Positions 1-64,000 of a DNA stretch of 64,000 nucleotides are shown here, piece by piece. The notes below the pieces were generated by a model that did no database searches, was not told the DNA's origin, and saw nothing but the letters and a program-made list of their open reading frames with translations. The translations under genes and the position numbers were made by a program. Source of the DNA: Permianibacter aggregans (GTDB taxonomy: Bacteria > Pseudomonadota > Gammaproteobacteria > Enterobacterales > Permianibacteraceae); the NCBI RefSeq assembly GCF_009756665.1, contig NZ_CP037953.1, positions 2,542,001 to 2,606,000 of the forward strand, given 5' to 3'. The first letter of the stretch is position 1. Each line of letters starts with the position of its first letter.

Positions 1-166
1 CCGGAATCACCAGCACGTAAGCAACGCTCCACGAGCGCAGCCACGTCAAAACAAACTGCGTATTGAATCCGAGATTCAGCGCAATCAACACAAACGAAAT
101 TATGCCAGTGGTCACCACGCCCATCATCAGTGCAAAGGTGATGCGGCGTTTGAGTTGCGTATTCAT
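1..166 (-). CDS. DUF2798-like small membrane protein (partial, runs off window)
   Basis: The reverse strand from an ATG at 166 reads MNTQLKRRITFALMMG followed by a hydrophobic segment and a second one starting near the window edge, 55 codons in all, with no stop before base 1. Two-helix proteins of about 75-80 residues starting this way belong to the DUF2798 family, whose function is unknown. The gene lies 49 bp downstream of the SDR gene on the same strand, so the two are probably co-transcribed. The family assignment rests on the first helix and the length trend only. Confidence 0.6.
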   Translation of the reverse strand, partial: MNTQLKRRITFALMMGVVTTGIISFVLIALNLGFNTQFVLTWLRSWSVAYVLVIP

Positions 167-215
167 AAAGAACTCCAATCGGTTTACTTGCGTGCTGTTC
201 GATATCAATGGTGTT

Positions 216-1022
216 TCAGTGACCCACGCCGTAACGCGCTGCTGGTTTGCTGGCGGACAAGTTCGGGCGCAGTGCTGTGCGGGCCTGTTCGAATGCCTGC
301 CAGTCCGCAACATTTGGCAGTGATGGAATGGTCACCGTTTCGCCTTGCTGCAAACCGGCGAGCGCGGCATCGACCATGTCTTCAGCGGTCATCACAATGC
401 TGCTTGGCGGTAAGTGTTCCGGTTTGGTGCCAGGCGCTTGCCACAATTCAGTATCAGTCGCACCGGGTAACACCGCTTGCACGTGCACACCTTTGCCGGC
501 CAGTTCGTTTTGCAACGATTGCGAAAAGGCCAGCACAAACGCTTTGCTGCCGGCGTAAACACCGTTCAACAATTCCGGCGCCAGCGCCACAATCGAAGCA
601 ATATTGATAATCGTGCCGTGGCGGCGTGCAACAAATGCCGGTGCGGCGGCCAGCGCCAAACGCGTCGCGGCGTTCACATTCAGCATCATCATTTGTTCCA
701 TGTAAGCGACGTCGGATTGCAGCAGTGGCGTCGTGGCGGCGACACCGGCGTTATTGACCAGCATCGTGATGCTGGCGTCGGTTTTCAGCACCTGTTCCAC
801 CTTGGCGAGATCGGCAGCTTGGGTTAAGTCGGCGGTCACGGTTTCCACCGAGCGGCCCCAACGCGTGGTCAGGGCTTGCGCCAGCGTGCGCAGCCGGTCG
901 CCGCGGCGGGCAACCAGAATCAGGTCGTAACCCTCACGGGCCAGGCGGTCGGCGTAAACGGCACCGATGCCGGAAGAGGCGCCGGTGATCAGGGCGGTAC
1001 CTAAATGCTGTTGAGTGTTCAT
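216..1022 (-). CDS. SDR family NAD(P)-dependent oxidoreductase
   Basis: Short-chain dehydrogenase of 268 residues with the classical family pattern: the dinucleotide-binding motif TGASSGIG at residues 13-20, NNAG at 90-93, and the catalytic set S143, Y156 and K160 in YAGSK. These enzymes are soluble and oxidise or reduce alcohols, ketones or sugars; the substrate cannot be read from the sequence. The ATG at 1022 is chosen because GGAGA lies 6-9 bases before it; a longer reading to 1049 has no such site. It is divergent from the AraC-type regulator at 1152, a layout that often marks a regulator and its target. Confidence 0.9.
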   Translation of the reverse strand: MNTQQHLGTALITGASSGIGAVYADRLAREGYDLILVARRGDRLRTLAQALTTRWGRSVETVTADLTQAADLAKVEQVLKTDASITMLVNNAGVAATTPLLQSDVAYMEQMMMLNVNAATRLALAAAPAFVARRHGTIINIASIVALAPELLNGVYAGSKAFVLAFSQSLQNELAGKGVHVQAVLPGATDTELWQAPGTKPEHLPPSSIVMTAEDMVDAALAGLQQGETVTIPSLPNVADWQAFEQARTALRPNLSASKPAARYGVGH

Positions 1023-1091
1023 GGCGAGGTCTCCATCGGGGTCGGCCAAAGTGCCGATAGGGGAGAGATTACGCCGCTTGCTTACGTCTCA

Positions 1092-1121
1092 AATGTCGTA
1101 TATACCTCGATTTCGGACATT
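1092..1121. promoter_or_regulatory. candidate operator between SDR and AraC-type genes
   Basis: An inverted repeat AATGTC (1092-1097) / GACATT (1116-1121) sits in the 129-bp divergent promoter region. Spacing and position would suit an operator for the GlxA-type regulator, but no consensus is known to me and the half-sites are short. Confidence 0.25.
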
Positions 1122-1151
1122 CAAAACATGCGGGGCATTCGGGAGGCCACC

Positions 1152-2090
1152 ATGCTCACCATCGGTTTTGTGCTAACGCCCAGCTTCTCAACGATGAGCC
1201 TCGCCGCCTTGTCGGTATTCGAAATGGCCAACCTGAAAGCCGGCGAAGAGCTTTACCGTGTGCAGGTGCTCTCCGAGCAAGGCGGCGAACTAAAGGGGGC
1301 CGTGGGCACGGTCGTGGTCACCCGAGCGATAGGCAACACCGCCTTCGATACCGTTATCGTCACCAACGCGGCGCAACCGCTGCCATCCACACCAGCCATG
1401 CAAAGCTACCTGCAAAATGCCGCACGCGACTGCCGACGCATCGCGGCCATCTGCACCGGTGCCTTTACCCTGGCCGAAGCCGGTTTGCTTGATGGCCGGC
1501 GCGTCACCACCCACTGGTTCTATGCACGCGAACTGGCCAGCCGCTTTCCGAACCTGCAAGTCGAGGATGATCGAATTTTTATTATTGATGGTTCGGTCTG
1601 GACCTCGGCCGGCATGAGCGCCGGTATCGATTTGGCCCTGGCCATGCTGGAAAAAGATTTCGGTGCCGAGCTGGCGCGCCGCGTTGCGCAAGGTTTGGTT
1701 ATCTACCATCGCCGCGCCGGCGGCCAATCGCAGCACTCCGAGCTGCTGGAAATGGATGCCAAGTCCGATCGCATTCAAAAAGCGCTCGCCTATGCGCGCG
1801 GCAATTTGCGCGCTCCACTTTCGGTAGAAGAACTCGCCGACGCCGCCAGCCTAAGCCCGCGCCAATTCAGCCGCGCCTTTCGCGCCGAAACCGGGCAATC
1901 ACCGGCCAAAGCTGTTGAGCGTTTGCGTGTGGAAGCAGCACGGCTGATGATTGAACAAAGCCGTCATTCGATTGAAGTGGTGGCCAACGAAACGGGGTTT
2001 GCCGATCCGGAGCGGATGCGTAGGGCGTTTTTAAGAGTGTTTGGGCAGCCGCCGCAGGCGGTGCGGCGGAACGCGCGGGTTCAGATGTGA
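1152..2090 (+). CDS. GlxA family transcriptional regulator (DJ-1/PfpI + AraC HTH)
   Basis: A 312-residue protein with an N-terminal DJ-1/PfpI-like class I amidotransferase domain (about residues 1-190, including the AAICTGAF nucleophile-elbow region) and a C-terminal AraC/XylS double helix-turn-helix (about 215-312; LSVEELADAASLSPRQFSR, then ETGFADPERMRRAF). This is the GlxA architecture of cytoplasmic regulators whose amidotransferase part usually acts as a ligand-sensing domain. The ATG at 1152 follows GGGAGG at good spacing; the longer reading frame from 1005 overlaps the divergent SDR gene and is not credible. Its target is probably the SDR gene. Confidence 0.9.
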   Translation: MLTIGFVLTPSFSTMSLAALSVFEMANLKAGEELYRVQVLSEQGGELKGAVGTVVVTRAIGNTAFDTVIVTNAAQPLPSTPAMQSYLQNAARDCRRIAAICTGAFTLAEAGLLDGRRVTTHWFYARELASRFPNLQVEDDRIFIIDGSVWTSAGMSAGIDLALAMLEKDFGAELARRVAQGLVIYHRRAGGQSQHSELLEMDAKSDRIQKALAYARGNLRAPLSVEELADAASLSPRQFSRAFRAETGQSPAKAVERLRVEAARLMIEQSRHSIEVVANETGFADPERMRRAFLRVFGQPPQAVRRNARVQM

Positions 2091-2369
2091 AGAGCGGTAA
2101 AGTTTGCGGTAATATTCTCTAACGGAGCTCAATAGGTTAGGTGCGCGCGGCCAAAGCCAATCATCATTGGCAGATAAACAACACTTGCCGGACTCGCCAA
2201 AGCCGCTTAGGTTTGACGTACTTGTAGTCTGCAGTTTCTGATTTCAGTCTAAATTTTTCCTTTGGCCTTGAACGAAATCAGAGACTCATCTTCACCGGAT
2301 TTTGGCACCCCTTAAGTGGGATGAGAACCTTAAGGGAATGAATTAGCGATATTTTTCAAAGGATGTTTC
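2091..2369. other. intergenic region at the left edge of the defence island
   Basis: No gene is seen. The stretch is AT-richer than the flanking core genes and contains the short inverted/direct pair CTTAAG ... CTTAAG (near 2310 and 2331). It marks the change from the 57 % GC core to the lower-GC genes at 2370-4737. No att site or integrase is visible. Confidence 0.4.
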
Positions 2370-3029
2370 ATGCACCCTATATCTAGTAGCGAAGCCATAG
2401 AAGAACTTCGTCGAAAGGATCCTCTAAGCGACTTCTTTACTTGGTGGGACCGTGCCACTCCGGATGATCTTGCAGCATTAGCGGGCGCCTTGGATGACGC
2501 AACACGAGAAGAAGATATTCAGCAGTTCCTTCAGTTGAACCCTCACTTCTTGATCCAGCACCTTGGTGGTGGTCACGGACGATGGGTTCTTCCAAAGCAG
2601 AAGTTGGGGGCCGAATACGTTACAGACTTTCTGATCGCCGAGAAACACTCGTTCGGCTTTGATTGGCAGGCGGTGGAATTGGAAAGCCCGCTTCGTCCAA
2701 TGTTCAACAAAAACGGTGATCCATCCCAACACCTCAATCACGCAATCCGTCAAATCACAGACTGGCGCGCATGGTTGAAATCCAACCAGTCATATGCGTC
2801 ACGTCCACGCACAGAGGGCGGCTTGGGCCTCACTGATATCGACGCAAACCTAAAAGGGTTAATCCTTATCGGCCGCCGAGCAGCAATTGATCCGGAAACA
2901 AACGCAAGAAGAAGACAACTGGTTCAAAATTTGAATATTGAAATTCATTCATTCGACTATCTCCTCCAATCACTTGAAGGCCGCTTAGTGGCGCTAAGGA
3001 AGATCCCGGAGCAGAAATTAAACGAATGA
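2370..3029 (+). CDS. Shedu-like (DUF4263 / SduA C-terminal) nuclease-domain protein
   Basis: A 219-residue protein matching the DUF4263 domain that defines the Shedu anti-phage protein SduA. An N-terminal helical part ends in EDIQQFLQLNPHFLIQHLGG; then come LGAEYVTDF (D86), WQAVELESP (E103, E105), and a conserved HLNHAIRQITDWRAWL segment (about 121-136). D86 and E103 fit the acidic residues of a PD-(D/E)XK nuclease fold; the usual basic residue after E-x is not obvious, as it reads ELES rather than ELK. The ATG has AAAGGA 6-9 bases upstream. It is shorter than full SduA, so it carries only the nuclease-like module plus a small N-terminus. The gene sits 87 bp before another nuclease gene in a low-GC patch. 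A role in phage defence is inferred from family and context. Confidence 0.75.
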   Translation: MHPISSSEAIEELRRKDPLSDFFTWWDRATPDDLAALAGALDDATREEDIQQFLQLNPHFLIQHLGGGHGRWVLPKQKLGAEYVTDFLIAEKHSFGFDWQAVELESPLRPMFNKNGDPSQHLNHAIRQITDWRAWLKSNQSYASRPRTEGGLGLTDIDANLKGLILIGRRAAIDPETNARRRQLVQNLNIEIHSFDYLLQSLEGRLVALRKIPEQKLNE

Positions 3030-3116
3030 AATATTCCTCTGTAATTGAGCAGGCCTAGGCGAAACATCGCGCTGGTTACATACTTTCATGTTTAACGTCA
3101 TGGAGAGCACCGCTCG

Positions 3117-3986
3117 ATGAGACTTTCCAAATCTCTTTGCGCCGTAGTTGGCGATGTGTTGGCAACAACGGGCTCTCACGGAGCGCTGGATGACCTCTTT
3201 ATTGCTGCGGGGGCTCCTGGAGAACCTCCTCAGCTCTCGCACGGATCAAAGTGGAAATCGTGGTTATTCAGGTCAGGCCAAGACCCGAATGTAGATAGCC
3301 TCGCTGTACTAGGAAACGTTCTTGAAGAATTTATGGATTTGCCGCCCGAAGATTCGGAATACCTATCAGAATGGCGAGCAAAGCGCGCCCGTATTGAAGC
3401 GGTACTAGAAGAGAATGGTCTTCGCTACTTCCGCTTCGGAAGGGTACTTCCACAGGGTACGATTCCGGAAGATGGGCCTTCATACGAGTGCACAACTATC
3501 GCACCACAACCTGTTAAACCCGCAGAAGTTGAGGAACTACTAGAAATCGTTGTGCGAGGTTTACGTCGTGCAATGCATCCACTTACGCACCGTCGCAAAG
3601 GGGCTCAATCCCTGTGTTTTACGAATGAATACGACGTTCAGGACCTTTTACATGCCCTCTTGCGTCCTTGGATCAATGACATTAGACCTGAAGAGTTTAC
3701 GCCTAGTCATGCCGGGTCAAGTACGCGAATGGATTTTTTGTTGCCTGCTCATGAGTTGGTTATAGAGACAAAGATTGTCCGCGACCGCAGTCACGCAAAA
3801 CGTATTGGCGATGAGCTTATCATTGACATTGAGCACTACCGTAAACATCCAAACTGTAAAACTCTATGGTGCGTTATCTACGATCCAGATCATTTGATAA
3901 CGAACTCGCAAGGATTAAAGAACGATCTAGATGGTCAGCGCAAACTGAATGATGGCGAGGTAGTCGTGAAAACGTTTTTCCTATGA
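3117..3986 (+). CDS. DpnII/MboI-like PD-(D/E)XK nuclease with AbiJ-type N-terminal region
   Basis: A 289-residue protein. Residues 1-75 resemble the small helical N-terminal domains found in AbiJ-like abortive-infection proteins (LDDLFIAAGAPGE, then SKWKSWLF). Residues about 135-280 look like the DpnII-MboI restriction-endonuclease-like domain: EYDVQDLLHALLRPW, then R204-M-D206, VIETK (E217, K219), and a helix with D237-I-E-H-Y followed by WCVIYDPD. D206, E217 and K219 give a complete PD-(D/E)XK triad. GGAGAG lies 9 bases before the ATG. No methyltransferase is adjacent, which argues against a classical restriction-modification pair and for an effector-type defence nuclease. It probably forms an operon with the upstream Shedu-like gene. 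The domain names are from memory of the families, not a search. Confidence 0.7.
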   Translation: MRLSKSLCAVVGDVLATTGSHGALDDLFIAAGAPGEPPQLSHGSKWKSWLFRSGQDPNVDSLAVLGNVLEEFMDLPPEDSEYLSEWRAKRARIEAVLEENGLRYFRFGRVLPQGTIPEDGPSYECTTIAPQPVKPAEVEELLEIVVRGLRRAMHPLTHRRKGAQSLCFTNEYDVQDLLHALLRPWINDIRPEEFTPSHAGSSTRMDFLLPAHELVIETKIVRDRSHAKRIGDELIIDIEHYRKHPNCKTLWCVIYDPDHLITNSQGLKNDLDGQRKLNDGEVVVKTFFL

Positions 3987-4281
3987 CCGTAATCCTTTTG
4001 GTATGCGTAGGGCAGGCGATGAGCCACTGGTAATCCCTTGCAATAAATATGTGCGTCATGACGCACCATACAATCGATATTATTCCTCGATGACTCCATA
4101 AGTGGCGGCATGTAGTAACGACGTTGGGCTTCGCGAGCTCAGAACTCGTAGGTGCGATTCGCCGAAGGCGTAATCGTACGCATGAATCAGCTTCGCCAGC
4201 ACGCGTAGGGGGCAATGAATTGCACCGAATCTTCTAAGCCGTGAGTCGTCTTGTCGGAATCTATTCGTGCATGACCTGTTG
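3987..4281. other. intergenic region with palindromic repeats after the nuclease pair
   Basis: No gene is seen. The stretch holds the left 84-bp direct repeat (4051-4134) and an imperfect hairpin (4152-4181, GTGCGATTCGCC-gaa-GGCGTAATCG) of a kind often scattered in proteobacterial genomes. Confidence 0.5.
4051..4134 (+). repeat. 84-bp direct repeat, left copy
   Basis: Matches 4832-4915 at 83 of 84 positions; the one difference is A/G in the centre of the GTGCGTC(A/G)TGACGCAC palindrome at its left end. The likeness continues weakly for about 8 bases to the right (GCTCAG). The two copies flank the lipoprotein gene at 4282-4737. Confidence 0.9.
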
Positions 4282-4737
4282 CTAGGGCGTTTGAATGCTA
4301 ACCTCATCTGGGAGAGTACCAGCAGACACGGATTGCTGTGTGTCTAAACGGGTAAGTTTGTGGCCATGAATGAGCCAAGGCGAGGTATCGCCGCTTGAGC
4401 ATAAAAGCAGAACTTCATTCGACTTCAATTCTCCACGCTTTACAGCGTAGCTGAGGATGTAACAAGGATCTCTATTTTTCGCGACAAGGCTAGAACTCTG
4501 AATCTCAATTTGCGTGACATAGCCATATTTCTCCTGCAGCCCCCCGAGAAGCTGAGGCCAGTTCTCGACTTGACGCCTAAACTCAGGAGAAAATTGAACC
4601 AATGCTGTCGCGATATCCCCGACTTTTAATGCACCATAGAATTTCTCAGCACTTGCAACAGGTAGATTCACGTCGACGTATTGGACATTGCACCCGGTCA
4701 GTACCGCAATAATAAAGATGATGAATAACTTTCTCAC
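4282..4737 (-). CDS. uncharacterised lipoprotein
   Basis: A 151-residue protein starting MRKLFIIFIIAVLTGCNVQ, a lipoprotein signal peptide with lipobox LTGC (Cys16). The mature part resembles small periplasmic proteins of the DUF4019/DUF4864 kind (AEKFYGALKVGDIATALVQFSPEFR, then EIQSSSLVAKNRDPCYILSYAVKRG), but the match is not firm enough to name. Base composition is nearer to the two nuclease genes than to the core. The gene stands alone between two nearly identical 84-bp direct repeats, like a small cassette. TCCTCC is seen on the plus strand just before the ATG, giving GGAGGA as ribosome-binding site. Function is unknown. Confidence 0.75.
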   Translation of the reverse strand: MRKLFIIFIIAVLTGCNVQYVDVNLPVASAEKFYGALKVGDIATALVQFSPEFRRQVENWPQLLGGLQEKYGYVTQIEIQSSSLVAKNRDPCYILSYAVKRGELKSNEVLLLCSSGDTSPWLIHGHKLTRLDTQQSVSAGTLPDEVSIQTP

Positions 4738-4786
4738 AAACTCCTCCGCGTGAAAAAAAAACGAAACATGCAGTCAGCAAGCGTAG

Positions 4787-4804
4787 GGCGGGTCATGACC
4801 CGCC
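4787..4804. repeat. perfect 18-bp palindrome beside the right direct repeat
   Basis: GGCGGGTCATGACCCGCC is a perfect dyad. Together with the following GGTGCGTCGTGACGCACC it forms the two-hairpin unit common in REP-like elements of gammaproteobacteria. Confidence 0.7.
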
Positions 4805-4831
4805 ATTTCGAAAATCCCTCGAAATGCAAAG

Positions 4832-4915
4832 GTGCGTCGTGACGCACCATACAATCGATATTATTCCTCGATGACTCCATAAGTGGCGGCATGTAGTAAC
4901 GACGTTGGGCTTCGC
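4832..4915 (+). repeat. 84-bp direct repeat, right copy
   Basis: Second copy of the repeat at 4051-4134 in the same orientation, with one mismatch over 84 bases. Recombination between the copies would delete the lipoprotein gene. Confidence 0.9.
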
Positions 4916-4947
4916 ATGCTCAGCACCAACCTATCCGAGACCTTTCT

Positions 4948-5856
4948 TCATTGCCCGATAGACGAAGCAGAAACCCAATAAAGATCTCCATCACGGGAGA
5001 ATATCAGCGCTTTTCCATCCGGTGTCAGATACGGGGTTATCTCGTGGCCTTTGGAATTGATATCCGCGCCTAGATGGGTTGCCGGTTGCCAGTGGCCGTC
5101 AGTGGAGCGAACACTGACGTAAAGGTCGCCTTTACCGGCGCCGCCGGGGCGATTGGAAACGAATATCAACGTATTGCCGTCAGCAGAGATAAACGGGTCG
5201 CCTTCGTAGTATTGGCTGTTGACGCTGCTCGTCAGTCGCGAGCCTTCGTTTGGCGTTGACGCATTACGAAAGTAAATATCAAAGTTGGGCTTTTCGTCGG
5301 GCTTGGATACGTTGCGGGCAAAGAACTGTTCGCCGGCTCGGCTTTCGGAGTAGAAATACTCGGTGGCGGGTGTTGAGATGCCGGTGGCGATTTTTACTGG
5401 CGACCAGCCATTTTGGGTTTTCTCGACGTAGCCGATATCAAAGCTGTTTTCAGCGTGTTGGTCGGTGATGAAGTAAAGCCGCTTGCCATCTGGTGAGAAC
5501 ATCGGGTCGTTGTGGCTGATGGTTTCGTGGCTCAGGAATACCTCGCTCTCCAACCAGGCATCATTTTCAAAGCGCGCAACATGGATTTCGGCGCGATGAC
5601 CGAGATCGACGCCGAAGAAGAACAGCGTGCCATCGGGTGAGAACGTGCTGCCGTATTCGAAGCTGTCGGGTTTGGAGATTGTGCCAGCGGCAAAACGCTG
5701 TGGGGTGTTATTGGAGTTGTTCTCGTCCAAAGGTTTGCCGTTTAATTTTGCAATGCGCTCCGCCCAGTTCACGGAGTCTGATGAACTGTCAGCGTTAGCG
5801 CAGGAACTGAGTGCTATCCAGCATGGCAGCAATAGCAAGCAAGCCTTTGGGTTCAT
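4948..5856 (-). CDS. PD40 (TolB-like beta-propeller) lipoprotein
   Basis: A 302-residue exported protein. The signal peptide ends in the lipobox LSSC (Cys19). The rest carries repeated WD40-like PD40 blades of the TolB kind: YGSTFSPDGTLFFF, NDPMFSPDGKRLYFITD, GDPFISADGNTLIFVSNRPGG, and ITPYLTPDGKALIFSRDGD. Such propellers are scaffolds for protein or glycan binding in the periplasm or on the outer membrane. It lies just downstream of the deacetylase gene on the same strand (27 bp from its stop), so the two may be co-transcribed. The substrate or partner is not evident. Confidence 0.8.
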   Translation of the reverse strand: MNPKACLLLLPCWIALSSCANADSSSDSVNWAERIAKLNGKPLDENNSNNTPQRFAAGTISKPDSFEYGSTFSPDGTLFFFGVDLGHRAEIHVARFENDAWLESEVFLSHETISHNDPMFSPDGKRLYFITDQHAENSFDIGYVEKTQNGWSPVKIATGISTPATEYFYSESRAGEQFFARNVSKPDEKPNFDIYFRNASTPNEGSRLTSSVNSQYYEGDPFISADGNTLIFVSNRPGGAGKGDLYVSVRSTDGHWQPATHLGADINSKGHEITPYLTPDGKALIFSRDGDLYWVSASSIGQ

Positions 5857-5883
5857 ATGAACACCCTTCGTTTCAAATGCGCA

Positions 5884-6822
5884 TCAACTGCAGTGAGTAT
5901 TGAACGCTTTCATCAGCGGCTCGGCCGGATCGGGTTGGCCGTAGACGCTGAGCTTTTTGTTCATCGTTTTGGCCCAGCGCATCAGCCACGAAGGGCCAAA
6001 CTTTTTGCTTGGCCCGGCTTTGATCGCGTAGGCTGGATCTTCGAGTGCCTGGTCGTAAGGGATGAAGCGGTAGCCGTGTTCCTTCAGTCGTTGCAGCGTG
6101 GCATCGAGCATTTCGCCATTGAGGCGATTGGCGTGGATCAGAAACACTTGCGGAATTTGCCGGCCGAATAATTCCTGGCTCATGGTTTCGAACGCCTCTA
6201 CGGCGTTGTCCAAGTGAGCCAAGTATTCTTTCAACATGGTTTCACGGCTGACTCCGATATCCTTGCCCGCGAGCAGATGATCGTTCAGGCAGGAAAACAA
6301 ATAATCGTTGTGCTCAATGGTGTAGGGCGCTACCGAATAGCCGTGTTCGGCGAGAAAGCTTTCGAAAGCGTGTTGCTCTTCCACTGAGTTGCCGGTTTGA
6401 GTGAATGGATGACGAAAATAACGATAAGGCTTGCCGGCTCGCTCCGATAACCAACGTGAAATAGTTTCACCTTTTATCACCGCCGCCTTCATCTGTTCGA
6501 CGCTGCTTTTGTGCATGCCGAGATGGCCGAAGGTGTGGTTGGCGAGTTCCATATCGTTGGCGAGCCAGGCTTCGAGCAAGGCGACATTGGCATCAAGCTG
6601 GTTTTTCTCCAGCAGTTTATCTTCATTGACGAAACCGACGGCGCGAACGCCATGTTTTTTCATGGCATTGAGTAGTTGCGTTGTCACGTGTTGCTTTTCC
6701 GCCAAAGTAAGCGGTGTGGCGCTGATGACGGGCAGATCGTCAATGGTGATGGCGATTTGTTTGTCTGCTGCGGCGGCGCTGGTTGCCAGCAGCAGGCAGA
6801 GCGTCAGTAATGCGTGCTTCAT
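5884..6822 (-). CDS. secreted polysaccharide deacetylase family protein
   Basis: A 312-residue NodB-homology (carbohydrate esterase 4 type) protein with a signal peptide (MKHALLTLCLLLATSAAAAD). The first motif is AITIDDLP (D28, D29) and the second is NHTFGHLGMH with the two metal-binding histidines; a C-terminal part reads PQVFLIHANRLNG. These zinc-dependent enzymes remove N- or O-acetyl groups from chitin, peptidoglycan or other glycans. The start at 6822 is preceded by AGGGAA; the longer frame up to 6972 would translate a dispersed repeat element. Given the chitin genes nearby, action on chitin oligomers is possible but not shown. Confidence 0.85.
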   Translation of the reverse strand: MKHALLTLCLLLATSAAAADKQIAITIDDLPVISATPLTLAEKQHVTTQLLNAMKKHGVRAVGFVNEDKLLEKNQLDANVALLEAWLANDMELANHTFGHLGMHKSSVEQMKAAVIKGETISRWLSERAGKPYRYFRHPFTQTGNSVEEQHAFESFLAEHGYSVAPYTIEHNDYLFSCLNDHLLAGKDIGVSRETMLKEYLAHLDNAVEAFETMSQELFGRQIPQVFLIHANRLNGEMLDATLQRLKEHGYRFIPYDQALEDPAYAIKAGPSKKFGPSWLMRWAKTMNKKLSVYGQPDPAEPLMKAFNTHCS

Positions 6823-6867
6823 AAAACGTTCCCTACGAAGTGGATGTTTGAGAATGATTTCCGTACG

Positions 6868-6995
6868 ACGTGGCCCCCTCTCCCCAAACCCCATTGATTC
6901 GCACCATCCTTGGTGCTCACCCTTCGGGCGGCTTCGCCGTCCAAGCGATTTCCAGAATAACTTGTCCCACAAGGGGCGAGGGGCTACAAACGCAA
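6868..6995. repeat. CCCTCTCCCC-type palindromic repeat element
   Basis: The arms CCCCCTCTCCCCAAACCCC and ACAAGGGGCGAGGGGCTACAA bracket an inner stretch with its own small hairpins (CACCATCCTTGGTG; GGGCGGCTTCGCCGTCC). Related elements lie at about 14087-14213 and 63915-64000. It fills most of the gap between the deacetylase and the M56-M23 gene. Confidence 0.65.
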
Positions 6996-7046
6996 TCCCG
7001 CTATCGGCCTTTGTATTGAGCTTCGGAGCAACTGCATTGGCAGGGC

Positions 7047-8438
7047 TCAGCGGGCTGCTAAAGTTGCCAATGGCAGGTACTGCAATGGGTCTACGCGTTG
7101 GTCGCGGCGATAGACTTCGACATGCACATGTGGGCCGGTGCTTTTGCCGCTAACGCCAACGCGGCCAATCTCGGCGCCTTCCGCTACGCCTTCACCGACT
7201 TTCAAGTGCGTGGATTGCAGGTGCGCGTACACGGTGCGGAAGCCACCCAAATGCTGAATTTCGACGACGATGCCGTAGTTATCGTTCTTCTTGCCGGCAA
7301 ACACCACTTCGCCTTTTGCTGGCGCGAGAATCGCGGTGCCAATCGGTGCTTTGATATCGACGCCATTGTGGTGCACGGTTTTGCCATTGAACGGATTGCG
7401 GCGATCACCGAAGGTTGAGGTCAGCGTGCCTTCCAGCAGTGGCGAGATGAACGCGACTTCTTTGCCGCTAGCTGCCAGAACGGTTTGCAGGCCAGCCAGT
7501 GGTAGCACGAACGAGAGTGCCGCAGCGGCGATCAGCTTTCGGCTTTTGCTGGCCGCCGTCTTGTGGTCAAGAATGTTTCGAATGCGCATTTTGATACTCC
7601 CGGATTTTCTGAGGGCGAACGCCGGCATGCCCGGCGCTGAGTCACATGGTTGTTGCATGGCGTTAACAAGATGCCGCGCGTAACGACGGCGCTCGTTGGC
7701 GTCGGCGTTTTGCAGGGCATGGGCATCGGCTGCGAGTTCCGATTGCAGCAGAATGTCGCGATAGAAAAACCACAGCGGCAGCACCGGCCAGCACAAGGCC
7801 AATAAAAAACGACAGAGAGGTAACCATGCGGTGTCGTGGTTTTCCAGGTGGGCGAGTTCGTGACGCAGCACAGCGGCTAACGGTTCGTTGTGGTGGGTAG
7901 ATTCATTGCCGGCAAAAAGGCCAATGGGCAGCACGATAGTTGGCCGCCAAATGCCGCAAACGAAAGCTGAGTGACAAGCGACCGAACGCACAACGCGCAC
8001 GCGTGCCGGAACATGGACAGGCAAATCGGCACGGAGCACGTTTTCGCCGAGCACGGCGAGTTGGCGAAAATGGTGTTGGCCGAGAACCAGCAAAGCGATA
8101 ATGAGCACGGCGCCAATCAACCACAACGAGAACAACAGCGAGCCAATGCTGAGCGTGTGGGCATGGTTGATAGGTTCGATCAGCACGGGCTGTAGCAAAT
8201 CAAATCGCAGCGTCGAAACCGCCACCGCGACCGGCGCAACCGATTCACCGATGCTGGTCCAGAGGCCGTGCAGCAACGGTGCGCTCAGTGTGGAAAGCGC
8301 GATGCCGCTGAATAACAGTCGCTGCAATCGAAGCGCATCGTCAGGCGCTAAGCGTGTGCGTAACCAGCGCGATAGCATCAAAAGCGGAACCGAGAGCAGC
8401 ATGGCCAGCAGGCACGCGATGACAAACTGACTCAGCAT
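7047..8438 (-). CDS. M56-M23 fusion metallopeptidase (BlaR1-like N-terminus, LytM-type C-terminus)
   Basis: A 463-residue membrane protein with two peptidase domains. Residues 1-260 form a BlaR1/MecR1-type M56 peptidase with several transmembrane helices, the zinc motif HELAH at 193-197, and a SELAAD segment (E234) supplying the third ligand. After another hydrophobic segment (about 301-322) residues 335-455 form an M23 (LytM) peptidoglycan endopeptidase domain with HHNGVD (H357, D361), HLQST and HVHVEV (H437, H439). The M23 part replaces the penicillin-binding sensor of BlaR1. It overlaps the BlaI-type repressor gene by one base, so the two are translationally coupled. The family logic predicts that the M56 part cleaves the repressor on an envelope signal. 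No beta-lactamase is nearby. Confidence 0.9.
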   Translation of the reverse strand: MLSQFVIACLLAMLLSVPLLMLSRWLRTRLAPDDALRLQRLLFSGIALSTLSAPLLHGLWTSIGESVAPVAVAVSTLRFDLLQPVLIEPINHAHTLSIGSLLFSLWLIGAVLIIALLVLGQHHFRQLAVLGENVLRADLPVHVPARVRVVRSVACHSAFVCGIWRPTIVLPIGLFAGNESTHHNEPLAAVLRHELAHLENHDTAWLPLCRFLLALCWPVLPLWFFYRDILLQSELAADAHALQNADANERRRYARHLVNAMQQPCDSAPGMPAFALRKSGSIKMRIRNILDHKTAASKSRKLIAAAALSFVLPLAGLQTVLAASGKEVAFISPLLEGTLTSTFGDRRNPFNGKTVHHNGVDIKAPIGTAILAPAKGEVVFAGKKNDNYGIVVEIQHLGGFRTVYAHLQSTHLKVGEGVAEGAEIGRVGVSGKSTGPHVHVEVYRRDQRVDPLQYLPLATLAAR

Positions 8439-8827
8439 TACTTGCGCTCCTTTTTGCCGCGTTTCTTGTCAGCTTCCAGCAGCGCTTCAATTTCTTTCAG
8501 CTCATCTTTATCCAGCAATTCGCTTTCAGCGAACATCGGTATCGCGGCACTCGGTCGAATGCCCAGTACCCGACTGGTGAACTCCGTAATCATCGCCACC
8601 AGCGTCGGCACTTTTTCCACAGCAGGGGTGTAGACAATCAACCCGTGCACGGTTTCTTTATGTAGTTGCTCTTTCTTGACCATGCGTTCCAGCACGGTGC
8701 GGGTCGTGGAATAAGCCCAGTCGCGCGATTGCTCGATGTGCTGGTGAATCTCACGGGCGCTCAAGCGGCGGTGTTGCCATAGCAATTTCAGGATTTCGAG
8801 TTCCGGGCCGGAGGCGTCGATGGACAT
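8438..8827 (-). CDS. BlaI/MecI/CopY family transcriptional repressor
   Basis: A 129-residue winged-helix repressor (ILKLLWQHRRLSAREIHQHIE, then TVRTVLERMVKKEQL-like recognition region) of the BlaI/MecI/CopY family. Members bind TACA-N2-TGTA dyads as dimers and are inactivated by cleavage by a partner M56 peptidase, here encoded immediately downstream with a one-base overlap. A perfect TACA-AA-TGTA dyad lies 27-40 bases before the start, so the operon is probably autoregulated. The C-terminal tail is very rich in Lys and Glu. Confidence 0.92.
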   Translation of the reverse strand: MSIDASGPELEILKLLWQHRRLSAREIHQHIEQSRDWAYSTTRTVLERMVKKEQLHKETVHGLIVYTPAVEKVPTLVAMITEFTSRVLGIRPSAAIPMFAESELLDKDELKEIEALLEADKKRGKKERK

Positions 8828-8853
8828 GTTTTGGCTACTGGGGTAATCAATGT

Positions 8854-8867
8854 GCTACAAATGTAGC
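8854..8867. promoter_or_regulatory. BlaI-type operator
   Basis: GCTACAAATGTAGC contains TACA-AA-TGTA, exactly the BlaI/MecI half-site arrangement TACA-N2-TGTA, placed 27 bases upstream of the repressor start codon, where it could block its own promoter. Confidence 0.75.
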
Positions 8868-8910
8868 ATGATGGCGGCTGGTGTAAACAATTAATTTTCA
8901 GAAAGCAAAA

Positions 8911-8940
8911 AGGCTCCCGTTGGAGCTGGAGCCTTTTTTT
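8911..8940. terminator. intrinsic terminator hairpin
   Basis: AGGCTC / GAGCCT stem followed by a run of T on the plus strand and A/T-rich on the minus strand. It lies between the end of chitinase 1 and the blaI promoter and probably ends chitinase 1 transcription on the minus strand. Confidence 0.6.
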
Positions 8941-8946
8941 GGTGCC

Positions 8947-8974
8947 GGAAAGCCCCACTACGGTGGGGCTTTCC
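8947..8974. terminator. strong hairpin just after the chitinase 1 stop
   Basis: GGAAAGCCCCAC-tacg-GTGGGGCTTTCC is a perfect 12-bp stem 9 bases beyond the stop codon. It lacks its own T-run but together with the next hairpin (8911-8940) makes a double terminator. Confidence 0.6.
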
Positions 8975-8982
8975 GTCGCTGC

Positions 8983-10866
8983 TTACTGCCGTACTTCCCA
9001 GCTGGTGTTCAACAGTGTGTGGCTGCTGTCGTCACCGTCGAGCGACCAACTGAATACGCCGCCGAGGTTTTGCTGTTTGACGTAATCGATCTTGGTGCGA
9101 ATCGTTGTTACGTCGTCGTAGCTCCACCATTCGTTGCCGTCGTACAGATACAACTGCTTGGTGATGGGGTGGTAACGACGGGTGCCGGAACGGTTCTTCA
9201 GCACTTTGTAGTCTTCGATACCGGCTTCGTAAGTGCCTGATCCTGCGCCGGTGGCCGATTGATACAAACCATCGCCATTCGGGCCAGGGCTCACGCCTCT
9301 CCAACCGCGACCGTAGAAGCCAAGACCGACAACCAGTTTCGAGCGCGGTACGCCTTGATTGATCATCTCGGTGATGGCGCTGTTGATGTTGTAGCTGGCG
9401 CGGTCGCCGGTGACGCCGGAGGCGGTGTCGTAGAACAGGTGTGAATGGAAGTTCGTTGGTCCAGTGGCATCCCAGGCACCGAAGAAGTCATAGGTCATGA
9501 CGTTAATCCAATCCATATGCTGCGCATACGAAGCGGGCTCGGTGTTGCGGATTTTGTCGATACCGGCGCCAACCGCAGCGGTCAGGTAGTAACGACGGCC
9601 GTTGGTTTGTCCGATGATGTCGAGCTGACGACGGAACTCGGCCATCAACAACGTGAAGTTGTGTTTGTCGTTCGGGTCGACATGGTTGTACGGCATGCCG
9701 CCACCGCCTGGGTATTCCCAATCAATGTCGATACCGTCGAACACGCCGGCACCCGCGCCTGGACCACCGGCACCGTCACCAACCGGCAAATTACCTTTGA
9801 TGTAAATGTCGATGCAGGAAGCAACCATCGCTTCACGACCAGCAGCCGTCGCGGCGAATTTGCCGAAGTTTTTCGACCAGGTCCAACCGCCGAGAGAGAT
9901 CAACACTTTGATGTTCGGGTTTTTCGCTTTCACTTCTTTCAGCTGATTGAAGTTACCGCGCAAAGGCTGATCCCAGGTATCGGCAATACCGTCGACCGAT
10001 TCGGCAGCGCTGAACGATTTTTGGTAATCAGCGAACGCATCACCGCCATCACCGTTGCCGCTTTCCGCGCGCGTGACCAAACCGCATTTGCCGTCGGCGT
10101 AAACGTTACCGAATGCGTAGTTGATGAATGTCACTTTGTTGTGACCGCCGGCATCGGTGAAGTTTTTCAGTTTGTAATTGCGACCGTAAATGCCCCACTG
10201 CGTGAAATACGCGCCGACATGTTTACCGGTTGGTGTCGGAGTTGGCGTCGGAGTCGGTGTGGGCGTTGGCGTTGGCGTCGGCGTTGGAGTGGGGGTCGGT
10301 GTAGGCGTTGGTGTAGGCGTAGGTGTCGGCGTGCAGTCACCAATTAGACGCCATACGCCCCACTCACCGCTTTGCGCCGGATTGTCGCCTTGCGTCCACC
10401 ATTTGGCTTCGTAAATTTTTCCTTGGTAAGAAACGCGCTGACCACCGTTATACACGGCTGAGCTGCTCCAGGCTTGCACGGTGCAAGGTGTTGGCGTCGG
10501 CGTTGGAGTAGGGGTCGGTGTTGGAGTCGGCGTAGGCGTTGGTGTTGGGGTGGGTGTGGGAGTTGGCGTAGGTGTCGGTGTCGGAGTGGGCGTCGGTGTT
10601 GGCGTATCGCAAGTACCGCCCACTTGCCACAATGACGGTGTTGACGCCGGATTCCAGTTCGCACCGACGTGCGCGGTATGCGTTACCAGTGCTTTGTAGT
10701 TCTGGCCGCTATAAGCGACAACCACGCCGGCATTGTAGGTATTGCCTTCGGCCCACGATGGGCAGGCCGCCATCGCTTCGCTGACGCTGAATAGCGACAG
10801 ACCCGCGCCAAACAACGCCATGCGAATGGCGTTGTGATTGAACAAGTTTTTATTGCGCTTGCGCAT
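8983..10866 (-). CDS. secreted GH18 chitinase with two CBM5/12 modules (chitinase 1)
   Basis: A 627-residue extracellular endo- or processive chitinase. The order is: signal peptide (cleavage after AMA, residue 33); CBM5/12 chitin-binding module (35-87, [15 protein letters not shown], then [10 protein letters not shown]); linker of 20 Thr-Pro pairs (88-127); second CBM5/12 (128-178, [21 protein letters not shown]); linker of 17 Thr-Pro pairs (179-212); GH18 barrel (213-627). The GH18 signature [10 protein letters not shown] puts the proton donor at Glu384; [10 protein letters not shown] and [12 protein letters not shown] are the later conserved strands. The ATG at 10866 follows GGAGGG. It is divergent from chitinase 2 across 362 bp and shares an upstream motif with it. 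Confidence 0.95.
10231..10332 (-). repeat. Thr-Pro linker repeat 2 of chitinase 1
   Basis: 17 consecutive 6-bp units coding for Thr-Pro, with mixed synonymous codons, joining the second CBM to the GH18 domain. Confidence 0.9.
10486..10605 (-). repeat. Thr-Pro linker repeat 1 of chitinase 1
   Basis: 20 consecutive 6-bp units coding for Thr-Pro between the two CBM5/12 modules. Confidence 0.9.
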
Positions 10867-10946
10867 GAATATGTTCCCTCCAGTGTTTGGGGTTGAAATG
10901 GCTTCCGGGGTGTCCCATGCCATGGCCCACTATTTGTTGGCGGAAC

Positions 10947-10968
10947 TCTCGATATTTGGACTTTTCAC
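10947..10968 (-). promoter_or_regulatory. shared chitinase upstream motif, copy for chitinase 1
   Basis: Reads GTGAAAAGTCCAA-atat-CGAGA on the minus strand and ends 80 bases before the start codon. Related sites precede chitinase 2, chitinase 3 and the cupin gene. Confidence 0.55.
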
Positions 10969-11145
10969 ACCTGATCTGGTCTTTTCCAACCATTCGCGGA
11001 GAAACGCGGAATCGCGCAAGGCGTTATTGCACCAATTCATTGCAAAGGAGGCGCGATAAATGCGGAGGCGATAACGGAAAACGGGCGTTATCGGTGAACG
11101 GCGCTGACGAGCGATTGGCGCCCGATAGAAAAACACCAATGCCTG

Positions 11146-11165
11146 GTTGAATAGTCCGAACGAGA
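11146..11165 (+). promoter_or_regulatory. shared chitinase upstream motif, copy for chitinase 2
   Basis: Reads GTTGAATAGTCCGAACGAGA, a looser copy of the motif, 63 bases before the ATG. Confidence 0.4.
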
Positions 11166-11228
11166 AATTCCCTCTGTCGGCACAGTGCGGGGTTTAAGAC
11201 CTCAACACCCGAACTTCAGGAGGGGAAA

Positions 11229-13970
<2,742 letters not shown>

Positions 13971-13993
13971 TGAGGTAATGAATGAATGAAAGG

Positions 13994-14020
13994 GCCGCGC
14001 TATTTAGCGCGGCTTTTTTT
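13994..14020 (+). terminator. intrinsic terminator of chitinase 2
   Basis: GCCGCGC-tattta-GCGCGGC stem followed by seven T, 23 bases after the stop codon. Confidence 0.85.
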
Positions 14021-14086
14021 CTTTCGCGTCCCTGGCAGAAGTGACGTGAGCATCTGAATCCTGTTTCCGGATTACAGGTTTTTGCG

Positions 14087-14213
14087 TCATTCTCCCCCTC
14101 TCCCCAACCATCTCCCACGAGGGGGGAGGGAGCAGGCCGTCGCGTAGAATAAGGTTCAAATCGCAGTACTCGGGTTTTAGCCCCTCGCCCTTCGCGGGAG
14201 AGGGGGCTGTGAT
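14087..14213. repeat. CCCTCTCCCC-type palindromic repeat element
   Basis: The arms CCCCCTCTCCCCAACC and GCGGGAGAGGGGGCT with an inner CGAGGGGGGAGGGAGC and AGCCCCTCGCCCTTCGCG form a compound palindrome of the same family as 6868-6995 and 63915-64000. It fills the gap between chitinase 2 and chitinase 3, which otherwise holds only the terminator and the motif at 14347. Confidence 0.7.
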
Positions 14214-14346
14214 ACGTAGGGTAATTTTCGAAACTCAAATCCAACCTCTACAAACAATGTTCGCTCAATGGATTCCGCGCAAGCGAAACCCATCAACTCG
14301 TCTCCTCATTCACCACATCGCTCGATAGATTTCCCCGCAAACCCGC

Positions 14347-14360
14347 GTGAAAAATCCACG
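14347..14360 (+). promoter_or_regulatory. shared chitinase upstream motif, copy for chitinase 3
   Basis: GTGAAAAATCCACG, one mismatch from the chitinase 1 core GTGAAAAGTCCA, 56 bases before the chitinase 3 ATG. Confidence 0.45.
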
Positions 14361-14416
14361 CCTTTTTTATCCAGACGAGCAGACTGAAGGTTTTCCTGTG
14401 CAACGAGTGGAAAACC

Positions 14417-16141
14417 ATGTCAGCAAAACACCCAAACCGAAAATTCAATACGATTCGCCTCAGCATGCTGCTGACCGGCGCTTCACTGATAGCTGCAGAA
14501 CCGGCGCTGGCCTCCTGTCCGCTGTGGGCCGAAGGCAATAGCTACCAAGCTGGCGCAGTAGTCGCTTACAGCAATCAAAACTACACCGCACTGGTTTCGC
14601 ATACCGCCTATGTCGGCGCCAACTGGAATCCAGCGGCGACGCCAACGTTGTGGAAAACGGGCGGCACTTGCTCAACACCAACACCAACACCAACACCAAC
14701 ACCAACACCAACACCAACACCAACACCAACACCAACACCAACACCAACACCAACACCAACACCAACACCAACACCGACGCCTACGCCTACGCCTACGCCT
14801 ACGCCTACGCCTACGCCTACGCCGTGCGTGCAACCGGTGTGGAATGCCAGCAGCGTTTACAACGGTGGCCAGCGCGTCACGCATCAAGGCGTGACGTACG
14901 AAGCGAAATGGTGGACGCAAGGCGACAATCCGGCGGAGTCCGGTCAGTGGGGTGTCTGGCGCACCGTCGAGCAATGCACGCCAACGCCGACACCAACACC
15001 TACGCCCACCCCGACGCCAACACCCACTCCCACGCCGGGCATTCCGACGCGCGAACAAGCTCGCGCCACCGAAGCGGCATTGACCGACACACCGCTGATG
15101 CGTTCATTCAAAGCAACCGTGCGCACGGCCGGTAACGATGTGGTCAGCGCGGTCGCTCCGGGCAGCGCCAGCAATCCAGTTAACGTCAAACGCGTTGAGC
15201 GCTGGTTGAATGCCAATCAATGGCAAGAGCTGTTCCCGATGCGCGATGCCAGTTACAGCTATCAGCGTTTTCTGCAATCGGTGGCAAAGTTCCCGGCGAT
15301 TTGTGCCGACTACGATGACGGCCGCAACGCCGATGCCATTTGCAAGAAAATCCTGGCGACGATGTTCGCGCATTTTGCTCAGGAAACCGGCGGTCATATT
15401 CCCAATCACAGCATTCCGGAATGGAAACAGGGCCTGTATTACCTGCGCGAATCAGGTTGCAATGAAACCGGCGCGGGTTGCGGTTACAACATGGAATGCT
15501 CAGCGAATAGTTGGATCACCGAAGCCTGGCCCTGTGGCACCAATCCAGATGGCAGTTTCAAGAAATATTTTGGTCGTGGCGCCAAGCAGCTTTCCTATAA
15601 CTACAACTACGGACCTTTTTCACAAGTGATGTTCGGCACCGTGCGCACCTTGCTCGATAACCCGGACATGGTCGCCAGCACCTGGTTGAACCTGACCTCG
15701 GCGACCTTCTTCCTGGTTTATCCGCAACCGCCAAAACCATCGATGCTGCATGTCATCGATCGCAGCTGGACGCCGAATGCCGCCGACGCCGTCAACGGTG
15801 CCAGCAATTCATTTGCTTCGACGATCATGATCATCAATGGCGGTATTGAATGTAACAGTGGCGGTGTGGATAAACCGCAGGCGGCCAATCGCATCGCCTA
15901 CTATCGAAAATTTGCCGAATATTTCGGTCTAGACATCACCGGTGAGCAGCTTTCCTGCGCCAGCCAGAAACCATTCGATGGCAATGGCGCTGGTGCGCAA
16001 CCGATTTACTGGGAGAAAGATTGGAACGTCGGCAATGACTATCGCTGCATGCTGGTCAATTACCAGACGGCTTACAGTGCCTTGATTGCCGGCGATTACG
16101 AAAAATGTGTCGAGAAAAACTGGAATATCGTTTTGCAGTAA
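14417..16141 (+). CDS. secreted GH19 chitinase with two CBM5/12 modules (chitinase 3)
   Basis: A 574-residue exported protein: signal peptide (cleavage near ALA|SC), CBM5/12 (about 34-86), 25 Thr-Pro pairs (87-136), second CBM5/12 (137-187), 10 Thr-Pro pairs (188-207), then a glycoside hydrolase family 19 domain to the end. GH19 hallmarks are HFAQETGGH (proton donor Glu323), GRGAKQLSYNYNYG (the conserved YYGRGPxQL-like motif), and TIMIINGGIEC. GH19 enzymes invert configuration, unlike the retaining GH18 pair upstream, and usually prefer less crystalline or more acetylated chains, so the three enzymes are complementary. The ribosome-binding site (GAGTGG) is modest. Confidence 0.95.
   Translation: MSAKHPNRKFNTIRLSMLLTGASLIAAEPALASCPLWAEGNSYQAGAVVAYSNQNYTALVSHTAYVGANWNPAATPTLWKTGGTCSTPTPTPTPTPTPTPTPTPTPTPTPTPTPTPTPTPTPTPTPTPTPTPTPTPCVQPVWNASSVYNGGQRVTHQGVTYEAKWWTQGDNPAESGQWGVWRTVEQCTPTPTPTPTPTPTPTPTPTPGIPTREQARATEAALTDTPLMRSFKATVRTAGNDVVSAVAPGSASNPVNVKRVERWLNANQWQELFPMRDASYSYQRFLQSVAKFPAICADYDDGRNADAICKKILATMFAHFAQETGGHIPNHSIPEWKQGLYYLRESGCNETGAGCGYNMECSANSWITEAWPCGTNPDGSFKKYFGRGAKQLSYNYNYGPFSQVMFGTVRTLLDNPDMVASTWLNLTSATFFLVYPQPPKPSMLHVIDRSWTPNAADAVNGASNSFASTIMIINGGIECNSGGVDKPQAANRIAYYRKFAEYFGLDITGEQLSCASQKPFDGNGAGAQPIYWEKDWNVGNDYRCMLVNYQTAYSALIAGDYEKCVEKNWNIVLQ
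14675..14824 (+). repeat. Thr-Pro linker 1 of chitinase 3 with (ACACCA)16 microsatellite
   Basis: 25 Thr-Pro pairs. Bases 14675-14770 are 16 perfect tandem copies of ACACCA; 14777-14818 are 7 perfect copies of ACGCCT. Such purity implies very recent expansion and likely length variation between strains. Confidence 0.95.
14978..15037 (+). repeat. Thr-Pro linker 2 of chitinase 3
   Basis: 10 Thr-Pro pairs with mixed codons between the second CBM and the GH19 domain. Confidence 0.85.
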
Positions 16142-16151
16142 ATCCACAAAT

Positions 16152-16182
16152 AAAGGGGCCGGTTTTTTCCGGCCCCTTTTTT
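16152..16182. terminator. bidirectional terminator between chitinase 3 and the CNNM gene
   Basis: GGGGCCGG-tttttt-CCGGCCCC stem flanked by AAA and TTTTTT, 10 bases after the chitinase 3 stop and close to the convergent gene's stop at 16189. Confidence 0.85.
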
Positions 16183-16188
16183 CATTCG

Positions 16189-17220
16189 CTATTGCAGCGT
16201 GTCGTCGACACGCTCTTTCAGCTTGTGTTCCCAGCGGCGCTTGGCGAAGCGGCGCAAATTCGGAATATCGTCAGTTTCATCCATAATTGACTGGCCAATG
16301 ATGGTTTCGATGACATCTTCCATCGTAACGAGCCCCAACCAGCTGCCGTACTCGTCGTAAACGACGCACATGTGCTGCCGTTCGCGCATCATCTGCGACA
16401 TGATGCGCTCGGCGCTGACGGTATCGATCACGACCGTCACCGGCTTCATGATATCGACAGCGGTTTTGTTCAAGTCGGCATTCAACAGGTCGTAACGGAA
16501 CACCAGACCTAACGGTGATTCGTCCTCAGCCAGCACCGGATAACGTGAGAACTGGTTTTCCCGGACGTGTTCAATCAGATCGCCGAGCGGTACATCCGGG
16601 CGGATGGTCTCGCAGACGGTGCGCGGTGTCATGATGTCACGTACCTTGATGTCATGCAGATCGAGAATATTGCGGATGACCCGTTGCTCATCTTCATCGA
16701 GTTGATTCAATTCGCGGCCCAGCGTCGCCAGCGATTTGATTTCCTGACGCAGATCGTAATGGTGTGGTGTACCACCAAACAATTTCATGATCTGATCGGA
16801 AAACCAGATGAAGGGTTTCAGCACAAAGATCATGCCGTTCAACACCACCGGCAGAAACGGCGTGAGCTGCGGCCAGTAGCGGGCGCCAATGGTTTTCGGC
16901 AGGATTTCCGACAGCACCAGAATCAGCAAGGTCATGACGGCAGAGGCGATACCGAGGTAGCCGTCACCGTACAGCACCGTTACCTGCGCGCCGACACCCA
17001 GCGCGCCAACCGTGTGGGCAATGGTGTTCAGCGTCAGAATGGCAGCCAGCGGCTGATCGATTTTGTCTTTCAGCGCTTTCAGGCGCTCATAGCGCTTCGG
17101 ATGAGTTTGCTTTTGATGCGCGATAAAACTGGGAGTGATGGACAGCAACGCCGCTTCGAGAATGGAACAAACGAACGATACGCCGATGGAAAGGACCACA
17201 AACGCAATGAGTAAAGCCAT
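16189..17220 (-). CDS. CNNM/CBS domain membrane protein (CorC/HlyC-related)
   Basis: A 343-residue inner-membrane protein with an N-terminal CNNM (DUF21) domain of about four helices (residues 1-150; EAALLSITPSFIAHQ, ILVLSEILPKTIGARYW) and a cytoplasmic pair of CBS domains (about 190-310; VRDIMTPRTVCETI, GLVTMEDVIETIIGQ). The family is linked to magnesium/cobalt efflux or homeostasis. It lacks the C-terminal CorC_HlyC domain, as in the shorter members of the family. It is convergent with chitinase 3 and shows no operon partner. Confidence 0.88.
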   Translation of the reverse strand: MALLIAFVVLSIGVSFVCSILEAALLSITPSFIAHQKQTHPKRYERLKALKDKIDQPLAAILTLNTIAHTVGALGVGAQVTVLYGDGYLGIASAVMTLLILVLSEILPKTIGARYWPQLTPFLPVVLNGMIFVLKPFIWFSDQIMKLFGGTPHHYDLRQEIKSLATLGRELNQLDEDEQRVIRNILDLHDIKVRDIMTPRTVCETIRPDVPLGDLIEHVRENQFSRYPVLAEDESPLGLVFRYDLLNADLNKTAVDIMKPVTVVIDTVSAERIMSQMMRERQHMCVVYDEYGSWLGLVTMEDVIETIIGQSIMDETDDIPNLRRFAKRRWEHKLKERVDDTLQ

Positions 17221-17352
17221 ATCGGGCTGTTGAAGTTTTGAGTGGGGGTAAAGACGGCATTATGGCATGGGTAGCGGAATCAGGTGAAAAAAGCGGGCCG
17301 AAACCGGCGCAGACGTGTAAGTCCGCTTGGCCAGCACCGCGCTATAACGCCG

Positions 17353-18228
17353 TCAACAGCGAGATTGGCGCGGTATCATCAACTGTACGATGGCTGCCGG
17401 CACCTGATTGTCCAGAGGCAGCAAGCCCAGTTGCTGGCGCTGCTGCTGCAGCCATTGTTGATGTTGCTGCAAGCTCAGCAGCGCCTGTTCGTGGATTTCT
17501 GCTGATACCGATAGCCGTTGCGGCAGCAGCCCTAAGCGCCAGTCAGCCAGATAACGCCAAGCCAGCCATTGCACGCTGGTTTGCTGACGCTGCACCTCGG
17601 GTTGAGAGAAATCCTCCGACGCCTGACGATACCAATCGGCAATCGCCAGCATCGCCGGCACATGACCCTGAACGGCGGCTTGCCGCCACAGTTGTTGCGT
17701 CAGCAAACGACGGTCTTCTGGCTGACCGTGATACGTCGCGGTTGGCGCATCGGATTTCTGTAACCGTTCCGCGTAGAAATGCATGGCGTTGGCGTCGCCC
17801 TGTTCGGCCAGCGCCTGCAATTGTGCGGCGCTGTAATGCTGATAAGCGCTCGGCTGCTGTTTCAATGAGTTATCGGTTTGCAAAACCGTCAATGACAAAC
17901 CGCGCTCTGCTTGCCAGCGATGCAACTCGCGCCACTGCAGCGCGTCGAGCTGCTGATAAGCGCTGACGCTACCGGGTTCGGTTTGGCAGTGCTCAGCATT
18001 TAGCGCTGGTTCGGTTGTGGCATCGTTAACGTGCGATTGCGCTGCATCCAACGAGGCGTGCTCGCTTTCAGCGCGCGTGGAGGCTAGCGCCAACGATGCG
18101 ACTGCATGACCGGCGGGCGGCGCACTGTTGCGCAAAAACATCGACAGCAATCCGAGCGCGATCAGCGCCACGACGGCGACCCACGGCAGTGCCCGCAAGC
18201 CGCTTGTTTCTGATGCTTGTTCAGACAT
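17353..18228 (-). CDS. single-pass membrane protein with Sel1-like repeats
   Basis: About 291 residues: a cytoplasmic N-terminus, one transmembrane helix (about 14-32, LPWVAVVALIALGLLSMFL), a variable linker, and two Sel1-like helical repeats (AEQGDANAMHFYAERLQ and LWRQAAVQGHVPAMLAIADWY) followed by a Gln-rich region. Two ATGs in tandem (18231, 18228) overlap the last codons of the upstream cupin gene, so translation is coupled. Sel1 repeats mediate protein contacts; the function is unknown. Pairing with the cupin gene and position beside a TonB-dependent receptor suggest a role connected with the chitin locus. Confidence 0.65.
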   Translation of the reverse strand: MSEQASETSGLRALPWVAVVALIALGLLSMFLRNSAPPAGHAVASLALASTRAESEHASLDAAQSHVNDATTEPALNAEHCQTEPGSVSAYQQLDALQWRELHRWQAERGLSLTVLQTDNSLKQQPSAYQHYSAAQLQALAEQGDANAMHFYAERLQKSDAPTATYHGQPEDRRLLTQQLWRQAAVQGHVPAMLAIADWYRQASEDFSQPEVQRQQTSVQWLAWRYLADWRLGLLPQRLSVSAEIHEQALLSLQQHQQWLQQQRQQLGLLPLDNQVPAAIVQLMIPRQSRC

Positions 18229-19252
18229 CATGATAGGTGTGGTAGATGCTGCTGAAATCGTTGTCCCAGCGGAAGTTGACGAACGACATCGTCACGGATT
18301 TGTCGAGTGCTTCGACGTAATGCCAGCAGCCAATCGGCAGGAACAATAGCTCGCCCGGTTCCAGCACACACTCCAATACCTGCACCTGATCGAACAACGG
18401 GAACATCTGACGATTGATCGACGCTGCATCGACATCACTGTAGCAATGCGTGGTGTTGTACATGTATGGCGTTTCGCAAGCCGGTATCAGCAGCACTCGT
18501 TTGCGACCGATCAATTGCGCCATGAAATTATTGGTCAAATCATGGTGAAACGGCGTGCGTGTGCCTTTTGGTCCGAGCCAGAAAAATCCTTTCTCCGGTG
18601 CTTGCGGATTCAGGTATTCGTTTAACGGGCCAATGTCCTGCCACAGCTCGCGCAGTGCTTGCTGATTTTGCGAGCCGTTGTTGGCCGTCATGTAAAAATC
18701 ATTGCTGCTTTCGGTCATCGCGACCAGATCGAGGTATTCGGAAAAACGCATTTTCCGTTTGTGCTGGGCGCCGTTGATTTCGTAACGGGCGTCGCTGTCG
18801 CGACCGAACTGCACTTCCACCTCGCGTTCGCCGAACTGCTGATGAAAATAGCGCAGGTTCCATTTGGTGCGCGCCGGCCAGTCTTCGAGCATGCCGGTAA
18901 TGATCACCGGACGGCTGGCGATGTAGTGCTCACGCAAGAAGGTTTCACTATCGAGCTGGTGCCGGCGCGGGATGTGCGCATCGTCCGGATGAATGCGGTT
19001 CAGCTTGCGCCGACAATCGAGAATCCAGTCGCGCTTGGCCAGCCGATTGCGCATCCGCTGGGCGCCATGCAGATAGGGGCTGGCCAGGGCCGCCGCCAGT
19101 TCATGCCGGGCCTGATTCGGGTCGGCGCCGTTGGCGATCAGCGCGTCGAACAGGCTTTCCGGGCTGTTGTCGAGCATCAGATTCTCGGCTATCCAGCGAC
19201 GCCAGTTGTCATCGATCGACAGCGGTGTCATTTTTGCTACGTTGCTGGTCAT
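18221..19252 (-). CDS. cupin-like (JmjC/FIH-type) dioxygenase family protein
   Basis: A 343-residue protein with the Cupin_8 / JmjC-like fold: RPVIITGMLEDWPARTKW entry segment, iron-binding HHD (H236/H237-D238) in TPFHHDLTNN, and distal His311 in GCWHYVEAL. The family comprises Fe(II)/2-oxoglutarate hydroxylases of proteins or small molecules. The start at 19252 (MTSNVAK) is chosen over longer readings; an in-frame ATG at 19264 is possible. A copy of the chitinase motif lies 50 bases upstream. In several proteobacteria such cupin genes sit beside TonB-dependent receptor genes of carbohydrate loci, as here; what they modify is not known to me. Confidence 0.8.
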   Translation of the reverse strand: MTSNVAKMTPLSIDDNWRRWIAENLMLDNSPESLFDALIANGADPNQARHELAAALASPYLHGAQRMRNRLAKRDWILDCRRKLNRIHPDDAHIPRRHQLDSETFLREHYIASRPVIITGMLEDWPARTKWNLRYFHQQFGEREVEVQFGRDSDARYEINGAQHKRKMRFSEYLDLVAMTESSNDFYMTANNGSQNQQALRELWQDIGPLNEYLNPQAPEKGFFWLGPKGTRTPFHHDLTNNFMAQLIGRKRVLLIPACETPYMYNTTHCYSDVDAASINRQMFPLFDQVQVLECVLEPGELLFLPIGCWHYVEALDKSVTMSFVNFRWDNDFSSIYHTYHDV

Positions 19253-19302
19253 GATAGTTCTCATCCGGAGCGTGATTTTGGCCAGTGTTTGAGCCAGCGA
19301 CC

Positions 19303-19323
19303 TCTCGCACTTGGACTTTTCAC
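19303..19323 (-). promoter_or_regulatory. shared chitinase upstream motif, copy for the cupin gene
   Basis: On the minus strand GTGAAAAGTCCAA-gtg-CGAGA, identical to the chitinase 1 copy in the first 13 bases and in CGAGA, with one base less between them; it ends 50 bases before the start codon. Confidence 0.55.
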
Positions 19324-19650
19324 GCATCTGTCCGGATTTTTCGCACACGCCCCGCAAGGCGTGAACCCGGACCGCCAGCGGAAGCGCGCAAAAGTGATAG
19401 CTTTCCGAGCCGCTGAGAACACTGATTCGTGTTTATAACTTTTACGAATGAAAAGAAAATTCTCAGACTTTTTCGCACTGTATCAGTGCATTGGGCGCCG
19501 AAAAGTAACCGGCGAACAGGCGAAGAAGTCGAAAAATCTGAAAGAAAAACAGCGACTTGAATTCGCTTGCGCCGGTAAATTCTGGGTGTTGCAACGCGGC
19601 AACAAAAACTTTTGCGCCGAAAAGTAATTGGGTGTAAGGTCTGTGACCAA

Positions 19651-19672
19651 GAAATGACAACGCTGTCATTTC
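19651..19672. promoter_or_regulatory. NagR operator of the TonB-dependent receptor gene
   Basis: A 22-bp dyad with core AATGACAACGCTGTCATT; only the central pair departs from symmetry. It lies 70 bases before the receptor start. The same palindrome precedes nagK and lies between gap and nagR. Confidence 0.85.
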
Positions 19673-19742
19673 GGCGGTCGAAGCATAACAATCCGAACTT
19701 CGGCGAACAGCACGATAAGACGACAGAACAGAGGGATTACCC

Positions 19743-22463
19743 ATGGTAGAGCAACCGTTTAAACGCAAGTTACTTCCATGCTTGATTGCGGTCACACTGG
19801 GCACGGCCGTTGTTGCGCCAGCCTACGCCGAGGACGCGGACAAGCGGGATAGTCAGAAAGACGCTGAAGTGATTGAAGTGCGCGGCATTCGCGACAGCTT
19901 GAAACGCAACCTGGCGCTGAAGCGCGACGCCAATGCGATTGTTGAAGTGGTCACTGCCGAAGAGGTCGGTAAGTTTCCGGACAAGAACGTCGCCGAGTCG
20001 CTGTCGCGTATTACCGGTGTCAGCATTCAACGCCAGTTTGGAGAAGGCGAGCGGGTGTCAATTCGCGGTACCGCACCGAACTTGAACCGCACACTGTTGA
20101 ACGGCCACTCGGTGGCAACTGCCGACTGGTTCATTCTCGATCAGTTGAACGCAACGCGCAGCTTCAACTATCTGATGTTGCCGTCTGATGTGATCGGTAA
20201 ACTAGAAGTGTACAAAACGCCGACCGCTGACCTTGAAGAAGGCAGTATCGGTGGTACCGTCAATGTCGAAACGCTGAAGCCTTTGCAACTGCCGGATCTG
20301 AAATTGTCGGCGACTTTGCAGCAAGTGAAGTACGACAAGTCCGGTGAGTCTGATCCTTTATTCTCCGGTTTGGCCAGTTGGAAAAACGAGGCGGATACCT
20401 TCGGTGTTCTGTTGTCGTATCAAACCAGCACCAGCAACATCCGTCGTGATGGTATTGAAGTGCTCGGCTACTCCGACGTCGCGATTGCCGACCAAGGTGG
20501 TGGCACTTACGCAATTCCGGATCTGATCGGTTCGGCGTATTTCACCCAAGAACGTGAGCGCGACAGTTTTACGTTTAGCGCACAGTTCCGTCCGACCGAA
20601 GCGTTCGACATCACGTTCAATGCCTTGCAATCGAAAATGGACGCCAATAACGTCAATGCCAACATGCTGGCCTGGTTCAGCAATATGCTTGGTGGCGGTC
20701 AGCAACCGGTCAACACCGTTGTCGACAGCAATGGTACTGTTGTCGCCGGCCGTTTCAATAACACCAACGCTGCCTGGGGCGCCGTCTACGACGTGTTCGT
20801 TCGCGAAGCCTATACTGAAACCGAAGCCTATGATGTTGACCTCAAATACGTGCTCGGTGATTTGACCTTGAGTGCCAAACTGGGTGCGACTGAAGCGACC
20901 GGTGGTACTGACCGTCAGCTGATCTGGGAAACGGTTGCTCGCACCGGTTTCACCTGGGATTTACGTGGCGCGGCACCGCAAGTGGTATTCACCGATATCG
21001 ACCCTGCTTCAACCAATCCTTTGCCAGTTAATGGCTGGAACGGTGAACGTGACACCGGCAACGTCGATGAAGAAGATTTTGTTTACATCGATGCCGACTG
21101 GTACATCGGCGGCGACTTTTTCGAGTCGCTGGCGTTTGGTTTGAAACAAACCAAGCACACACGCGAAGTGGATTTCAACGGTACGGTCGGTCACGGTCTG
21201 TATGGTGATACCTCCTGTGGCGGTCAGCCCTGTGGCGTTGGTGTTGTCGCTGGCGGTCTGCTCCCGAGCGATTTCATGTCCGGTTATTCTGGCGTGCTGA
21301 ATTCTTATCGCCTGCTGGATATCAATGCGCTTTATGCGATTTACAATGCCTTGCCGTCAACCGGCGTGTGCGATCCGTCACTGGCCAGTTTGCCGTGTAT
21401 CACTCCGGTCGCCAGCAGCACCTACAGCATTGAAGAGGAAGCCTTTGGTGGTTATCTGATGGCCAACTTCCGCAGTGGTGATTGGCGCGGTAACTTCGGT
21501 GTTCGGGTTGTCACCACTGATGTGACCGCCAATGGCAATCGCACCGGTGTCGACCCAAATTTCCCGGGCGCATCCTGGTCGCTGTTTGACAACTATTACG
21601 CACCGTTTACCCAAACCAGCAGTTACACCGACACCTTACCGAGTGCCAACGTCGCGTACGAACTGTCGAAAGAAGTGGTGCTACGCGCTTCGGCGGCGAA
21701 AGTGATGGCCCGTCCGGATTACGGCCGCATGGCACCGACCGTTTCGCTGAACTCGACGTCGTATACCGGCGCCGGCGGTTCACCGGATCTGGATCCGTAT
21801 CGCGCTACTCAGCTCGACTTCTCGGCGGAATGGTATATCTCCGATGAAACCGCGTTGCTGGGTGCGGTGTTCTACAAGGACATCGATTCCTACATCATCA
21901 ATCAGGTTCGTCAAGAGTCGCACCCGACGTTGTTCGAACCGGGTGGTCCAGTACAACCGGGTAACAACTGCACGCTGCAATCGGGCAACATCTACAGCTG
22001 TATCTACGATGTCGACCGTCCGGAAAATGGTAGCGGCGGTGAAAACTTCGGTTTCGAAGTGGCGTTCCAGCAAGTGTTTGAGAACGGCCTCGGCTGGTCG
22101 GCGAACTACACCTATTCCGATGCCGAAACCGATGCCGGTGATGAGATCCCGGGTAACTCGAAACACAGCTACAACGTCTCCTTGTTCTTCGAGAACAGTG
22201 ACTGGTCAGCACGTGTTTCCTACAACGCCCGTGATGACTTCTTCATCGACATGGATCGCAGTCGTGAACAGTGGGCCGCTGATTCAGCCTATGTTGACGC
22301 CTCGATTGCCTACAACATCAACGATCATGTTCAGTTGCTGCTCCAGGGTAACAACCTGACTGATGAAGAAGTGGTGCAGTACTACGACGGCATCAAATCG
22401 CGTCCGAATGCGATTTATCAGAATGGCGCCGTGTACTACGCCGGTGTTCGTCTCAACTTCTAA
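19743..22463 (+). CDS. TonB-dependent receptor, probably for chitin oligosaccharides
   Basis: A 906-residue outer-membrane transporter. After the signal peptide (to about AYAE) come a TonB-box-like segment (EVIEVRGIRDSLKRNL), a plug domain (VVTAEEVGKFPDKNVAESL, RITGVSIQR, VSIRGTAPNLNRTLLNG), and a long beta-barrel ending in the aromatic terminal strand YYAGVRLNF. The early part matches the TonB-Xanth-Caul receptor family common for carbohydrate uptake. The operator upstream and the adjacent GH20 and nag genes make N-acetylglucosamine oligomers the likely cargo; this is inference. Energy would come from a TonB complex; one TonB-like protein is encoded at 54932. Confidence 0.93.
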   Translation: MVEQPFKRKLLPCLIAVTLGTAVVAPAYAEDADKRDSQKDAEVIEVRGIRDSLKRNLALKRDANAIVEVVTAEEVGKFPDKNVAESLSRITGVSIQRQFGEGERVSIRGTAPNLNRTLLNGHSVATADWFILDQLNATRSFNYLMLPSDVIGKLEVYKTPTADLEEGSIGGTVNVETLKPLQLPDLKLSATLQQVKYDKSGESDPLFSGLASWKNEADTFGVLLSYQTSTSNIRRDGIEVLGYSDVAIADQGGGTYAIPDLIGSAYFTQERERDSFTFSAQFRPTEAFDITFNALQSKMDANNVNANMLAWFSNMLGGGQQPVNTVVDSNGTVVAGRFNNTNAAWGAVYDVFVREAYTETEAYDVDLKYVLGDLTLSAKLGATEATGGTDRQLIWETVARTGFTWDLRGAAPQVVFTDIDPASTNPLPVNGWNGERDTGNVDEEDFVYIDADWYIGGDFFESLAFGLKQTKHTREVDFNGTVGHGLYGDTSCGGQPCGVGVVAGGLLPSDFMSGYSGVLNSYRLLDINALYAIYNALPSTGVCDPSLASLPCITPVASSTYSIEEEAFGGYLMANFRSGDWRGNFGVRVVTTDVTANGNRTGVDPNFPGASWSLFDNYYAPFTQTSSYTDTLPSANVAYELSKEVVLRASAAKVMARPDYGRMAPTVSLNSTSYTGAGGSPDLDPYRATQLDFSAEWYISDETALLGAVFYKDIDSYIINQVRQESHPTLFEPGGPVQPGNNCTLQSGNIYSCIYDVDRPENGSGGENFGFEVAFQQVFENGLGWSANYTYSDAETDAGDEIPGNSKHSYNVSLFFENSDWSARVSYNARDDFFIDMDRSREQWAADSAYVDASIAYNINDHVQLLLQGNNLTDEEVVQYYDGIKSRPNAIYQNGAVYYAGVRLNF

Positions 22464-22633
22464 CACTTCGCGCATCGCCTTCGTTGCGCACCGAATCAGT
22501 ACCGGCAAATGGACAGGATGGGTTTGCCGGTGCTGAAACGACAGCGGCAGGAATGCTGCTGTCACCGATGCAACTCAAAGCGGGTTCGAAACTCCGTGCG
22601 GACCCGAGTTGAGCTGTAGCTCCCTGCATTGAA

Positions 22634-22671
22634 GGCTGGCGCATCCGATGGATGCGACCAGCCACTTTTTT
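22634..22671 (+). terminator. intrinsic terminator after the receptor gene
   Basis: GGCTGGCGCATCC-gat-GGATGCGaCCAGCC stem with a T-rich tail, upstream of the GH20 start. A second hairpin without T-run (ACCGGCAAA / TTTGCCGGT, 22501-22531) lies nearer to the receptor stop. The rest of the 293-bp gap shows no gene. Confidence 0.75.
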
Positions 22672-22756
22672 ATCAGCAGGTTTTTCGGGCTTGCTACCAT
22701 GCAGGCTTGTGCTTCAGAGGTTCTTCGTAGCCAACAGTCATTCTTTGGGAGTATCG

Positions 22757-25396
22757 ATGCCGGTTTGCCGCACAGTAATCGTCGTTATATTGGTTTTCTT
22801 TCTGACCGCGGCCTGTAGCCAAAGCGAGCAGAAAACCCCGACGGACAATCGCCTCGATCAAGCGGCACTGAACGAGCTGGCCAATCAACTGCAATTGCAG
22901 TATCGCTTGGTCGACAATCAGCCGGCGCAGGGCTGCGATCCGAAGCAGACCGATGGCCAATGCTTTCTGGCGGTGCTGGAGCTGAAAAGTCCGATCGATT
23001 GGCCTCACCGGAATTGGCAGTTGTATCTATCGCATGTTGCCTATATCCAACAAGCTACCAGCGAGGCGTTTTCGCTGACTCATATCAATGGCGATCTGTA
23101 TCGACTGCAACCGAAGCCTTCTTGGCGAGGCTTCGACGCCAATCAATCCTATTCGATAAACCTTTATGCGCATAACTGGTCGCTGCATGAAAGCGACGTG
23201 ATGCCCAATCTTTACCTGCATGCGCCTGGTTTGCAGCCAGCCGTGATCAAAGCCAGTGTTGATCAGTGGCAAGAGCACAATGCCGATAAACGACCAGCAC
23301 ATCTGCTGCCGTATGCGGAAACCGGTGTAGATCTGCATCGCAGCGCTGCTGACGTCACACCGCTGGCTACACCGGCGTGGTTGGCTGAGCAATATCAATG
23401 GCAAACACCCAAACCAGAAGCCATTGCCACACGAATCATTCCGGCCGTGGCCAAGCAACAGATGCTTGCTGGCGAAGCGCTGGATCTCAGCCGCGGATTT
23501 GCCATCGACGAGAGTGATTTGCGTGCTCGCTTTCCCGCCATTGCCGAGGAAATGCAACAACAGCAATGGTTACGCGAGAATGGCATTCCATTGCAGATAA
23601 CCGTGCCGAAAGACAAAAAGACCAGTCAGCCGCAAGAGTCGTATCGCTTGAGTCTGAACGCGGCGCGAGTGGTGATCGAAAGCCCGTCGGAAACCGGGGC
23701 GTTTTATGCGTTGCAAACGCTGTTGGCATTGGCCGCCTCTGATCAACCTGTTCCGCCGCAAATCATCGACGATGCGCCGCATTTCGGCTTTCGTGGCCTG
23801 CACATCGATGTCGCGCGTAATTTTCAATCGAAACAGGAAATCCAGTCGCTGATTCGACAAATGGCGCGCTACAAGCTGAACAAGCTGCACCTGCATTTGG
23901 CGGATGATGAAGGCTGGCGTCTGGAAATTCCGGCGCTACCGGAGCTGACCGACGTGGGGGCCTTCCGTTGTCATGATCTGAACGAGCAGCAGTGCTTGTT
24001 GCCACAGCTTGGCAGCGGCCCGCATCGTGACTCACCGATCAATGGCTTCTTGAGTGCCAAGGATTATCAGGATCTATTGAAGTTTGCCGAACAGCATCAT
24101 ATTGAGATCATTCCGGCGCTTGATATGCCGGGTCATGCGCGCGCAGCCATTGTTGCGATGAAAGTACGCGAGCAGCGCCTGCAGGCGGCAGGAAAGGCGG
24201 ACGCCGCCTTGACGCATCGTTTGCACGACCCCGAGGATAAAACGGAATATCTGTCGATTCAGTACTACCGCGATAACACGATCAACCCCTGCATCGACAC
24301 CAGTTACCAGTTTGTCGCAACGATTCTTGACGAAGTCAAACGCCTGCACAACGAAGCGGGCGTGCCGCTGATAACATTTCATGTTGGCGCAGATGAAACC
24401 CCCGGTGCCTGGGGACAATCGCCGGCCTGTTCGGCGCAGCGAAAGGAAGGCGAGAGCGAGCATGATTTTCACCATCGCTTGAACGCGCAATTCCTGAGCA
24501 AAGTGCAGGTGATGTTGACCGAGCGCGACATCACGATGGCCGGTTGGAGCGATGGCATGGCGACGCTGTTGTCGGCCAAAGTTGATGCGCCGATGCAGGT
24601 GAATGCCTGGGGTGGATTGGCTGGCGATGGCCACAAGCTTGCCCATCAATTCGCCAACGCCGGTCACCGTGTCGTGCTCAGCTTTCCGGATGTGTTGTAT
24701 TTCGATTTCCCTTACGTCGCGGCGCCGGAAGAGCCCGGTTATTACTGGGGCGCACGTCGCGTTGATTTGCGCAAAGTGTTTTCGTTCATGCCGGACAACC
24801 TGCCGGCTCATGCCGAGATCTGGCGTGATCGCAACGAGCAGCCGTTTGCGATTGATGAACGACGCGAGCAGGGTGGTGAACCGTTGAACGCCGGTGTTCG
24901 CTTTGCTGGCATTCAAGGCCAGCTCTGGAGCGAAACCGTGCGCACACCTGAGCGTTTGCATTACATGATTTACCCGCGTTTGTTGGCACTGGCTGAACGC
25001 GCTTGGCACAAACCCGATTGGGCGCTGCCGTACGACCACAATGGTCGTCGATATGGTGCCAATAGCGCGCATTTCAACGATGAACTGAAGCAGCGCCTTG
25101 AGCAGGATTGGCAGGCATTTGTTCATCGCTTTGCCGACATCGAATGGCAGCGTTTGGAACAGGATGGCGTGCAGTACCGGATTCCGCCGGTCGGCGCACG
25201 CCGCATCGGTGAGCAGTTGGAGTTGGTGCCGGGTTATCCGGGCTGGCCGGTGTTTTTCCGTTACTCAGCGCAAGACACTTGGCAGCGTTACGAAACAGCC
25301 ATCAAAGCCCAAGCAGGAATGGAGTTTCGTGGCAGCAACCCGAGCCAGACGCGCTTTGGCCGGATTAACCGGTTGGAGAATGAAGCACGACGGTAA
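22757..25396 (+). CDS. GH20 beta-N-acetylhexosaminidase (chitobiase-type lipoprotein)
   Basis: An 879-residue exo-hexosaminidase that releases GlcNAc from the ends of chitin oligomers. The lipoprotein signal is MPVCRTVIVVILVFFLTAAC with lipobox TAAC (Cys20). Then follow a CHB_HEX carbohydrate-binding domain (about 40-190), a GH20b domain (about 215-340), the GH20 barrel (about 345-770) with FRGLHIDVARNF, MPGHARAAI and the catalytic pair D546-E547 in HVGADETPGAW, and a CHB_HEX_C-like end. This is the Vibrio/Serratia chitobiase layout. GGGAG precedes the chosen ATG; the longer frame to 22652 would bury the signal peptide. It is expected in the periplasm or on the outer membrane, between the receptor and NagP. 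Confidence 0.95.
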   Translation: MPVCRTVIVVILVFFLTAACSQSEQKTPTDNRLDQAALNELANQLQLQYRLVDNQPAQGCDPKQTDGQCFLAVLELKSPIDWPHRNWQLYLSHVAYIQQATSEAFSLTHINGDLYRLQPKPSWRGFDANQSYSINLYAHNWSLHESDVMPNLYLHAPGLQPAVIKASVDQWQEHNADKRPAHLLPYAETGVDLHRSAADVTPLATPAWLAEQYQWQTPKPEAIATRIIPAVAKQQMLAGEALDLSRGFAIDESDLRARFPAIAEEMQQQQWLRENGIPLQITVPKDKKTSQPQESYRLSLNAARVVIESPSETGAFYALQTLLALAASDQPVPPQIIDDAPHFGFRGLHIDVARNFQSKQEIQSLIRQMARYKLNKLHLHLADDEGWRLEIPALPELTDVGAFRCHDLNEQQCLLPQLGSGPHRDSPINGFLSAKDYQDLLKFAEQHHIEIIPALDMPGHARAAIVAMKVREQRLQAAGKADAALTHRLHDPEDKTEYLSIQYYRDNTINPCIDTSYQFVATILDEVKRLHNEAGVPLITFHVGADETPGAWGQSPACSAQRKEGESEHDFHHRLNAQFLSKVQVMLTERDITMAGWSDGMATLLSAKVDAPMQVNAWGGLAGDGHKLAHQFANAGHRVVLSFPDVLYFDFPYVAAPEEPGYYWGARRVDLRKVFSFMPDNLPAHAEIWRDRNEQPFAIDERREQGGEPLNAGVRFAGIQGQLWSETVRTPERLHYMIYPRLLALAERAWHKPDWALPYDHNGRRYGANSAHFNDELKQRLEQDWQAFVHRFADIEWQRLEQDGVQYRIPPVGARRIGEQLELVPGYPGWPVFFRYSAQDTWQRYETAIKAQAGMEFRGSNPSQTRFGRINRLENEARR

Positions 25397-25478
25397 TGCT
25401 TGTCGTGAATACAGGAAAAGCGCAGCTTTTCCGGATTTTTATAACCATTTTGTCGTTGCAGTCAGGAATGGTTAAAAA

Positions 25479-25500
25479 CAAATGACAGCGCTGTCATTTG
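25479..25500. promoter_or_regulatory. NagR operator of the nagK operon
   Basis: A perfect 22-bp palindrome with core AAATGACAGCGCTGTCATTT, 84 bases before the nagK start; a TAGGAT hexamer at 25505-25510 could be the -10 box, so bound repressor would cover the promoter. Confidence 0.9.
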
Positions 25501-25584
25501 TTGCTAGGATGGACCAATCAAAGGCCAAAAAGCACTTGTCTTAGCGGTGACTTCAGGCCAACAACTACACAGGTTAAAAACGAC

Positions 25585-26460
25585 ATGTGGTTTATCGGAG
25601 TTGACGGCGGCGGCAGTAAATGCCGTGCCTTGATAAGCGATGAAAAAGGTCGGACGCTCGGGGTTGGGCTGGGGGGCCCGGCCAATCCGTTGCACGGATA
25701 CGAGCAGGCCGTGGCATCGGTGATGAGCGCGATTCGCGACGCATTGCACGATGCAGGGCTGGAGCGTCGAGCGTTGACTGAAAGCATCGCCTGTCTGGGG
25801 TTGGCGGGCGTGAACCTGCCGTCGCTGCGTCAACGCATGCTCGCCTGGCAGCATCCGTTCGCCGGACTGCATCTGGTCACTGATCTGCACATTGCTTGCC
25901 GGGCAGCGCATGACGGTGGCGATGGTGCGGTGATTATTTCCGGTACTGGTTCCTGCGGCGTGGCGGTCGTTGGCGACACCGAAACGATTTTCGGTGCCCA
26001 CGGTTTTCCGATGGGTGACAAAGGCAGCGGTGCCTGGCTCGGTTTGGAAGCGCTGCGTTACTACTTATTGGCCGATGATGGTTTTGTCGAACGCGGCGCA
26101 CTGTATAAGGCGTTCCAACAGCATTTTCAAACCGACGATGCGTTAGCCATTATTGAAGTGATGGCCGGCAAAGGCTCATCGGCTTACGCCGCATTGGCGA
26201 AACTGGTGTTCAACAGCGCTGAACAACACGATGAACATGCCATTGCCATGCTGAAAGATGGCGCGAATTATCTGGATCAGTTGGCCGACAAATTACTGCG
26301 CTGCGGTCCGCCGCGGTTAACGATGGTCGGCGGTCTGACCGAATGCTGGCAACCGTGGTTGCGAGCCGATATCGCGGCACAGCTTGAGCCGGCATTGATT
26401 GCTCCGGAAGCCGCAGCCGCCAAACTGGCGCATGCGCAAGCCCACAAGCGCAGTGCCTGA
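25585..26460 (+). CDS. nagK: N-acetylglucosamine kinase, BadF/BadG ATPase type
   Basis: A 291-residue ASKHA-fold kinase: phosphate-1 motif FIGVDGGGSKCRAL at the N-terminus, adenosine/phosphate motifs ISGTGSCGVAV and GDKGSGAWLG, and LTMVGGLTE near the end. Members of the BadF/BadG/BcrA family in nag loci phosphorylate GlcNAc to GlcNAc-6-phosphate in the cytoplasm, needed because NagP imports unmodified sugar. The start at 25585 is set by the VDGGG motif; the frame upstream has no good site. First gene of nagK-nagB-nagA(-nagP-nagX), under the operator at 25479. Confidence 0.92.
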   Translation: MWFIGVDGGGSKCRALISDEKGRTLGVGLGGPANPLHGYEQAVASVMSAIRDALHDAGLERRALTESIACLGLAGVNLPSLRQRMLAWQHPFAGLHLVTDLHIACRAAHDGGDGAVIISGTGSCGVAVVGDTETIFGAHGFPMGDKGSGAWLGLEALRYYLLADDGFVERGALYKAFQQHFQTDDALAIIEVMAGKGSSAYAALAKLVFNSAEQHDEHAIAMLKDGANYLDQLADKLLRCGPPRLTMVGGLTECWQPWLRADIAAQLEPALIAPEAAAAKLAHAQAHKRSA

Positions 26461-26473
26461 GAGGGGAGCGATC

Positions 26474-27481
26474 ATGAACACCGTCACGCCAACCCTGATG
26501 GAAACCGAAGCCCGGGAAACGCCGCAACGCCTTATCGAACAAGCCGCGCGCAATGCCGCGACGCTGTCATCCTTGTGCAGTCGCTTGCGCAATCAAGCAC
26601 CAGTCGCCTGCATGATGATCGGCCGCGGCACATCCGATCATGCCGGTGTGTTCGGTAAATACCTGATCGAAATTGAACTGGGTGTGCCAGTGTTTCCGGC
26701 GGCACCTTCGATCGCGACCGTTTACGACAAACAACTGCGTTTACACAACATGCTGGCGATCGCGATTTCACAGTCTGGAAAAAGTCCGGACATCATCCGT
26801 CAGGCCGAATACGCCAAAGAGGGCGGCGCGCTGGTTTTGGCGATGGTCAATGACGAGCATTCGCCGCTGGCGCAAATTGCTGATGTCGTGTTGCCGCTGA
26901 TGGCCGGAACTGAACAAGCGGTTGCTGCCACCAAATCCTATCTCTGCTCACTGTCCTTGCTGCTGCAATTGGTGGCGCAATGGAAACAGGATGCCGCATT
27001 GATTGAAGCGCTGGAAAAACTGCCGCGCCATTTGATGGCGGCCTGTAATACCAGCACCCAGTTGCGTCCCGAAATGTTGCAGAATACCGAGCACCTGATT
27101 TGTCTCGGCCGGGGCCTGGGTTATGCGATTGGTAAAGAAATGGCATTGAAGCTAAAAGAAGTGTGCAGCTTGCATGCTGAAGCGTTCAGCTCTGCCGAAT
27201 TTCTGCACGGTCCGATTGCGCTGGCCAATCGTCCGTTGTCAGTGCTCGACATTGGTATTCAGGATGAAGCCTGGCAGGCGCACAAGGTACAGGTGGAACA
27301 TTTGCGCAGCCGCAATATCGGGCCGATTGCGCTCAGTTGCCCGGTGCGCGATGTGCACCCACGATTACAACCGTTGTTGCTGATGCAACGCTTTTATCTC
27401 GACGTTGCGGCCGTTGCCGTCGCGCGCGGTTTCAATCCGGATGCACCAACTGGATTGAAAAAAGTGACAGCGACCTTGTAA
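26474..27481 (+). CDS. nagB: glucosamine-6-phosphate deaminase, SIS type (NagB-II)
   Basis: A 335-residue protein with two SIS (sugar isomerase) domains: GRGTSDHAGVFGKYL and AISQSGKSPD in the first, GRGLGYAIGKEMALKLKEV and AEAFSSAEFLHGP in the second. This is the GlmS-isomerase-like deaminase that replaces classical NagB in Shewanella-type pathways, giving fructose-6-phosphate and ammonia. It has no glutaminase domain, so it is not GlmS. GAGGGGAG lies 5-8 bases before the ATG. The gap to nagK is 13 bp and its stop overlaps the nagA start by one base. Confidence 0.92.
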   Translation: MNTVTPTLMETEARETPQRLIEQAARNAATLSSLCSRLRNQAPVACMMIGRGTSDHAGVFGKYLIEIELGVPVFPAAPSIATVYDKQLRLHNMLAIAISQSGKSPDIIRQAEYAKEGGALVLAMVNDEHSPLAQIADVVLPLMAGTEQAVAATKSYLCSLSLLLQLVAQWKQDAALIEALEKLPRHLMAACNTSTQLRPEMLQNTEHLICLGRGLGYAIGKEMALKLKEVCSLHAEAFSSAEFLHGPIALANRPLSVLDIGIQDEAWQAHKVQVEHLRSRNIGPIALSCPVRDVHPRLQPLLLMQRFYLDVAAVAVARGFNPDAPTGLKKVTATL

Positions 27482-28629
27482 TGCGTGATACCTCGATGAG
27501 CATTCAACACTTTCTTCCCACCGCCGTTTTCGATGGGCGCCAGCTTCACTATGGTGTCAGCATCACGATTGCCGACGGACGAGTACAGCATATCGGCGGT
27601 CAGGAAACGCGTGCAGAAAAACTCGACGGCATACTGGTACCGGGTTTTGTCGACTTGCAGGTCAACGGCGGCGGTGGCGTGCTGTTCAATGATGAGCCTA
27701 GCGTCAACGCCTTGAAAATTATCGCCCGCGCCCATGCCCAGTTTGGCACGACCGCGATGCTGCCAACGGTGATCAGCGATCGTCTTGATGTCATGCAGCG
27801 TGCGGCGAATGCGATTGGCGAAGCACGCGCGCAAAAACTGCCCGGTATCATTGGTGTCCATTTTGAAGGTCCGCATTTATCGGAAATCAAACGCGGTGTT
27901 CATGCCGCCGAGCAGTTGCGAGAAATGGATCAGCAAGAGCTGGCCATTTATCAGAACGAAGCCTTGGGTCATCGCTTGCTGACCGTCGCGCCGGAAAAAG
28001 TTTCGGCGGCCCGTCTGCGGCAACTGCATGCAACCAGCGTTGTCATCTCACTCGGTCACAGTAACGCCAGCGCCGCGCAAACGATGCAGGCACTCGATGC
28101 CGGCGCCAGCGGTTTCACCCATTTGTTCAACGCCATGTCCGGTATCACCGCTCGTGAGCCGGGCGTTATCGGCGCCGCGCTACTGCATCAAGGTAGCTAT
28201 GCAGCGGTGATTGCCGATGGTGTCCATGTCGCCGATGAAAACCTGCAACTGGCTTTTCGTTGCAAAGGCGCTGAGCGTTTGATGTTGGTCACCGACGCGA
28301 TGCCGCCGGTCGGTTGCGCAGACGGGGAATTCCTGTTGTACGGTCAACCGGTAACGCGCGAAGGTATGGTGTTGCGCGATCAGTCCGGCGCCTTGGCCGG
28401 TTCGGTACTCGATATGGCGAGCGCGGTTCGTCATATGGTTGAGCGTATCGGCGTTCGACCTGAACAGGCTTGGCGCATGGCGTCGGCGATACCCGCTGAG
28501 TTTATTGGTGCCGGACATTATCTGGGCTATTTACGACCGGGCTATCAGGCCGATATGGTATTGCTCGACGACAAACAACAGGTGCGACAAACCTGGATTA
28601 ATGGAGAGGCCGTGTTTTGCGGAATTTAG
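27481..28629 (+). CDS. nagA: N-acetylglucosamine-6-phosphate deacetylase
   Basis: A 382-residue amidohydrolase: LVPGFVDLQVNGGGGVLFND, metal ligand region HFEGPHLS, SLGHSNASAAQ and FTHLFNAM with the zinc-binding histidines, and VTDAMPPVG with the catalytic aspartate. It converts GlcNAc-6-P to glucosamine-6-P and acetate, between NagK and NagB-II in the pathway. The ATG at 27481 shares a base with the nagB stop (TAATG), a coupling arrangement; an ATG at 27496 is the alternative. Neither has a strong ribosome-binding site, which fits coupled translation. Confidence 0.94.
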   Translation: MRDTSMSIQHFLPTAVFDGRQLHYGVSITIADGRVQHIGGQETRAEKLDGILVPGFVDLQVNGGGGVLFNDEPSVNALKIIARAHAQFGTTAMLPTVISDRLDVMQRAANAIGEARAQKLPGIIGVHFEGPHLSEIKRGVHAAEQLREMDQQELAIYQNEALGHRLLTVAPEKVSAARLRQLHATSVVISLGHSNASAAQTMQALDAGASGFTHLFNAMSGITAREPGVIGAALLHQGSYAAVIADGVHVADENLQLAFRCKGAERLMLVTDAMPPVGCADGEFLLYGQPVTREGMVLRDQSGALAGSVLDMASAVRHMVERIGVRPEQAWRMASAIPAEFIGAGHYLGYLRPGYQADMVLLDDKQQVRQTWINGEAVFCGI

Positions 28630-28654
28630 CAATGCGTTGTCCGGCGCTTATACC

Positions 28655-28724
28655 TGTCATACCCGCGAAGGCGGGTATCCAGAACGATCGGAAATCACTG
28701 GATTCCCGCTTTTGCGGGAATGAC
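28655..28724. repeat. GTCATNCCCGC-type palindromic repeat between nagA and nagP
   Basis: TGTCATACCCGC-gaag-GCGGGTATCCAG and CTGGATTCCCGC-ttt-TGCGGGAATGACA form two hairpins that are mutual inverted copies. It is the widespread GTCATTCCCGCGAAAGCGGGAATCCAG family of intergenic elements. It may attenuate transcription or protect mRNA between nagA and nagP. Confidence 0.8.
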
Positions 28725-28804
28725 ACAGAATTTTGAAGTGCCAAGGCAATAGTAATCTCAACGCAAGAACGACCAACAATCCATAACAAGGCGGAGGAAA
28801 TAAC

Positions 28805-30163
28805 ATGAATCATCCGGTCACCCTGAGCAGCACGGAGGTTACGCGCGTGAAAGGCAATCCTTACCGCATTCCTTTGTTATTGATGGTGTCGCTGTTCTTC
28901 ATGATTGGCTTCATCACGGTGTTGAACGACGTGCTGATCCCAAGTCTGAAAGGCGTGTTCACGTTGAACAACGCCCAGGCGATGTTGATTCAGTTCTGCT
29001 TTTTTATCGCCTATGGTCTGGTCAGCATTCCGGCTGGCCGCTTGATTCAACGCGTTGGCTACAAAAATGGTTTGTCGATTTCATTGGCTGTGATGGCGAT
29101 CGGTTTGTTCCTGTTCGTACCAGCCGCCAACGTCTTGTCCTACGCGTTCTTTCTGTTTGCCTTGTTTGTCGTCGCCACCGGCCTGACGATTCTGCAAGTA
29201 ACGATCAATCCCTACATCATTGCCTTGGGACCAGAGGAAACCGGTGCGTCACGTTTGAATCTCGGCGGCACGCTGAATTCAACAGCGACGTTCATTGGCC
29301 CGATTATCGGCGCTGCCTATATCCTGCCGCATGGCATTTCCGATCCGATGGAAAAAGCGCAAGCGGTGCAGGGGCCATATCTGGTGCTGGCATTGGTGAC
29401 CATTGGTATCGCAATGCTGCTGTATTTTTTGCATTTGCCGAAGCTTGCCACCGAAACCGAAGGCAATGAACAAACCGGCGAAAAGCTGACCCAGTTCTCG
29501 CACCTGATTTACGGTGCGGGCGGCATTTTCTTTTACGTCGGCGCGGAAGTGGCGATCGGCAGTATCCTGATTCTCTACTTTGTCGAAGAGCAGTTGATTC
29601 AACTTGGCAGCACGGCCAGCGCGACCTTGACGGCGGAAAAAGCGGCGGCAGCCCTGGTGGCTTATTACTGGGCCAGCGCCATGATCGGGCGCTTTATCGG
29701 CAGTATCGTCGGACAAAAAATTCGTGCTCATATCATGCTGCGCTTTGTTGCAGTGGTCGCGATCATTCTGGTCAGCCTGGCGATTTCCGGTGTGCTGCTT
29801 GATGACTGGATGGGCATGCAGGTCATGGTGCTGAATCTCGATCCGTTCTCAATCGGTTTTGAGCCGGTTTCGTTCCCGGTTTCGTTATTCCTGCTGGTGC
29901 TGGTTGGTCTGTTCAACTCGGTCATGTGGCCCTGCATTTTCCCGTTGGCGATTCGCGGCCTTGGCAAGAACACCAGCCGTGGTTCGGGCCTGTTGGTCAG
30001 CATGGTCGCCGGCGGTGCGCTGATTCCGTTGCTGCAAGGTGTGCTGGTCGACTCATTTGGTTTTCAGTACAGCTTTTTTGTGGTGCTGGCTTGTTACCTG
30101 TACATCCTGTTTTACGCCGTTCACGGCTATAAGGTGAAATACACCAGCCGCACTGCGCTGTAA
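28805..30163 (+). CDS. nagP: N-acetylglucosamine MFS permease
   Basis: A 452-residue FucP-like (FHS family) major-facilitator protein with about twelve helices: SLFFMIGFITVLNDVLIPSL, FFIAYGLVSIPAGRLIQRVGYK, and TGLTILQVTINPYIIALGPEETGASRLNL are the family's hallmark segments. It fits NagP, the inner-membrane proton symporter of GlcNAc in the Shewanella/Xanthomonas pathway. The ATG at 28805 follows GGCGGAGGAAA. It is 175 bp after nagA, the gap being mostly the palindromic repeat. Confidence 0.92.
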   Translation: MNHPVTLSSTEVTRVKGNPYRIPLLLMVSLFFMIGFITVLNDVLIPSLKGVFTLNNAQAMLIQFCFFIAYGLVSIPAGRLIQRVGYKNGLSISLAVMAIGLFLFVPAANVLSYAFFLFALFVVATGLTILQVTINPYIIALGPEETGASRLNLGGTLNSTATFIGPIIGAAYILPHGISDPMEKAQAVQGPYLVLALVTIGIAMLLYFLHLPKLATETEGNEQTGEKLTQFSHLIYGAGGIFFYVGAEVAIGSILILYFVEEQLIQLGSTASATLTAEKAAAALVAYYWASAMIGRFIGSIVGQKIRAHIMLRFVAVVAIILVSLAISGVLLDDWMGMQVMVLNLDPFSIGFEPVSFPVSLFLLVLVGLFNSVMWPCIFPLAIRGLGKNTSRGSGLLVSMVAGGALIPLLQGVLVDSFGFQYSFFVVLACYLYILFYAVHGYKVKYTSRTAL

Positions 30164-30183
30164 AAAAAGCGCTTCGCTGAGTC

Positions 30184-31314
30184 ATGAGCGGCGAACGGCT
30201 GCATTCGCTGGATGCCCTGCGTGGCTTCAGCATGCTGATGATTATCGGCTTTGATTATCTCGTTATCGCGCTGGCCAAGGCCTGGCCAGCGCCGTTCATG
30301 CAAGTCTTGGCCGAACAGTTCCAGCATGTGCCTTGGCACGGCTTTCATTTCTACGATCTGGTTTTTCCGTTATTTATATTTGTCTCTGGCGCAACGCTGG
30401 TGTTGAGGCCATTGTCGCTGGCCGAACAACCCTGGTCGCTGCGCAAACCGTATTACCGCAAACTCTTGCTGCGAGTTTTACTTCTGGTTCTGCTTGGTAT
30501 TGTCTACAACCACGGCTGGGGTAAAGGCCTTCCAGCGAGCGTGGACGAGGTGCGCTACGCCAGCGTGTTGGCGCGTATTGGTATCGCCTGGGGTGTCGCT
30601 GCACTGATCGTTTGGCATTGTTCGATACGACAGCAGTTACTGATTGGCGTGGTGATTCTGTTTGGCTATCCATTATTGCAATGGCTTGGCGGACTTTGGT
30701 TGGCAGAACAACACGAGTGCACAAGCGGTTGGTTAAGCGCTTCATGTAGCGTCAATGCATTTATCGATCAGCAGTGGTTGCCGGGTATCCGCTATCGTGA
30801 TGCACCGGTAGACCCGGAAGGCTTGCTGTCGCAGATCCCGGCCGTATTAAATGCGCTGGCGGGCTACTGGACCACGCGTTGGCTGATGCACTATCAGCTG
30901 TCAAAACAACGTCGTGTGCTAAAAGCATTGGCGATGGCGATCGCTGTTGCCGTCTTCATTGCTCTGCTGGTCAGCATCGTTTATCCGCTGAATAAAACTT
31001 TGTGGACGAGCAGTTTTGCCTTGCTGACTTCGGCATTGAGCGCTGCGCTGTTATTGGCTTTTTTTCTGGTAATCGATTGCCTGAAGTGGAGGCAATGGGC
31101 AAATCCGTTGTACTGGATTGGTTACAACGCGCTGCTGATTTACTTGCTGACGGCGTTATTCAACTGGGCGTATCCAGTCCGCAGTATGTTCGGTCAATGG
31201 ATCAAATTGTTAACTGAACCGTGGCAGCCAGTGATCAGTATCGTGCTGATTTTGTTTTTGCAGTTGTGGTTGTTGCGCTGGTTGTTTCAGAAGCGCTTGG
31301 CGATTCGCTTGTAG
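30184..31314 (+). CDS. nagX: NagX-type membrane protein (DUF5009, acyltransferase-like)
   Basis: A 376-residue polytopic membrane protein starting RLHSLDALRGFSMLMIIGFDYL, the conserved entry of the DUF1624/DUF5009 group related to heparan-alpha-glucosaminide N-acetyltransferase; WHGFHFYDLVFPLFIFVSGATLVL follows. NagX occurs next to nag permease genes in many chitin users and is thought to help handle glucosamine or GlcNAc at the inner membrane; its reaction is not settled. It begins 20 bp after nagP and closes the operon. Confidence 0.88.
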   Translation: MSGERLHSLDALRGFSMLMIIGFDYLVIALAKAWPAPFMQVLAEQFQHVPWHGFHFYDLVFPLFIFVSGATLVLRPLSLAEQPWSLRKPYYRKLLLRVLLLVLLGIVYNHGWGKGLPASVDEVRYASVLARIGIAWGVAALIVWHCSIRQQLLIGVVILFGYPLLQWLGGLWLAEQHECTSGWLSASCSVNAFIDQQWLPGIRYRDAPVDPEGLLSQIPAVLNALAGYWTTRWLMHYQLSKQRRVLKALAMAIAVAVFIALLVSIVYPLNKTLWTSSFALLTSALSAALLLAFFLVIDCLKWRQWANPLYWIGYNALLIYLLTALFNWAYPVRSMFGQWIKLLTEPWQPVISIVLILFLQLWLLRWLFQKRLAIRL

Positions 31315-31685
31315 CGAGTCAGATTATGACGTTGAGATTGTCGGGCCTTATGCCAGCGATCATCAAGTAGCACGGGCCGAGCTCGTTGCGAATTTATCTG
31401 CACTGAGCATGGTTCGGGGTTGTCCGGATAAATCCGGCCCTACCTCCGAGGCCGGGTGAGTCGGGAACAACGGTGTAGGTGCAAATTCATTCGCACATCG
31501 TTCGTGGTTTGGGACCGTCCGGATGAGTCAGAATCTACAAGCACTGGACTATTGCCGTTATCGTTGTTGTGCTGGTCGTCCAGCAAGAAAACACGCCTGC
31601 GTTTTGTGACTCCGGTTGTGGCACTTCCAACGTACGCCGTGGGAAGGCGTACGTTGAACGTGCAAGGCCATTTCAGGAATGCAGG
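31315..31685. other. intergenic region between convergent nagX and gap
   Basis: 371 bp without a supported gene. It holds degenerate copies of a REP-like unit (GTTGCGAATTTATCTGCACTG near 31385 and GTGCAAATTCATTCGCAC near 31480) and a perfect 10-bp inverted repeat AACGTACGCC-n7-GGCGTACGTT at 31629-31655 just beyond the gap stop, possibly a terminator stem without T-run. Confidence 0.5.
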
Positions 31686-32732
31686 TTAAGCCGGTAATGC
31701 TTCACTCTGACCACGCTTGACTTTATTTGCCTGCATCAATGCGATCGCGTTATCAACCATCCGGTGCGAGAAACCCCATTCATTGTCATACCAGGCCATG
31801 ACTTTGACCCAGCGACCGGAAACCTTGGTTTGGTTGGCGTCGAATGTCGATGAGGCTGAATCATGATTGAAGTCGACCGACACCAGCGGTTCTTCGTTGT
31901 ATTTCAGCACGCCACCGAGCTTTCCGGTGCAGGCTTTCTTGATCGTTTGGTTGACTTCGTCGGCGCTGGTTTCGCGTTTGGCGAGGAAGTGCAAATCGAC
32001 CAGCGATACATTGATCGTTGGCACGCGCACGGCCATGCCGTCGAGTTTGCCTTTCAATTCCGGCAGCACCAGACCAACAGCTTTGGCGGCGCCGGTTTTG
32101 GTTGGAATCATTGACTGCGTGGCGCTGCGGGCGCGGTAAATATCCTTGTGATTCAAATCGAGCAATTGTTGATCGTTGGTGTAAGAATGCACCGTCGTCA
32201 TCATGCCTTGCTCGATGCCAATGGCGTCGTTCAACACTTTCGCGACCGGCGCCAGGCAATTGGTTGTGCAGGAAGCGTTTGAGATGATTTGCATGTCGGC
32301 AGTCAGTAATTGATCGTTGACGCCGAACACAACGGTTGCATCCACTTCATCGGCTGGCGCGCTGATGATCACCTTGCGCGCACCGGCACGCAGATGCGCT
32401 TCCGCTTGTGTACGCGAGGTGAAGCGGCCGGTGCATTCCAGCACAACGTCAATGTTCAGCGTCTTCCACGGCAGTTGTTCCGGCTGCGCAATCGCCAGCA
32501 TGTCGATGGCATCGCCGTTGATGCTCAGCGTTTGTCCTGCCAGCGCGACTTGAGCAGCGAAGCGGCCATGCACCGAGTCGTAACGCAACAGATGCGCACA
32601 GGTTTTCGCGTCACCCAGATCATTGATCGCGACGACTTGTACCCGATCGCGGTAATCGGATTCGTAAATCGCGCGCAGCACATTGCGGCCGATGCGGCCA
32701 AAACCATTGATGGCAATACGGATAACAGACAT
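31686..32732 (-). CDS. gap: glyceraldehyde-3-phosphate dehydrogenase, type I
   Basis: A 348-residue enzyme with N-terminal Rossmann motif [14 protein letters not shown], Asp38 in AINDL (NAD-type), [11 protein letters not shown], catalytic Cys155 in SNASCTTNC, and the C-terminal [15 protein letters not shown]. It oxidises glyceraldehyde-3-phosphate in glycolysis; erythrose-4-phosphate dehydrogenase is a close relative but the motifs read as GAPDH. The start at 32732 follows GGGGGGAT. It is divergent from nagR with a NagR-type operator between them, so this copy may be a catabolic GAPDH tied to amino sugar growth. Confidence 0.93.
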
Positions 32733-33253
32733 CTTGAGAAATCCCCCCTTGCGAGCAAGTTGGCGAGCACCGCTGACGGTGCTCGCTTTGAAACCATGGC
32801 CACCGGTCGGGGGGAACCGGTGACTGAAAATGATGGATGCTGGCGAATCAATGCCTCGACAGCATCCGGCTTTATGACATGCCGATGCGCTGAGCGCCAG
32901 TGCTTTGGGCATTCATACGTATGCAGTCGGACCAGCCTGAGCGGTTGCACAATGACAGCGCATCCACGTTGGCGACTTAGCTGCAACGTGCACCATCGAC
33001 GGGCGCATCACGGCTGGCGAAAGCGCCGTATCGGCGCAAAATTAATACTGATTTGACAGCGCTGTCAATTTATAGAAGCCTTGAGCGGCGAAAAATTCCG
33101 TCGTCAGTGCCAACGGGTTTATGGCACAGTAGACGTTAAGACAAAAACGCATAAGACCATTCGTCGTCGATCCGAACAACGATGACACCGCTGACAGCAC
33201 ACATCCATCGCAGCGGTGCCGGCACGAACCACACCGAGCTTGAGTATTAGGGA
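32733..33253. promoter_or_regulatory. divergent gap / nagR control region
   Basis: 521 bp without a supported gene. On the gap side it carries two leader hairpins: GCGAGCACC-gctgac-GGTGCTCGC (32763-32786) and CACCGGT-n8-ACCGGTG (32801-32822). On the nagR side lies the NagR operator (33051-33070). Confidence 0.6.
33051..33070. promoter_or_regulatory. NagR operator between gap and nagR
   Basis: ATTTGACAGCGCTGTCAATT; the inner 16 bases TTGACAGCGCTGTCAA are a perfect palindrome. It lies 184 bases before nagR and about 319 before gap. The palindrome also contains a -35-like TTGACA on each strand. Confidence 0.85.
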
Positions 33254-34288
33254 ATGAGCGTAACGATTAATGATGTCGCCCGGCAGGCTGGCGTCTCGAT
33301 GAAAACCGTATCGCGGGTGATCAACAACGAACCCTCGGTAAAAAAGGAAACCTTTGATCGGGTCATGGCCGCGGTCAAAGCGCTGAACTATCAGCCCAAT
33401 CATGCGGCCCGCAATCTGGCCGGCACCCGTTCTTATTCGATTGCCTTTGTTTACGACAACCCGAACGCTTATTACGTGATCGACATGCAGAACGGCATTT
33501 TGAGTGCCTGCCGGCAACAGGGTTATGAATTATTGATTCACCCCTGCAATCACCAGTCGAAAACCATCATCGAAGAATTAACCAATCTGGTTCAGCATTC
33601 GCGGGTGGCAGGTTTGGTGTTGACGCCGCCGTTCTCTGAGATGCCGCAGGTGGTCAAAACGCTGGATGCCCTCGGCATTCAGTTTGTGCGGATTATTTCC
33701 GGTACCGAAAAAGGCAAATTCGCGCAGACTTGCGTGTTCATTGATGACCATGCCGCCGCTTATCAATTAACCGAGCATTTGATCAAACTCGGCCATCAGC
33801 AGATTGGTTTTCTTTGCGGTGGGGAGCAGCACCGTTCGACCGCAGAGCGACGCGAAGGGTATGAAGCGGCCTTGCGCGATCACGGTGTGAAAATCGACAA
33901 GCGATTGATTGTCGAAGGCGAGTACGCGTTCGATTACGGCGTCAAAGGTGCGAAGAAATTACTGGGCAAGAAAGATCGGCCGACAGCGATTTTCGCCAGC
34001 AACGACGAAATGGCGGCTGGTGCGCTATTTGCGGCCAGATTAATGGGGCTTTCGGTGCCGGGCGATGTATCGATTGTCGGTTTCGAGGACAGCCCGTTCT
34101 CGCGCCAGACTTGGCCGCAGTTGACGACGGCACATCAGTCAAACCGCTTGATCGCCCAGCAAGCAACCGCGCTGCTAATTGCCAGGATCCGCGAGCAATT
34201 GCATCCGAACTTCAAGGCGCCGGAAATCCAGCGCCATTTTGTACCGGAATTGATCGTGCGTGAATCCAGTACCGTAGCGACAACATAA
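33254..34288 (+). CDS. nagR: LacI family repressor of the nag regulon
   Basis: A 344-residue LacI/GalR regulator: helix-turn-helix and hinge (ITINDVARQAGVSMKTVSRV-like region, residues 3-24; YQPNHAARNLAGTRS at 46-60) and a periplasmic-binding-protein-like effector domain (to residue 344; FICCG-type segment GFLCGGEQHRSTAERREGYEAAL, IFASNDEMAAGAL, VGFEDSPFSRQTWPQLTT). Its operator should be the palindrome seen at 19651, 25479 and 33051. In related bacteria NagR is released by GlcNAc-6-P or GlcNAc. AGGG just before the ATG is unusually close for a ribosome-binding site. Confidence 0.92.
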   Translation: MSVTINDVARQAGVSMKTVSRVINNEPSVKKETFDRVMAAVKALNYQPNHAARNLAGTRSYSIAFVYDNPNAYYVIDMQNGILSACRQQGYELLIHPCNHQSKTIIEELTNLVQHSRVAGLVLTPPFSEMPQVVKTLDALGIQFVRIISGTEKGKFAQTCVFIDDHAAAYQLTEHLIKLGHQQIGFLCGGEQHRSTAERREGYEAALRDHGVKIDKRLIVEGEYAFDYGVKGAKKLLGKKDRPTAIFASNDEMAAGALFAARLMGLSVPGDVSIVGFEDSPFSRQTWPQLTTAHQSNRLIAQQATALLIARIREQLHPNFKAPEIQRHFVPELIVRESSTVATT

Positions 34289-34311
34289 GTTCACTGCCAG
34301 GAGCAATAACC

Positions 34312-34686
34312 ATGAATGTCGCGGTACTGTCGATTTTGTTGGCGGGATTGATGCCGTATTTTTTTGTCGCGGTCGCCAAGTTCACCGGACGTCGCTATGA
34401 CAATCATGCGCCGCGTGAATTCCTGGCCGGTTTGCAGGGCTTTCGAGCGCGGGCCAATTGGGCGCACCAAAATGCTTTCGAAGCGTTTCCACTGTTTGCG
34501 GCGGCGGTCATTATCGCAATGCTGCGTCAGGTCGAGGCCGGTACGCTCGATACCTTGGCGCTTAGCTTCGTTGGTTTGCGGCTACTGTATTTTGTTTGCT
34601 ACCTGGCCGATTGGCCGCTGCTTCGCTCGGCAGTATGGGCGCTGGCGATCGCCTGTCCGGTGGCACTACTGATTTTGTCGCTATAA
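34312..34686 (+). CDS. MAPEG family membrane protein
   Basis: A 124-residue, four-helix membrane protein of the MAPEG superfamily (microsomal glutathione S-transferase-like), with the typical FRARANWAHQNAFEAFPLFAAAV segment. Bacterial members are glutathione-dependent transferases or peroxidases of unknown substrate. CAGGAGC precedes the ATG; it lies 23 bp after nagR and may share its transcript, then ends at a terminator. Confidence 0.88.
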   Translation: MNVAVLSILLAGLMPYFFVAVAKFTGRRYDNHAPREFLAGLQGFRARANWAHQNAFEAFPLFAAAVIIAMLRQVEAGTLDTLALSFVGLRLLYFVCYLADWPLLRSAVWALAIACPVALLILSL

Positions 34687-34715
34687 AAAACGGCGCCTCT
34701 GGCGCCGTTTTCTTT
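34687..34715. terminator. bidirectional terminator between MAPEG and fur genes
   Basis: AAAACGGCGCC-tct-GGCGCCGTTTT with A and T tails; serves the convergent genes at 34686 and 34728. Confidence 0.85.
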
Positions 34716-34727
34716 ATCTAGATACGT

Positions 34728-35141
34728 TCAGCTCTTGCTGCATTTTTCGCAAATACCATACAGGTAAAGCGAGTGGTCGGTCAGCGTCATCTTGTGCTTT
34801 TCGGCCACGGCTTTCTGGCGCTGTTCAATCACTTCATCGACAAACTCGACGACCTTGTTACAACGCAGGCAGACCAGATGGTCATGATGACCCTGTTCAT
34901 CGAGCTCGAATACTGAATGGCCACCTTCGAAATGATGGCGCAGCACCAAGCCCGCCTGCTCGAACTGGGTCAGTACCCGGTAGACGGTGGCCAGGCCAAC
35001 GTCGTCACCCTGTTCCATCAGCATCTTGTAAACGTCTTCGGCACTCATGTGCCGGTTCGGTGCCTGCTCAAGAATCTGCAGGATTTTCATTCTCGGTAGC
35101 GTGACTTTCAGGCCGGCATTGCGTAATTGGCTGTTATCCAC
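34728..35141 (-). CDS. fur: ferric uptake regulator Fur
   Basis: A 137-residue iron-responsive repressor: LKVTLPRMKILQIL winged helix, metal-site residues in HHFEGGHSVFELDEQGHHDHLVC, and CxxC pairs CLRC and CEKC. A GTG at 35141 is preferred as start: GGAGAA lies about 10 bases upstream and the resulting N-terminus (MDNSQLRNAGLKVTLPR) aligns with enteric and Vibrio Fur; the ATG-initiated frame at 35165 adds an unlikely extension. It is divergent from bamE, the classical gammaproteobacterial arrangement. Confidence 0.95.
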   Translation of the reverse strand: MDNSQLRNAGLKVTLPRMKILQILEQAPNRHMSAEDVYKMLMEQGDDVGLATVYRVLTQFEQAGLVLRHHFEGGHSVFELDEQGHHDHLVCLRCNKVVEFVDEVIEQRQKAVAEKHKMTLTDHSLYLYGICEKCSKS

Positions 35142-35271
35142 TGATAGCGTTCTCCGGAAAACCATGAAGAATATGCGGCTTTTGTCCGATGCGGTGTGCT
35201 TATCGGAAAGCATCGGGTAGAATCGGCCGCGAACGGTGTTTTACCCCATTTCTGGAGCGACAGTATACGCC

Positions 35272-35622
35272 ATGAAGTTACGAATCTTGGGTTTTATGCT
35301 TTTTTCTGTGCTGCTGAGCGGCTGTGCGGTCGTTGATTGGATGACCTATAAGCTGCCGGTGCGGCAGGGCAATATTGTCGAGCAGAAGGATGTTGATCTG
35401 CTGCGTGCCGGCATGAGTCCGGAGCAGGTCGTGTATGTACTGGGCGAGCCATTGGCCCGTTCCAGCTTTCGCGGTACCCGCTGGGAATACAGCTTCGATG
35501 CCAAACAGGGTAACGAAGTGATCACCCAGACCCGCTTCGTGGTGTTCTTTGAGGAAGGCAAGCTGGCCGCCGCCGGTGGCGATTTCACGCTGCCGGAAGG
35601 GCTAGCGAAGCGGGATATTTAA
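35272..35622 (+). CDS. bamE: outer membrane assembly lipoprotein BamE
   Basis: A 116-residue lipoprotein (lipobox LSGC, Cys18 region) with the SmpA/OmlA fold: YKLPVRQGNIVEQKDVDLLRAGMSPEQVVYVLGEP is the family core (shown here as a continuous description of residues 27-61). It is a component of the BAM complex that inserts beta-barrel proteins into the outer membrane. The ATG at 35272 gives a proper signal peptide (MKLRILGFMLFSVLLSGC). Divergent from fur. Confidence 0.94.
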   Translation: MKLRILGFMLFSVLLSGCAVVDWMTYKLPVRQGNIVEQKDVDLLRAGMSPEQVVYVLGEPLARSSFRGTRWEYSFDAKQGNEVITQTRFVVFFEEGKLAAAGGDFTLPEGLAKRDI

Positions 35623-35682
35623 GTCTAGGTAAATTCTCACGCGCCGGCGTTGTAACGACGCCGGTTGTTGATTCATCCAAAG

Positions 35683-35707
35683 ACCCGTTCACTGTAACGG
35701 GTTTTTT
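35683..35707 (+). terminator. terminator hairpin directly before the next start codon
   Basis: ACCCGTT-cactgt-AACGGGT followed by TTTTTT; the T-run ends immediately before the ATG of the next gene, whose only ribosome-binding-like sequence (ACGGG) is in the stem. A second hairpin (GCCGGCGT ... ACGCCGG) lies at 35643-35664. Confidence 0.6.
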
Positions 35708-36130
35708 ATGTCCTGGTTATCCTCACTACGACCGCATGCGTTGGCGCTGTCGAGTCTGCTTATTGCGCTGACGGCGCTCTTCTACAATGGTTATCGTCAG
35801 GAACTGACCGAAGCCAATCGCAATCGCCGCCAGGCCGGCTTTGAATTGTTGCAGGCGCTGGCCGGTTTGCAGGCGGTCAGCGATTTTGCCCATTTTCGGC
35901 GCGATCAAGCACAAGGCGACCCGATTCAGGGATGGATGTACGTGACGACGATACGCGATTTGGCGTTTGTCGTCGGGCCGGAATTGCAAGCGCCGGCCGA
36001 CAATATCTTTTCTGTTTGGCAGCAGCACTGGCAGGCGCTGCGCGACGACCCGCAAGCCGAACGCCAGATCAGCGCGGCGATTCAACAGATGCGCCAGCAA
36101 TTGCGCGCTGAATTGAAAGCCCTCCAATAA
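35708..36130 (+). CDS. uncharacterised single-pass membrane protein
   Basis: A 140-residue protein with one N-terminal transmembrane helix (about 10-27, HALALSSLLIALTALFYNGY) and a largely helical, Gln-rich rest with WMYVTTIRDLAFVVGPELQAPADN in the middle. I do not recognise the family. It lies 18 bp before the DoxX/HvfX-like gene and is probably co-transcribed. Translation may be low because the start follows a terminator hairpin without a separate ribosome-binding site. Confidence 0.65.
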   Translation: MSWLSSLRPHALALSSLLIALTALFYNGYRQELTEANRNRRQAGFELLQALAGLQAVSDFAHFRRDQAQGDPIQGWMYVTTIRDLAFVVGPELQAPADNIFSVWQQHWQALRDDPQAERQISAAIQQMRQQLRAELKALQ

Positions 36131-36148
36131 ACGACAACCAAGGACTGC

Positions 36149-36781
36149 ATGATGAAAAATCTGATCGATAGTTATTACCGCTTTGTTGCCGCGCTCGGTC
36201 GCATCGTGCAACCGGTTGACGGTATTCCCAGTTTGTTGCTGCGCCTGTATCTGGTGCCGGTATTTCTCTATGCCGGCATGAACAAGCTGAACTGGGGCAG
36301 CGAGTCTGGGTTGGCGGCGCTGACCGTTAACCCGAATGTCATTGGCTGGTTCGAACATTCTTTGGAGCTGCCGTTTCCGACTTTGATGGCTTATCTCGCC
36401 GCCTATACCGAATTCTTCGGCGCGCTGTTGCTGTTGATTGGCTTGGCGACACGCTGGATCAGCATTCCGCTGATGGTCACGATGATCGTCGCGGCGGTCA
36501 GTGTTCACCTGAAAAACGGTTGGTTGGCGATTGCCTCCGACAGCGGCTTTTGGGCCACCGAGCGCACCGTCGAAGCCACCGAAAGATTGGATAAAGCGCG
36601 CAGTATTTTGCAGGAACACGGCAATTACGAATGGCTGACCGAGCACGGCTCAATCGTCATGCTGAACAACGGCATCGAATTCGCCGCGACCTATTTCATC
36701 ATGCTGCTGGCGTTGTTGAAACTGGGTGGTGGTCGTTACGTCAGTGTCGATCATTGGTTGTCGGCGTGTTGCAAACGCTGA
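36149..36781 (+). CDS. DoxX family membrane protein, HvfX-like
   Basis: A 210-residue membrane protein of the DoxX family with four helices (LLLRLYLVPVFLYAGMNKLNW, LMAYLAAYTEFFGALLLLIGL, and a C-terminal NNGIEFAATYFIMLLALL). The segments NGWLAIAS and HGNYEWLTE resemble the HvfX group found with copper-binding RiPP precursors. However, no HvfA-like precursor (repeated Cys motifs), HvfB or HvfC gene is next to it here, so a role in that pathway is uncertain. Two ATGs in tandem (36149, 36152) follow AAGGAC. Confidence 0.75.
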   Translation: MMKNLIDSYYRFVAALGRIVQPVDGIPSLLLRLYLVPVFLYAGMNKLNWGSESGLAALTVNPNVIGWFEHSLELPFPTLMAYLAAYTEFFGALLLLIGLATRWISIPLMVTMIVAAVSVHLKNGWLAIASDSGFWATERTVEATERLDKARSILQEHGNYEWLTEHGSIVMLNNGIEFAATYFIMLLALLKLGGGRYVSVDHWLSACCKR

Positions 36782-36786
36782 GTCGG

Positions 36787-37356
36787 TTACATTAATTTTT
36801 TTACCGTTTCTTCCAGTTCCTGACGGTAACGCTCAAGCGCATTTTCATACTCGATATGTTTGCGCAGCACCAGGCGCAAATCAATTTGATTGGCCACCTG
36901 ATGCGCCAACACTCGCAGCGCATCTTTTTGCCAGGCCAGCAGGCATTTCGGTTCGCTGCTGGCGACGCACAAGGTGCCGATGGCGAAACCGTCCTGGGTG
37001 ACCACCGGAAAGCCGGCGTAGAAACGGACATAGGGCGGTTCGACAACCAGGCGCGATTGGCTGAATGGTTCGATAAGGCTTGCATCGCTGATTTCAAACA
37101 GCCGATCCGGCGTGCAAATCGCCTCGGAACAGAAAGCCGTTTCCCGATCAATTTCACTGACGCTGACGCCATGCCGGGCTTTCAGAAACACCCGGTGCTG
37201 ATCGACCAGCGAAATCATTGCCGCCGGCGTGGCACAGACATTGGCGGCCAATTGCGCCAATTCATTGAAAACCGGCTCTGGCTCGGTATCCAGCAACCGT
37301 AACTCCCGGACAAACTTCAGACGTTCTTGTTCGTTATTCGGAGTCCGAATCGACAT
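36787..37356 (-). CDS. GAF domain-containing protein
   Basis: A 189-residue cytoplasmic protein: an N-terminal helix (LKFVRELRLLDTEPEPVFNELAQLAA) leading into a GAF domain (about 25-160; AMISLVDQHRVFLKARHGV, DRETAFCSEAI, PPYVRFYAGFPVV, IGTLCVAS) and a short coiled coil at the end. In many proteins this GAF type precedes GGDEF or kinase domains; here it stands alone, so it may be a small-molecule or redox sensor acting on a partner, or a remnant of a longer protein. The start at 37356 (MSIRTPNN) has TAGGT upstream. Confidence 0.8.
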   Translation of the reverse strand: MSIRTPNNEQERLKFVRELRLLDTEPEPVFNELAQLAANVCATPAAMISLVDQHRVFLKARHGVSVSEIDRETAFCSEAICTPDRLFEISDASLIEPFSQSRLVVEPPYVRFYAGFPVVTQDGFAIGTLCVASSEPKCLLAWQKDALRVLAHQVANQIDLRLVLRKHIEYENALERYRQELEETVKKLM

Positions 37357-37507
37357 GTGACCTACCCTGGTACGCATGATCTGGTTCGGCAAGCATAAGG
37401 GGTCTGGCCATCATTTGCCAGCATGAACCGTGCCGTCGTGCTTGTTCTGAGACCAAGCCGGCCGCACAATGCCGGACCCGTTTCTCGGTTTGCAATACAG
37501 GTGCCGA

Positions 37508-38122
37508 ATGGAGTTTTTTACCGCGACGTTTACGCTGTTCCTGGTCATGGACCCGCTCGGCAATGTGCCGGTATTCCTGGCGATCCTGAAAGATCTGGAG
37601 CCGAAGCGCCGACGCTACATCATCATCCGCGAAATGCTGATCGCGCTGCTGATCATGGGCCTGTTCCTGGTGTTCGGTAACAGCATGCTGCAATTCCTCG
37701 GCCTGAAGCCGGAAACCATCAGCATTGCCGGCGGTATCGTGTTGTTCATCATCGCGCTGCGCATGGTGTTTCCGCAGCAGGGCGGCTTGATGGGCGAGCT
37801 GCCCGGCGGCGAACCGTTTATCGTGCCGCTGGCGATTCCGTTTGTCGCCGGCCCGTCGACATTGGCGACGCTGATCCTGTTCTCGCAACAAAGCGGCCAG
37901 ACGCTGGCATTCACCTCGATGGAATTGCTGCTGGCCTGGGCCATCAGTTTCGTGATCCTGCTGTTCTCCACCAATTTCTACCGCTGGCTGGGTGTGCGTG
38001 GCCTGGCCGCGATGGAGCGGTTGATGGGCATGTTGCTGATCATGATTGCGGTGCAGATGTTGCTGAACGGCGTGTTGGCCTTCGCCGCCGATTTCAACGC
38101 CCTGCGGGCATCGGCTGGTTAA
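37508..38122 (+). CDS. MarC family integral membrane protein
   Basis: A 204-residue six-helix protein of the MarC family (MDPLGNVPVFLAILKDL at the N-terminus, PLAIPFVAGPSTLATLILFS in the middle, GMLLIMIAVQMLLNG near the end). The family is widespread and its transport role is unproven despite the old link to multiple antibiotic resistance. The start at 37508 gives the conserved N-terminus; a longer reading to 37469 is unlikely. A terminator follows. Confidence 0.9.
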   Translation: MEFFTATFTLFLVMDPLGNVPVFLAILKDLEPKRRRYIIIREMLIALLIMGLFLVFGNSMLQFLGLKPETISIAGGIVLFIIALRMVFPQQGGLMGELPGGEPFIVPLAIPFVAGPSTLATLILFSQQSGQTLAFTSMELLLAWAISFVILLFSTNFYRWLGVRGLAAMERLMGMLLIMIAVQMLLNGVLAFAADFNALRASAG

Positions 38123-38135
38123 TCCTTGCCAACAA

Positions 38136-38159
38136 AAAAGCCCGCGATTGCGGGCTTTT
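38136..38159. terminator. terminator between MarC and zinc-finger genes
   Basis: AAAAGCCCGC-gatt-GCGGGCTTTT, usable from both sides by the convergent genes. Confidence 0.85.
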
Positions 38160-38174
38160 CATTCGATTCAATCA

Positions 38175-38354
38175 TCACTTGACCAGCTTGTACTGAGCGC
38201 CACAGTAAGGGCAGGCCGCCGAACCGGTTTTCTCAATCGGCAGGTAGACCTTTGGGTGCATGTTCCAAAGCGTCATGAATTTGCCGGGGCAGGACAGTGG
38301 TAGATCCTTGGCAGTGACTTCATAGACTTTGGTATTCGATTGAACGCTGGACAC
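38175..38354 (-). CDS. small CHCC zinc-finger protein
   Basis: A 59-residue protein read from a GTG at 38354, with GAGG 8 bases upstream. The sequence contains LSCPGKFMTLWN, HPKVYLP and ACPYCGAQYKLVK, the zf-CHCC pattern (Cys, His, Cys, Cys) also seen in the mitochondrial complex I subunit NDUFS6 family and in small bacterial proteins. It probably binds one zinc ion. In several proteobacteria it lies near glnE or ilvE-type housekeeping genes, and here it precedes glnE's stop by 78 bp. Its short length and GTG start make it easy to miss. Confidence 0.85.
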   Translation of the reverse strand: MSSVQSNTKVYEVTAKDLPLSCPGKFMTLWNMHPKVYLPIEKTGSAACPYCGAQYKLVK

Positions 38355-38432
38355 CTTGGCAACCTCGGTACGGTAAAACGGCTAACGGACTGGGGCGCTA
38401 GTATAGCCCAAGCACGCCGAGCTTGAGCAGGC

Positions 38433-41306
38433 CTATCTGCCCTCCTCTGATTGCTCTGCCATGTGGCGCTGCCAAATGGCCAGCACCTTGTCGCGATGCT
38501 CGCGCATTTGTTCCGGGCCGAGCAGGTTCGGCTTGTCCTGCAGCGACAGCCGGTTAACGGTATCGCGATAGACCCGGTAAGCCTCACGCAGACTGGCGAC
38601 ATCGGTTTCGGCAATCAGGTCACGCTCGGCCAGCTGTTCCAGCAGACTGACCGAATGGGAAAGTTGCAGCGCCCGGTCCAAATCACCGGCGTGTTGCAGT
38701 ACCCAGTACTGAACCAGAAACTCGATATCAATGACGCCGCCTTCGCCTTGCTTGATGTCCCAGCACTGGGTGTTTGATTTATCCAGCGCTTCGCGCATTT
38801 TGTTGCGCATCGAGATGACATCGGCGCGCAGCTTTTCGATCGGCCGTGAACGCTGCAGCACTTTCAAACGCATCTCGCGAAAGCGCGTTGCCAGTCGCTG
38901 ACTGCCGGCGACGGCACGGGCGCGCACCAGCGCCTGATGTTCCCAGGTCCAGGCTTCATCGTCTTGGTATTGCGCGTAAGCTTCCAGCGAGCAAACCAGC
39001 AAACCGGAACTGCCGGAGGGGCGCAAGCGGGTATCGACTTCATACAAAATGCCAGCCGGCGTGCGGGTGCTGAGCATGTGCATGATGCGCTGGGCAAGAC
39101 GGGTAAAAAACTGATCGATACCGATCGATCTTTCGCCGTCAGTGATGGCGTTGACATCGCCTTCGTACAAAAACACCAAATCCAGATCGGAAGAAAAACT
39201 GAGCTCACCGCCGCCGAGTTTGCCGTAGCCAATAATCAGAAACGGCTTTTCTTCATGGAGCAGCGGCGGCTGACCGTGTTTGTGCGCCAGTTGCTGCCAG
39301 GCGAGCTCCAACACTTCCGACAAAATGGCTTCGGCGAGCGCGGTCAACTGTCGCGACACTTGTACGATATCGAGCGCGCCAGCGAGATTGGCCGCGGCCA
39401 CTCGCAGCATATGACTGTTGCGAAACTCGCGCAGCGTTTCCATCAGCAGCTCTTGATCATCACGCTCAATGCGCAGCAAGGCCAGCTGCAATTCCTGGCG
39501 CAAAGTGTCCGGTGCCGGTGGTTGGTAGAGCGCTTCGGCGTCGAGCAAATCATCGAGCAGAATCGGAAACTGGGTCAGCAAATTGCTGATGAAAATGCTT
39601 TCGCCGCAAAGCTTGACCAGATGCGATAACGCCGTTTGGTTTTCGCTGAGCAATTCCAGATAGGCGGTGCGTCGACACACTGCTTTCAGCAGTTGCATGA
39701 CGCGCTTCAAGGCCTCGTCTGGCGCTTCAGTCGAGGCGCTTTGCGTCAGCAGCAGGGGCATCAGGCTGTCGATACGGGTGCGACCGCGCTCCGATAATTG
39801 CCGCAGCATTGTCGAGCGACGAAAACTGTACAGCGTTTCCAGCGTTTCCTCGGCGCCGGTAAAGCCGTGTTTTTTCAGCACGGTCAGCGCTTCGTTTTCC
39901 GGCAGTTGCTGTAACCACAGCGAGCGGAACGGCGAGGGCGCTTGTGGTTTGTCGGCCAGCGGCGTCGGCGCGCCGAATACGCCGGCAAAAAGACTGTGCA
40001 CGGCGTCGCGATGCTGATCGAGTGCGATGCGAAAATCTTTGTAGTCGACATAGCCAAGACTGGCGGCCAGCATCGCCTTGCGCTCATCGTTGTCGGGCAG
40101 AATTTGCGTTTGCTGATCACGCTGCGCCTGCAGAATGTTTTCAGCTTTGCGAAGAAATAAATAACTCTCACGCAGTTGTTTGGCTTCGTGTTGTTCGAGT
40201 AAGCCCAGTTTGTCGAGTGCCGTCAACGTCGGTAACAGTTGCCGCGATTGCAGCATCGGTTCACGGCCGCCTTTGATCAGCTGAAAGGCCTGGACAATGA
40301 ATTCCACTTCGCGAATGCCGCCAGCACCGAGTTTGATGTTGTCGCCGTGTTGTTTACGGCGTAAATCCTGGTTGATAAGTGCTTTCAAACGGCGTATCGC
40401 TTCCAGCACGCCGTAATCGATATAGCGTCGGTAAACGAATGGTTTGATCATCGCCGCATATCGTTCACGCACGTTCGGGTCGCCGTGCATGACCCGGGCT
40501 TTGATCATCGCGAAGCGTTCCCATTCGCGGCCCTGATCCTGATAGTAATCTTCCATGGCATCGAGCGACATCGCCAACGGGCCGCTGTCGCCGTATGGAC
40601 GCAAGCGCATGTCGGTGCGGAACACAATGCCATCGGCGGTCGGTGTTGATAACAACTGGATCAGTTTCTGACCGACGCGGGTGAAAAAACTCTGGTGCTC
40701 CATTTTGCGCGGGCCAGCAGTTTCGCCGTCCTCGCTGTAGGCAAAAATCAAATCGATATCGGAAGAAAAATTCAGCTCTTCCCCACCGAGTTTGCCCATG
40801 CCGAGAATCAGCATCTGTTGCGGCGTGCCGTTCTCAGTCAGAGGTTGACCATGGCGGCTGGCAAATTCCTGTTCGATAAAGCGCATCGCGGTGCTGATCA
40901 CGGCGTCGGCAAATTGCGACAGATGCCGCAGCGTTTCCTCGACAGGTGCCAAGCCGTTGATATCACGCCAGGCAATGCACAGCATTTCCTGCTGGCGCCA
41001 CCGGCGCAGCGCACGCATCAGTTCATTTTCTTCCTTTATGGCCGCCAGCGAATCGCCATGCTGGAAATACTGGGCAACGCGCTCGTCGAGTTGCAGCCGA
41101 CCGGTTTGTAACAGTTCGATCAGCAGATTCGGTTCGCGCTGCACGTTCTCGAAAACAAAATCGCTGAGTGCGAACGCCGTCTGCGCCTGGCTTTTGAAAC
41201 TGGACGGCCATTTTCCGCTGGCCAGCGCCTCAACTTGCTGCCAGCGCTGCAGGCCCTTGTCGAGCAGGGCGTCGGTCAAGCTGGGCTGAAAGGCGGAAGC
41301 GGACAT
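38433..41306 (-). CDS. glnE: bifunctional glutamine synthetase adenylyltransferase/adenylyl-removing enzyme
   Basis: A 957-residue protein with the duplicated architecture of GlnE: an N-terminal adenylyl-removing nucleotidyltransferase domain (GMGKLGGEELNFSSDIDLIF), a helical linker, and a C-terminal adenylyltransferase domain (GYGKLGGGELSFSSDLDLVF), each followed by its helical GlnD-type domain. It attaches and removes AMP on glutamine synthetase according to PII state, setting nitrogen assimilation. The length matches the enteric enzyme (about 945). The ATG at 41306 is favoured; no strong ribosome-binding site is visible. Divergent from lemA. Confidence 0.96.
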   Translation of the reverse strand: MSASAFQPSLTDALLDKGLQRWQQVEALASGKWPSSFKSQAQTAFALSDFVFENVQREPNLLIELLQTGRLQLDERVAQYFQHGDSLAAIKEENELMRALRRWRQQEMLCIAWRDINGLAPVEETLRHLSQFADAVISTAMRFIEQEFASRHGQPLTENGTPQQMLILGMGKLGGEELNFSSDIDLIFAYSEDGETAGPRKMEHQSFFTRVGQKLIQLLSTPTADGIVFRTDMRLRPYGDSGPLAMSLDAMEDYYQDQGREWERFAMIKARVMHGDPNVRERYAAMIKPFVYRRYIDYGVLEAIRRLKALINQDLRRKQHGDNIKLGAGGIREVEFIVQAFQLIKGGREPMLQSRQLLPTLTALDKLGLLEQHEAKQLRESYLFLRKAENILQAQRDQQTQILPDNDERKAMLAASLGYVDYKDFRIALDQHRDAVHSLFAGVFGAPTPLADKPQAPSPFRSLWLQQLPENEALTVLKKHGFTGAEETLETLYSFRRSTMLRQLSERGRTRIDSLMPLLLTQSASTEAPDEALKRVMQLLKAVCRRTAYLELLSENQTALSHLVKLCGESIFISNLLTQFPILLDDLLDAEALYQPPAPDTLRQELQLALLRIERDDQELLMETLREFRNSHMLRVAAANLAGALDIVQVSRQLTALAEAILSEVLELAWQQLAHKHGQPPLLHEEKPFLIIGYGKLGGGELSFSSDLDLVFLYEGDVNAITDGERSIGIDQFFTRLAQRIMHMLSTRTPAGILYEVDTRLRPSGSSGLLVCSLEAYAQYQDDEAWTWEHQALVRARAVAGSQRLATRFREMRLKVLQRSRPIEKLRADVISMRNKMREALDKSNTQCWDIKQGEGGVIDIEFLVQYWVLQHAGDLDRALQLSHSVSLLEQLAERDLIAETDVASLREAYRVYRDTVNRLSLQDKPNLLGPEQMREHRDKVLAIWQRHMAEQSEEGR

Positions 41307-41475
41307 GTTTGGGTGACCAGAATTGTTACAGTTGGAAACTATCTTAGCTTGAATGCCCAAGACCGGGTTTGTTTAATGACAGTGTGCCGTATCGTCTACA
41401 CAATGCTTTGTGCGAAGATGACCGGCGTTTATCCGGGCAGTATTTGCCTGTTTTCACCTTGGGGGAGAGTTGACG

Positions 41476-42063
41476 ATGGAATTCTGGATTGTGTTGGCCA
41501 TTGTGGCGGTGATCGTTTTCTGGGGCATCAGTGTCTACAACAAACTGGTCAGCCTGCGTAACCGCTTTCGCAACAGTTATGCGCAAATCGATGTGCAGTT
41601 GAACCGTCGTTACGATTTGATCCCGAACCTGGTGGAAACCGCCAAAGCCTATATGAAGCACGAGCGGGAAACGCTGGAAGCGGTTATTGCTGCCCGTAAC
41701 GTCGCCTCCAATGCCAACCGTAACGCCGCCGCCCAGCCGGACGATGCCGAAGCGGTGCAAAAAGTCATGGCCGCCGAACAGGCGCTGACTGGCGCGATGA
41801 CCCGTTTCTTTGCGCTGGCCGAGAATTACCCTGAACTGAAAGCCGAATCAACGATGCGCAATGTCATGGAAGAACTGAGCGCCACCGAGAACAAAGTGGC
41901 GTTCGCCCGTCAGGCGTTCAACGACGCGGTAATGACCTACAACACCGAGCGCGAGAAAGTGCCTAACAATTTGATCGCCAATAATTTCGGCTTCAAGGAA
42001 GCGCAGCTGTTCGAGGTCGACAACGCCGAAATGCGGCAAGCCGTGCGCGTCCAGTTCAGCTGA
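41476..42063 (+). CDS. lemA: LemA family protein
   Basis: A 195-residue protein with an N-terminal transmembrane helix and the long coiled, helical LemA domain (YNKLVSLRNRFRNSYAQIDVQ, RRYDLIPNLVETAKAYM, IAARNVAS). The function is unknown; the gene is commonly paired with membrane-bound M48 or TPM proteins. GGGGGAGAG precedes the ATG at 41476. The M48 peptidase gene follows after 20 bp, a recurrent LemA-M48 operon. Confidence 0.92.
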   Translation: MEFWIVLAIVAVIVFWGISVYNKLVSLRNRFRNSYAQIDVQLNRRYDLIPNLVETAKAYMKHERETLEAVIAARNVASNANRNAAAQPDDAEAVQKVMAAEQALTGAMTRFFALAENYPELKAESTMRNVMEELSATENKVAFARQAFNDAVMTYNTEREKVPNNLIANNFGFKEAQLFEVDNAEMRQAVRVQFS

Positions 42064-42083
42064 TTCCCTGACGGCGTACACAG

Positions 42084-44033
42084 ATGGATTTTTTCGGTCG
42101 TCAGGACTGGGCCCGCAAGCGCACGCGTTGGCTGGTTACGCTGTTTGTTTTGGCCGTCATTGCCTTGGTGCTGGCGGTCAATCTCGGCTGTTACCTGGCC
42201 GTCAAAGTCGGTGCGCCGATGCTGCTGACCGATTACGACATTCAGGTCGGCGGTTTTGTCAGTTGGATGCTCAGCAAAGCCGGCTTGGTCGTCAGCTTGG
42301 TGACCGTGCTGGTCATTGGGCTTGGCAGCGGCATCAACTGGCTGCGCATCAGCGGCGGCGGCAAAGATGTCGCCAATCTGGTTGGCGCTCGGCGCATTGC
42401 CGCAGACAGCAAAGACCCGGATGAGCGACGCCTGATCAACATCGTCGAGGAAATGTCGATTGCCTCCGGCACGCCGGTGCCGGCGCTGTATGTCATGGAC
42501 CATGAAACCGGTATCAATGCTTTTGTTGCCGGCCTCAATCAGCAAGACACCGTTTTGGTCGTGACCAAAGGCGCGCTGCAAACGCTGAACCGTCAGGAAC
42601 TGCAGGGCGTTATCGCCCACGAATACAGCCATATCCTCAATTACGACATGCGCCTGAATGTGCACTTGCTCGGTGTGTTGGCCGGTATTTTGCTGATTGG
42701 CCAGCTCGGCGAATTCATCATTCGCCACATCCGATTCTCCGGCCGGCGCAGCAATGACAAGGACAGCGGCGGCGGTGTGCTGGCCATTATTCTGCTCGGC
42801 GTCGCGTTGTTGGTGGTCGGTTATCTCGGTTTGTTCTTCGGCCGTTTGATCAAGGCTGGCGTTTCCCGCCAGCGCGAATTTCTGGCCGACGCCTCGGCTG
42901 TGCAGTTCACCCGCGACAACAGCGGCATTGCCGGTGCGCTGGCAAAAATCCAGAGCCATAGCGGCCAGTCGCTGCTGATGAATGCCCACGCCGAGGACAT
43001 GAGCCATATGTGCTTTGGCGAATCGGTGAAAGTGCAGATGTCCGGCATGTTGTCGACTCATCCTCCGCTGCCGGAGCGCATCAAGGCGCTTGGTTTCAGC
43101 CCGGAAGTGCTGGTGCGCCAGCAACTGCGCCGGCAGCAGGAACAGGCGGAAGCGGAGGTGAAAGCGGCATCAGTCGCCACGCCGAAAGCCGCCGCACCCG
43201 GTTTCAATATGCCCGGTGCTGACGTGCTGGCGCCGGCAGCGATCATGGCGTCGATTGGCACCGTCCAGCCGGAGCAATTGGCTCAGGCCGAAGCGCTGCT
43301 GGAAACGATAGCGCTGGATCTGCATCAACTGGCTCATGATCGCCGGCAGGTGGCGATGCTGCTGATCGCGCTGATGCTGCATCGCCAGCCGATCGACAAG
43401 ACGCTACAGCCATTGCTGGCGAAAACCCTGAATGATGAGCAACGGCAACGGCTGCCGGCCCTCTGCGACGAGGTCAATCAGCTGCAGCCAGAACCGCGTA
43501 TGGCACTGCTGAACCTGTGCAAGCTGGCCGTGCAGGAACTCGACAAGCTGCAGAAGCAGCAACTGTTGCAAGCTTTGCTCGGTATTGCTCGTCAGGACCA
43601 GCAAATCAGTCTGGCCGAGTTCATCCAGTACACGCTGGTCCGGCAATGGGCCTTGCCGAAACAGCACAAGGGGCCGACGTTGAGCCGTTTTACCCAGGTG
43701 CAGCAGGCGCTGGTGACGGTGCTCGGTACCTTCGTCTTTTGCTGCGGCGAGCCGGGTCGCAACCCGGAAAAAGTCGAGCAATTCCGCCAGGCGCTGAGCA
43801 GCTTTGAATTGGCGGGCGAACAGGCTTTGCCGGAACGCTTCGAGGCGGTGGCTTTCGACGAAGCGCTGGACGTGCTGGACCGACTGTCGCCGCTGCTGAA
43901 AAAGCCGCTGCTGGCAACGCTGACTGAACTGACGTTAGCCGATAACCAGGTTTCTGTCGAAGAGCGGGAGTTGCTGCGAGCGATTGCCGAACGACTGAAT
44001 TGCGCGATGCCGTTGTTGCCTAAGCAAGCCTGA
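42084..44033 (+). CDS. membrane M48 family metallopeptidase with long C-terminal extension
   Basis: A 649-residue inner-membrane zinc peptidase: two helices near the N-terminus (17-40, 60-82), the catalytic HEYSH at 179-183 after QGVIA, further helices (about 195-215, 232-255) and the REFLADASAVQFTRD segment giving the third ligand. Residues 1-350 are HtpX/YggG-like; residues 350-649 form a helical extension (DEQRQRLPALCDEVNQL, LAGIARQD-like segments) of unknown role. It is co-transcribed with lemA. It may serve envelope protein quality control. Confidence 0.9.
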   Translation: MDFFGRQDWARKRTRWLVTLFVLAVIALVLAVNLGCYLAVKVGAPMLLTDYDIQVGGFVSWMLSKAGLVVSLVTVLVIGLGSGINWLRISGGGKDVANLVGARRIAADSKDPDERRLINIVEEMSIASGTPVPALYVMDHETGINAFVAGLNQQDTVLVVTKGALQTLNRQELQGVIAHEYSHILNYDMRLNVHLLGVLAGILLIGQLGEFIIRHIRFSGRRSNDKDSGGGVLAIILLGVALLVVGYLGLFFGRLIKAGVSRQREFLADASAVQFTRDNSGIAGALAKIQSHSGQSLLMNAHAEDMSHMCFGESVKVQMSGMLSTHPPLPERIKALGFSPEVLVRQQLRRQQEQAEAEVKAASVATPKAAAPGFNMPGADVLAPAAIMASIGTVQPEQLAQAEALLETIALDLHQLAHDRRQVAMLLIALMLHRQPIDKTLQPLLAKTLNDEQRQRLPALCDEVNQLQPEPRMALLNLCKLAVQELDKLQKQQLLQALLGIARQDQQISLAEFIQYTLVRQWALPKQHKGPTLSRFTQVQQALVTVLGTFVFCCGEPGRNPEKVEQFRQALSSFELAGEQALPERFEAVAFDEALDVLDRLSPLLKKPLLATLTELTLADNQVSVEERELLRAIAERLNCAMPLLPKQA

Positions 44034-44206
44034 CTGCGAACAACTTTGATAGCAATAACAATGGCCTTGACAGGAGTGAATACTTACATCGAAATGGCTT
44101 TGGCCAGCCCCTTCACTTAACGACAGACTGGATCCCGCTTGCGGCCATCAGCCGAAGCGACGAAACTAGGCGTCCGCGTAAGCGTGTTCATGGAGCGAGA
44201 TTCAAA

Positions 44207-44527
44207 ATGAAAATGTTTGTAGCCGTAACGTCGTTGCTGATGGTTTCCGGCGCTGTGTTGGCCGATGCCCAAATCTGCAAAATGGGCGACATGGTGCGCA
44301 AGGTCGAAGTCGTGCATGTCGACGGTGACAGCAGCAAACCCTGCGACGTCGAGTACACGAAAGTGACCGAAATGCCGGACGCACCGGCCGCCAAACTCTG
44401 GCACTTTGAAGTCAATGTCGATCAGTGCACGGTCAAGGCCGATGAGCTGCTCGCCAAGCTGCAAGGCTGGGGCTGGACCTGCGAAGCCAGCGCTTCGGAG
44501 CCGGCCACCACGGCCAGCAACGAGTAA
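44207..44527 (+). CDS. small secreted cysteine-containing protein, uncharacterised
   Basis: A 106-residue protein with a signal peptide (MKMFVAVTSLLMVSGAVLADA) and four cysteines in the mature part, in the contexts QICKMGD, KPCDVEY, DQCTVKA and WTCEAS, which suggests two disulfides in the periplasm. The CKMGDMVRKVEVVH and LQGWGWTC segments look conserved as in an unnamed gammaproteobacterial family. No function is known to me. It has its own terminator. Confidence 0.75.
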   Translation: MKMFVAVTSLLMVSGAVLADAQICKMGDMVRKVEVVHVDGDSSKPCDVEYTKVTEMPDAPAAKLWHFEVNVDQCTVKADELLAKLQGWGWTCEASASEPATTASNE

Positions 44528-44541
44528 GTCTTGGTATCAAG

Positions 44542-44568
44542 AAAAAGCGCCGAATTCGGCGCTTTTTT
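44542..44568. terminator. bidirectional terminator
   Basis: AAAAAGCGCCG-aatt-CGGCGCTTTTTT between the convergent genes ending at 44527 and 44572. Confidence 0.88.
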
Positions 44569-44571
44569 CTT

Positions 44572-46086
44572 TCAATCGCTTTCCAAATCATCTGGTTCGG
44601 CGCGCAGCGCCCGGTCGCGGGTCATCTGCAAGGCCGTCCATAGTGTTTCCCGCTGCGCGGCCAGCCAGTTGGCAACTTCCTGCGCCGTTTCCGGTGGTAG
44701 CTGTTTGGCCATTTGCTCCAGGCAGTTCAGGGTCGCGATGTCTTCGACGCCGGCTAGCAAATCTCGGCAGGGGTCGATAAACAAATCCCGCTGGCGGTGT
44801 TCGAATAAATCGCCGAACAGCAACGAACTCCACAGCGCCCGGCGCAGCAAGCGCCGCTGCTGGGTGTAGTACTCGAAATCGGCCGCGACTGGCGCTTCAC
44901 GCCAAATGGTCTGCAAATCGCCCCACTGCCGAATGACCAGCGCCGTTGCCCGTTCCGCTGCTTGTTCCTGCAGTTCCGGCGCCGGCACCGGCGGCAGCAG
45001 CAGGAATTCCGCCATATCGAGCGAAAAGCGGGCGTATTCGCGGCTACTCAGCAATTGCTGGGTTTGCTCCATACCGCTGGCGAACAGGCGCTCGTCCGGC
45101 AGAATGTCTTCAAATTCTTCATGATGCGGCAGGTAGTGCTCACCCTGGGTCGACAGGATAATGCGGTCGGCGGCGTTCTGAGCCCGAGCGTAGCGTACCC
45201 AATGCAGGGTCTTCATCATCCGGGTCAGTTGCCGGGTCCAGCGTTGCACCATCTCAGGTAATGGCAGACCGTTGTAGCAAACCAGAATATGACGCATCAG
45301 CCCGACGGCCCGCCGCATTTGTTCGACGGATTGCACCGAAGGCAGGCTCAGAAACTCTTTCTCATAGCGCTGCCAGTGTGACCAGGCGGTGCCAATCGCC
45401 TCGGTAAAAATGGTCCAGAGGCTAGCGTCCTCGGCCAGCTCCAGCGGCGCCAGCCTCGATTCCGGCGGCGTATGCCATTCCAGCAGGCGATAACCGCGTT
45501 CGGCTTTGCTGCGGTTGTCCGGCACCAGCGGGTGGTGCTCAATCAGGTGCCGGGCCAGCTCGAACATCGGCCCGGCTTCGCCCTGCTTCAGTTCCAGCTC
45601 GATTTCGCAAATGGCTTCTTGCTCGTCATCGGTGCTGACCGAGCCGAGGTCCAACGCCAACTCGACTTCAGTGCCCGATACATGCCGCAGGCGGCGGGCG
45701 CGACGGAGAAAGTCGGTGCGAAATACCGGCATCAGCAGCTCGGCGCGCACCTGCGCGGCCAGCCAGCCGGCCCATTCCTGGTCCGGAAAACCGCTGGCAT
45801 CAAGCGCCAGGCTAGTGACCGGATGGTCGAATTCCAGCCGTTGATGCAGGCCGCCGATGGTTTGGCCGGCGGCTTTGATGGTTTGCGTGTAGCGGCCGTT
45901 CTCGCCGCGTATGCGCAGGGCGATTCGGCGCGCCAGTAAATCGGCGTCTTCGTTGTCGTAATAGTGATTCTGCAACTGGCTGCTTTGCCAGTCTTCGGTC
46001 TGCCAGCCTTCCGGCAAGCGGGTGCTGGCCAGCGTATCGAGGGTGTCCGGGTCGGTGCTGAGCTTCAGTTCGAATTCGACAGTCAT
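44572..46086 (-). CDS. CYTH-CHAD domain protein, probable inorganic triphosphatase
   Basis: A 504-residue protein: an N-terminal CYTH domain (1-205) opening with the ExExK signature in MTVEFELKL and containing ALRIRGENGRYTQTIKAAG and YYDNEDADLL, then a helical CHAD domain (about 215-490) rich in histidine and arginine. The architecture is that of E. coli YgiF, an inorganic triphosphatase; CHAD domains bind polyphosphate. Neighbouring glnE and the SH3-domain gene reproduce the enteric glnE-ygiF-ygiM order with insertions. Confidence 0.9.
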   Translation of the reverse strand: MTVEFELKLSTDPDTLDTLASTRLPEGWQTEDWQSSQLQNHYYDNEDADLLARRIALRIRGENGRYTQTIKAAGQTIGGLHQRLEFDHPVTSLALDASGFPDQEWAGWLAAQVRAELLMPVFRTDFLRRARRLRHVSGTEVELALDLGSVSTDDEQEAICEIELELKQGEAGPMFELARHLIEHHPLVPDNRSKAERGYRLLEWHTPPESRLAPLELAEDASLWTIFTEAIGTAWSHWQRYEKEFLSLPSVQSVEQMRRAVGLMRHILVCYNGLPLPEMVQRWTRQLTRMMKTLHWVRYARAQNAADRIILSTQGEHYLPHHEEFEDILPDERLFASGMEQTQQLLSSREYARFSLDMAEFLLLPPVPAPELQEQAAERATALVIRQWGDLQTIWREAPVAADFEYYTQQRRLLRRALWSSLLFGDLFEHRQRDLFIDPCRDLLAGVEDIATLNCLEQMAKQLPPETAQEVANWLAAQRETLWTALQMTRDRALRAEPDDLESD

Positions 46087-46159
46087 GCAACGCAGAGTGT
46101 GGCGGCGGAGTGGTCGGCATTGTACCTGCATTCCATTCATTAGACGCGCGCACCGCTGT

Positions 46160-46165
46160 TACAAT
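46160..46165 (+). promoter_or_regulatory. -10 box of the SH3-domain gene
   Basis: TACAAT followed by GCCGGCC, the same -10 plus GC-rich discriminator seen before ubiC (50588) and ppa (55755). No clear -35 is visible. Confidence 0.5.
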
Positions 46166-46206
46166 GCCGGCCATCTTTTCTTGCCAAGATTGAAGGCGGT
46201 TTGACG

Positions 46207-46782
46207 GTGCACAAAGGGTGGATGGCGATGCTGCTGTGGAGTGCAGCCGGGCTGGCAATGGCTGCCGAAGCAGAGAAAGCGCAGGAAACGTTTTATATCA
46301 GCGATCAACTGACGGCGCCGCTGCGTTCCGGTGCCGCCCGTGAACAGAAAATCGTCAACCAACTGAAAGCCGGCGAAGTGGTGACGGTGCTGGAAAAAGC
46401 GCCCGGCACCGGTTTCCTGCGGGTGCGCTCAGCGAGTGGTATCGAAGGCTGGATAGAAGCCGAACGGGTGGTCACCGAACCGCCGGCGCTGGTCCGTTTC
46501 AACGCGCTGAAACGCGATTTCGATGCGGCGGCTGGCGAACTGGAATGGATCAAGAACAACGCCCCGAGTCAGGAACAATTGCAGCAGCAGGCCCATGAAC
46601 TGCAAGTGCGTGTCGTTGAGCTGGAAAACCAGATCGAAGTGCTGACCCAGCAAAACTCCCGGCTCGAAGAACGCTTTCAAAGCGAAGTGTTGTATGCCGG
46701 GGCGCTGGTGATGTTGGCTGGTTTGGTTTTGGGCTGGTTAGTTTCTGCAATCAAAGGCAAACGAAGAGATGGCTGGCATTAA
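46207..46782 (+). CDS. TIGR04211-type bacterial SH3 domain protein (YgiM-like)
   Basis: About 191 residues: signal peptide (cleavage near AMA|AEA), bacterial SH3 domain (about 28-90; TFYISDQLTAPLRSG, GEVVTVLEK, IEGWIEAE), a coiled coil (about 105-155) and a C-terminal transmembrane helix (about 158-180). This is the YgiM family of periplasmic-facing, membrane-anchored proteins of unknown role. A GTG at 46207 with AAGG about 10 bases upstream is preferred; TTG 46201 or ATG 46222 are alternatives. Its stop codon is the first part of the repeat element at 46781. Confidence 0.85.
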   Translation: MHKGWMAMLLWSAAGLAMAAEAEKAQETFYISDQLTAPLRSGAAREQKIVNQLKAGEVVTVLEKAPGTGFLRVRSASGIEGWIEAERVVTEPPALVRFNALKRDFDAAAGELEWIKNNAPSQEQLQQQAHELQVRVVELENQIEVLTQQNSRLEERFQSEVLYAGALVMLAGLVLGWLVSAIKGKRRDGWH

Positions 46783-46921
46783 AGCAGTCACCAAGATGCC
46801 TGGAGCTCGGCGATCTGCGCGAATGCGGTGCTCGGAGTCCTCATTTACTATTTGTAAACTCCGGTTCCTCCGCTGCTATTCACGCACCTCGCCATCGCCC
46901 AGACATTTTGGTGACCGCTTT
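46781..46921. repeat. long inverted-end repeat element, copy A
   Basis: A 141-bp element. The ends (AAAGCAGTCACCAAGATG and CATTTTGGTGACCGCTTT) are imperfect inverted repeats with three mismatches over about 23 bases. The core (TGCCTGGAGCTCGGCGATCT ... CTCGCCATCGCCCAGA) is shared with copy B at 49481, but the ends are not. The core includes TTTAC-tattt-GTAAA. It starts at the stop codon of the SH3-domain gene. Confidence 0.88.
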
Positions 46922-46952
46922 AACTCTGAATTTCAGGCACCAGGAACCGAGT

Positions 46953-47426
46953 GTGGAATTCCATTTAAAACATTTCGACGAGCTGAGTCTCGATGAACTG
47001 TATCAGTTGCTGAAACTGCGTCAGGACGTGTTCATTATCGAGCAGATGTGCCCGTTTCCGGATATCGATAACCTCGATCAAACGGCGCTGCATTTGTGGT
47101 GTCAGCAAGGCGGCAAGATGCTCGCCTATTTGCGCTTGCTGCCGCCGACGGCCGAGCGGCCCGATGTCGTGTCGCTGGGCCGGGTTTGCAGTGCATTCGA
47201 AGCCCGCGGCGGTGGCTACACCCGGCAACTGGTGCAGCAAGGTTTGCAGGAACTGCAACAACGCTTTCCGCAAGCACGCTGCGAAATCGGCGCGCAATCC
47301 TACTTGTTGGCGTTTTATCAGCGCGCCGGTTTTCAGGTGTTCGGCGAGCCCTATCTTGAAGATGGCATTCCGCATCGGCACATGGTCTGCCCGTTGGCGC
47401 AATGGTCGCCAGCCCGCGCACAGTAA
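46953..47426 (+). CDS. GNAT family N-acetyltransferase (ElaA-like)
   Basis: A 157-residue acetyltransferase of the ElaA group: ELYQLLKLRQDVFIIEQMCPFPDIDNLDQ at the start, LGRVCSAFEARGGGYTRQLVQ with the acetyl-CoA loop, and YLLAFYQRAGFQVFGEPYLEDGIPH near the end (segments described, not continuous). A GTG at 46953 with AGGA 7 bases upstream is the likely start, since the frame upstream runs into repeat element A. The substrate is unknown. It lies 9 bp before glpE. Confidence 0.88.
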   Translation: MEFHLKHFDELSLDELYQLLKLRQDVFIIEQMCPFPDIDNLDQTALHLWCQQGGKMLAYLRLLPPTAERPDVVSLGRVCSAFEARGGGYTRQLVQQGLQELQQRFPQARCEIGAQSYLLAFYQRAGFQVFGEPYLEDGIPHRHMVCPLAQWSPARAQ

Positions 47427-47435
47427 TGGGATGTA

Positions 47436-47756
47436 ATGATGAAAAGTTTTGAACGCATCAGTTGTCTGCAGGCACAGACGAAAATGCAGAACGAAAACGC
47501 CGTGCTGGTCGATATTCGCGACCCGAACGCGTTCGAGGCCGCCCATGTCGATGGCGCCACCCGGCTCAGTAACGAAAACCTGCAGCAATTTTTGCAGCAG
47601 GCCGACCATGACAAGCCCTTGCTGGTCATGTGCTATCACGGCCATAGCTCGCAACAGGCGGCGCAGTTCCTGGCCCAGCAGGGTTTCGAGCAGGTTTTTA
47701 GTGTCGATGGCGGCTTTGAGGCCTGGCGTAAACAACTGCCGTTTGTCGGGCGCTAA
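47436..47756 (+). CDS. glpE: thiosulfate sulfurtransferase GlpE
   Basis: A single-domain rhodanese of 106 residues: VDIRDPNAFEAAHVDGA and the active-site loop MCYHGHSS with catalytic Cys66. The loop CxxGxS and the length match E. coli GlpE, which transfers sulfur from thiosulfate to cyanide or thioredoxin in the cytoplasm. It is probably co-transcribed with the upstream GNAT gene. Confidence 0.9.
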   Translation: MMKSFERISCLQAQTKMQNENAVLVDIRDPNAFEAAHVDGATRLSNENLQQFLQQADHDKPLLVMCYHGHSSQQAAQFLAQQGFEQVFSVDGGFEAWRKQLPFVGR

Positions 47757-47855
47757 TTCCAAAACGCCAACCCCGATTGTCGTCGCGGGCGATTTTCCGC
47801 AGGGCTTCTACACTTGTGTTCATGGACCGGCTGCCGATAAGGCCAGCAACACTCC

Positions 47856-49484
47856 ATGTTCGCGTTTCATGGCATACGCAGCAAAATTCTGGTCGTCATT
47901 CTGTCGGCAGCGCTGGCGCTGATGCTGCTACTGGCGTTGCTGTTCGTGCGTTTTGTTGGGCCATCATTTCTCGCTCTGGAACAGGATAGCGCCGGCCGCG
48001 ATATGCAGCGGGTGATGGCCGCCATTGATCAACAACGTCGGCTGATCGCCTTGATGTGTGGGGATTGGGCGTCATGGACCGAGATGTATGCCTACGCCCG
48101 GCAGTACGATGAAGCGTTCTATCAAAACAACCTGACGGCAGAAAACGCCTCCACCACCGGTATGGATATGATTGCCGTGGTTACCGCTGACGGCCGTCTG
48201 CGTGAAACCCATTTTTACCGTAATGGCGAGCATTACCAACCGGTAATTGAAAGTGCCCTGGCGCCAGAGAGCCCCTACTTTCCGGCCATCATTCAACCCT
48301 TGTTGCGACCCGTGCATAGCGAGGCTGAGCGTTATCAGCAACGTCACCTGATGCTCTATGTCGAAGACCATCCGATTCTGATTGTGGCGCGCCCCATCAC
48401 ATTGGAACACGAACGTGATCCGGCCGGCGTATTGCTGATGATGCGGGCCCTGGATCGCGAGCGGATTGATGAGTTGAGCCGCAATGCGTCGGTGGAGTTC
48501 ATGCTGCGACCGGCCGGCGCCATGCGCCCGATTGTCAGCATCGAAGGCGATCGGTTTCTGGCAACACTGGCAAATGGTAGTGCCTACGATGGCGTGGTTG
48601 CCGACAAGTTGTTGTGGTTGTGGCGACCGATCCCGGAGTTTTACGGTGACCAAGTATATACAGTGTTGTCATTGCCGCGCACGCTGACCTTGCAGGCATT
48701 CAGCAATTTGTACTGGGCGATCATTCTGCTGTGCGTATTCACATTGGTTCTGGCGTTTGTCCTGTACCGGGTGTTGCTGCGTGAATTGCTCAATCCGTTG
48801 CGCGTAGTCACCGATGGATTGCGCAACATCGAACAGAATCCCGAGTTGAACCTGCAATTGCAGGAAGTCGGTGCCAGCGAATTGCGGCGTCTGATCCGCA
48901 GTTTCAACAGCATGAATGAAGAACTGAATGATTATCGCCGGGAAATTGAGCTGTTGTCATTGACCGATCCGTTAACCGGTTTGCCGAACCGGCGTCAATT
49001 TGAGCAGGTGATTGCTCGTGAGTGGTTGCACGCGGTGCGCGAGAAAACGGCGTTGACGTTGATGATTGTCGATGTCGACTGGTTCAAGCGTTACAACGAT
49101 TTTTATGGGCATCAGGCCGGCGATCATTGTCTGATTGCAATCAGCGAAGCATTACAAAAAGCTGTGAAGCGTTCCACCGATCTGGTGGCCAGAATTGGCG
49201 GCGAGGAATTCATCGTCGTGTTGCCGCAAACCGAGATCGCTGGGGGCAAAGCCGCCGCTCAGCGGGCGCTGGACATCGTTCGCGACTTGCACTTGGTGCA
49301 TGAGGCCGGCGGAGCACGCAAGATTGTCACGATCAGCGTCGGCGTCAAATCCGGTGTGCCGAGTGCAACCGATACCATTGATGACTGGCTGACTCAAGCC
49401 GATCAGGCGCTGTATCGAGCCAAGCAGCAGGGACGCGATCGTTTTGATATCGCCGATGAGCGCGAGCCTTCTGCGAAAGCCTAG
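47856..49484 (+). CDS. CHASE4-HAMP-like diguanylate cyclase
   Basis: A 542-residue membrane protein: an N-terminal helix (about 10-32), a periplasmic CHASE4 sensor domain (about 40-270; CGDWASWTEMYAYA, DMIAVVTADGRL), a second helix (about 285-308), a HAMP-like linker, and a GGDEF domain (about 370-530) with LTDPLTGLPNRRQFE and GGEEF at 448-452. RSTD five residues before GGEEF is an inhibitory I-site, so product feedback is expected. It makes cyclic di-GMP in response to an unknown periplasmic signal. Its stop codon lies inside the left end of repeat element B. Confidence 0.93.
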   Translation: MFAFHGIRSKILVVILSAALALMLLLALLFVRFVGPSFLALEQDSAGRDMQRVMAAIDQQRRLIALMCGDWASWTEMYAYARQYDEAFYQNNLTAENASTTGMDMIAVVTADGRLRETHFYRNGEHYQPVIESALAPESPYFPAIIQPLLRPVHSEAERYQQRHLMLYVEDHPILIVARPITLEHERDPAGVLLMMRALDRERIDELSRNASVEFMLRPAGAMRPIVSIEGDRFLATLANGSAYDGVVADKLLWLWRPIPEFYGDQVYTVLSLPRTLTLQAFSNLYWAIILLCVFTLVLAFVLYRVLLRELLNPLRVVTDGLRNIEQNPELNLQLQEVGASELRRLIRSFNSMNEELNDYRREIELLSLTDPLTGLPNRRQFEQVIAREWLHAVREKTALTLMIVDVDWFKRYNDFYGHQAGDHCLIAISEALQKAVKRSTDLVARIGGEEFIVVLPQTEIAGGKAAAQRALDIVRDLHLVHEAGGARKIVTISVGVKSGVPSATDTIDDWLTQADQALYRAKQQGRDRFDIADEREPSAKA

Positions 49485-49691
49485 AAGCCATCTCAAAAAT
49501 GCCTGGAGCTCGGCGATCTGCGCGAATGCGGTGCTCGGAAAAATCCGCCAGGAGCGGATTTTCGTGGAACCCGGAGGGTGAGCCACATGGATGTGGCGAA
49601 CAATCCTCATTTACGATTTGTAAACTCCGGTCCCTGCGCTCCTCTTCGCGCACCTCGCCATCGCCCAGACTATTTTTGAGATAGCTTCTAG
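49481..49691. repeat. long inverted-end repeat element, copy B
   Basis: A 211-bp element with ends CTAGAAGCCATCTCAAAAAT and ATTTTTGAGATAGCTTCTAG, inverted repeats with one mismatch in 20. The core matches copy A except for an insert of about 65 bp (49540-49604) that has its own hairpin AAAATCCGC-n5-GCGGATTTT. The element starts at the stop codon of the diguanylate cyclase gene. Confidence 0.88.
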
Positions 49692-49765
49692 TTGTGTCCG
49701 GGGTCATAAAAAACGAAAACGGCGAAGCGCCGTTTTCGTCATGCAAAAATACAGTGGCCGGTTAT

Positions 49766-50179
49766 TTATTGCCAGATGTATTTGGTAAACAGCACGTCGA
49801 GAATCAAGCCTTCCTGTTGGGTTTCGGTTTGGATTTTTTCCGACAGCTGCTTCAGCGTTTCCTGACGCAGCGCTTCCCGTTGCTCGACGCTTTTGATCGT
49901 GTCTTCCGTTTGCGAGCGCATCAACCACACGACAGTGTCCTGCAATAACGGCGTGTGTTTTTTTACCGCTTCGAGATTGATCGCACCCTGAATTTTCAGC
50001 TGAATGCCAACACTGAGAAAGCCGACTTTATTGTCGTTGCGCTGGTAATTGGTCACCAGATTCGGGAATAGCTCAAGGTATTTGACGCCTTCCGGATCGG
50101 CATCTTTGGTGCCGCCGGCGGCGAACAGGCTTGAGGAAAACAACAGGGCAGAGAAACAGCACAACAGCAGCTTACGCAT
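49766..50179 (-). CDS. FliL-like exported protein
   Basis: A 137-residue protein with a cleavable-looking signal (MRKLLLCCFSALLFSSSLFA) and a FliL-like domain: YLELFPNLVTNYQ, KVGFLSVGIQLKIQG, and ALRQETLKQLSEKI. FliL supports the flagellar stator, but no flagellar gene is in the window, so this is one of the stand-alone FliL-like proteins. ATG at 50179; a GTG two codons upstream is possible. Confidence 0.75.
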   Translation of the reverse strand: MRKLLLCCFSALLFSSSLFAAGGTKDADPEGVKYLELFPNLVTNYQRNDNKVGFLSVGIQLKIQGAINLEAVKKHTPLLQDTVVWLMRSQTEDTIKSVEQREALRQETLKQLSEKIQTETQQEGLILDVLFTKYIWQ

Positions 50180-50309
50180 GGTCACTTTTGGGGATAAAAC
50201 AACGAAGGTGCCCCAAGTATAGACAGCGTCTGCCGATTTTCCGGGTTTGTGCGAAAAACCGGCGCCGCTTCACATAATCTTCATGTTGAACGCGAACCGT
50301 GGTGCCGGT

Positions 50310-50477
50310 TCAATCGATTTCCACCATTTCAAAATCGAGTTTGCCGACGCCGCAGTCCGGGCACAGCCAATCGTCCGGTACATCAGTCCAGGCGGTACCG
50401 GCGGCGATACCGTCTTCCGGCCAGCCGAGCGACTCGTCGTAAACCAGGCCACAAACCAGACATTGCCATTTCTTCAT
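50310..50477 (-). CDS. rubredoxin
   Basis: A 55-residue one-iron electron carrier, too short for many gene callers. It reads [15 protein letters not shown], then [20 protein letters not shown]: two CxxC pairs (CLVC, CPDC) with the conserved Tyr, Trp and Pro residues. AGGGTG lies 5-10 bases before the ATG. In Pseudomonas rubredoxin genes also lie near ubiC-ubiA. The partner reductase is not in the window; a role in oxidative stress or alkane hydroxylation cannot be told from sequence. Confidence 0.95.
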
Positions 50478-50587
50478 TGCCACACCCTGAAAACTGCTTG
50501 GAGGAAAACGGCCGCCGTTATAACGATCCAGTACGCCGCTGGCAAGCGCTCATCGGAAGTTTCCCGGCGATTCCCTGCTCAAGCCCC

Positions 50588-50593
50588 TATAAT
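50588..50593 (+). promoter_or_regulatory. -10 box of the ubiC-ubiA operon
   Basis: A perfect TATAAT followed by GCCGGCC, 40 bases before the ubiC ATG. No clear -35 hexamer is seen 17 bases upstream. Confidence 0.6.
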
Positions 50594-50632
50594 GCCGGCC
50601 TTTGTGGTACGCCGGGGAGCAGACAGGCGTTC

Positions 50633-51190
50633 ATGTTGAATCCATGGCAGAACGACGCGCCGGCGCTGCGCCCGGTATTGCAGCGGCTATTGCTGGAACC
50701 GGGCTCGTTCACGGCGGCGTTGCGATCGCGACTCGGTGACATCGCGGTACGTCCGCTCAGTGAAGGTTGGAGCACTGCACGCGGCGAAGAAGCGCTAGCG
50801 TTGCAGATGATGGGCGTGCGCCAGGCTTTTGTGCGCGAGGTATTGCTGGTCGGTGAGCAGCAGCAATGGGTGTTTGCCCGTTCGGTGATTCCGGCCGCCA
50901 GCTTGCGTGGCCCGAACCGGGAGCTGACCAAGCTTGGCACCCAGGCGTTGGGTAGTCTGCTGTTCGCTGGAGAAGGCCAGCGCACCAATCTGGAATTCTG
51001 CCGCCTGACCGCCCGTCAGCCGTTGGCGGCACGTTTACGTGCTCATGGCATCGTGTTCAGTCAAGGACTGCCGGCTCGCCGCTCGGTGTTCTTGTATCGC
51101 CGCATGCCGCTACTGGTGCAGGAAGTGCTGCTGCCGGATTTGATTTACTGGGGGAATCATGTCGCGCCAATGGCAAACCCTTTGGGCTGA
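50633..51190 (+). CDS. ubiC: chorismate pyruvate-lyase
   Basis: A 185-residue UbiC protein that splits chorismate to 4-hydroxybenzoate and pyruvate, the first step of ubiquinone synthesis. Characteristic segments are FVREVLLVGEQQQWVFARSVIP and SLLFAGEGQRTNLEF, with PARRSVFLYRRMPLLVQEVLLP near the C-terminus. The ATG at 50633 is chosen by alignment of the N-terminal PWQ segment; an upstream frame extends through the divergent rubredoxin promoter and is not real. It overlaps ubiA by 32 bases. Confidence 0.93.
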   Translation: MLNPWQNDAPALRPVLQRLLLEPGSFTAALRSRLGDIAVRPLSEGWSTARGEEALALQMMGVRQAFVREVLLVGEQQQWVFARSVIPAASLRGPNRELTKLGTQALGSLLFAGEGQRTNLEFCRLTARQPLAARLRAHGIVFSQGLPARRSVFLYRRMPLLVQEVLLPDLIYWGNHVAPMANPLG

Positions 51191-52034
51191 AGCCCGGCCA
51201 TTTATCGAACTGATGCGCTGGCACAAACCGGTCGGCATTTTCCTGTTGCTGTGGCCGGTGCTGTGGGCGCTCTGGTATGCCGCCGAAGGACTGCCGCCGC
51301 TGCCGATTCTCGCCGTGTTCGTGCTTGGCACGGCGCTGATGCGCGCCTGCGGTTGCGTGATCAACGATTACGCCGATCGTCATTTCGACGCGCATGTCAG
51401 TCGTACCCGGCAACGGCCGTTGGCCGATGGCCGCATCACACCGAAGCAGGCCATATTGACGTTTCTGGTGCTGGCCTGGCTGTCATTCGCATTGGTCATC
51501 ACGCTGAACAACTTTACGATCTGGTTGTCGTTTGTGGCCATCGCCATTGCCGCGCTGTATCCGTTCATGAAGCGCTACACCTACTTTCCGCAAGTGGTGC
51601 TCGGTGCCGCGTTTGCGTGGGCGATTCCGATGGCATTCGCGGCGGTAAAAAACGAATTGCCTCCGATTGCCTGGTTGTTGTTCACCAGCACGCTGCTCTG
51701 GGTGCTTGCCTATGACACGTTGTACGGCATGGTCGATCGCAAGGACGATCTGCAAATCGGCATCAAGTCGACGGCGATTCTGTTTGGTGAAGCCGATATC
51801 GCCGCCGTGTCGATCATTCACGGCATGGCGCTAACCGGTTTTCTGATGGCCGGTTTAAGGATGGAGCGCGGATTCTGGTTTTTGTTGGGTTGGAGTGTTG
51901 CGCTGCTGATCGCGATCTATCAAATGTGGATCGCGCGCCGTCGCAAACCGGACGATTGCTTTCGCGCTTTTCAGTTGAACAATGCCTATGGTGCAGCGCT
52001 GACGTTGGGACTGATGCTTGATTACCCCCTTTAG
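51159..52034 (+). CDS. ubiA: 4-hydroxybenzoate octaprenyltransferase
   Basis: A 291-residue, eight- to nine-helix membrane prenyltransferase with the prenyl-diphosphate motif GCVINDYADRHFDAHV and the second acidic motif YDTLYGMVDRKDDLQIG. It attaches the polyprenyl tail to 4-hydroxybenzoate made by UbiC, whose gene overlaps by 32 bases. Its stop overlaps tail to tail with the broken TPR gene on the other strand. Confidence 0.95.
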   Translation: MSRQWQTLWAEARPFIELMRWHKPVGIFLLLWPVLWALWYAAEGLPPLPILAVFVLGTALMRACGCVINDYADRHFDAHVSRTRQRPLADGRITPKQAILTFLVLAWLSFALVITLNNFTIWLSFVAIAIAALYPFMKRYTYFPQVVLGAAFAWAIPMAFAAVKNELPPIAWLLFTSTLLWVLAYDTLYGMVDRKDDLQIGIKSTAILFGEADIAAVSIIHGMALTGFLMAGLRMERGFWFLLGWSVALLIAIYQMWIARRRKPDDCFRAFQLNNAYGAALTLGLMLDYPL

Positions 52035-52690
52035 CAGCAAGCGCGCTCAATGACTGCTTGATAGTACTCTCGGGATTTTTCGTGACCGCCGAGCCGGCGA
52101 TAAACATGGGCCAGATTGGTCAAGTTGCCAATCGAGGCATGCTCCAGCTCCAGTGCCTCGAACAAGCGTTGTGACAACAGCAAATCGGTTAACGCCAGCG
52201 CCAGATTGGCGGTGTAGGCATAAAACTCTCCGCGCGCCAACAGGCTGTCGGCTTGCAAGCGCACATCGTTCAGCGCTTGTGATTGCGAATAGGCGGCATT
52301 GAACGCCGTTTCCGCTTGGCTTAATTCACCGGCAATGCCAAGCAAGGCCGCCTGACAACGCATCAGTTCAACACCTCCGGCGTTATTGCCACGTTATTGA
52401 AATTCAATCAATTGCGCGTTGGCGTAATCGAATCCGGTTTGCTCAGCAGTCGGTTTGAATACCCGGCAATGCTGCGTTGTCCAATCGTCGCGAATCGCTT
52501 GTGGGGTGTCGGCCGTGAATTGTTCGGCAATACGCTTCAGTTTCGGGCGGATCTGATCTTCATTCAACAAATAGGAGCGATTGCGCAAGTCATCAAGCGC
52601 ACTTTGCAGCGATGACGGGGTTGCCGCCAGCGACACCGATGAAAGGAAAAGCGCAAATATGACCAGCAGAAACTTACCGATCAGCAACAA
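52031..52690 (-). pseudogene. broken TPR-protein paralogue (internal stop, truncated C-terminus)
   Basis: One reading frame covers 52690 to 52031 but is cut by a TAA at 52394-52396. The first part (98 residues) starts with a signal peptide MLLIGKFLLVIFALFLSS and ends LIEFQ-stop; the same frame continues RGNNAGGVELMRCQAALLGI into a 110-residue TPR segment (AETAFNAAYSQSQAL, YRRLGGHEKSREYYQ). The second part resembles residues about 150-265 of the intact TPR-GGDEF gene at 52836, next to it on the same strand. No GGDEF part remains: the frame ends in CC-stop at the ubiA terminus. A GGAGG before the ATG at 52363 could restart translation. I read it as a decayed tandem duplicate. Confidence 0.7.
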
Positions 52691-52835
52691 GCGGACAACA
52701 TCTCGGATCAGCCTGCGGTCGGCAGGCTCCCCAATTCGAAAAACGGATGAACAATCAGGCAGGGCTCATGTGTTATGCCTGAAGTATAGGCAAATCTGAC
52801 CATCTGTCGAAAACGCTGCGCTGAGCAGCAATGAC

Positions 52836-54824
52836 TCAGTCGGCCAGTTCCACCTTGTTGCGGCCGGCGCCTTTGGCGCGATACAGCGCATCGTCGGCGC
52901 GGCGCATGATCAGCGAGACATTGTTGTCGCCTTCACGCCATTGCGCGACACCGATGCTGACGGTTACTGTCAAGGCCGGATCGATGGTCTTGAATTCCAG
53001 TTGCGCGACGGCGGTTTTCAGGCGCTCGGCGACATCCATCGCTGAGCGATACTCGGTCATCGGCAACACCGCCATGAATTCTTCACCACCGGTGCGGCCG
53101 AGCTTGTCGCCTTCGCGCAATTCGCCGGACATCGCCTTGGCCAGTTTTTGCAGCACCAGATCACCGGCGTTGTGACCATAGGTATCGTTGATGCGCTTGA
53201 AATAATCGATGTCCATGACCAACACCGTGAACGGCGAGCGATAACGTTTGGACTGGGCAATCTGCTGCTCGGCAAACTGGAATATATGACGGCGATTGGC
53301 GATCTGGGTCAGCTCGTCAGTCATCGCCATCGCGCTCATTCTTCGTGATTGACGCAGATGCTTGGCGATCAACATCAGCAGCACAATAATCAGCGCCACG
53401 GCCAGCAGCAGTGTCATCGACTGCAACCAGCGGATCCGGCGGCTGTCTTCAAGTTGCTTTTGCTGCAAGGCTTTTTCGCGCAGCAATGCCGCGTTGGTTT
53501 TTTCTTTTTGTTCGCTGTCGAACAATACCCGCATCCTGGTGGTTTGTTCTTCGCGCAAATTCAGATCCAGTGTTGCGTGTGCTTGCACATGCTGGCTCAG
53601 TGCCTGATAGGCTTGCTCGTACTCGCCTGCGGCGGCAAAGGTTTTCGCCCGCTCCAACTCGACTTCGGCAATGCCGCGAACATTCTGGCCGGCCAGAAAT
53701 TCTTCCAGGGCCAAATCGAGATCGATAATCGCGGCTTTCGGTTGACCGAGCAGGCGGAATGCCATGCCGCGCGAGGCGCGCGTTATCGCAATCATCTGCG
53801 GATCTTTCTGGCGCTCAAAAAAAGCGATTACTTCATTGAGAATCGCCAGCGCTTCTTTCGGTTGTTGTCGTTTCAACAGAATGCTGGCCAACGAGCGACG
53901 GGCGCTGTATTCGAGATTACCATCACGTGCCTGCTGGGCCAGGGTCACGACCCGCTCAAAATGGCTGCGGGCTTCCTCCAGATCGCCTTTTGATTCGAGT
54001 GAGCGACCGATGTTGTAGACGGTGACGGCAATGGCACCCGGGTTGCCGCGTTGTTCATCGTGCACCAGCAGCTCGCGGTAGTATTCGATCGCCTGCGGAT
54101 ATTCACCAATGCGGGCATACAAATTGGCGATGGAATTGAGCGTGTAGCGAATGAAAAATTCGTCGTTCAGCGCGGAGTACAACTCGTAGCTTTCTTTCAA
54201 ATCTTCGAGCGCGTTCGAGTAGTCACCACGATAAGAACGCAAGTCGCCACGTGAACCGAGCGCGCTGGCTAGCAGTTCCGGTTCGTTCAGGCGGCGCCCT
54301 TCGCTGACTGCGAACTCATAAGCTTCGGCCGCCTCATTGAGATTGCCGATTTGTTCAGAGGTGTAACCCCAGCACAAACGCATTTCCGCGTAACGCACCG
54401 GATAAGTACTGGCATCGATGCTGGACATCATCGTTTCGGCAAACAGGCGTGCTTCGTTGATGTCGCGCTCGACGATGAACCAGCATTCCAGTGAAGCCAG
54501 CTCCAACGACAAGGCCGTGTCAGATAATTCCTGATTCAGCGCCTTGGCCTGATTCAATGCGGCTTTTGCCTGTTCGAAATCCTCGCTGAATTGTCGCTCA
54601 GCGGCATCCATCAATTGCCGAACCTGCTCGGCTTTCGGATCAGGACTTTTCTGAGTTTCGTTGTTTGCCGGCGCCGCCATCAGCGCACCAGACAGTAACC
54701 ATGGCATCAGCATAAACGGTAGGTGCTTGCGCCACTGCTGATGCGCGCCAAGCCGCGCGAAGCCCGCGCGGAACCACGCGGGCAGCGAAACAAACAACCT
54801 GGATTTCAAACGGCGTGCCGACAT
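52836..54824 (-). CDS. TPR-repeat diguanylate cyclase
   Basis: A 662-residue protein: an N-terminal signal or anchor (about 35-52), six or more tetratricopeptide repeats in the periplasmic part (about 60-400; AAEAYEFAVSEGRRL, NLYARIGEYPQAIEYYRELL, NIGRSLESKGDLEEARSHFERV), a coiled segment, a transmembrane helix (about 467-487), and a GGDEF domain (about 500-662) with GGEEF at 579-583 and I-site REGD five residues before it. It should make cyclic di-GMP in response to a periplasmic protein or peptide signal. The broken paralogue downstream indicates a past tandem duplication. Confidence 0.92.
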   Translation of the reverse strand: MSARRLKSRLFVSLPAWFRAGFARLGAHQQWRKHLPFMLMPWLLSGALMAAPANNETQKSPDPKAEQVRQLMDAAERQFSEDFEQAKAALNQAKALNQELSDTALSLELASLECWFIVERDINEARLFAETMMSSIDASTYPVRYAEMRLCWGYTSEQIGNLNEAAEAYEFAVSEGRRLNEPELLASALGSRGDLRSYRGDYSNALEDLKESYELYSALNDEFFIRYTLNSIANLYARIGEYPQAIEYYRELLVHDEQRGNPGAIAVTVYNIGRSLESKGDLEEARSHFERVVTLAQQARDGNLEYSARRSLASILLKRQQPKEALAILNEVIAFFERQKDPQMIAITRASRGMAFRLLGQPKAAIIDLDLALEEFLAGQNVRGIAEVELERAKTFAAAGEYEQAYQALSQHVQAHATLDLNLREEQTTRMRVLFDSEQKEKTNAALLREKALQQKQLEDSRRIRWLQSMTLLLAVALIIVLLMLIAKHLRQSRRMSAMAMTDELTQIANRRHIFQFAEQQIAQSKRYRSPFTVLVMDIDYFKRINDTYGHNAGDLVLQKLAKAMSGELREGDKLGRTGGEEFMAVLPMTEYRSAMDVAERLKTAVAQLEFKTIDPALTVTVSIGVAQWREGDNNVSLIMRRADDALYRAKGAGRNKVELAD

Positions 54825-54931
54825 GGTGTGCTTATTGGTTAGGATGTGCCGATTACACTGCCTACAATAAGCGGCGATTGCCGAGAGTGCAAACGAATCA
54901 GCGTCGGAATGCTGATTCGTTTGCCATGGGT

Positions 54932-55546
54932 TTACGGCTGTTCTAGCGCGAAACTCAAGGTCACGGTTTGGCTGATGGGTTTCTGCTCAGGGTTCTCGTA
55001 TTGCCAGCGTGATACCGCCATACGTGCGGCCTTTTCGAATACCCCGCGCGGTTGACTGTCCAACACTTCGATATCGCTGACCAGGCCACGTGCATCGACA
55101 ACGAAACGCAAGGTGACCTGACCTTCAATGCCGCGTTCACGGGCATCGATCGGGTACATCGGTTGTAGCTGGCGGAGGGCGCGCAAGACACCGTCCTTAC
55201 CGTGCGTAGGCATTTGCTCGCCTATTCCGGTTGGTAACCAGTCGATTGACAGTCGCGTCGTGGTCGGCGTTTCCGGGATAACCGTAACCGGCCTTGCGAC
55301 GGGATTCGGTTCCAGCGGCGTGCTGATCCCGGTCGGTGCTGGCGCAATGGCTGGCTTCGGTTGCTCCGGTAGCTGTTTCTTTGGTGGAAGTGGTTCGGTT
55401 TTCCTCTCTGGCGTAAACGTATCGACGACTTTCGGCGGCTTGGCAGTCGGCCTTTCGCCGCGAAACGCCACCAACTGCGCCATCAGAATCAGCAATACAA
55501 ACGCGATCGTGGCGCCGGAAAACAAGCTCAGTAACAACTTGCGCAT
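54932..55546 (-). CDS. TonB family protein (energy transducer-like)
   Basis: A 204-residue protein with an N-terminal transmembrane helix (about 8-27), a Pro/Lys-rich periplasmic spacer (about 35-80; TEPLPPKKQLPEQPKP), and a TonB C-terminal domain (about 120-204; YPIDARERGIEGQVTLRFVVDARGLVSDIEV, then FEKAARMAVSRWQYENPE, segments described). It would couple the proton motive force to TonB-dependent receptors. ExbB/ExbD are not adjacent. AGGAGGAA precedes the ATG at 55546. Confidence 0.9.
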   Translation of the reverse strand: MRKLLLSLFSGATIAFVLLILMAQLVAFRGERPTAKPPKVVDTFTPERKTEPLPPKKQLPEQPKPAIAPAPTGISTPLEPNPVARPVTVIPETPTTTRLSIDWLPTGIGEQMPTHGKDGVLRALRQLQPMYPIDARERGIEGQVTLRFVVDARGLVSDIEVLDSQPRGVFEKAARMAVSRWQYENPEQKPISQTVTLSFALEQP

Positions 55547-55754
55547 GATGATTCCTCCTTCTCTCCCCATTCATCCTGCGTTTTCAGCATGGGCATCGCC
55601 GCGACGGATCGATAGCGCATTAGGTCGTGCCATTCGTGGTAATACTGCCGCGCCAAATGCCGGCATTAACGGCATACTATGGCGGCGCTGTTCGGCGTCG
55701 CCGCTTTCGATATAACCACTTGGCCCGCCACTCGCTGCATCGCAGCATGTCAGG

Positions 55755-55760
55755 TATAAT
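55755..55760 (+). promoter_or_regulatory. -10 box of ppa
   Basis: TATAAT preceded by CAGG and followed by GCCGGTC, 45 bases before the ppa ATG; same discriminator type as ubiC. Confidence 0.6.
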
Positions 55761-55805
55761 GCCGGTCGTTTTAGCTCTCTAGCCCGATTCTGGACGCGTT
55801 ACATC

Positions 55806-56345
55806 ATGGCCCTGAAAGAAGTACATGCCGGCAAGAACCTGCCGGACGAAGTCAACGTCATCATCGAAATTCCGGCCCATGCCGATCCGATCAAATACGA
55901 AGTGGACAAGGATTCCGGTGCCATTTTCGTCGATCGTTTCATGGGCACCGCGATGCACTATCCGTGCAACTATGGTTACATTCCGCACACCATTTCCGAA
56001 GACGGAGATCCGGCCGATGTGCTGGTCGTGACGCCATTCCCGTTGCAGGCCGGCGTGGTCATTCGCTGCCGCACGGTTGGCGTGTTGAAGATGGAAGATG
56101 AAGCCGGTGGTGACGCCAAGCTGATCGCGGTGCCGGTTGCCAAGCTGACGCCGCTCTACAACAAAGTGAAAACGCACGAAGATTTGCCAGAAATTTTGTT
56201 GCACCAGATCCAGCATTTCTTTGAGCACTATAAAGATCTGGAAAAGGGTAAATGGGTCAAAGTGCTCGGTTGGGACGGCCCGGATGCGGCTCGCAGCGAA
56301 ATCCTGAGTTCGTTGCAGCGTTATCAGGATAGCGTCAAGAAATAA
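55806..56345 (+). CDS. ppa: inorganic pyrophosphatase
   Basis: A 179-residue family I soluble pyrophosphatase: [21 protein letters not shown], the metal-binding signature [10 protein letters not shown], and [12 protein letters not shown]. It hydrolyses pyrophosphate to phosphate and drives biosynthesis in the cytoplasm; usually a hexamer in bacteria. Single gene with its own promoter and terminator. Confidence 0.96.
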
Positions 56346-56358
56346 TTGCTCCGCAATA

Positions 56359-56390
56359 AAAAACGCCGCGATTCGCGGCGTTTTTTATTG
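56359..56390. terminator. terminator between ppa and the YqhA-like gene
   Basis: AAAAACGCCGCG-att-CGCGGCGTTTTTT, 14 bases after the ppa stop; usable by the convergent gene ending at 56423. Confidence 0.88.
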
Positions 56391-56422
56391 GCTGAACACT
56401 CGGTTTTCAAATCGTTCGGCGT

Positions 56423-56986
56423 TCAGGTCGCCGATTTGGTTTTCTTGTCGAGCATGCCCATCATGAATGCCGACAGCACAAAGGTCATGTGGATGATCAC
56501 ATACCACATCAGCATTTCATTGGCGTTTTCCGCCATCCGCAGACATTCGCTCATTTTCTCCGGCTTTTCCGCGCAATTGCTGCCATAGAGTTTGTCGACA
56601 CCAATGAATTTCTGCAGCAGGTGAATCGAGGAAATGGCGACGATTGACGCGGCGACTTTTTGCTTCAGCGTATTGGCGTCGAGCTTGCCCATCCAGTCGA
56701 GTTTTTCCGCGCCTTGCACATCCAGTTTCGACACGAAATTTTCGTAACCGGAGAACATCACCATGACCAGCAAGCCGCCAACCAGCGCCATGTCCACCAG
56801 CGCCAACACGACCAGAATCAAATCACCTTCGCCGATTGGCTTTTCAGCAAACAAGCGCGGCAGCAGATGAAACACTTCCTGGAAAAATTTGATGCCAAGC
56901 GCCATCAACGCCAACACCAAACCGATGTAAATCGGCGCCAATACCCAGCGGCTGGCGTACATCATCCGTTCGATTACTCTCTCCAC
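56423..56986 (-). CDS. YqhA/UPF0114 family membrane protein
   Basis: A 187-residue membrane protein of the YqhA (TIGR00645) family: [25 protein letters not shown] at the start, [35 protein letters not shown] in the middle, [16 protein letters not shown], and [17 protein letters not shown] at the end (described in parts). It matches E. coli YqhA closely except for an insert around [21 protein letters not shown] at 56986 gives the family's usual N-terminus. Function unknown. Confidence 0.9.
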
Positions 56987-57155
56987 AATGCACTCACTTG
57001 TTGTGTTGGCAATGGCCGCGAATTTTACGGGCATAACGTCGCGCTGTTAAGCGGCTGCCATCGGCTTGTCACGAAAATTTCGGGTTCAGCTCCAATTCAG
57101 TTGCCCTTTGCGACACTGGCTTCGACGCTAGGGTAAACCGATTGAGGAGCTCACC

Positions 57156-57767
57156 ATGGCAACGAAAGTTTGGTATGCCGCACTCTGTGCCGGTCTGCTG
57201 GTGTTGCCGGTCGCCGCCAAGGAACATCGCGACGAAGGCCGCAGTGCCAATTACAGCCAAAGCAGTGGTGCAAGGCATCAGGCACAGTCGTCCAGAGACA
57301 ATCACCGTGGCAATGATTACCGCGGCGAACACCGCGGCCGCGACCAAGGTCATCATGATCGCGATCGGCGCGAGCATCGCCCCGACCATCGTCCTGATCA
57401 TCGTGATGACCATCGTTACGTGCAGAATCATCGTGACGACCGCCACGCCCGTTCACGCGATCACGATTATCGTCATGACTCGCATCGCTACCGCCATCAT
57501 CATGATCGTCATCGCCACTACTACGATTATCCGCGCCACCGCCATCCGCACTGGACTCATTATGGTTATCAGCGGCCGGTAATCGTGGTGCAGGGTCGGC
57601 ACGGCCATCACGGCTATCACTACCTGCCGTCGCACTGGTACAGCCATTTCTACGATCCGCATTACTTCCATAGCGGTTACCACGTGCATGTTGGTTGTCG
57701 CTACCACCATGTCGGTGACGCGATTCTGGCCGGCATTGTCATCGGTACCATCCTTGGTGACTGGTGA
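57156..57767 (+). CDS. secreted histidine/arginine-rich protein
   Basis: A 203-residue protein: signal peptide MATKVWYAALCAGLLVLPVAA, then a low-complexity stretch with many His, Arg and Asp (DHRPDHRDDHR, SHRYRHHHDRHRHYY), and a C-terminal part with PVIVVQGRHGHHGYHYLPSHW, CRYHH and a final hydrophobic AILAGIVIGTILGDW. I count 36 His in 203 residues. Such composition suggests binding of nickel, copper or zinc in the periplasm or outside, or a moonlighting polyanion-binding role; no named family is recognised with confidence (RcnB-like proteins share the composition only). GAGGAGC precedes the ATG. Confidence 0.78.
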   Translation: MATKVWYAALCAGLLVLPVAAKEHRDEGRSANYSQSSGARHQAQSSRDNHRGNDYRGEHRGRDQGHHDRDRREHRPDHRPDHRDDHRYVQNHRDDRHARSRDHDYRHDSHRYRHHHDRHRHYYDYPRHRHPHWTHYGYQRPVIVVQGRHGHHGYHYLPSHWYSHFYDPHYFHSGYHVHVGCRYHHVGDAILAGIVIGTILGDW

Positions 57768-57896
57768 AGCAAACAATGCCCGACATATTCACGCAATGGC
57801 TGTGTTTTAAGTTACTGCAAGCGACAGGTAACAACGGTCTACTGGGTGTGCAAATCTTGTGCGGGCAATAGGGTTCCTCGCACAAGATCTGTCCGG

Positions 57897-57927
57897 GAGG
57901 CACGAAGCAATTCGTGCCTCTTTTTTT
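57897..57927 (+). terminator. terminator with preceding hairpin
   Basis: GAGGCACGAA-gcaa-TTCGTGCCTC followed by seven T; another stem AATCTTGTGCG ... CGCACAAGATCT lies at 57854-57890. They follow the His-rich gene by about 90-130 bases. Confidence 0.85.
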
Positions 57928-57972
57928 GTCGAGAAAAAATCAGCGGGGAGGTGCGGCTGTAAGGGGCCGGGA

Positions 57973-58854
57973 TTAGATATGACCCTTGGCGCGGATGGCA
58001 TCCAGCTCGGCGCGCGCGCCTTGCTCTGCCGTCAGGTAGTGCTGCAGTTCTTTTTCCAGTAGCAAGGGATCGGCGCTGACCAGCCATTCGGTTCCAACCC
58101 GGATATTGATGATTTCCAGAGCGAGGCGGGTATCACGCCGGTTTTGCAGCTTGCGGTTGCCCCAGGCCGAGAACTGGTTGGGCACCAGCCGGTATTGCTG
58201 AGTGGTTTTTTTCGGCAACGGCCGGACCATGTCGTGCGACAGCACTTCAAACACCCAAGGATCTTCGCGATCTGGTGTACTCAAGCGGCCACGCATCTTG
58301 ATGCCAGTCACTTGCTCATCGCTGAGGTTGGACAGCTCGAACTCAACGAAGGCCTGCGGCAAGTAATCGCCTTTGGTCCAGCCGTATTCCGCGCGGGCCA
58401 CCGAAAAGTCGCGCAGCTGGGTGATTTCGGCATTGGCCTGCGCCATCCGGGCCCGGACATCCTGCTGGGCGCGCTGGGCAGCATGGATGGCCTGCTGCAG
58501 TTCGGCCGAGCGGATCTCGGTGGCTTTCTCGACGATGTCCTCGTAGGTGTCGCCATCCAGCACTCGCAGCAGCGCTGGGCCCAGGGTGGCGTCTTCGGCA
58601 ATGGCGACCGCGTCAGTGGGTGGATCACCGAGGTGGCCGGTTTCGGTCAGGGCCAGAATGTATAAAGCGCGGGCCAGCCGGGCCTTTTCCTCGGCCGAGC
58701 GTTCTTTTTGCATCGCGGCCAAGCTGTCGGTGAGGCTTTCAGCATCGGAGCTATCGGCTTTCGGTTGGCAGGCGCTTAACGACAGCGCCAGCAACAGGCT
58801 GGCACCCAGGCTCAGTAAACGAGAGTGACGACGGAAATCAGTGGCTAGGCTCAT
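57973..58854 (-). CDS. uncharacterised lipoprotein of a signalling operon
   Basis: A 293-residue lipoprotein with lipobox LSAC (Cys29; SLLLALSLSAC). The mature part has a helical region (about 50-150; KARLARALYILALTETG, coiled AELQQAIHAAQRAQQDVRARMAQANAEI in parts) and a beta-rich domain (about 155-260; QAFVEFELSNLSDEQVTGIKMRGRL). I do not recognise the family. It is the third gene of an operon with the REC-HD-GYP and hybrid kinase genes, 9 bp after the kinase stop, so it may sense an envelope state and act on the kinase's periplasmic domain. Confidence 0.75.
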   Translation of the reverse strand: MSLATDFRRHSRLLSLGASLLLALSLSACQPKADSSDAESLTDSLAAMQKERSAEEKARLARALYILALTETGHLGDPPTDAVAIAEDATLGPALLRVLDGDTYEDIVEKATEIRSAELQQAIHAAQRAQQDVRARMAQANAEITQLRDFSVARAEYGWTKGDYLPQAFVEFELSNLSDEQVTGIKMRGRLSTPDREDPWVFEVLSHDMVRPLPKKTTQQYRLVPNQFSAWGNRKLQNRRDTRLALEIINIRVGTEWLVSADPLLLEKELQHYLTAEQGARAELDAIRAKGHI

Positions 58855-58863
58855 CTTGACGGC

Positions 58864-61074
58864 TCAGGACTCATTGGCATCGGATACCTGCAGTAAACGC
58901 CTCAATCCTTCAATATCGTAGGCGCGTGCCAGCCGGTACAGGGTTTCTCCGAGCTGGGCCTTGTCGCCGGTTTCCTTGCGCAACCCATCGGCAAACTCGC
59001 GGATCCGGGTCAGCGCGCCGGAAGCGAGCCAAGAGCTCAGATGGGCACGTTCGGCTTCGGTTAATTGTGACACAGAGCCGGATTCTGGTGCGACCGTTGC
59101 AGACGGACGGTTGGTTTTGGAGACGAAACGGACCGGCAGGTTTTTCGACAGGGTGCCGACCACCTGGCCGATATCGACCGGTTTCAGGATCAGGTCATCG
59201 AAATTGCTGAGAATCTCGCTGTTGACCTCGGCGTCGAAGACACTGGCGGTGTAGGCCAGAATGCGCACGTCGGCATAGCGCTTGCGCATCTCGCGGGCGC
59301 AGGTGATGCCGTCCATGCCCGGCATCCGGATATCCATGAACACCAGGTCGGCTGGCTGCTGCTGCATCGCGTCCAGTGCCGCTGGCCCGGAGTCGACGGC
59401 TCGGACATCGAAACCCATGCGCATCAGTTGTTTGGTCAAGGCGTCGCGGTTGTGCGAAACATCATCGACGACCATGACCTTGAAGCTTTGGCCGTCGGCC
59501 AGCGTCACCGCCGAGTTGGCGTCCATCGCGGGCAAGTCCAGATGCGAGGCCGGCATTTTGATTCGGAAGCGGAAATGCGAGCCTTTGCCTTCCTGGCTGT
59601 CGGCAATCAGCTCGCCGCCCATCATTTGCACCAGTCGACGGGAAATCGACAAGCCCAAACCCGTGCCTTCCTGACGCCATTGTTGCGGCAGCGTACCGGC
59701 TTGCTGGAACGGTTCGAAAATACGCTCCATATCGCGACTGGAAATGCCGACGCCGGTATCGCGCACGGCAAATTCGATGATGTCTTCACCGAGCCAGCGC
59801 ACCTCCAGCGTGATGCTGCCATGCTCGGTGAATTTGACGGCGTTGCCGAGCAAGTTGATCAACACCTGGCGCAGCTTGGCGGCGTCACCTTCGACGACCG
59901 CCGGCACGTCTTCATCACGATGCTGGTTCAGCGCCAGATGGCGGGAATCGGCGCGCGGTTGAATGACCGCGACGACATCGTCAAGCAAGCGATGCAAGGC
60001 AAACGGCGCCACCAACACATCCATACGGCCGTGTTCGATTTTCGACAAGTCGAGAATGCGGTTAATCAGCTCCAGCAGGTGATCGGCACAGCGACCAATA
60101 TTGGTCACGTACTCGTTCATTTCCTGAACACTGTCAGTACCCTGCGACAGCAGTTGCGAATAGCCGATGATGCCATTCAGTGGCGTGCGTAATTCATGAC
60201 TCATGTGCGCCAGGAAATAGGTTTTCGCTTCGCTGGCCTGCTCCGCTTGCTGGCGGGCGGCGATCAAGTCCTGCTCCATCCGGCTGCGTTGCTCGATTTC
60301 GGCGGCCAATTGTTCGTTGCTGTCGCTGAGCGCGCGGGTGCGTTGCAACACCATTTCGGTCAAATGCTGCTGGTGATTGCGCAAGTCGTTCAACACCCGC
60401 GAGTAGTGTTCGGCGAAGGTGCGGATTTCGTTGTCCGGCAATTGTTCGGTGACGTTGGCCAGCGCATCCGGTTCGGCACCGGTGGCGACGGCTTTTTTCA
60501 AGCGCATCAGTGGCGTGCCGACAAAGCGTTCCAGCAGCAGGTAAATCAGCGCCAGCACGATGAAGGAAAACAGCACCATCTGAATGACCAGTTCGATCAT
60601 CGTTTCGCGCAAGCGTGTTTCGAACTCATCATTGCTGAAATACAACACGCCATTGGCCAGTTCAGCATCGCGAAACATCACTTTGAACGGTTGTTGAACA
60701 TTGGCTTCAATAGCGGTGCGGATCACCGACTGCGCTGGCTCCAGCGGTGATTCCGGATGCATGCGCAAATAGACGCGCTCATAACTGGAGGCGCCGGTCT
60801 CGGTGATTTTCACCGCTTGCAGCTCTTTCATGTACGAGAAGGCACTGACTGCTTCGGCGACCTGAAAATCATCCAAGTCCCATAGCGGCTCGCGCAAGGA
60901 CACCGCCAGCACTTCGGCCGCGCCCTCGCGTTTGGCTTTGAATTCGGCGGTCAGCGCGTTTTCGGAAAAGTAATAACGGACGATGCCAAACATCGGGATC
61001 AGCGCCAGCACCAACAAGGCCAGCCGGACGAATAACTGCCAGCGCAGGCTGGCTCTTTGCCGGTTTTCGGTCAT
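58864..61074 (-). CDS. hybrid sensor histidine kinase
   Basis: A 736-residue membrane kinase: transmembrane helix (13-33), periplasmic sensor (about 36-160), second helix (161-182), HAMP-like region (about 183-240), coiled coil, HisKA with phospho-accepting His293 in SHELRTPL, HATPase domain (about 395-510; INLLGNAVKFTE, RDTGVGIS, GTGLGLSI), and a receiver domain (about 532-650) with phospho-acceptor Asp581 in FMDIRMPGMDG. A C-terminal helical tail (about 680-736) follows; no Hpt histidine motif is evident. It overlaps the upstream REC-HD-GYP gene by 4 bases (ATGA), a strong sign that they are partners. Confidence 0.93.
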   Translation of the reverse strand: MTENRQRASLRWQLFVRLALLVLALIPMFGIVRYYFSENALTAEFKAKREGAAEVLAVSLREPLWDLDDFQVAEAVSAFSYMKELQAVKITETGASSYERVYLRMHPESPLEPAQSVIRTAIEANVQQPFKVMFRDAELANGVLYFSNDEFETRLRETMIELVIQMVLFSFIVLALIYLLLERFVGTPLMRLKKAVATGAEPDALANVTEQLPDNEIRTFAEHYSRVLNDLRNHQQHLTEMVLQRTRALSDSNEQLAAEIEQRSRMEQDLIAARQQAEQASEAKTYFLAHMSHELRTPLNGIIGYSQLLSQGTDSVQEMNEYVTNIGRCADHLLELINRILDLSKIEHGRMDVLVAPFALHRLLDDVVAVIQPRADSRHLALNQHRDEDVPAVVEGDAAKLRQVLINLLGNAVKFTEHGSITLEVRWLGEDIIEFAVRDTGVGISSRDMERIFEPFQQAGTLPQQWRQEGTGLGLSISRRLVQMMGGELIADSQEGKGSHFRFRIKMPASHLDLPAMDANSAVTLADGQSFKVMVVDDVSHNRDALTKQLMRMGFDVRAVDSGPAALDAMQQQPADLVFMDIRMPGMDGITCAREMRKRYADVRILAYTASVFDAEVNSEILSNFDDLILKPVDIGQVVGTLSKNLPVRFVSKTNRPSATVAPESGSVSQLTEAERAHLSSWLASGALTRIREFADGLRKETGDKAQLGETLYRLARAYDIEGLRRLLQVSDANES

Positions 61075-62138
61075 GCATTACCCTCTGCGACCAGATGGTC
61101 CTTATCAAACACTTCCATGAACAAATCCTGATGCCGAACCAACGCGGCCAGCAGTTCCGGGTCGAAATGAATCGGGGCGGTACGGCCATCGCCCTCGGTC
61201 AGTACTTGAATGGCTCGCTCATGCTCGAACGCCGGTTTATAAGGCCGGCGCGAGCGCAGCGCATCGTAAGTATCAACCAGCGTCGTGATGCGCGCCGCCA
61301 GCGGAATATGCTGGCCGGCCAGCCCTTGCGGATAACCGCTGCCGTCAAAGCGCTCATGATGATTGCCGGCGATTTCGGCGGCCATCAGAAACAGCGGCTC
61401 TTCGTAGGCGCGCAAAATCGCCGCGCCTTTTTCTGCATGGCTGCGCATGACCACCCATTCTTCGCTGTCGAGCGGGCCTTCTTTCAACAGAATGCGGTCC
61501 GGTATCGCCACTTTGCCGATATCGTGCAGCGGAGCCGCATGGCGGATGTGATGACAGAAGCTGGTGTCGCAGCCGAGCAGCTCGGCCATCCGGTAAGCGT
61601 ATTCGCCGATGCGCCGGGTGTGGTTACCGGTTTCGGCATCGCGGAATTCACCCGCGCGGGCGAGCAGCGCCAGCGATTTTTCATAGGTGCGGTTCAGCTC
61701 GCTGAGCAAGTCCTGCACTTTGCGGGTTTTGCGCGCCACTTCGTCTTCGAGCTGATGGCGCAAGCGATGCAATTCGAGCTGGCTGCTGATCCGGGCCAGC
61801 AGTTCATCAGCCTGGAACGGCTTGCTGACGTAATCGGTGCCGCCGACCTGAAAGCCTTTGACCTTGCTTTGCGGGGCATTGTCAGCGGACAAAAACAATA
61901 CCGGCACACCCTGGTAGCCAGACAGTCGGCGCAGGCGCTGGCAGGTTTCATAGCCATCAATGCCGCCTGGCATCATGACATCGAGCAGCACCAATTCCGG
62001 ACGCACGTCCGGTGCGATGGCAACGGCCATTTCGCCGCTGTTGGCGGCGCGCACCTCATAACCGCTACGTTCCAATAATTCACCTAACACGGCGAGATTG
62101 GTGCTGTTGTCATCGACGACCAGAATACGACCTTTCAT
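61071..62138 (-). CDS. REC-HD-GYP response regulator (cyclic-di-GMP phosphodiesterase)
   Basis: A 355-residue regulator: receiver domain (1-120) with Asp53 in LLDVMMPGGIDG and Lys106 in VSKPF, a coiled linker (125-155), and an HD-GYP domain (about 155-345) with HDIGK (H205-D206), NHHERFDGSGYP (GYP 268-270). It should degrade cyclic di-GMP to pGpG or GMP when phosphorylated, probably by the kinase encoded next. First gene of a three-gene operon. Confidence 0.94.
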   Translation of the reverse strand: MKGRILVVDDNSTNLAVLGELLERSGYEVRAANSGEMAVAIAPDVRPELVLLDVMMPGGIDGYETCQRLRRLSGYQGVPVLFLSADNAPQSKVKGFQVGGTDYVSKPFQADELLARISSQLELHRLRHQLEDEVARKTRKVQDLLSELNRTYEKSLALLARAGEFRDAETGNHTRRIGEYAYRMAELLGCDTSFCHHIRHAAPLHDIGKVAIPDRILLKEGPLDSEEWVVMRSHAEKGAAILRAYEEPLFLMAAEIAGNHHERFDGSGYPQGLAGQHIPLAARITTLVDTYDALRSRRPYKPAFEHERAIQVLTEGDGRTAPIHFDPELLAALVRHQDLFMEVFDKDHLVAEGNA

Positions 62139-62196
62139 GGGTCCGTCTTCCCGCTCTACTGTTTCTACAGTCTAGAACGCATTAGTGGCTTTGCCA

Positions 62197-63090
62197 TTAC
62201 GCGACTTGTCGTACTTGTTCGTAGGCTTTGCGCAGCGCCTGAATCAGCAATACCAGCGATTGCCGGCGGGCGGTGCTGGCGCGATAAACGAGCGCCACCT
62301 GACGGCTGGGGGCATCCTTGATCGGCAGGTAGCGGATGCCGTGATCGTCCTGGCGCAAGGCCATCTCCGGCAGCAAGGTCACGCCGAGGCCGCTGGCGAC
62401 CATCTGCCTTAAGGTTTCCAGGCTACTGGCCTTGAATGTCGTCGATTCATGGGCGCCGGCCAGTTGGCAGACTTCCAGCGCCTGATCGCGCAGGCAATGA
62501 CCGTCTTCGAGCAGCATCAGCGACAATCCGTGCATATCGTCGACGCTGACTGATTTGCGCTTGGCCAGCGGGTGATCCTTGGCCACCGCCAACCAGAATG
62601 ATTCTTCCAGCAACGGCACGGCGTCGAGCCCTTCGTAGCGAATCGGCAGCGCCAGCAACGCCGCATCCAGCTCACCGCTTTGCAGTTGCGAAAGTAAGTT
62701 CGGGGTTTTGTCTTCGACCAAATAGAGCTTCAGATCCGGCAGGCGCTTGCGCACCATCGGCAATACTTTCGGTAGGTAGTAGGGGGCCAAAGTTGGGAAA
62801 GCGCCGATGCGCAATTCTCCGACGGCCGGGTCGCCGGCACTTTTCGCCAGTTGCACCAGGCCATCGGCTTCCTGCAATACGCGCCGCGCGCGGCCGACAA
62901 TTTCCTGACCAATCGGCGTCAAGCGCACACTGCGGTGGTCGCGTTCGAATAACGCGGTGCCGAGGTGTTCCTCCAGCTTTTTGATTTGCTGACTCAAGGT
63001 CGGCTGCGAGACATAGCAGGCTTCAGCGGCCTTGCCAAAATGCTGATGGTCGGCCACAGCGACCAGATATTGCAGATCACGAAGATTCAT
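62197..63090 (-). CDS. oxyR: hydrogen peroxide-sensing regulator OxyR
   Basis: A 297-residue LysR-type regulator with N-terminal winged helix-turn-helix (LQYLVAVADHQHFGKAAEAC, SQPTLSQQIKKLEE) and the redox pair Cys199 and Cys208 in DGHCLRDQALEVCQL, at the same numbering as E. coli OxyR. Peroxide forms the disulfide and activates antioxidant genes. Divergent from the peroxiredoxin gene with an OxyR-like site between, so it probably activates that gene and controls itself. Confidence 0.95.
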   Translation of the reverse strand: MNLRDLQYLVAVADHQHFGKAAEACYVSQPTLSQQIKKLEEHLGTALFERDHRSVRLTPIGQEIVGRARRVLQEADGLVQLAKSAGDPAVGELRIGAFPTLAPYYLPKVLPMVRKRLPDLKLYLVEDKTPNLLSQLQSGELDAALLALPIRYEGLDAVPLLEESFWLAVAKDHPLAKRKSVSVDDMHGLSLMLLEDGHCLRDQALEVCQLAGAHESTTFKASSLETLRQMVASGLGVTLLPEMALRQDDHGIRYLPIKDAPSRQVALVYRASTARRQSLVLLIQALRKAYEQVRQVA

Positions 63091-63111
63091 TACTGCCTCA
63101 AAAAGTGATCA

Positions 63112-63148
63112 ATAGGTTTTGTCTATCAAGCTGATTAATCCAATCCAA
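63112..63148. promoter_or_regulatory. OxyR-type binding site
   Basis: ATAG-n7-CTAT-n7-ATTA-n7-CCAA at the spacing of the OxyR consensus (ATAG-n7-CTAT-n7-ATAG-n7-CTAT). The first two tetramers are exact; the latter two are degenerate. It begins 22 bases before the oxyR start and faces the peroxiredoxin side. Confidence 0.7.
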
Positions 63149-63213
63149 TTCCGAATGCAAGGACTTTCGCGCAACATGCGCTCCAGTTCAGTCACTGACG
63201 GCAAAGGAAACAC

Positions 63214-63318
63214 GATGCTTCTGGCCTGTAAACAGTGGCTGCTCGATGCCTGGCGCATCGAGGAAGAACATAGCGAAACGCGTTTTCCCGACGCTTTGCT
63301 GCTCAACGAACTGATTTG
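63214..63318 (+). CDS. possible small ORF (34 residues) before the peroxiredoxin
   Basis: ATG at 63214 with AAAGGAAA 5-12 bases upstream, reading MLLACKQWLLDAWRIEEEHS and on to a stop at 63316-63318. The length of 34 residues, a good ribosome-binding site and its position after the OxyR-like site suggest a translated leader or microprotein. It ends 27 bases before the ahpC-like ATG. No homologue is known to me; it may be chance. Confidence 0.4.
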
Positions 63319-63345
63319 ATTCAAACCATCAACAGGAGAAATCAC

Positions 63346-63885
63346 ATGTTATCTGTAGGGGCAAAATTTCCAGCGTTCAATCTGAAAGGCGTGGTCAGCA
63401 ACGACATCAATAACGCCTTCGTGGATTTGAACGAAAAAAGCTACGCCGGCAAATGGTTGGTCGTGTTCGCCTGGCCAAAAGATTTCACGTTCGTCTGTCC
63501 GACCGAAATCGCTGAGTTCGGCAAACTGAACAGCGAATTCAATGATCGCGACACACAAGTGCTGGGCTTGTCGACCGACTCGGAATTTGTGCACCTGGCG
63601 TGGCGCCAGCACAAAGAAGAACTGAACAGCCTGCCGTTCCCGATGCTGGCCGACATCAAGCGCGAGCTGTCCGACGCGCTCGGCATTCTCGACCCGGTTG
63701 AAGGCGTGGCCCAGCGCGCGACGTTCATCGTCGACCCGGAAGGCATCATCCGTTTCGTCATGGTCACCGATTTGAGCGTCGGCCGTAACGTCAAAGAAGT
63801 GATCCGCGTGCTCGACGCGCTGCAAACCGACGAGCTCTGCCCGTGCAACTGGCAGAAAGGCCAGGACACGATCAAGGTCGCCTAA
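63346..63885 (+). CDS. ahpC: AhpC/Tsa-type 2-Cys peroxiredoxin
   Basis: A 179-residue peroxiredoxin: VVFAWPKDFTFVCPTEIAEFG with peroxidatic Cys51, and a C-terminal ELCPCNW with the resolving cysteine. It reduces hydrogen peroxide and organic peroxides using thioredoxin or AhpF/AhpD-type donors; no AhpF or AhpD is in the window. AGGAGAA precedes the ATG at 63346. It is probably activated by OxyR, encoded divergently. Confidence 0.93.
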   Translation: MLSVGAKFPAFNLKGVVSNDINNAFVDLNEKSYAGKWLVVFAWPKDFTFVCPTEIAEFGKLNSEFNDRDTQVLGLSTDSEFVHLAWRQHKEELNSLPFPMLADIKRELSDALGILDPVEGVAQRATFIVDPEGIIRFVMVTDLSVGRNVKEVIRVLDALQTDELCPCNWQKGQDTIKVA

Positions 63886-63914
63886 AGAGCTGCCGCGCGA
63901 GTAGCGCGGTACGC

Positions 63915-64000
63915 TGATCACCCTCCCCCCTCGCGGCGGAGGGTGGCGTGTAACGCCGGGAGAGGGGGCTGCCGATTACGCACCGTCCTCTCCAACCCCA
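63915..64000. repeat. CCCTCTCCCC-type palindromic repeat element (reaches window end)
   Basis: CACCCTCCCCCCTCGCGG, GGCGGAGGGTGGCG and GGGAGAGGGGGCT, then TCCTCTCCAACCCC at the edge; third member of the family at 6868 and 14087. Cut by the window end. Confidence 0.6.

Follow-up and report, generated by a model that had tools for sequence, protein, structure and literature searches.

The window, that is, the whole 64,000-nucleotide stretch of the Permianibacter aggregans genome analysed here, contains two related repeats, copies A and B (Table 1), each found where the ORF ahead of it reaches its stop codon (ORF ends at 46782 and 49484), and raises the question of how elements with a common core come to carry different ends that are complementary to one another within each copy. 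Both are copies of a non-autonomous hairpin element, which a transposase gene at another genomic locus appears to mobilise. An earlier note on this DNA had described the shared core, the inverted-repeat arms and the location at stop codons, and these three observations hold: the cores align over a 72-nt block with 89% identity and a 55-nt block with 91% identity, and the arms are inverted repeats of each other in B (20 nt at 95%) and, as seen by the fold, in A. Compared to shuffled sequences, the fold of A gives z = -9.0 on the plus strand and -10.8 on the minus strand, and that of B z = -7.2, with none of 200 shuffles as good in either case. Scanned with Rfam at gathering thresholds, the window gave no match.

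Table 1. Limits and component parts of copies A and B, in window positions
Feature	Position	Strand	Remarks
Copy A	46782-46920	+	139 bp excluding the TA; core of the standard type, terminal arms unusual
Left TA of A	46780-46781		Target duplication; within stop TAA 46780-46782 of SH3-domain gene
Right TA of A	46921-46922		Read from the sequence and the joined flanks
A left arm, AAGCAGTCACCAAGAT	46782-46797	+	Second end type
A right arm (reverse complement AAGCGGTCACCAAAAT)	46905-46920	+	
A conserved hairpin tip, CTCGGAGTCCTCATTTAC TATTT GTAAACTCCGGTTCC	46829-46874	+	Unpaired UCA / CUCC
Copy B	49484-49688	+	205 bp excluding the TA; typical of the long form
Left TA of B	49482-49483		Within stop TAG 49482-49484 of diguanylate cyclase gene
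Right TA of B	49689-49690		Read from the sequence
B left terminal inverted repeat, GAAGCCATCTCAAAAAT	49484-49500	+	Common to the IS5-family element at genome ~683,887
B right terminal inverted repeat (reverse complement GAAGCTATCTCAAAAAT)	49672-49688	+	
B nested hairpin module, ~65 bp	49540-49602	+	Missing from A and other short-form copies
B conserved hairpin tip, right part, TCCTCATTTAC GATTT GTAAACTCCGGTCCC	49603-49640	+	

The family in Permianibacter aggregans and its target sites

Merged searches with A and B gave about 40 copies in the genome, with matched lengths of 87-274 bp, the minimum being that of a copy (c17) whose right end was lost in extraction. The arm alignment comprises 38 of these 40 copies, c17 (right end cut off) and c20 (right end misaligned) having been dropped; the arms of B correspond to its consensus, and the terminal inverted repeats are common to 37 of the 38 rows, with 0-3 changes per arm in 16 positions, the exception being A. 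The elements are flanked by TA on both sides, and the stop of an ORF of at least 300 nt lies within 6 nt of the element in 17/40 copies, compared to 36 of the 197 YTAR sites that lie in the same flanks but not within long ORFs. Where the left TA overlaps a gene stop, joining the flanks without the element still gives a stop codon in all six copies examined, so that only the TA is host sequence. In addition, the site of A, the one site checked in a relative, is empty in a genome of the same genus (G001) and lacks arm-like sequence there; the site of B in G001 is uninformative, being occupied by another gene. A plasmid search with B gave no match, and no paper on the family was found among the open-licence PMC matches listed.

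These data decide the origin of the arms proposed in the earlier note, namely a left arm taken from the host gene and a right arm made at insertion as its inverted copy. The start of both A and B at a stop codon speaks for this idea, which has practically no chance of being correct and is refuted for the window family: B-type arms recur in 37 of the 38 rows and also bound an insertion sequence, the empty site in G001 is devoid of the arm sequence, and the 17 copies near stop codons do not bear out the expectation that left arms always begin there. Nor are the outer arms of the two copies unrelated, since those of B are the family consensus and A deviates from it at 5 (left) and 4 (right) of 16 positions per arm. 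Contrary to what had been supposed, the family behaves as a transposon whose terminal repeats are fixed and which has TA at either end.

A probable IS5-family partner

The same genome contains a 901-bp IS5-family insertion sequence at 683887-684787, bounded by B-type GAAGCCATCTCAAAAAT ends and comprising two overlapping frames, DUF4096 and DDE_Tnp_1, for both of which NCBIfam transpos_IS5_3 is the best match. It is the sole NF033580 site in this genome, and none was found in G001 or G002; G001 holds one clear copy of the element. The family displays the features of a MITE, including (i) short, multi-copy and non-coding members, (ii) shared terminal inverted repeats, A excepted, (iii) an autonomous-type partner with the same ends and putative activity, and (iv) an empty site and TA duplication, at one site. 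Within the termini of A and of B, no transposase remnant was recognised.

The GAAGCCATC ends also occur on an unrelated core at 687224-687354. Two solitary GAAGCCATC-like repeats, at 3739666 and at 3877224, were rejected as insertion sequence ends: allowing up to 4 mismatches, neither has a partner repeat within 2.5 kb, and no transposase was recognised among the frames. Insertion sequence partners were also sought for the Aeromonas-type and G214/G002 ends; by eye, no IS-sized matching end pairs with at most 1 mismatch were found in six Aeromonas-like genomes or in G001, G002 and G214.

Copy A: a standard core with other ends

Copy A is the only clear case in the window of a standard core with other self-complementary ends. 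Within its 16-nt repeat, three changes are identical on both arms and a fourth position is changed on both, to different letters; in addition, A is 1 nt shorter than the family at each tip. The best match of its right arm among 120 arms is the left arm of L144, an element of G001, with a score of 14 that none of 20,000 shuffled arms reaches. The left arm of A scores 10 against the same L144 arm, no better than against the left arm of B, and 5 against the right arm of L144; the likeness is therefore one-sided, only one arm of A clearly resembling L144. A-type ends with 0-2 mismatches occur in the own genome in A alone, and the 15 further places found at 3 mismatches equal the reversed-pattern control (15). 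Four exact matches in contigs of other genomes are judged to be chance, since none has a partner repeat.

A plain IS5-derived MITE, in which A is an aged or damaged copy with drifted ends and in which there is a stem kept solely through conservation of the terminal repeats, would agree with the resident insertion sequence with matching ends, the flanking TA, the arms fixed in 37 of 38 rows, the search of the own genome, where no insertion sequence with A-type ends was found, and the arms without A, which show no clear covariation (8 versus 5.05 expected, 207/2000 shuffles). We consider this reading improbable: the core of A differs from consensus at 6 of 108 positions, compared to 5 (left) and 4 (right) of 16 in its arms, three changes being matched; the core itself covaries; and in other genera the same tip comes with different ends and a different size of duplication.

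Relatives with a common hairpin tip

A structure model that itself includes arm pairs was used to select relatives and recovered them from 39 of the 294 other genomes in the order. The aligned relatives share a hairpin tip with a UCA/CUCC internal loop (consensus GGAA-CC / UCA / TTTAC-loop-GTAAA / CUCC / GG-TTCC), in which 9 of 11 pairs covary among 31 diverse members and the unpaired letters are nearly invariant, while the arms are different and mostly self-complementary. The window core occurs with GAAGCCATC ends in most copies and with GTCACC ends in A, and the same tip is found within other inner sequence and GAAGCCATC ends in G002 L138 and G214. Exact GAAC...GTTC ends are present in 21 of the 39 g35 and G002 elements examined; 12 of these 21 have TNA on both sides, with identical triplets in 10, the target duplication in the Aeromonas-like genus being TNA, not TA. 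Among 13 viral-contig loci recovered by the tip pattern alone, only three have flanking inverted repeats that score above every one of the 300 shuffles.

The compensatory changes and nearly invariant unpaired letters of the tip could reflect a role in RNA, as an mRNA processing signal or a small RNA, that would maintain the element and select pairing at the RNA level. The right half resembles Rfam sX9 at sub-threshold scores (25.5-37.5 bits, compared to the cut-off of 44), and A is located between two same-strand genes, the SH3-domain gene and an acetyltransferase gene, separated by a 22-bp spacer in G001. According to excerpts of the respective papers, sX9 is a reported small RNA, among the 20 most prevalent sRNAs (PMC9029176), and ERIC RNA is connected with mRNA stability (PMC2229807). 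Such a role appears doubtful as the main explanation, the site of A being empty in G001 and a hairpin acting at the DNA level predicting the same covariation.

Covariation of stem and arms

The whole palindrome covaries, the core contributing most: 14 of 48 pairs of the full-length stem show two-sided changes (0/500 shuffles), with 21 cells versus 4.0 expected (0/500), and the core gives 26 versus 7.4 (0/2000), the shuffle tests being inflated by shared ancestry. The idea in the earlier note of selection for, or a mechanism creating, a full-length stem is supported in so far as the stem covaries. The window-family arms without A covary little (8 versus 5.05, as above); another count gives 5 versus 0.66 expected (0/5000), falling to 2 versus 0.39 (242/5000) when c21 and c39 are also set aside. 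How tightly the arms are coupled varies among lineages, from strong to weak. Six same-core copies in one related genome have different, self-complementary arms with 15 shared changes versus 4.1 expected (11/5000 shuffles), and the g35 arms show 19 versus 5.4 (0/5000); G002 L239 displays 4 shared arm changes, its arms being without mismatch to each other. The G214 arms show no covariation (1 versus 1.67 expected), and own-arm pairing is weak (score of at most 9) in 15 of 61 elements. The shared tip with differing self-matching arms, together with the six-copy genome, indicates that the pattern described in the earlier note, a conserved core with independently self-complementary ends, is real in parts of the superfamily; within the window it applies clearly to A alone.

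Matched changes on the two arms of single copies (A and G002 L239), the g35 arms and the covariation of the core could all result from hairpin-templated correction, in which replication or repair copies any change across the palindrome, one arm templating the other. As the main source of the pattern this seems unlikely to us, given the little or absent covariation in the G214 arms and the window-family arms without A; furthermore, it leaves unexplained the origin of the first changed arm and the difference between TA and TNA.

Proposed mechanism and significance

We regard A and B, with good but not full confidence, as two copies of a full-length-palindromic MITE whose ends, those of A excepted, are of the IS5 type, belonging to an ERIC-like superfamily with a shared tip and transposase-specific, exchangeable arms. 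An IS5-family transposase would cut at the GAAGCCATCTCAAAAAT ends and insert the element at TA, often at the TA of a stop codon, presumably because insertions within genes are lost. The combination in A of the family core with other ends, one of them like an L144 arm, suggests that the ends of a second transposase most likely replaced, or shaped, those of A. Members of the superfamily would thus comprise a common hairpin tip and arms specific to the local transposase, with the arms of one copy staying complementary because both ends need recognition; hairpin-templated repair may additionally copy changes between arms and so keep their complementarity. The conserved tip probably works folded, as RNA or as hairpin DNA. 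The presence in one genome of an ERIC-like family and its probable transposase, with relatives that combine one hairpin tip with different ends, makes both the pairing of transposase to ends and the purpose of the tip testable.

Comparison with known systems

In form, the window family resembles ERIC / IRU / RU-1 elements: a non-coding, full-length hairpin, intergenic and multi-copy, with TA duplication and a UCA-stem-CUC tip. Excerpts of two papers describe ERIC as non-coding, 127 bp long, with a full-length imperfect hairpin, TA ends and TA duplication (PMC2759123, PMC2229807), the last being also found in the window family (ERIC side, PMC2759123); in the same excerpts of these 2007 papers, no transposase is assigned to it. 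At the tip, model R2, built without ERIC, gave 18.2 bits (E 2.2e-5) for one E. coli ERIC locus and 16.4 bits (E 7e-5) for another, and model R1 gave 15.6 and 13.5 bits; the UCA-stem-CUC tip is present, with moderate support from two loci of one family. The ERIC consensus does not match over its full length, the tip alone aligning well. Suggestively, ERIC elements appear to have the same tip, whereas the arms are unrelated in sequence, the lengths differ (139 bp for A and 205 bp for B) and an IS5-family partner is present here.

RUP of Streptococcus pneumoniae is likewise a small element with ends matching a resident insertion sequence and a TA target, and its mobilisation by IS630-Spn1 has been proposed, according to an excerpt of PMC2229807. 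Its partner belongs to the IS630 family, whereas here it belongs to IS5. We know of no tip common to RUP and the window family. IS5-family insertion sequences (IS427-type) and their MITEs share with the window family the ends, the TA and the two-frame DUF4096 and DDE transposase; the core, however, is an ERIC-like hairpin and not evidently a product of internal deletion in the insertion sequence.

L153 has a relative in E. coli, an element of 150 bp that is possibly the RSA repeat and occurs at a median of 5 places, in 5375 of the 5426 genomes of that species. It has the same tip and hairpin, two E. coli loci scoring 94.7 and 100.2 bits with R2, but other arms, often with no more than a short terminal repeat. 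The tip and right half also align with the Xanthomonas sRNA sX9 (Rfam RF02228), all matches falling below the Rfam cut-off; with R2, one Xanthomonas plasmid locus reaches 23.4 bits (E 6e-5) and a second 13.7 bits (E 0.026), and the full element was not seen in Xanthomonas. This would suggest that sX9, an often-annotated bacterial 'small RNA', possibly represents one half of a hairpin that is mobile. REP / REPIN, in contrast, are 20-40 bp palindromes with a GTAG tag and a linked RAYT, compared to a 140-bp palindrome with IS5-type repeat ends here.

A broader conjecture, which we hold to be slightly more probably wrong than right, would unite ERIC, the E. coli 150-bp repeat, the Aeromonas family, the window family and sX9 in one superfamily with a covarying tip, arms matching the ends of resident IS5-like transposases, and a duplication size (TA or TNA) that follows the transposase; the tip would then be an end-swapping hyper-parasite, and the mobiliser of ERIC an IS-family transposase matching the ERIC arms.

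Repeats A and B and their genomic family

Sequence comparison of the hairpin repeats A and B reveals a common core flanked by unlike outer arms, with B carrying an extra 65-bp segment, and fold computation gives an end-to-end fold in both. A sits between two same-strand genes, after the stop codon of the first (SH3-domain) and before the second (GNAT acetyltransferase); B is preceded by a CHASE4-GGDEF gene and followed by a convergent FliL-family gene. Directly after B, between these convergent genes, a perfect 12-bp inverted repeat (ACGAAAACGGCG/CGCCGTTTTCGT) is likely a bidirectional terminator.

Coordinates of the repeats, mobile elements and neighboring features
Feature	Sequence	Coordinates	Locus
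Repeat A	window	46782-46920	
Repeat B	window	49484-49688	
65-bp module in B	window	49540-49602	
Inverted repeat, likely terminator	window	49713-49739	
IS5-family element	own genome (G000)	683887-684787	
Second MITE kind	own genome (G000)	687224-687354	L066, 4725-4855
REP-like centre between family ends	own genome (G000)	908851-909060	L067
Third end type	own genome (G000)	1769691-1769839	
GGGNACCTCTAWAAAT-arm element	viral contig	4666-4813	L213
Element near the GlmY gene	enterobacterial genome	846-993	L153

Merging the matches to A and B across the 4.27-Mb genome of Permianibacter aggregans yields 40 copies, all of them recovered, together with a few more distant places, by R1, a covariance model built from 16 own copies and one from the same-genus genome G001; these searches scored a limited number of candidates, and more decayed copies may exist. 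One of the distant R1 matches displays a third end type. At a separate locus (L067), a copy retains the family ends and ~16 initial core bases, with a REP-like inverted pair, TCATTCCCGCGCAGGCGGGAATCCAG, in place of the usual centre. Across 38 aligned copies (without c17 and c20, whose right ends are cut off or misaligned), the arms comprise one fixed terminal repeat, from which A alone departs strongly. For the window family, the alignment turns round the picture given in the earlier note: B represents the norm and the ends are near-fixed.

A probable IS5-family partner and the insertion site

A pattern search for the terminal repeat in the own genome disclosed a pair 901 bp apart, with TA on each side, enclosing two overlapping frames of 145 and 134 amino acids that match DUF4096 and DDE_Tnp_1, the best match of both being the NCBIfam IS5-family transposase transpos_IS5_3. 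This element is a putative member of the IS427 group. IS427-group elements use a frameshift and a TA target. By family search, one IS of the transpos_IS5_3 kind is present in the own genome and none in G001 or in the related genome G002. A second kind of MITE (non-autonomous mobile element) combines the same IS5-type ends with an unrelated 100-bp core, as expected if the transposase reads the ends. Our verdict is that the window family is best read as an IS5-mobilised MITE family, in which A has other ends.

G001 preserves the order of genes around A, and there 22 bp devoid of arm-like sequence separate the SH3-domain gene from the acetyltransferase start; the B site is not comparable, with another gene located there. 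Joining the flanks across six copies in which a stop overlaps the left TA regained a stop in all six, which identifies the TA of a pre-existing TAA or TAG as the target. Stop codons are preferred without being obligatory: 17 of the 40 copies lie at most 6 nt from the stop of an ORF of at least 300 nt, and for YTAR sites of the same flanks that fall outside long ORFs the corresponding count is 36 of 197.

Compared with the consensus, A differs at 6 of 108 core positions and at 5/16 and 4/16 positions of the arms, including three identical changes on both arms. Among 120 arms from 60 other elements, the best match to its right arm is the left arm (GAAGACGTCACCAAAACG) of L144, a G001 element with another inner sequence (score 14, next 11; reached by 0 of 20,000 shuffled arms). 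Against the left arm of A, the L144 left arm scores 10, tied with that of B, and the L144 right arm scores 5. These matches, mainly that of one arm, make a second end type likely in this genus; no IS with A-type ends was found in the own genome or among exact pattern matches in other genomes.

Covariation and the nested module

In a 17-sequence alignment, 14 of 48 pairs display two-sided changes, amounting to 21 two-sided cells against 4.0 expected (0/500 shuffles), with slid controls giving at most three pairs. In a set of 37 copies (c04, c17 and c28 left out; c20 with a misaligned right arm), the core contains 26 such cells versus 7.4 expected (0/2000 shuffles) and the arms 13 versus 5.5 when A is included (3/2000) or 8 versus 5.05 without it (207/2000). 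Identical changes on both arms number 8 versus 0.75 with A (0/5000), 5 versus 0.66 without A (0/5000), and 2 versus 0.39 without A, c21 and c39 (242/5000). The excess over the shuffles shows that the stem is maintained, chiefly in its core, although relatedness among the copies qualifies this.

The 65-bp segment of B is a two- to three-hairpin module, AAAATCCGCCAGGAGCGGATTTT...CCACATGGATGTGG...GAACAA, with other copies in loci L033-L064. Of the 40 own copies, 18 contain it nested, two of them as a tandem, and three more (c10, c20 and c27) carry it reversed and differently placed; it is also present in other surroundings in G002 (L018, L021). The module appears to be a mobile repeat in its own right, smaller than the first.

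Relatives across the order

Within the order, R1 matches were detected in 40 of 295 genomes, counting the own one, and in 17 of 99 genera, with at most ten candidates scored per genome, so that copy numbers are lower bounds. Of 123 rows outside the own genome, 58 were fetched, favoring multi-match genomes, together with L145 of the own genome. An alignment of 31 diverse members discloses a common hairpin tip, with compensatory changes at 9 of 11 pairs (for example, U-A in 16 and G-C in 15 at one pair) and almost invariant unpaired UCA and CUCC. The arms are unlike between genera and inside G002, yet mostly self-matching: the mean own-arm score is 12.6 in 61 elements (the 59 fetched, A and B), against 6.6 in 3372 cross-genome pairs and 4.9 for shuffled arms, R1 itself including arm pairs and thus biasing its matches to paired arms. 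The 15 elements scoring 9 or less comprise eight of enterobacterial type and seven of g35, a genus that looks like Aeromonas, with matches at 8 places in a single A. caviae record (86% over 98%). A core-only search of G002 (797,701 bases) gave four matches, two of them new, again with other self-matching arms.

Among nine copies seen in G002, the six that have one end type (the remaining three have other ends) present 15 shared changes versus 4.1 expected (11/5000), and 32 g35 copies present 19 versus 5.4 (0/5000), or 18 versus 5.0 in the 30 left after dropping same-flank copies; the related genome G214 gives 1 versus 1.7. Exact GAAC...GTTC ends occur in 21 of 39 g35 and G002 copies, and TNA flanks 12 of these at each end, as identical triplets in 10 of the 12; the flanks indicate that a 3-bp duplication replaces TA in such copies. 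A further arm type, GGGNACCTCTAWAAAT, is common to elements of different sources, L213 on a viral contig and L141 in G002, and may possibly represent the ends of yet another IS.

As a control against the superfamily reading proposed below, a tip-only pattern in viral contigs identified 13 loci, mostly of enterobacterial type, three of which have flanking inverted repeats better than all 300 shuffles; the terminal repeat of the enterobacterial type is often short. Arms are thus tightly coupled in some lineages and loosely in others. Beyond the own genome, no IS partner turned up in six Aeromonas-like genomes or in G001, G002 and G214, which likewise counts against the superfamily reading. More broadly, we read these elements as an ERIC-like superfamily in which the tip is conserved and the arms are exchanged or co-evolve; the modularity is the bold part of this reading and falls short of proof.

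Comparison with sX9 and ERIC

Of 5426 E. coli genomes, 5375 contain the enterobacterial-type element, at a median of 5 places. In E. coli N3 the element lies between qseE and qseG, and in one enterobacterial genome it lies ~70 bp downstream of a GlmY small-RNA gene. Rfam sX9 aligns with several members over the tip and right half, below the sX9 cut-off, and a relation to the superfamily is a lead. According to two reports, sX9 is among the 20 most prevalent sRNAs (PMC9029176) and sX9 loci rise under copper stress (PMC10924375).

R1 scores 15.6 and 13.5 bits on two E. coli ERIC loci. R2, a model from 31 members and no ERIC, detects only members or their opposite strand at 15.6 bits or more in 861,701 bases (window and G002), under default filters that may lose weak matches. 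With filters off, R2 matches both ERIC loci, one at 18.2 bits (E 2.2e-5) and the second, over the tip alone, at 16.4 bits (E 7e-5). Both matches fall at the ERIC centre, and ERIC is probably related to the superfamily by the tip.
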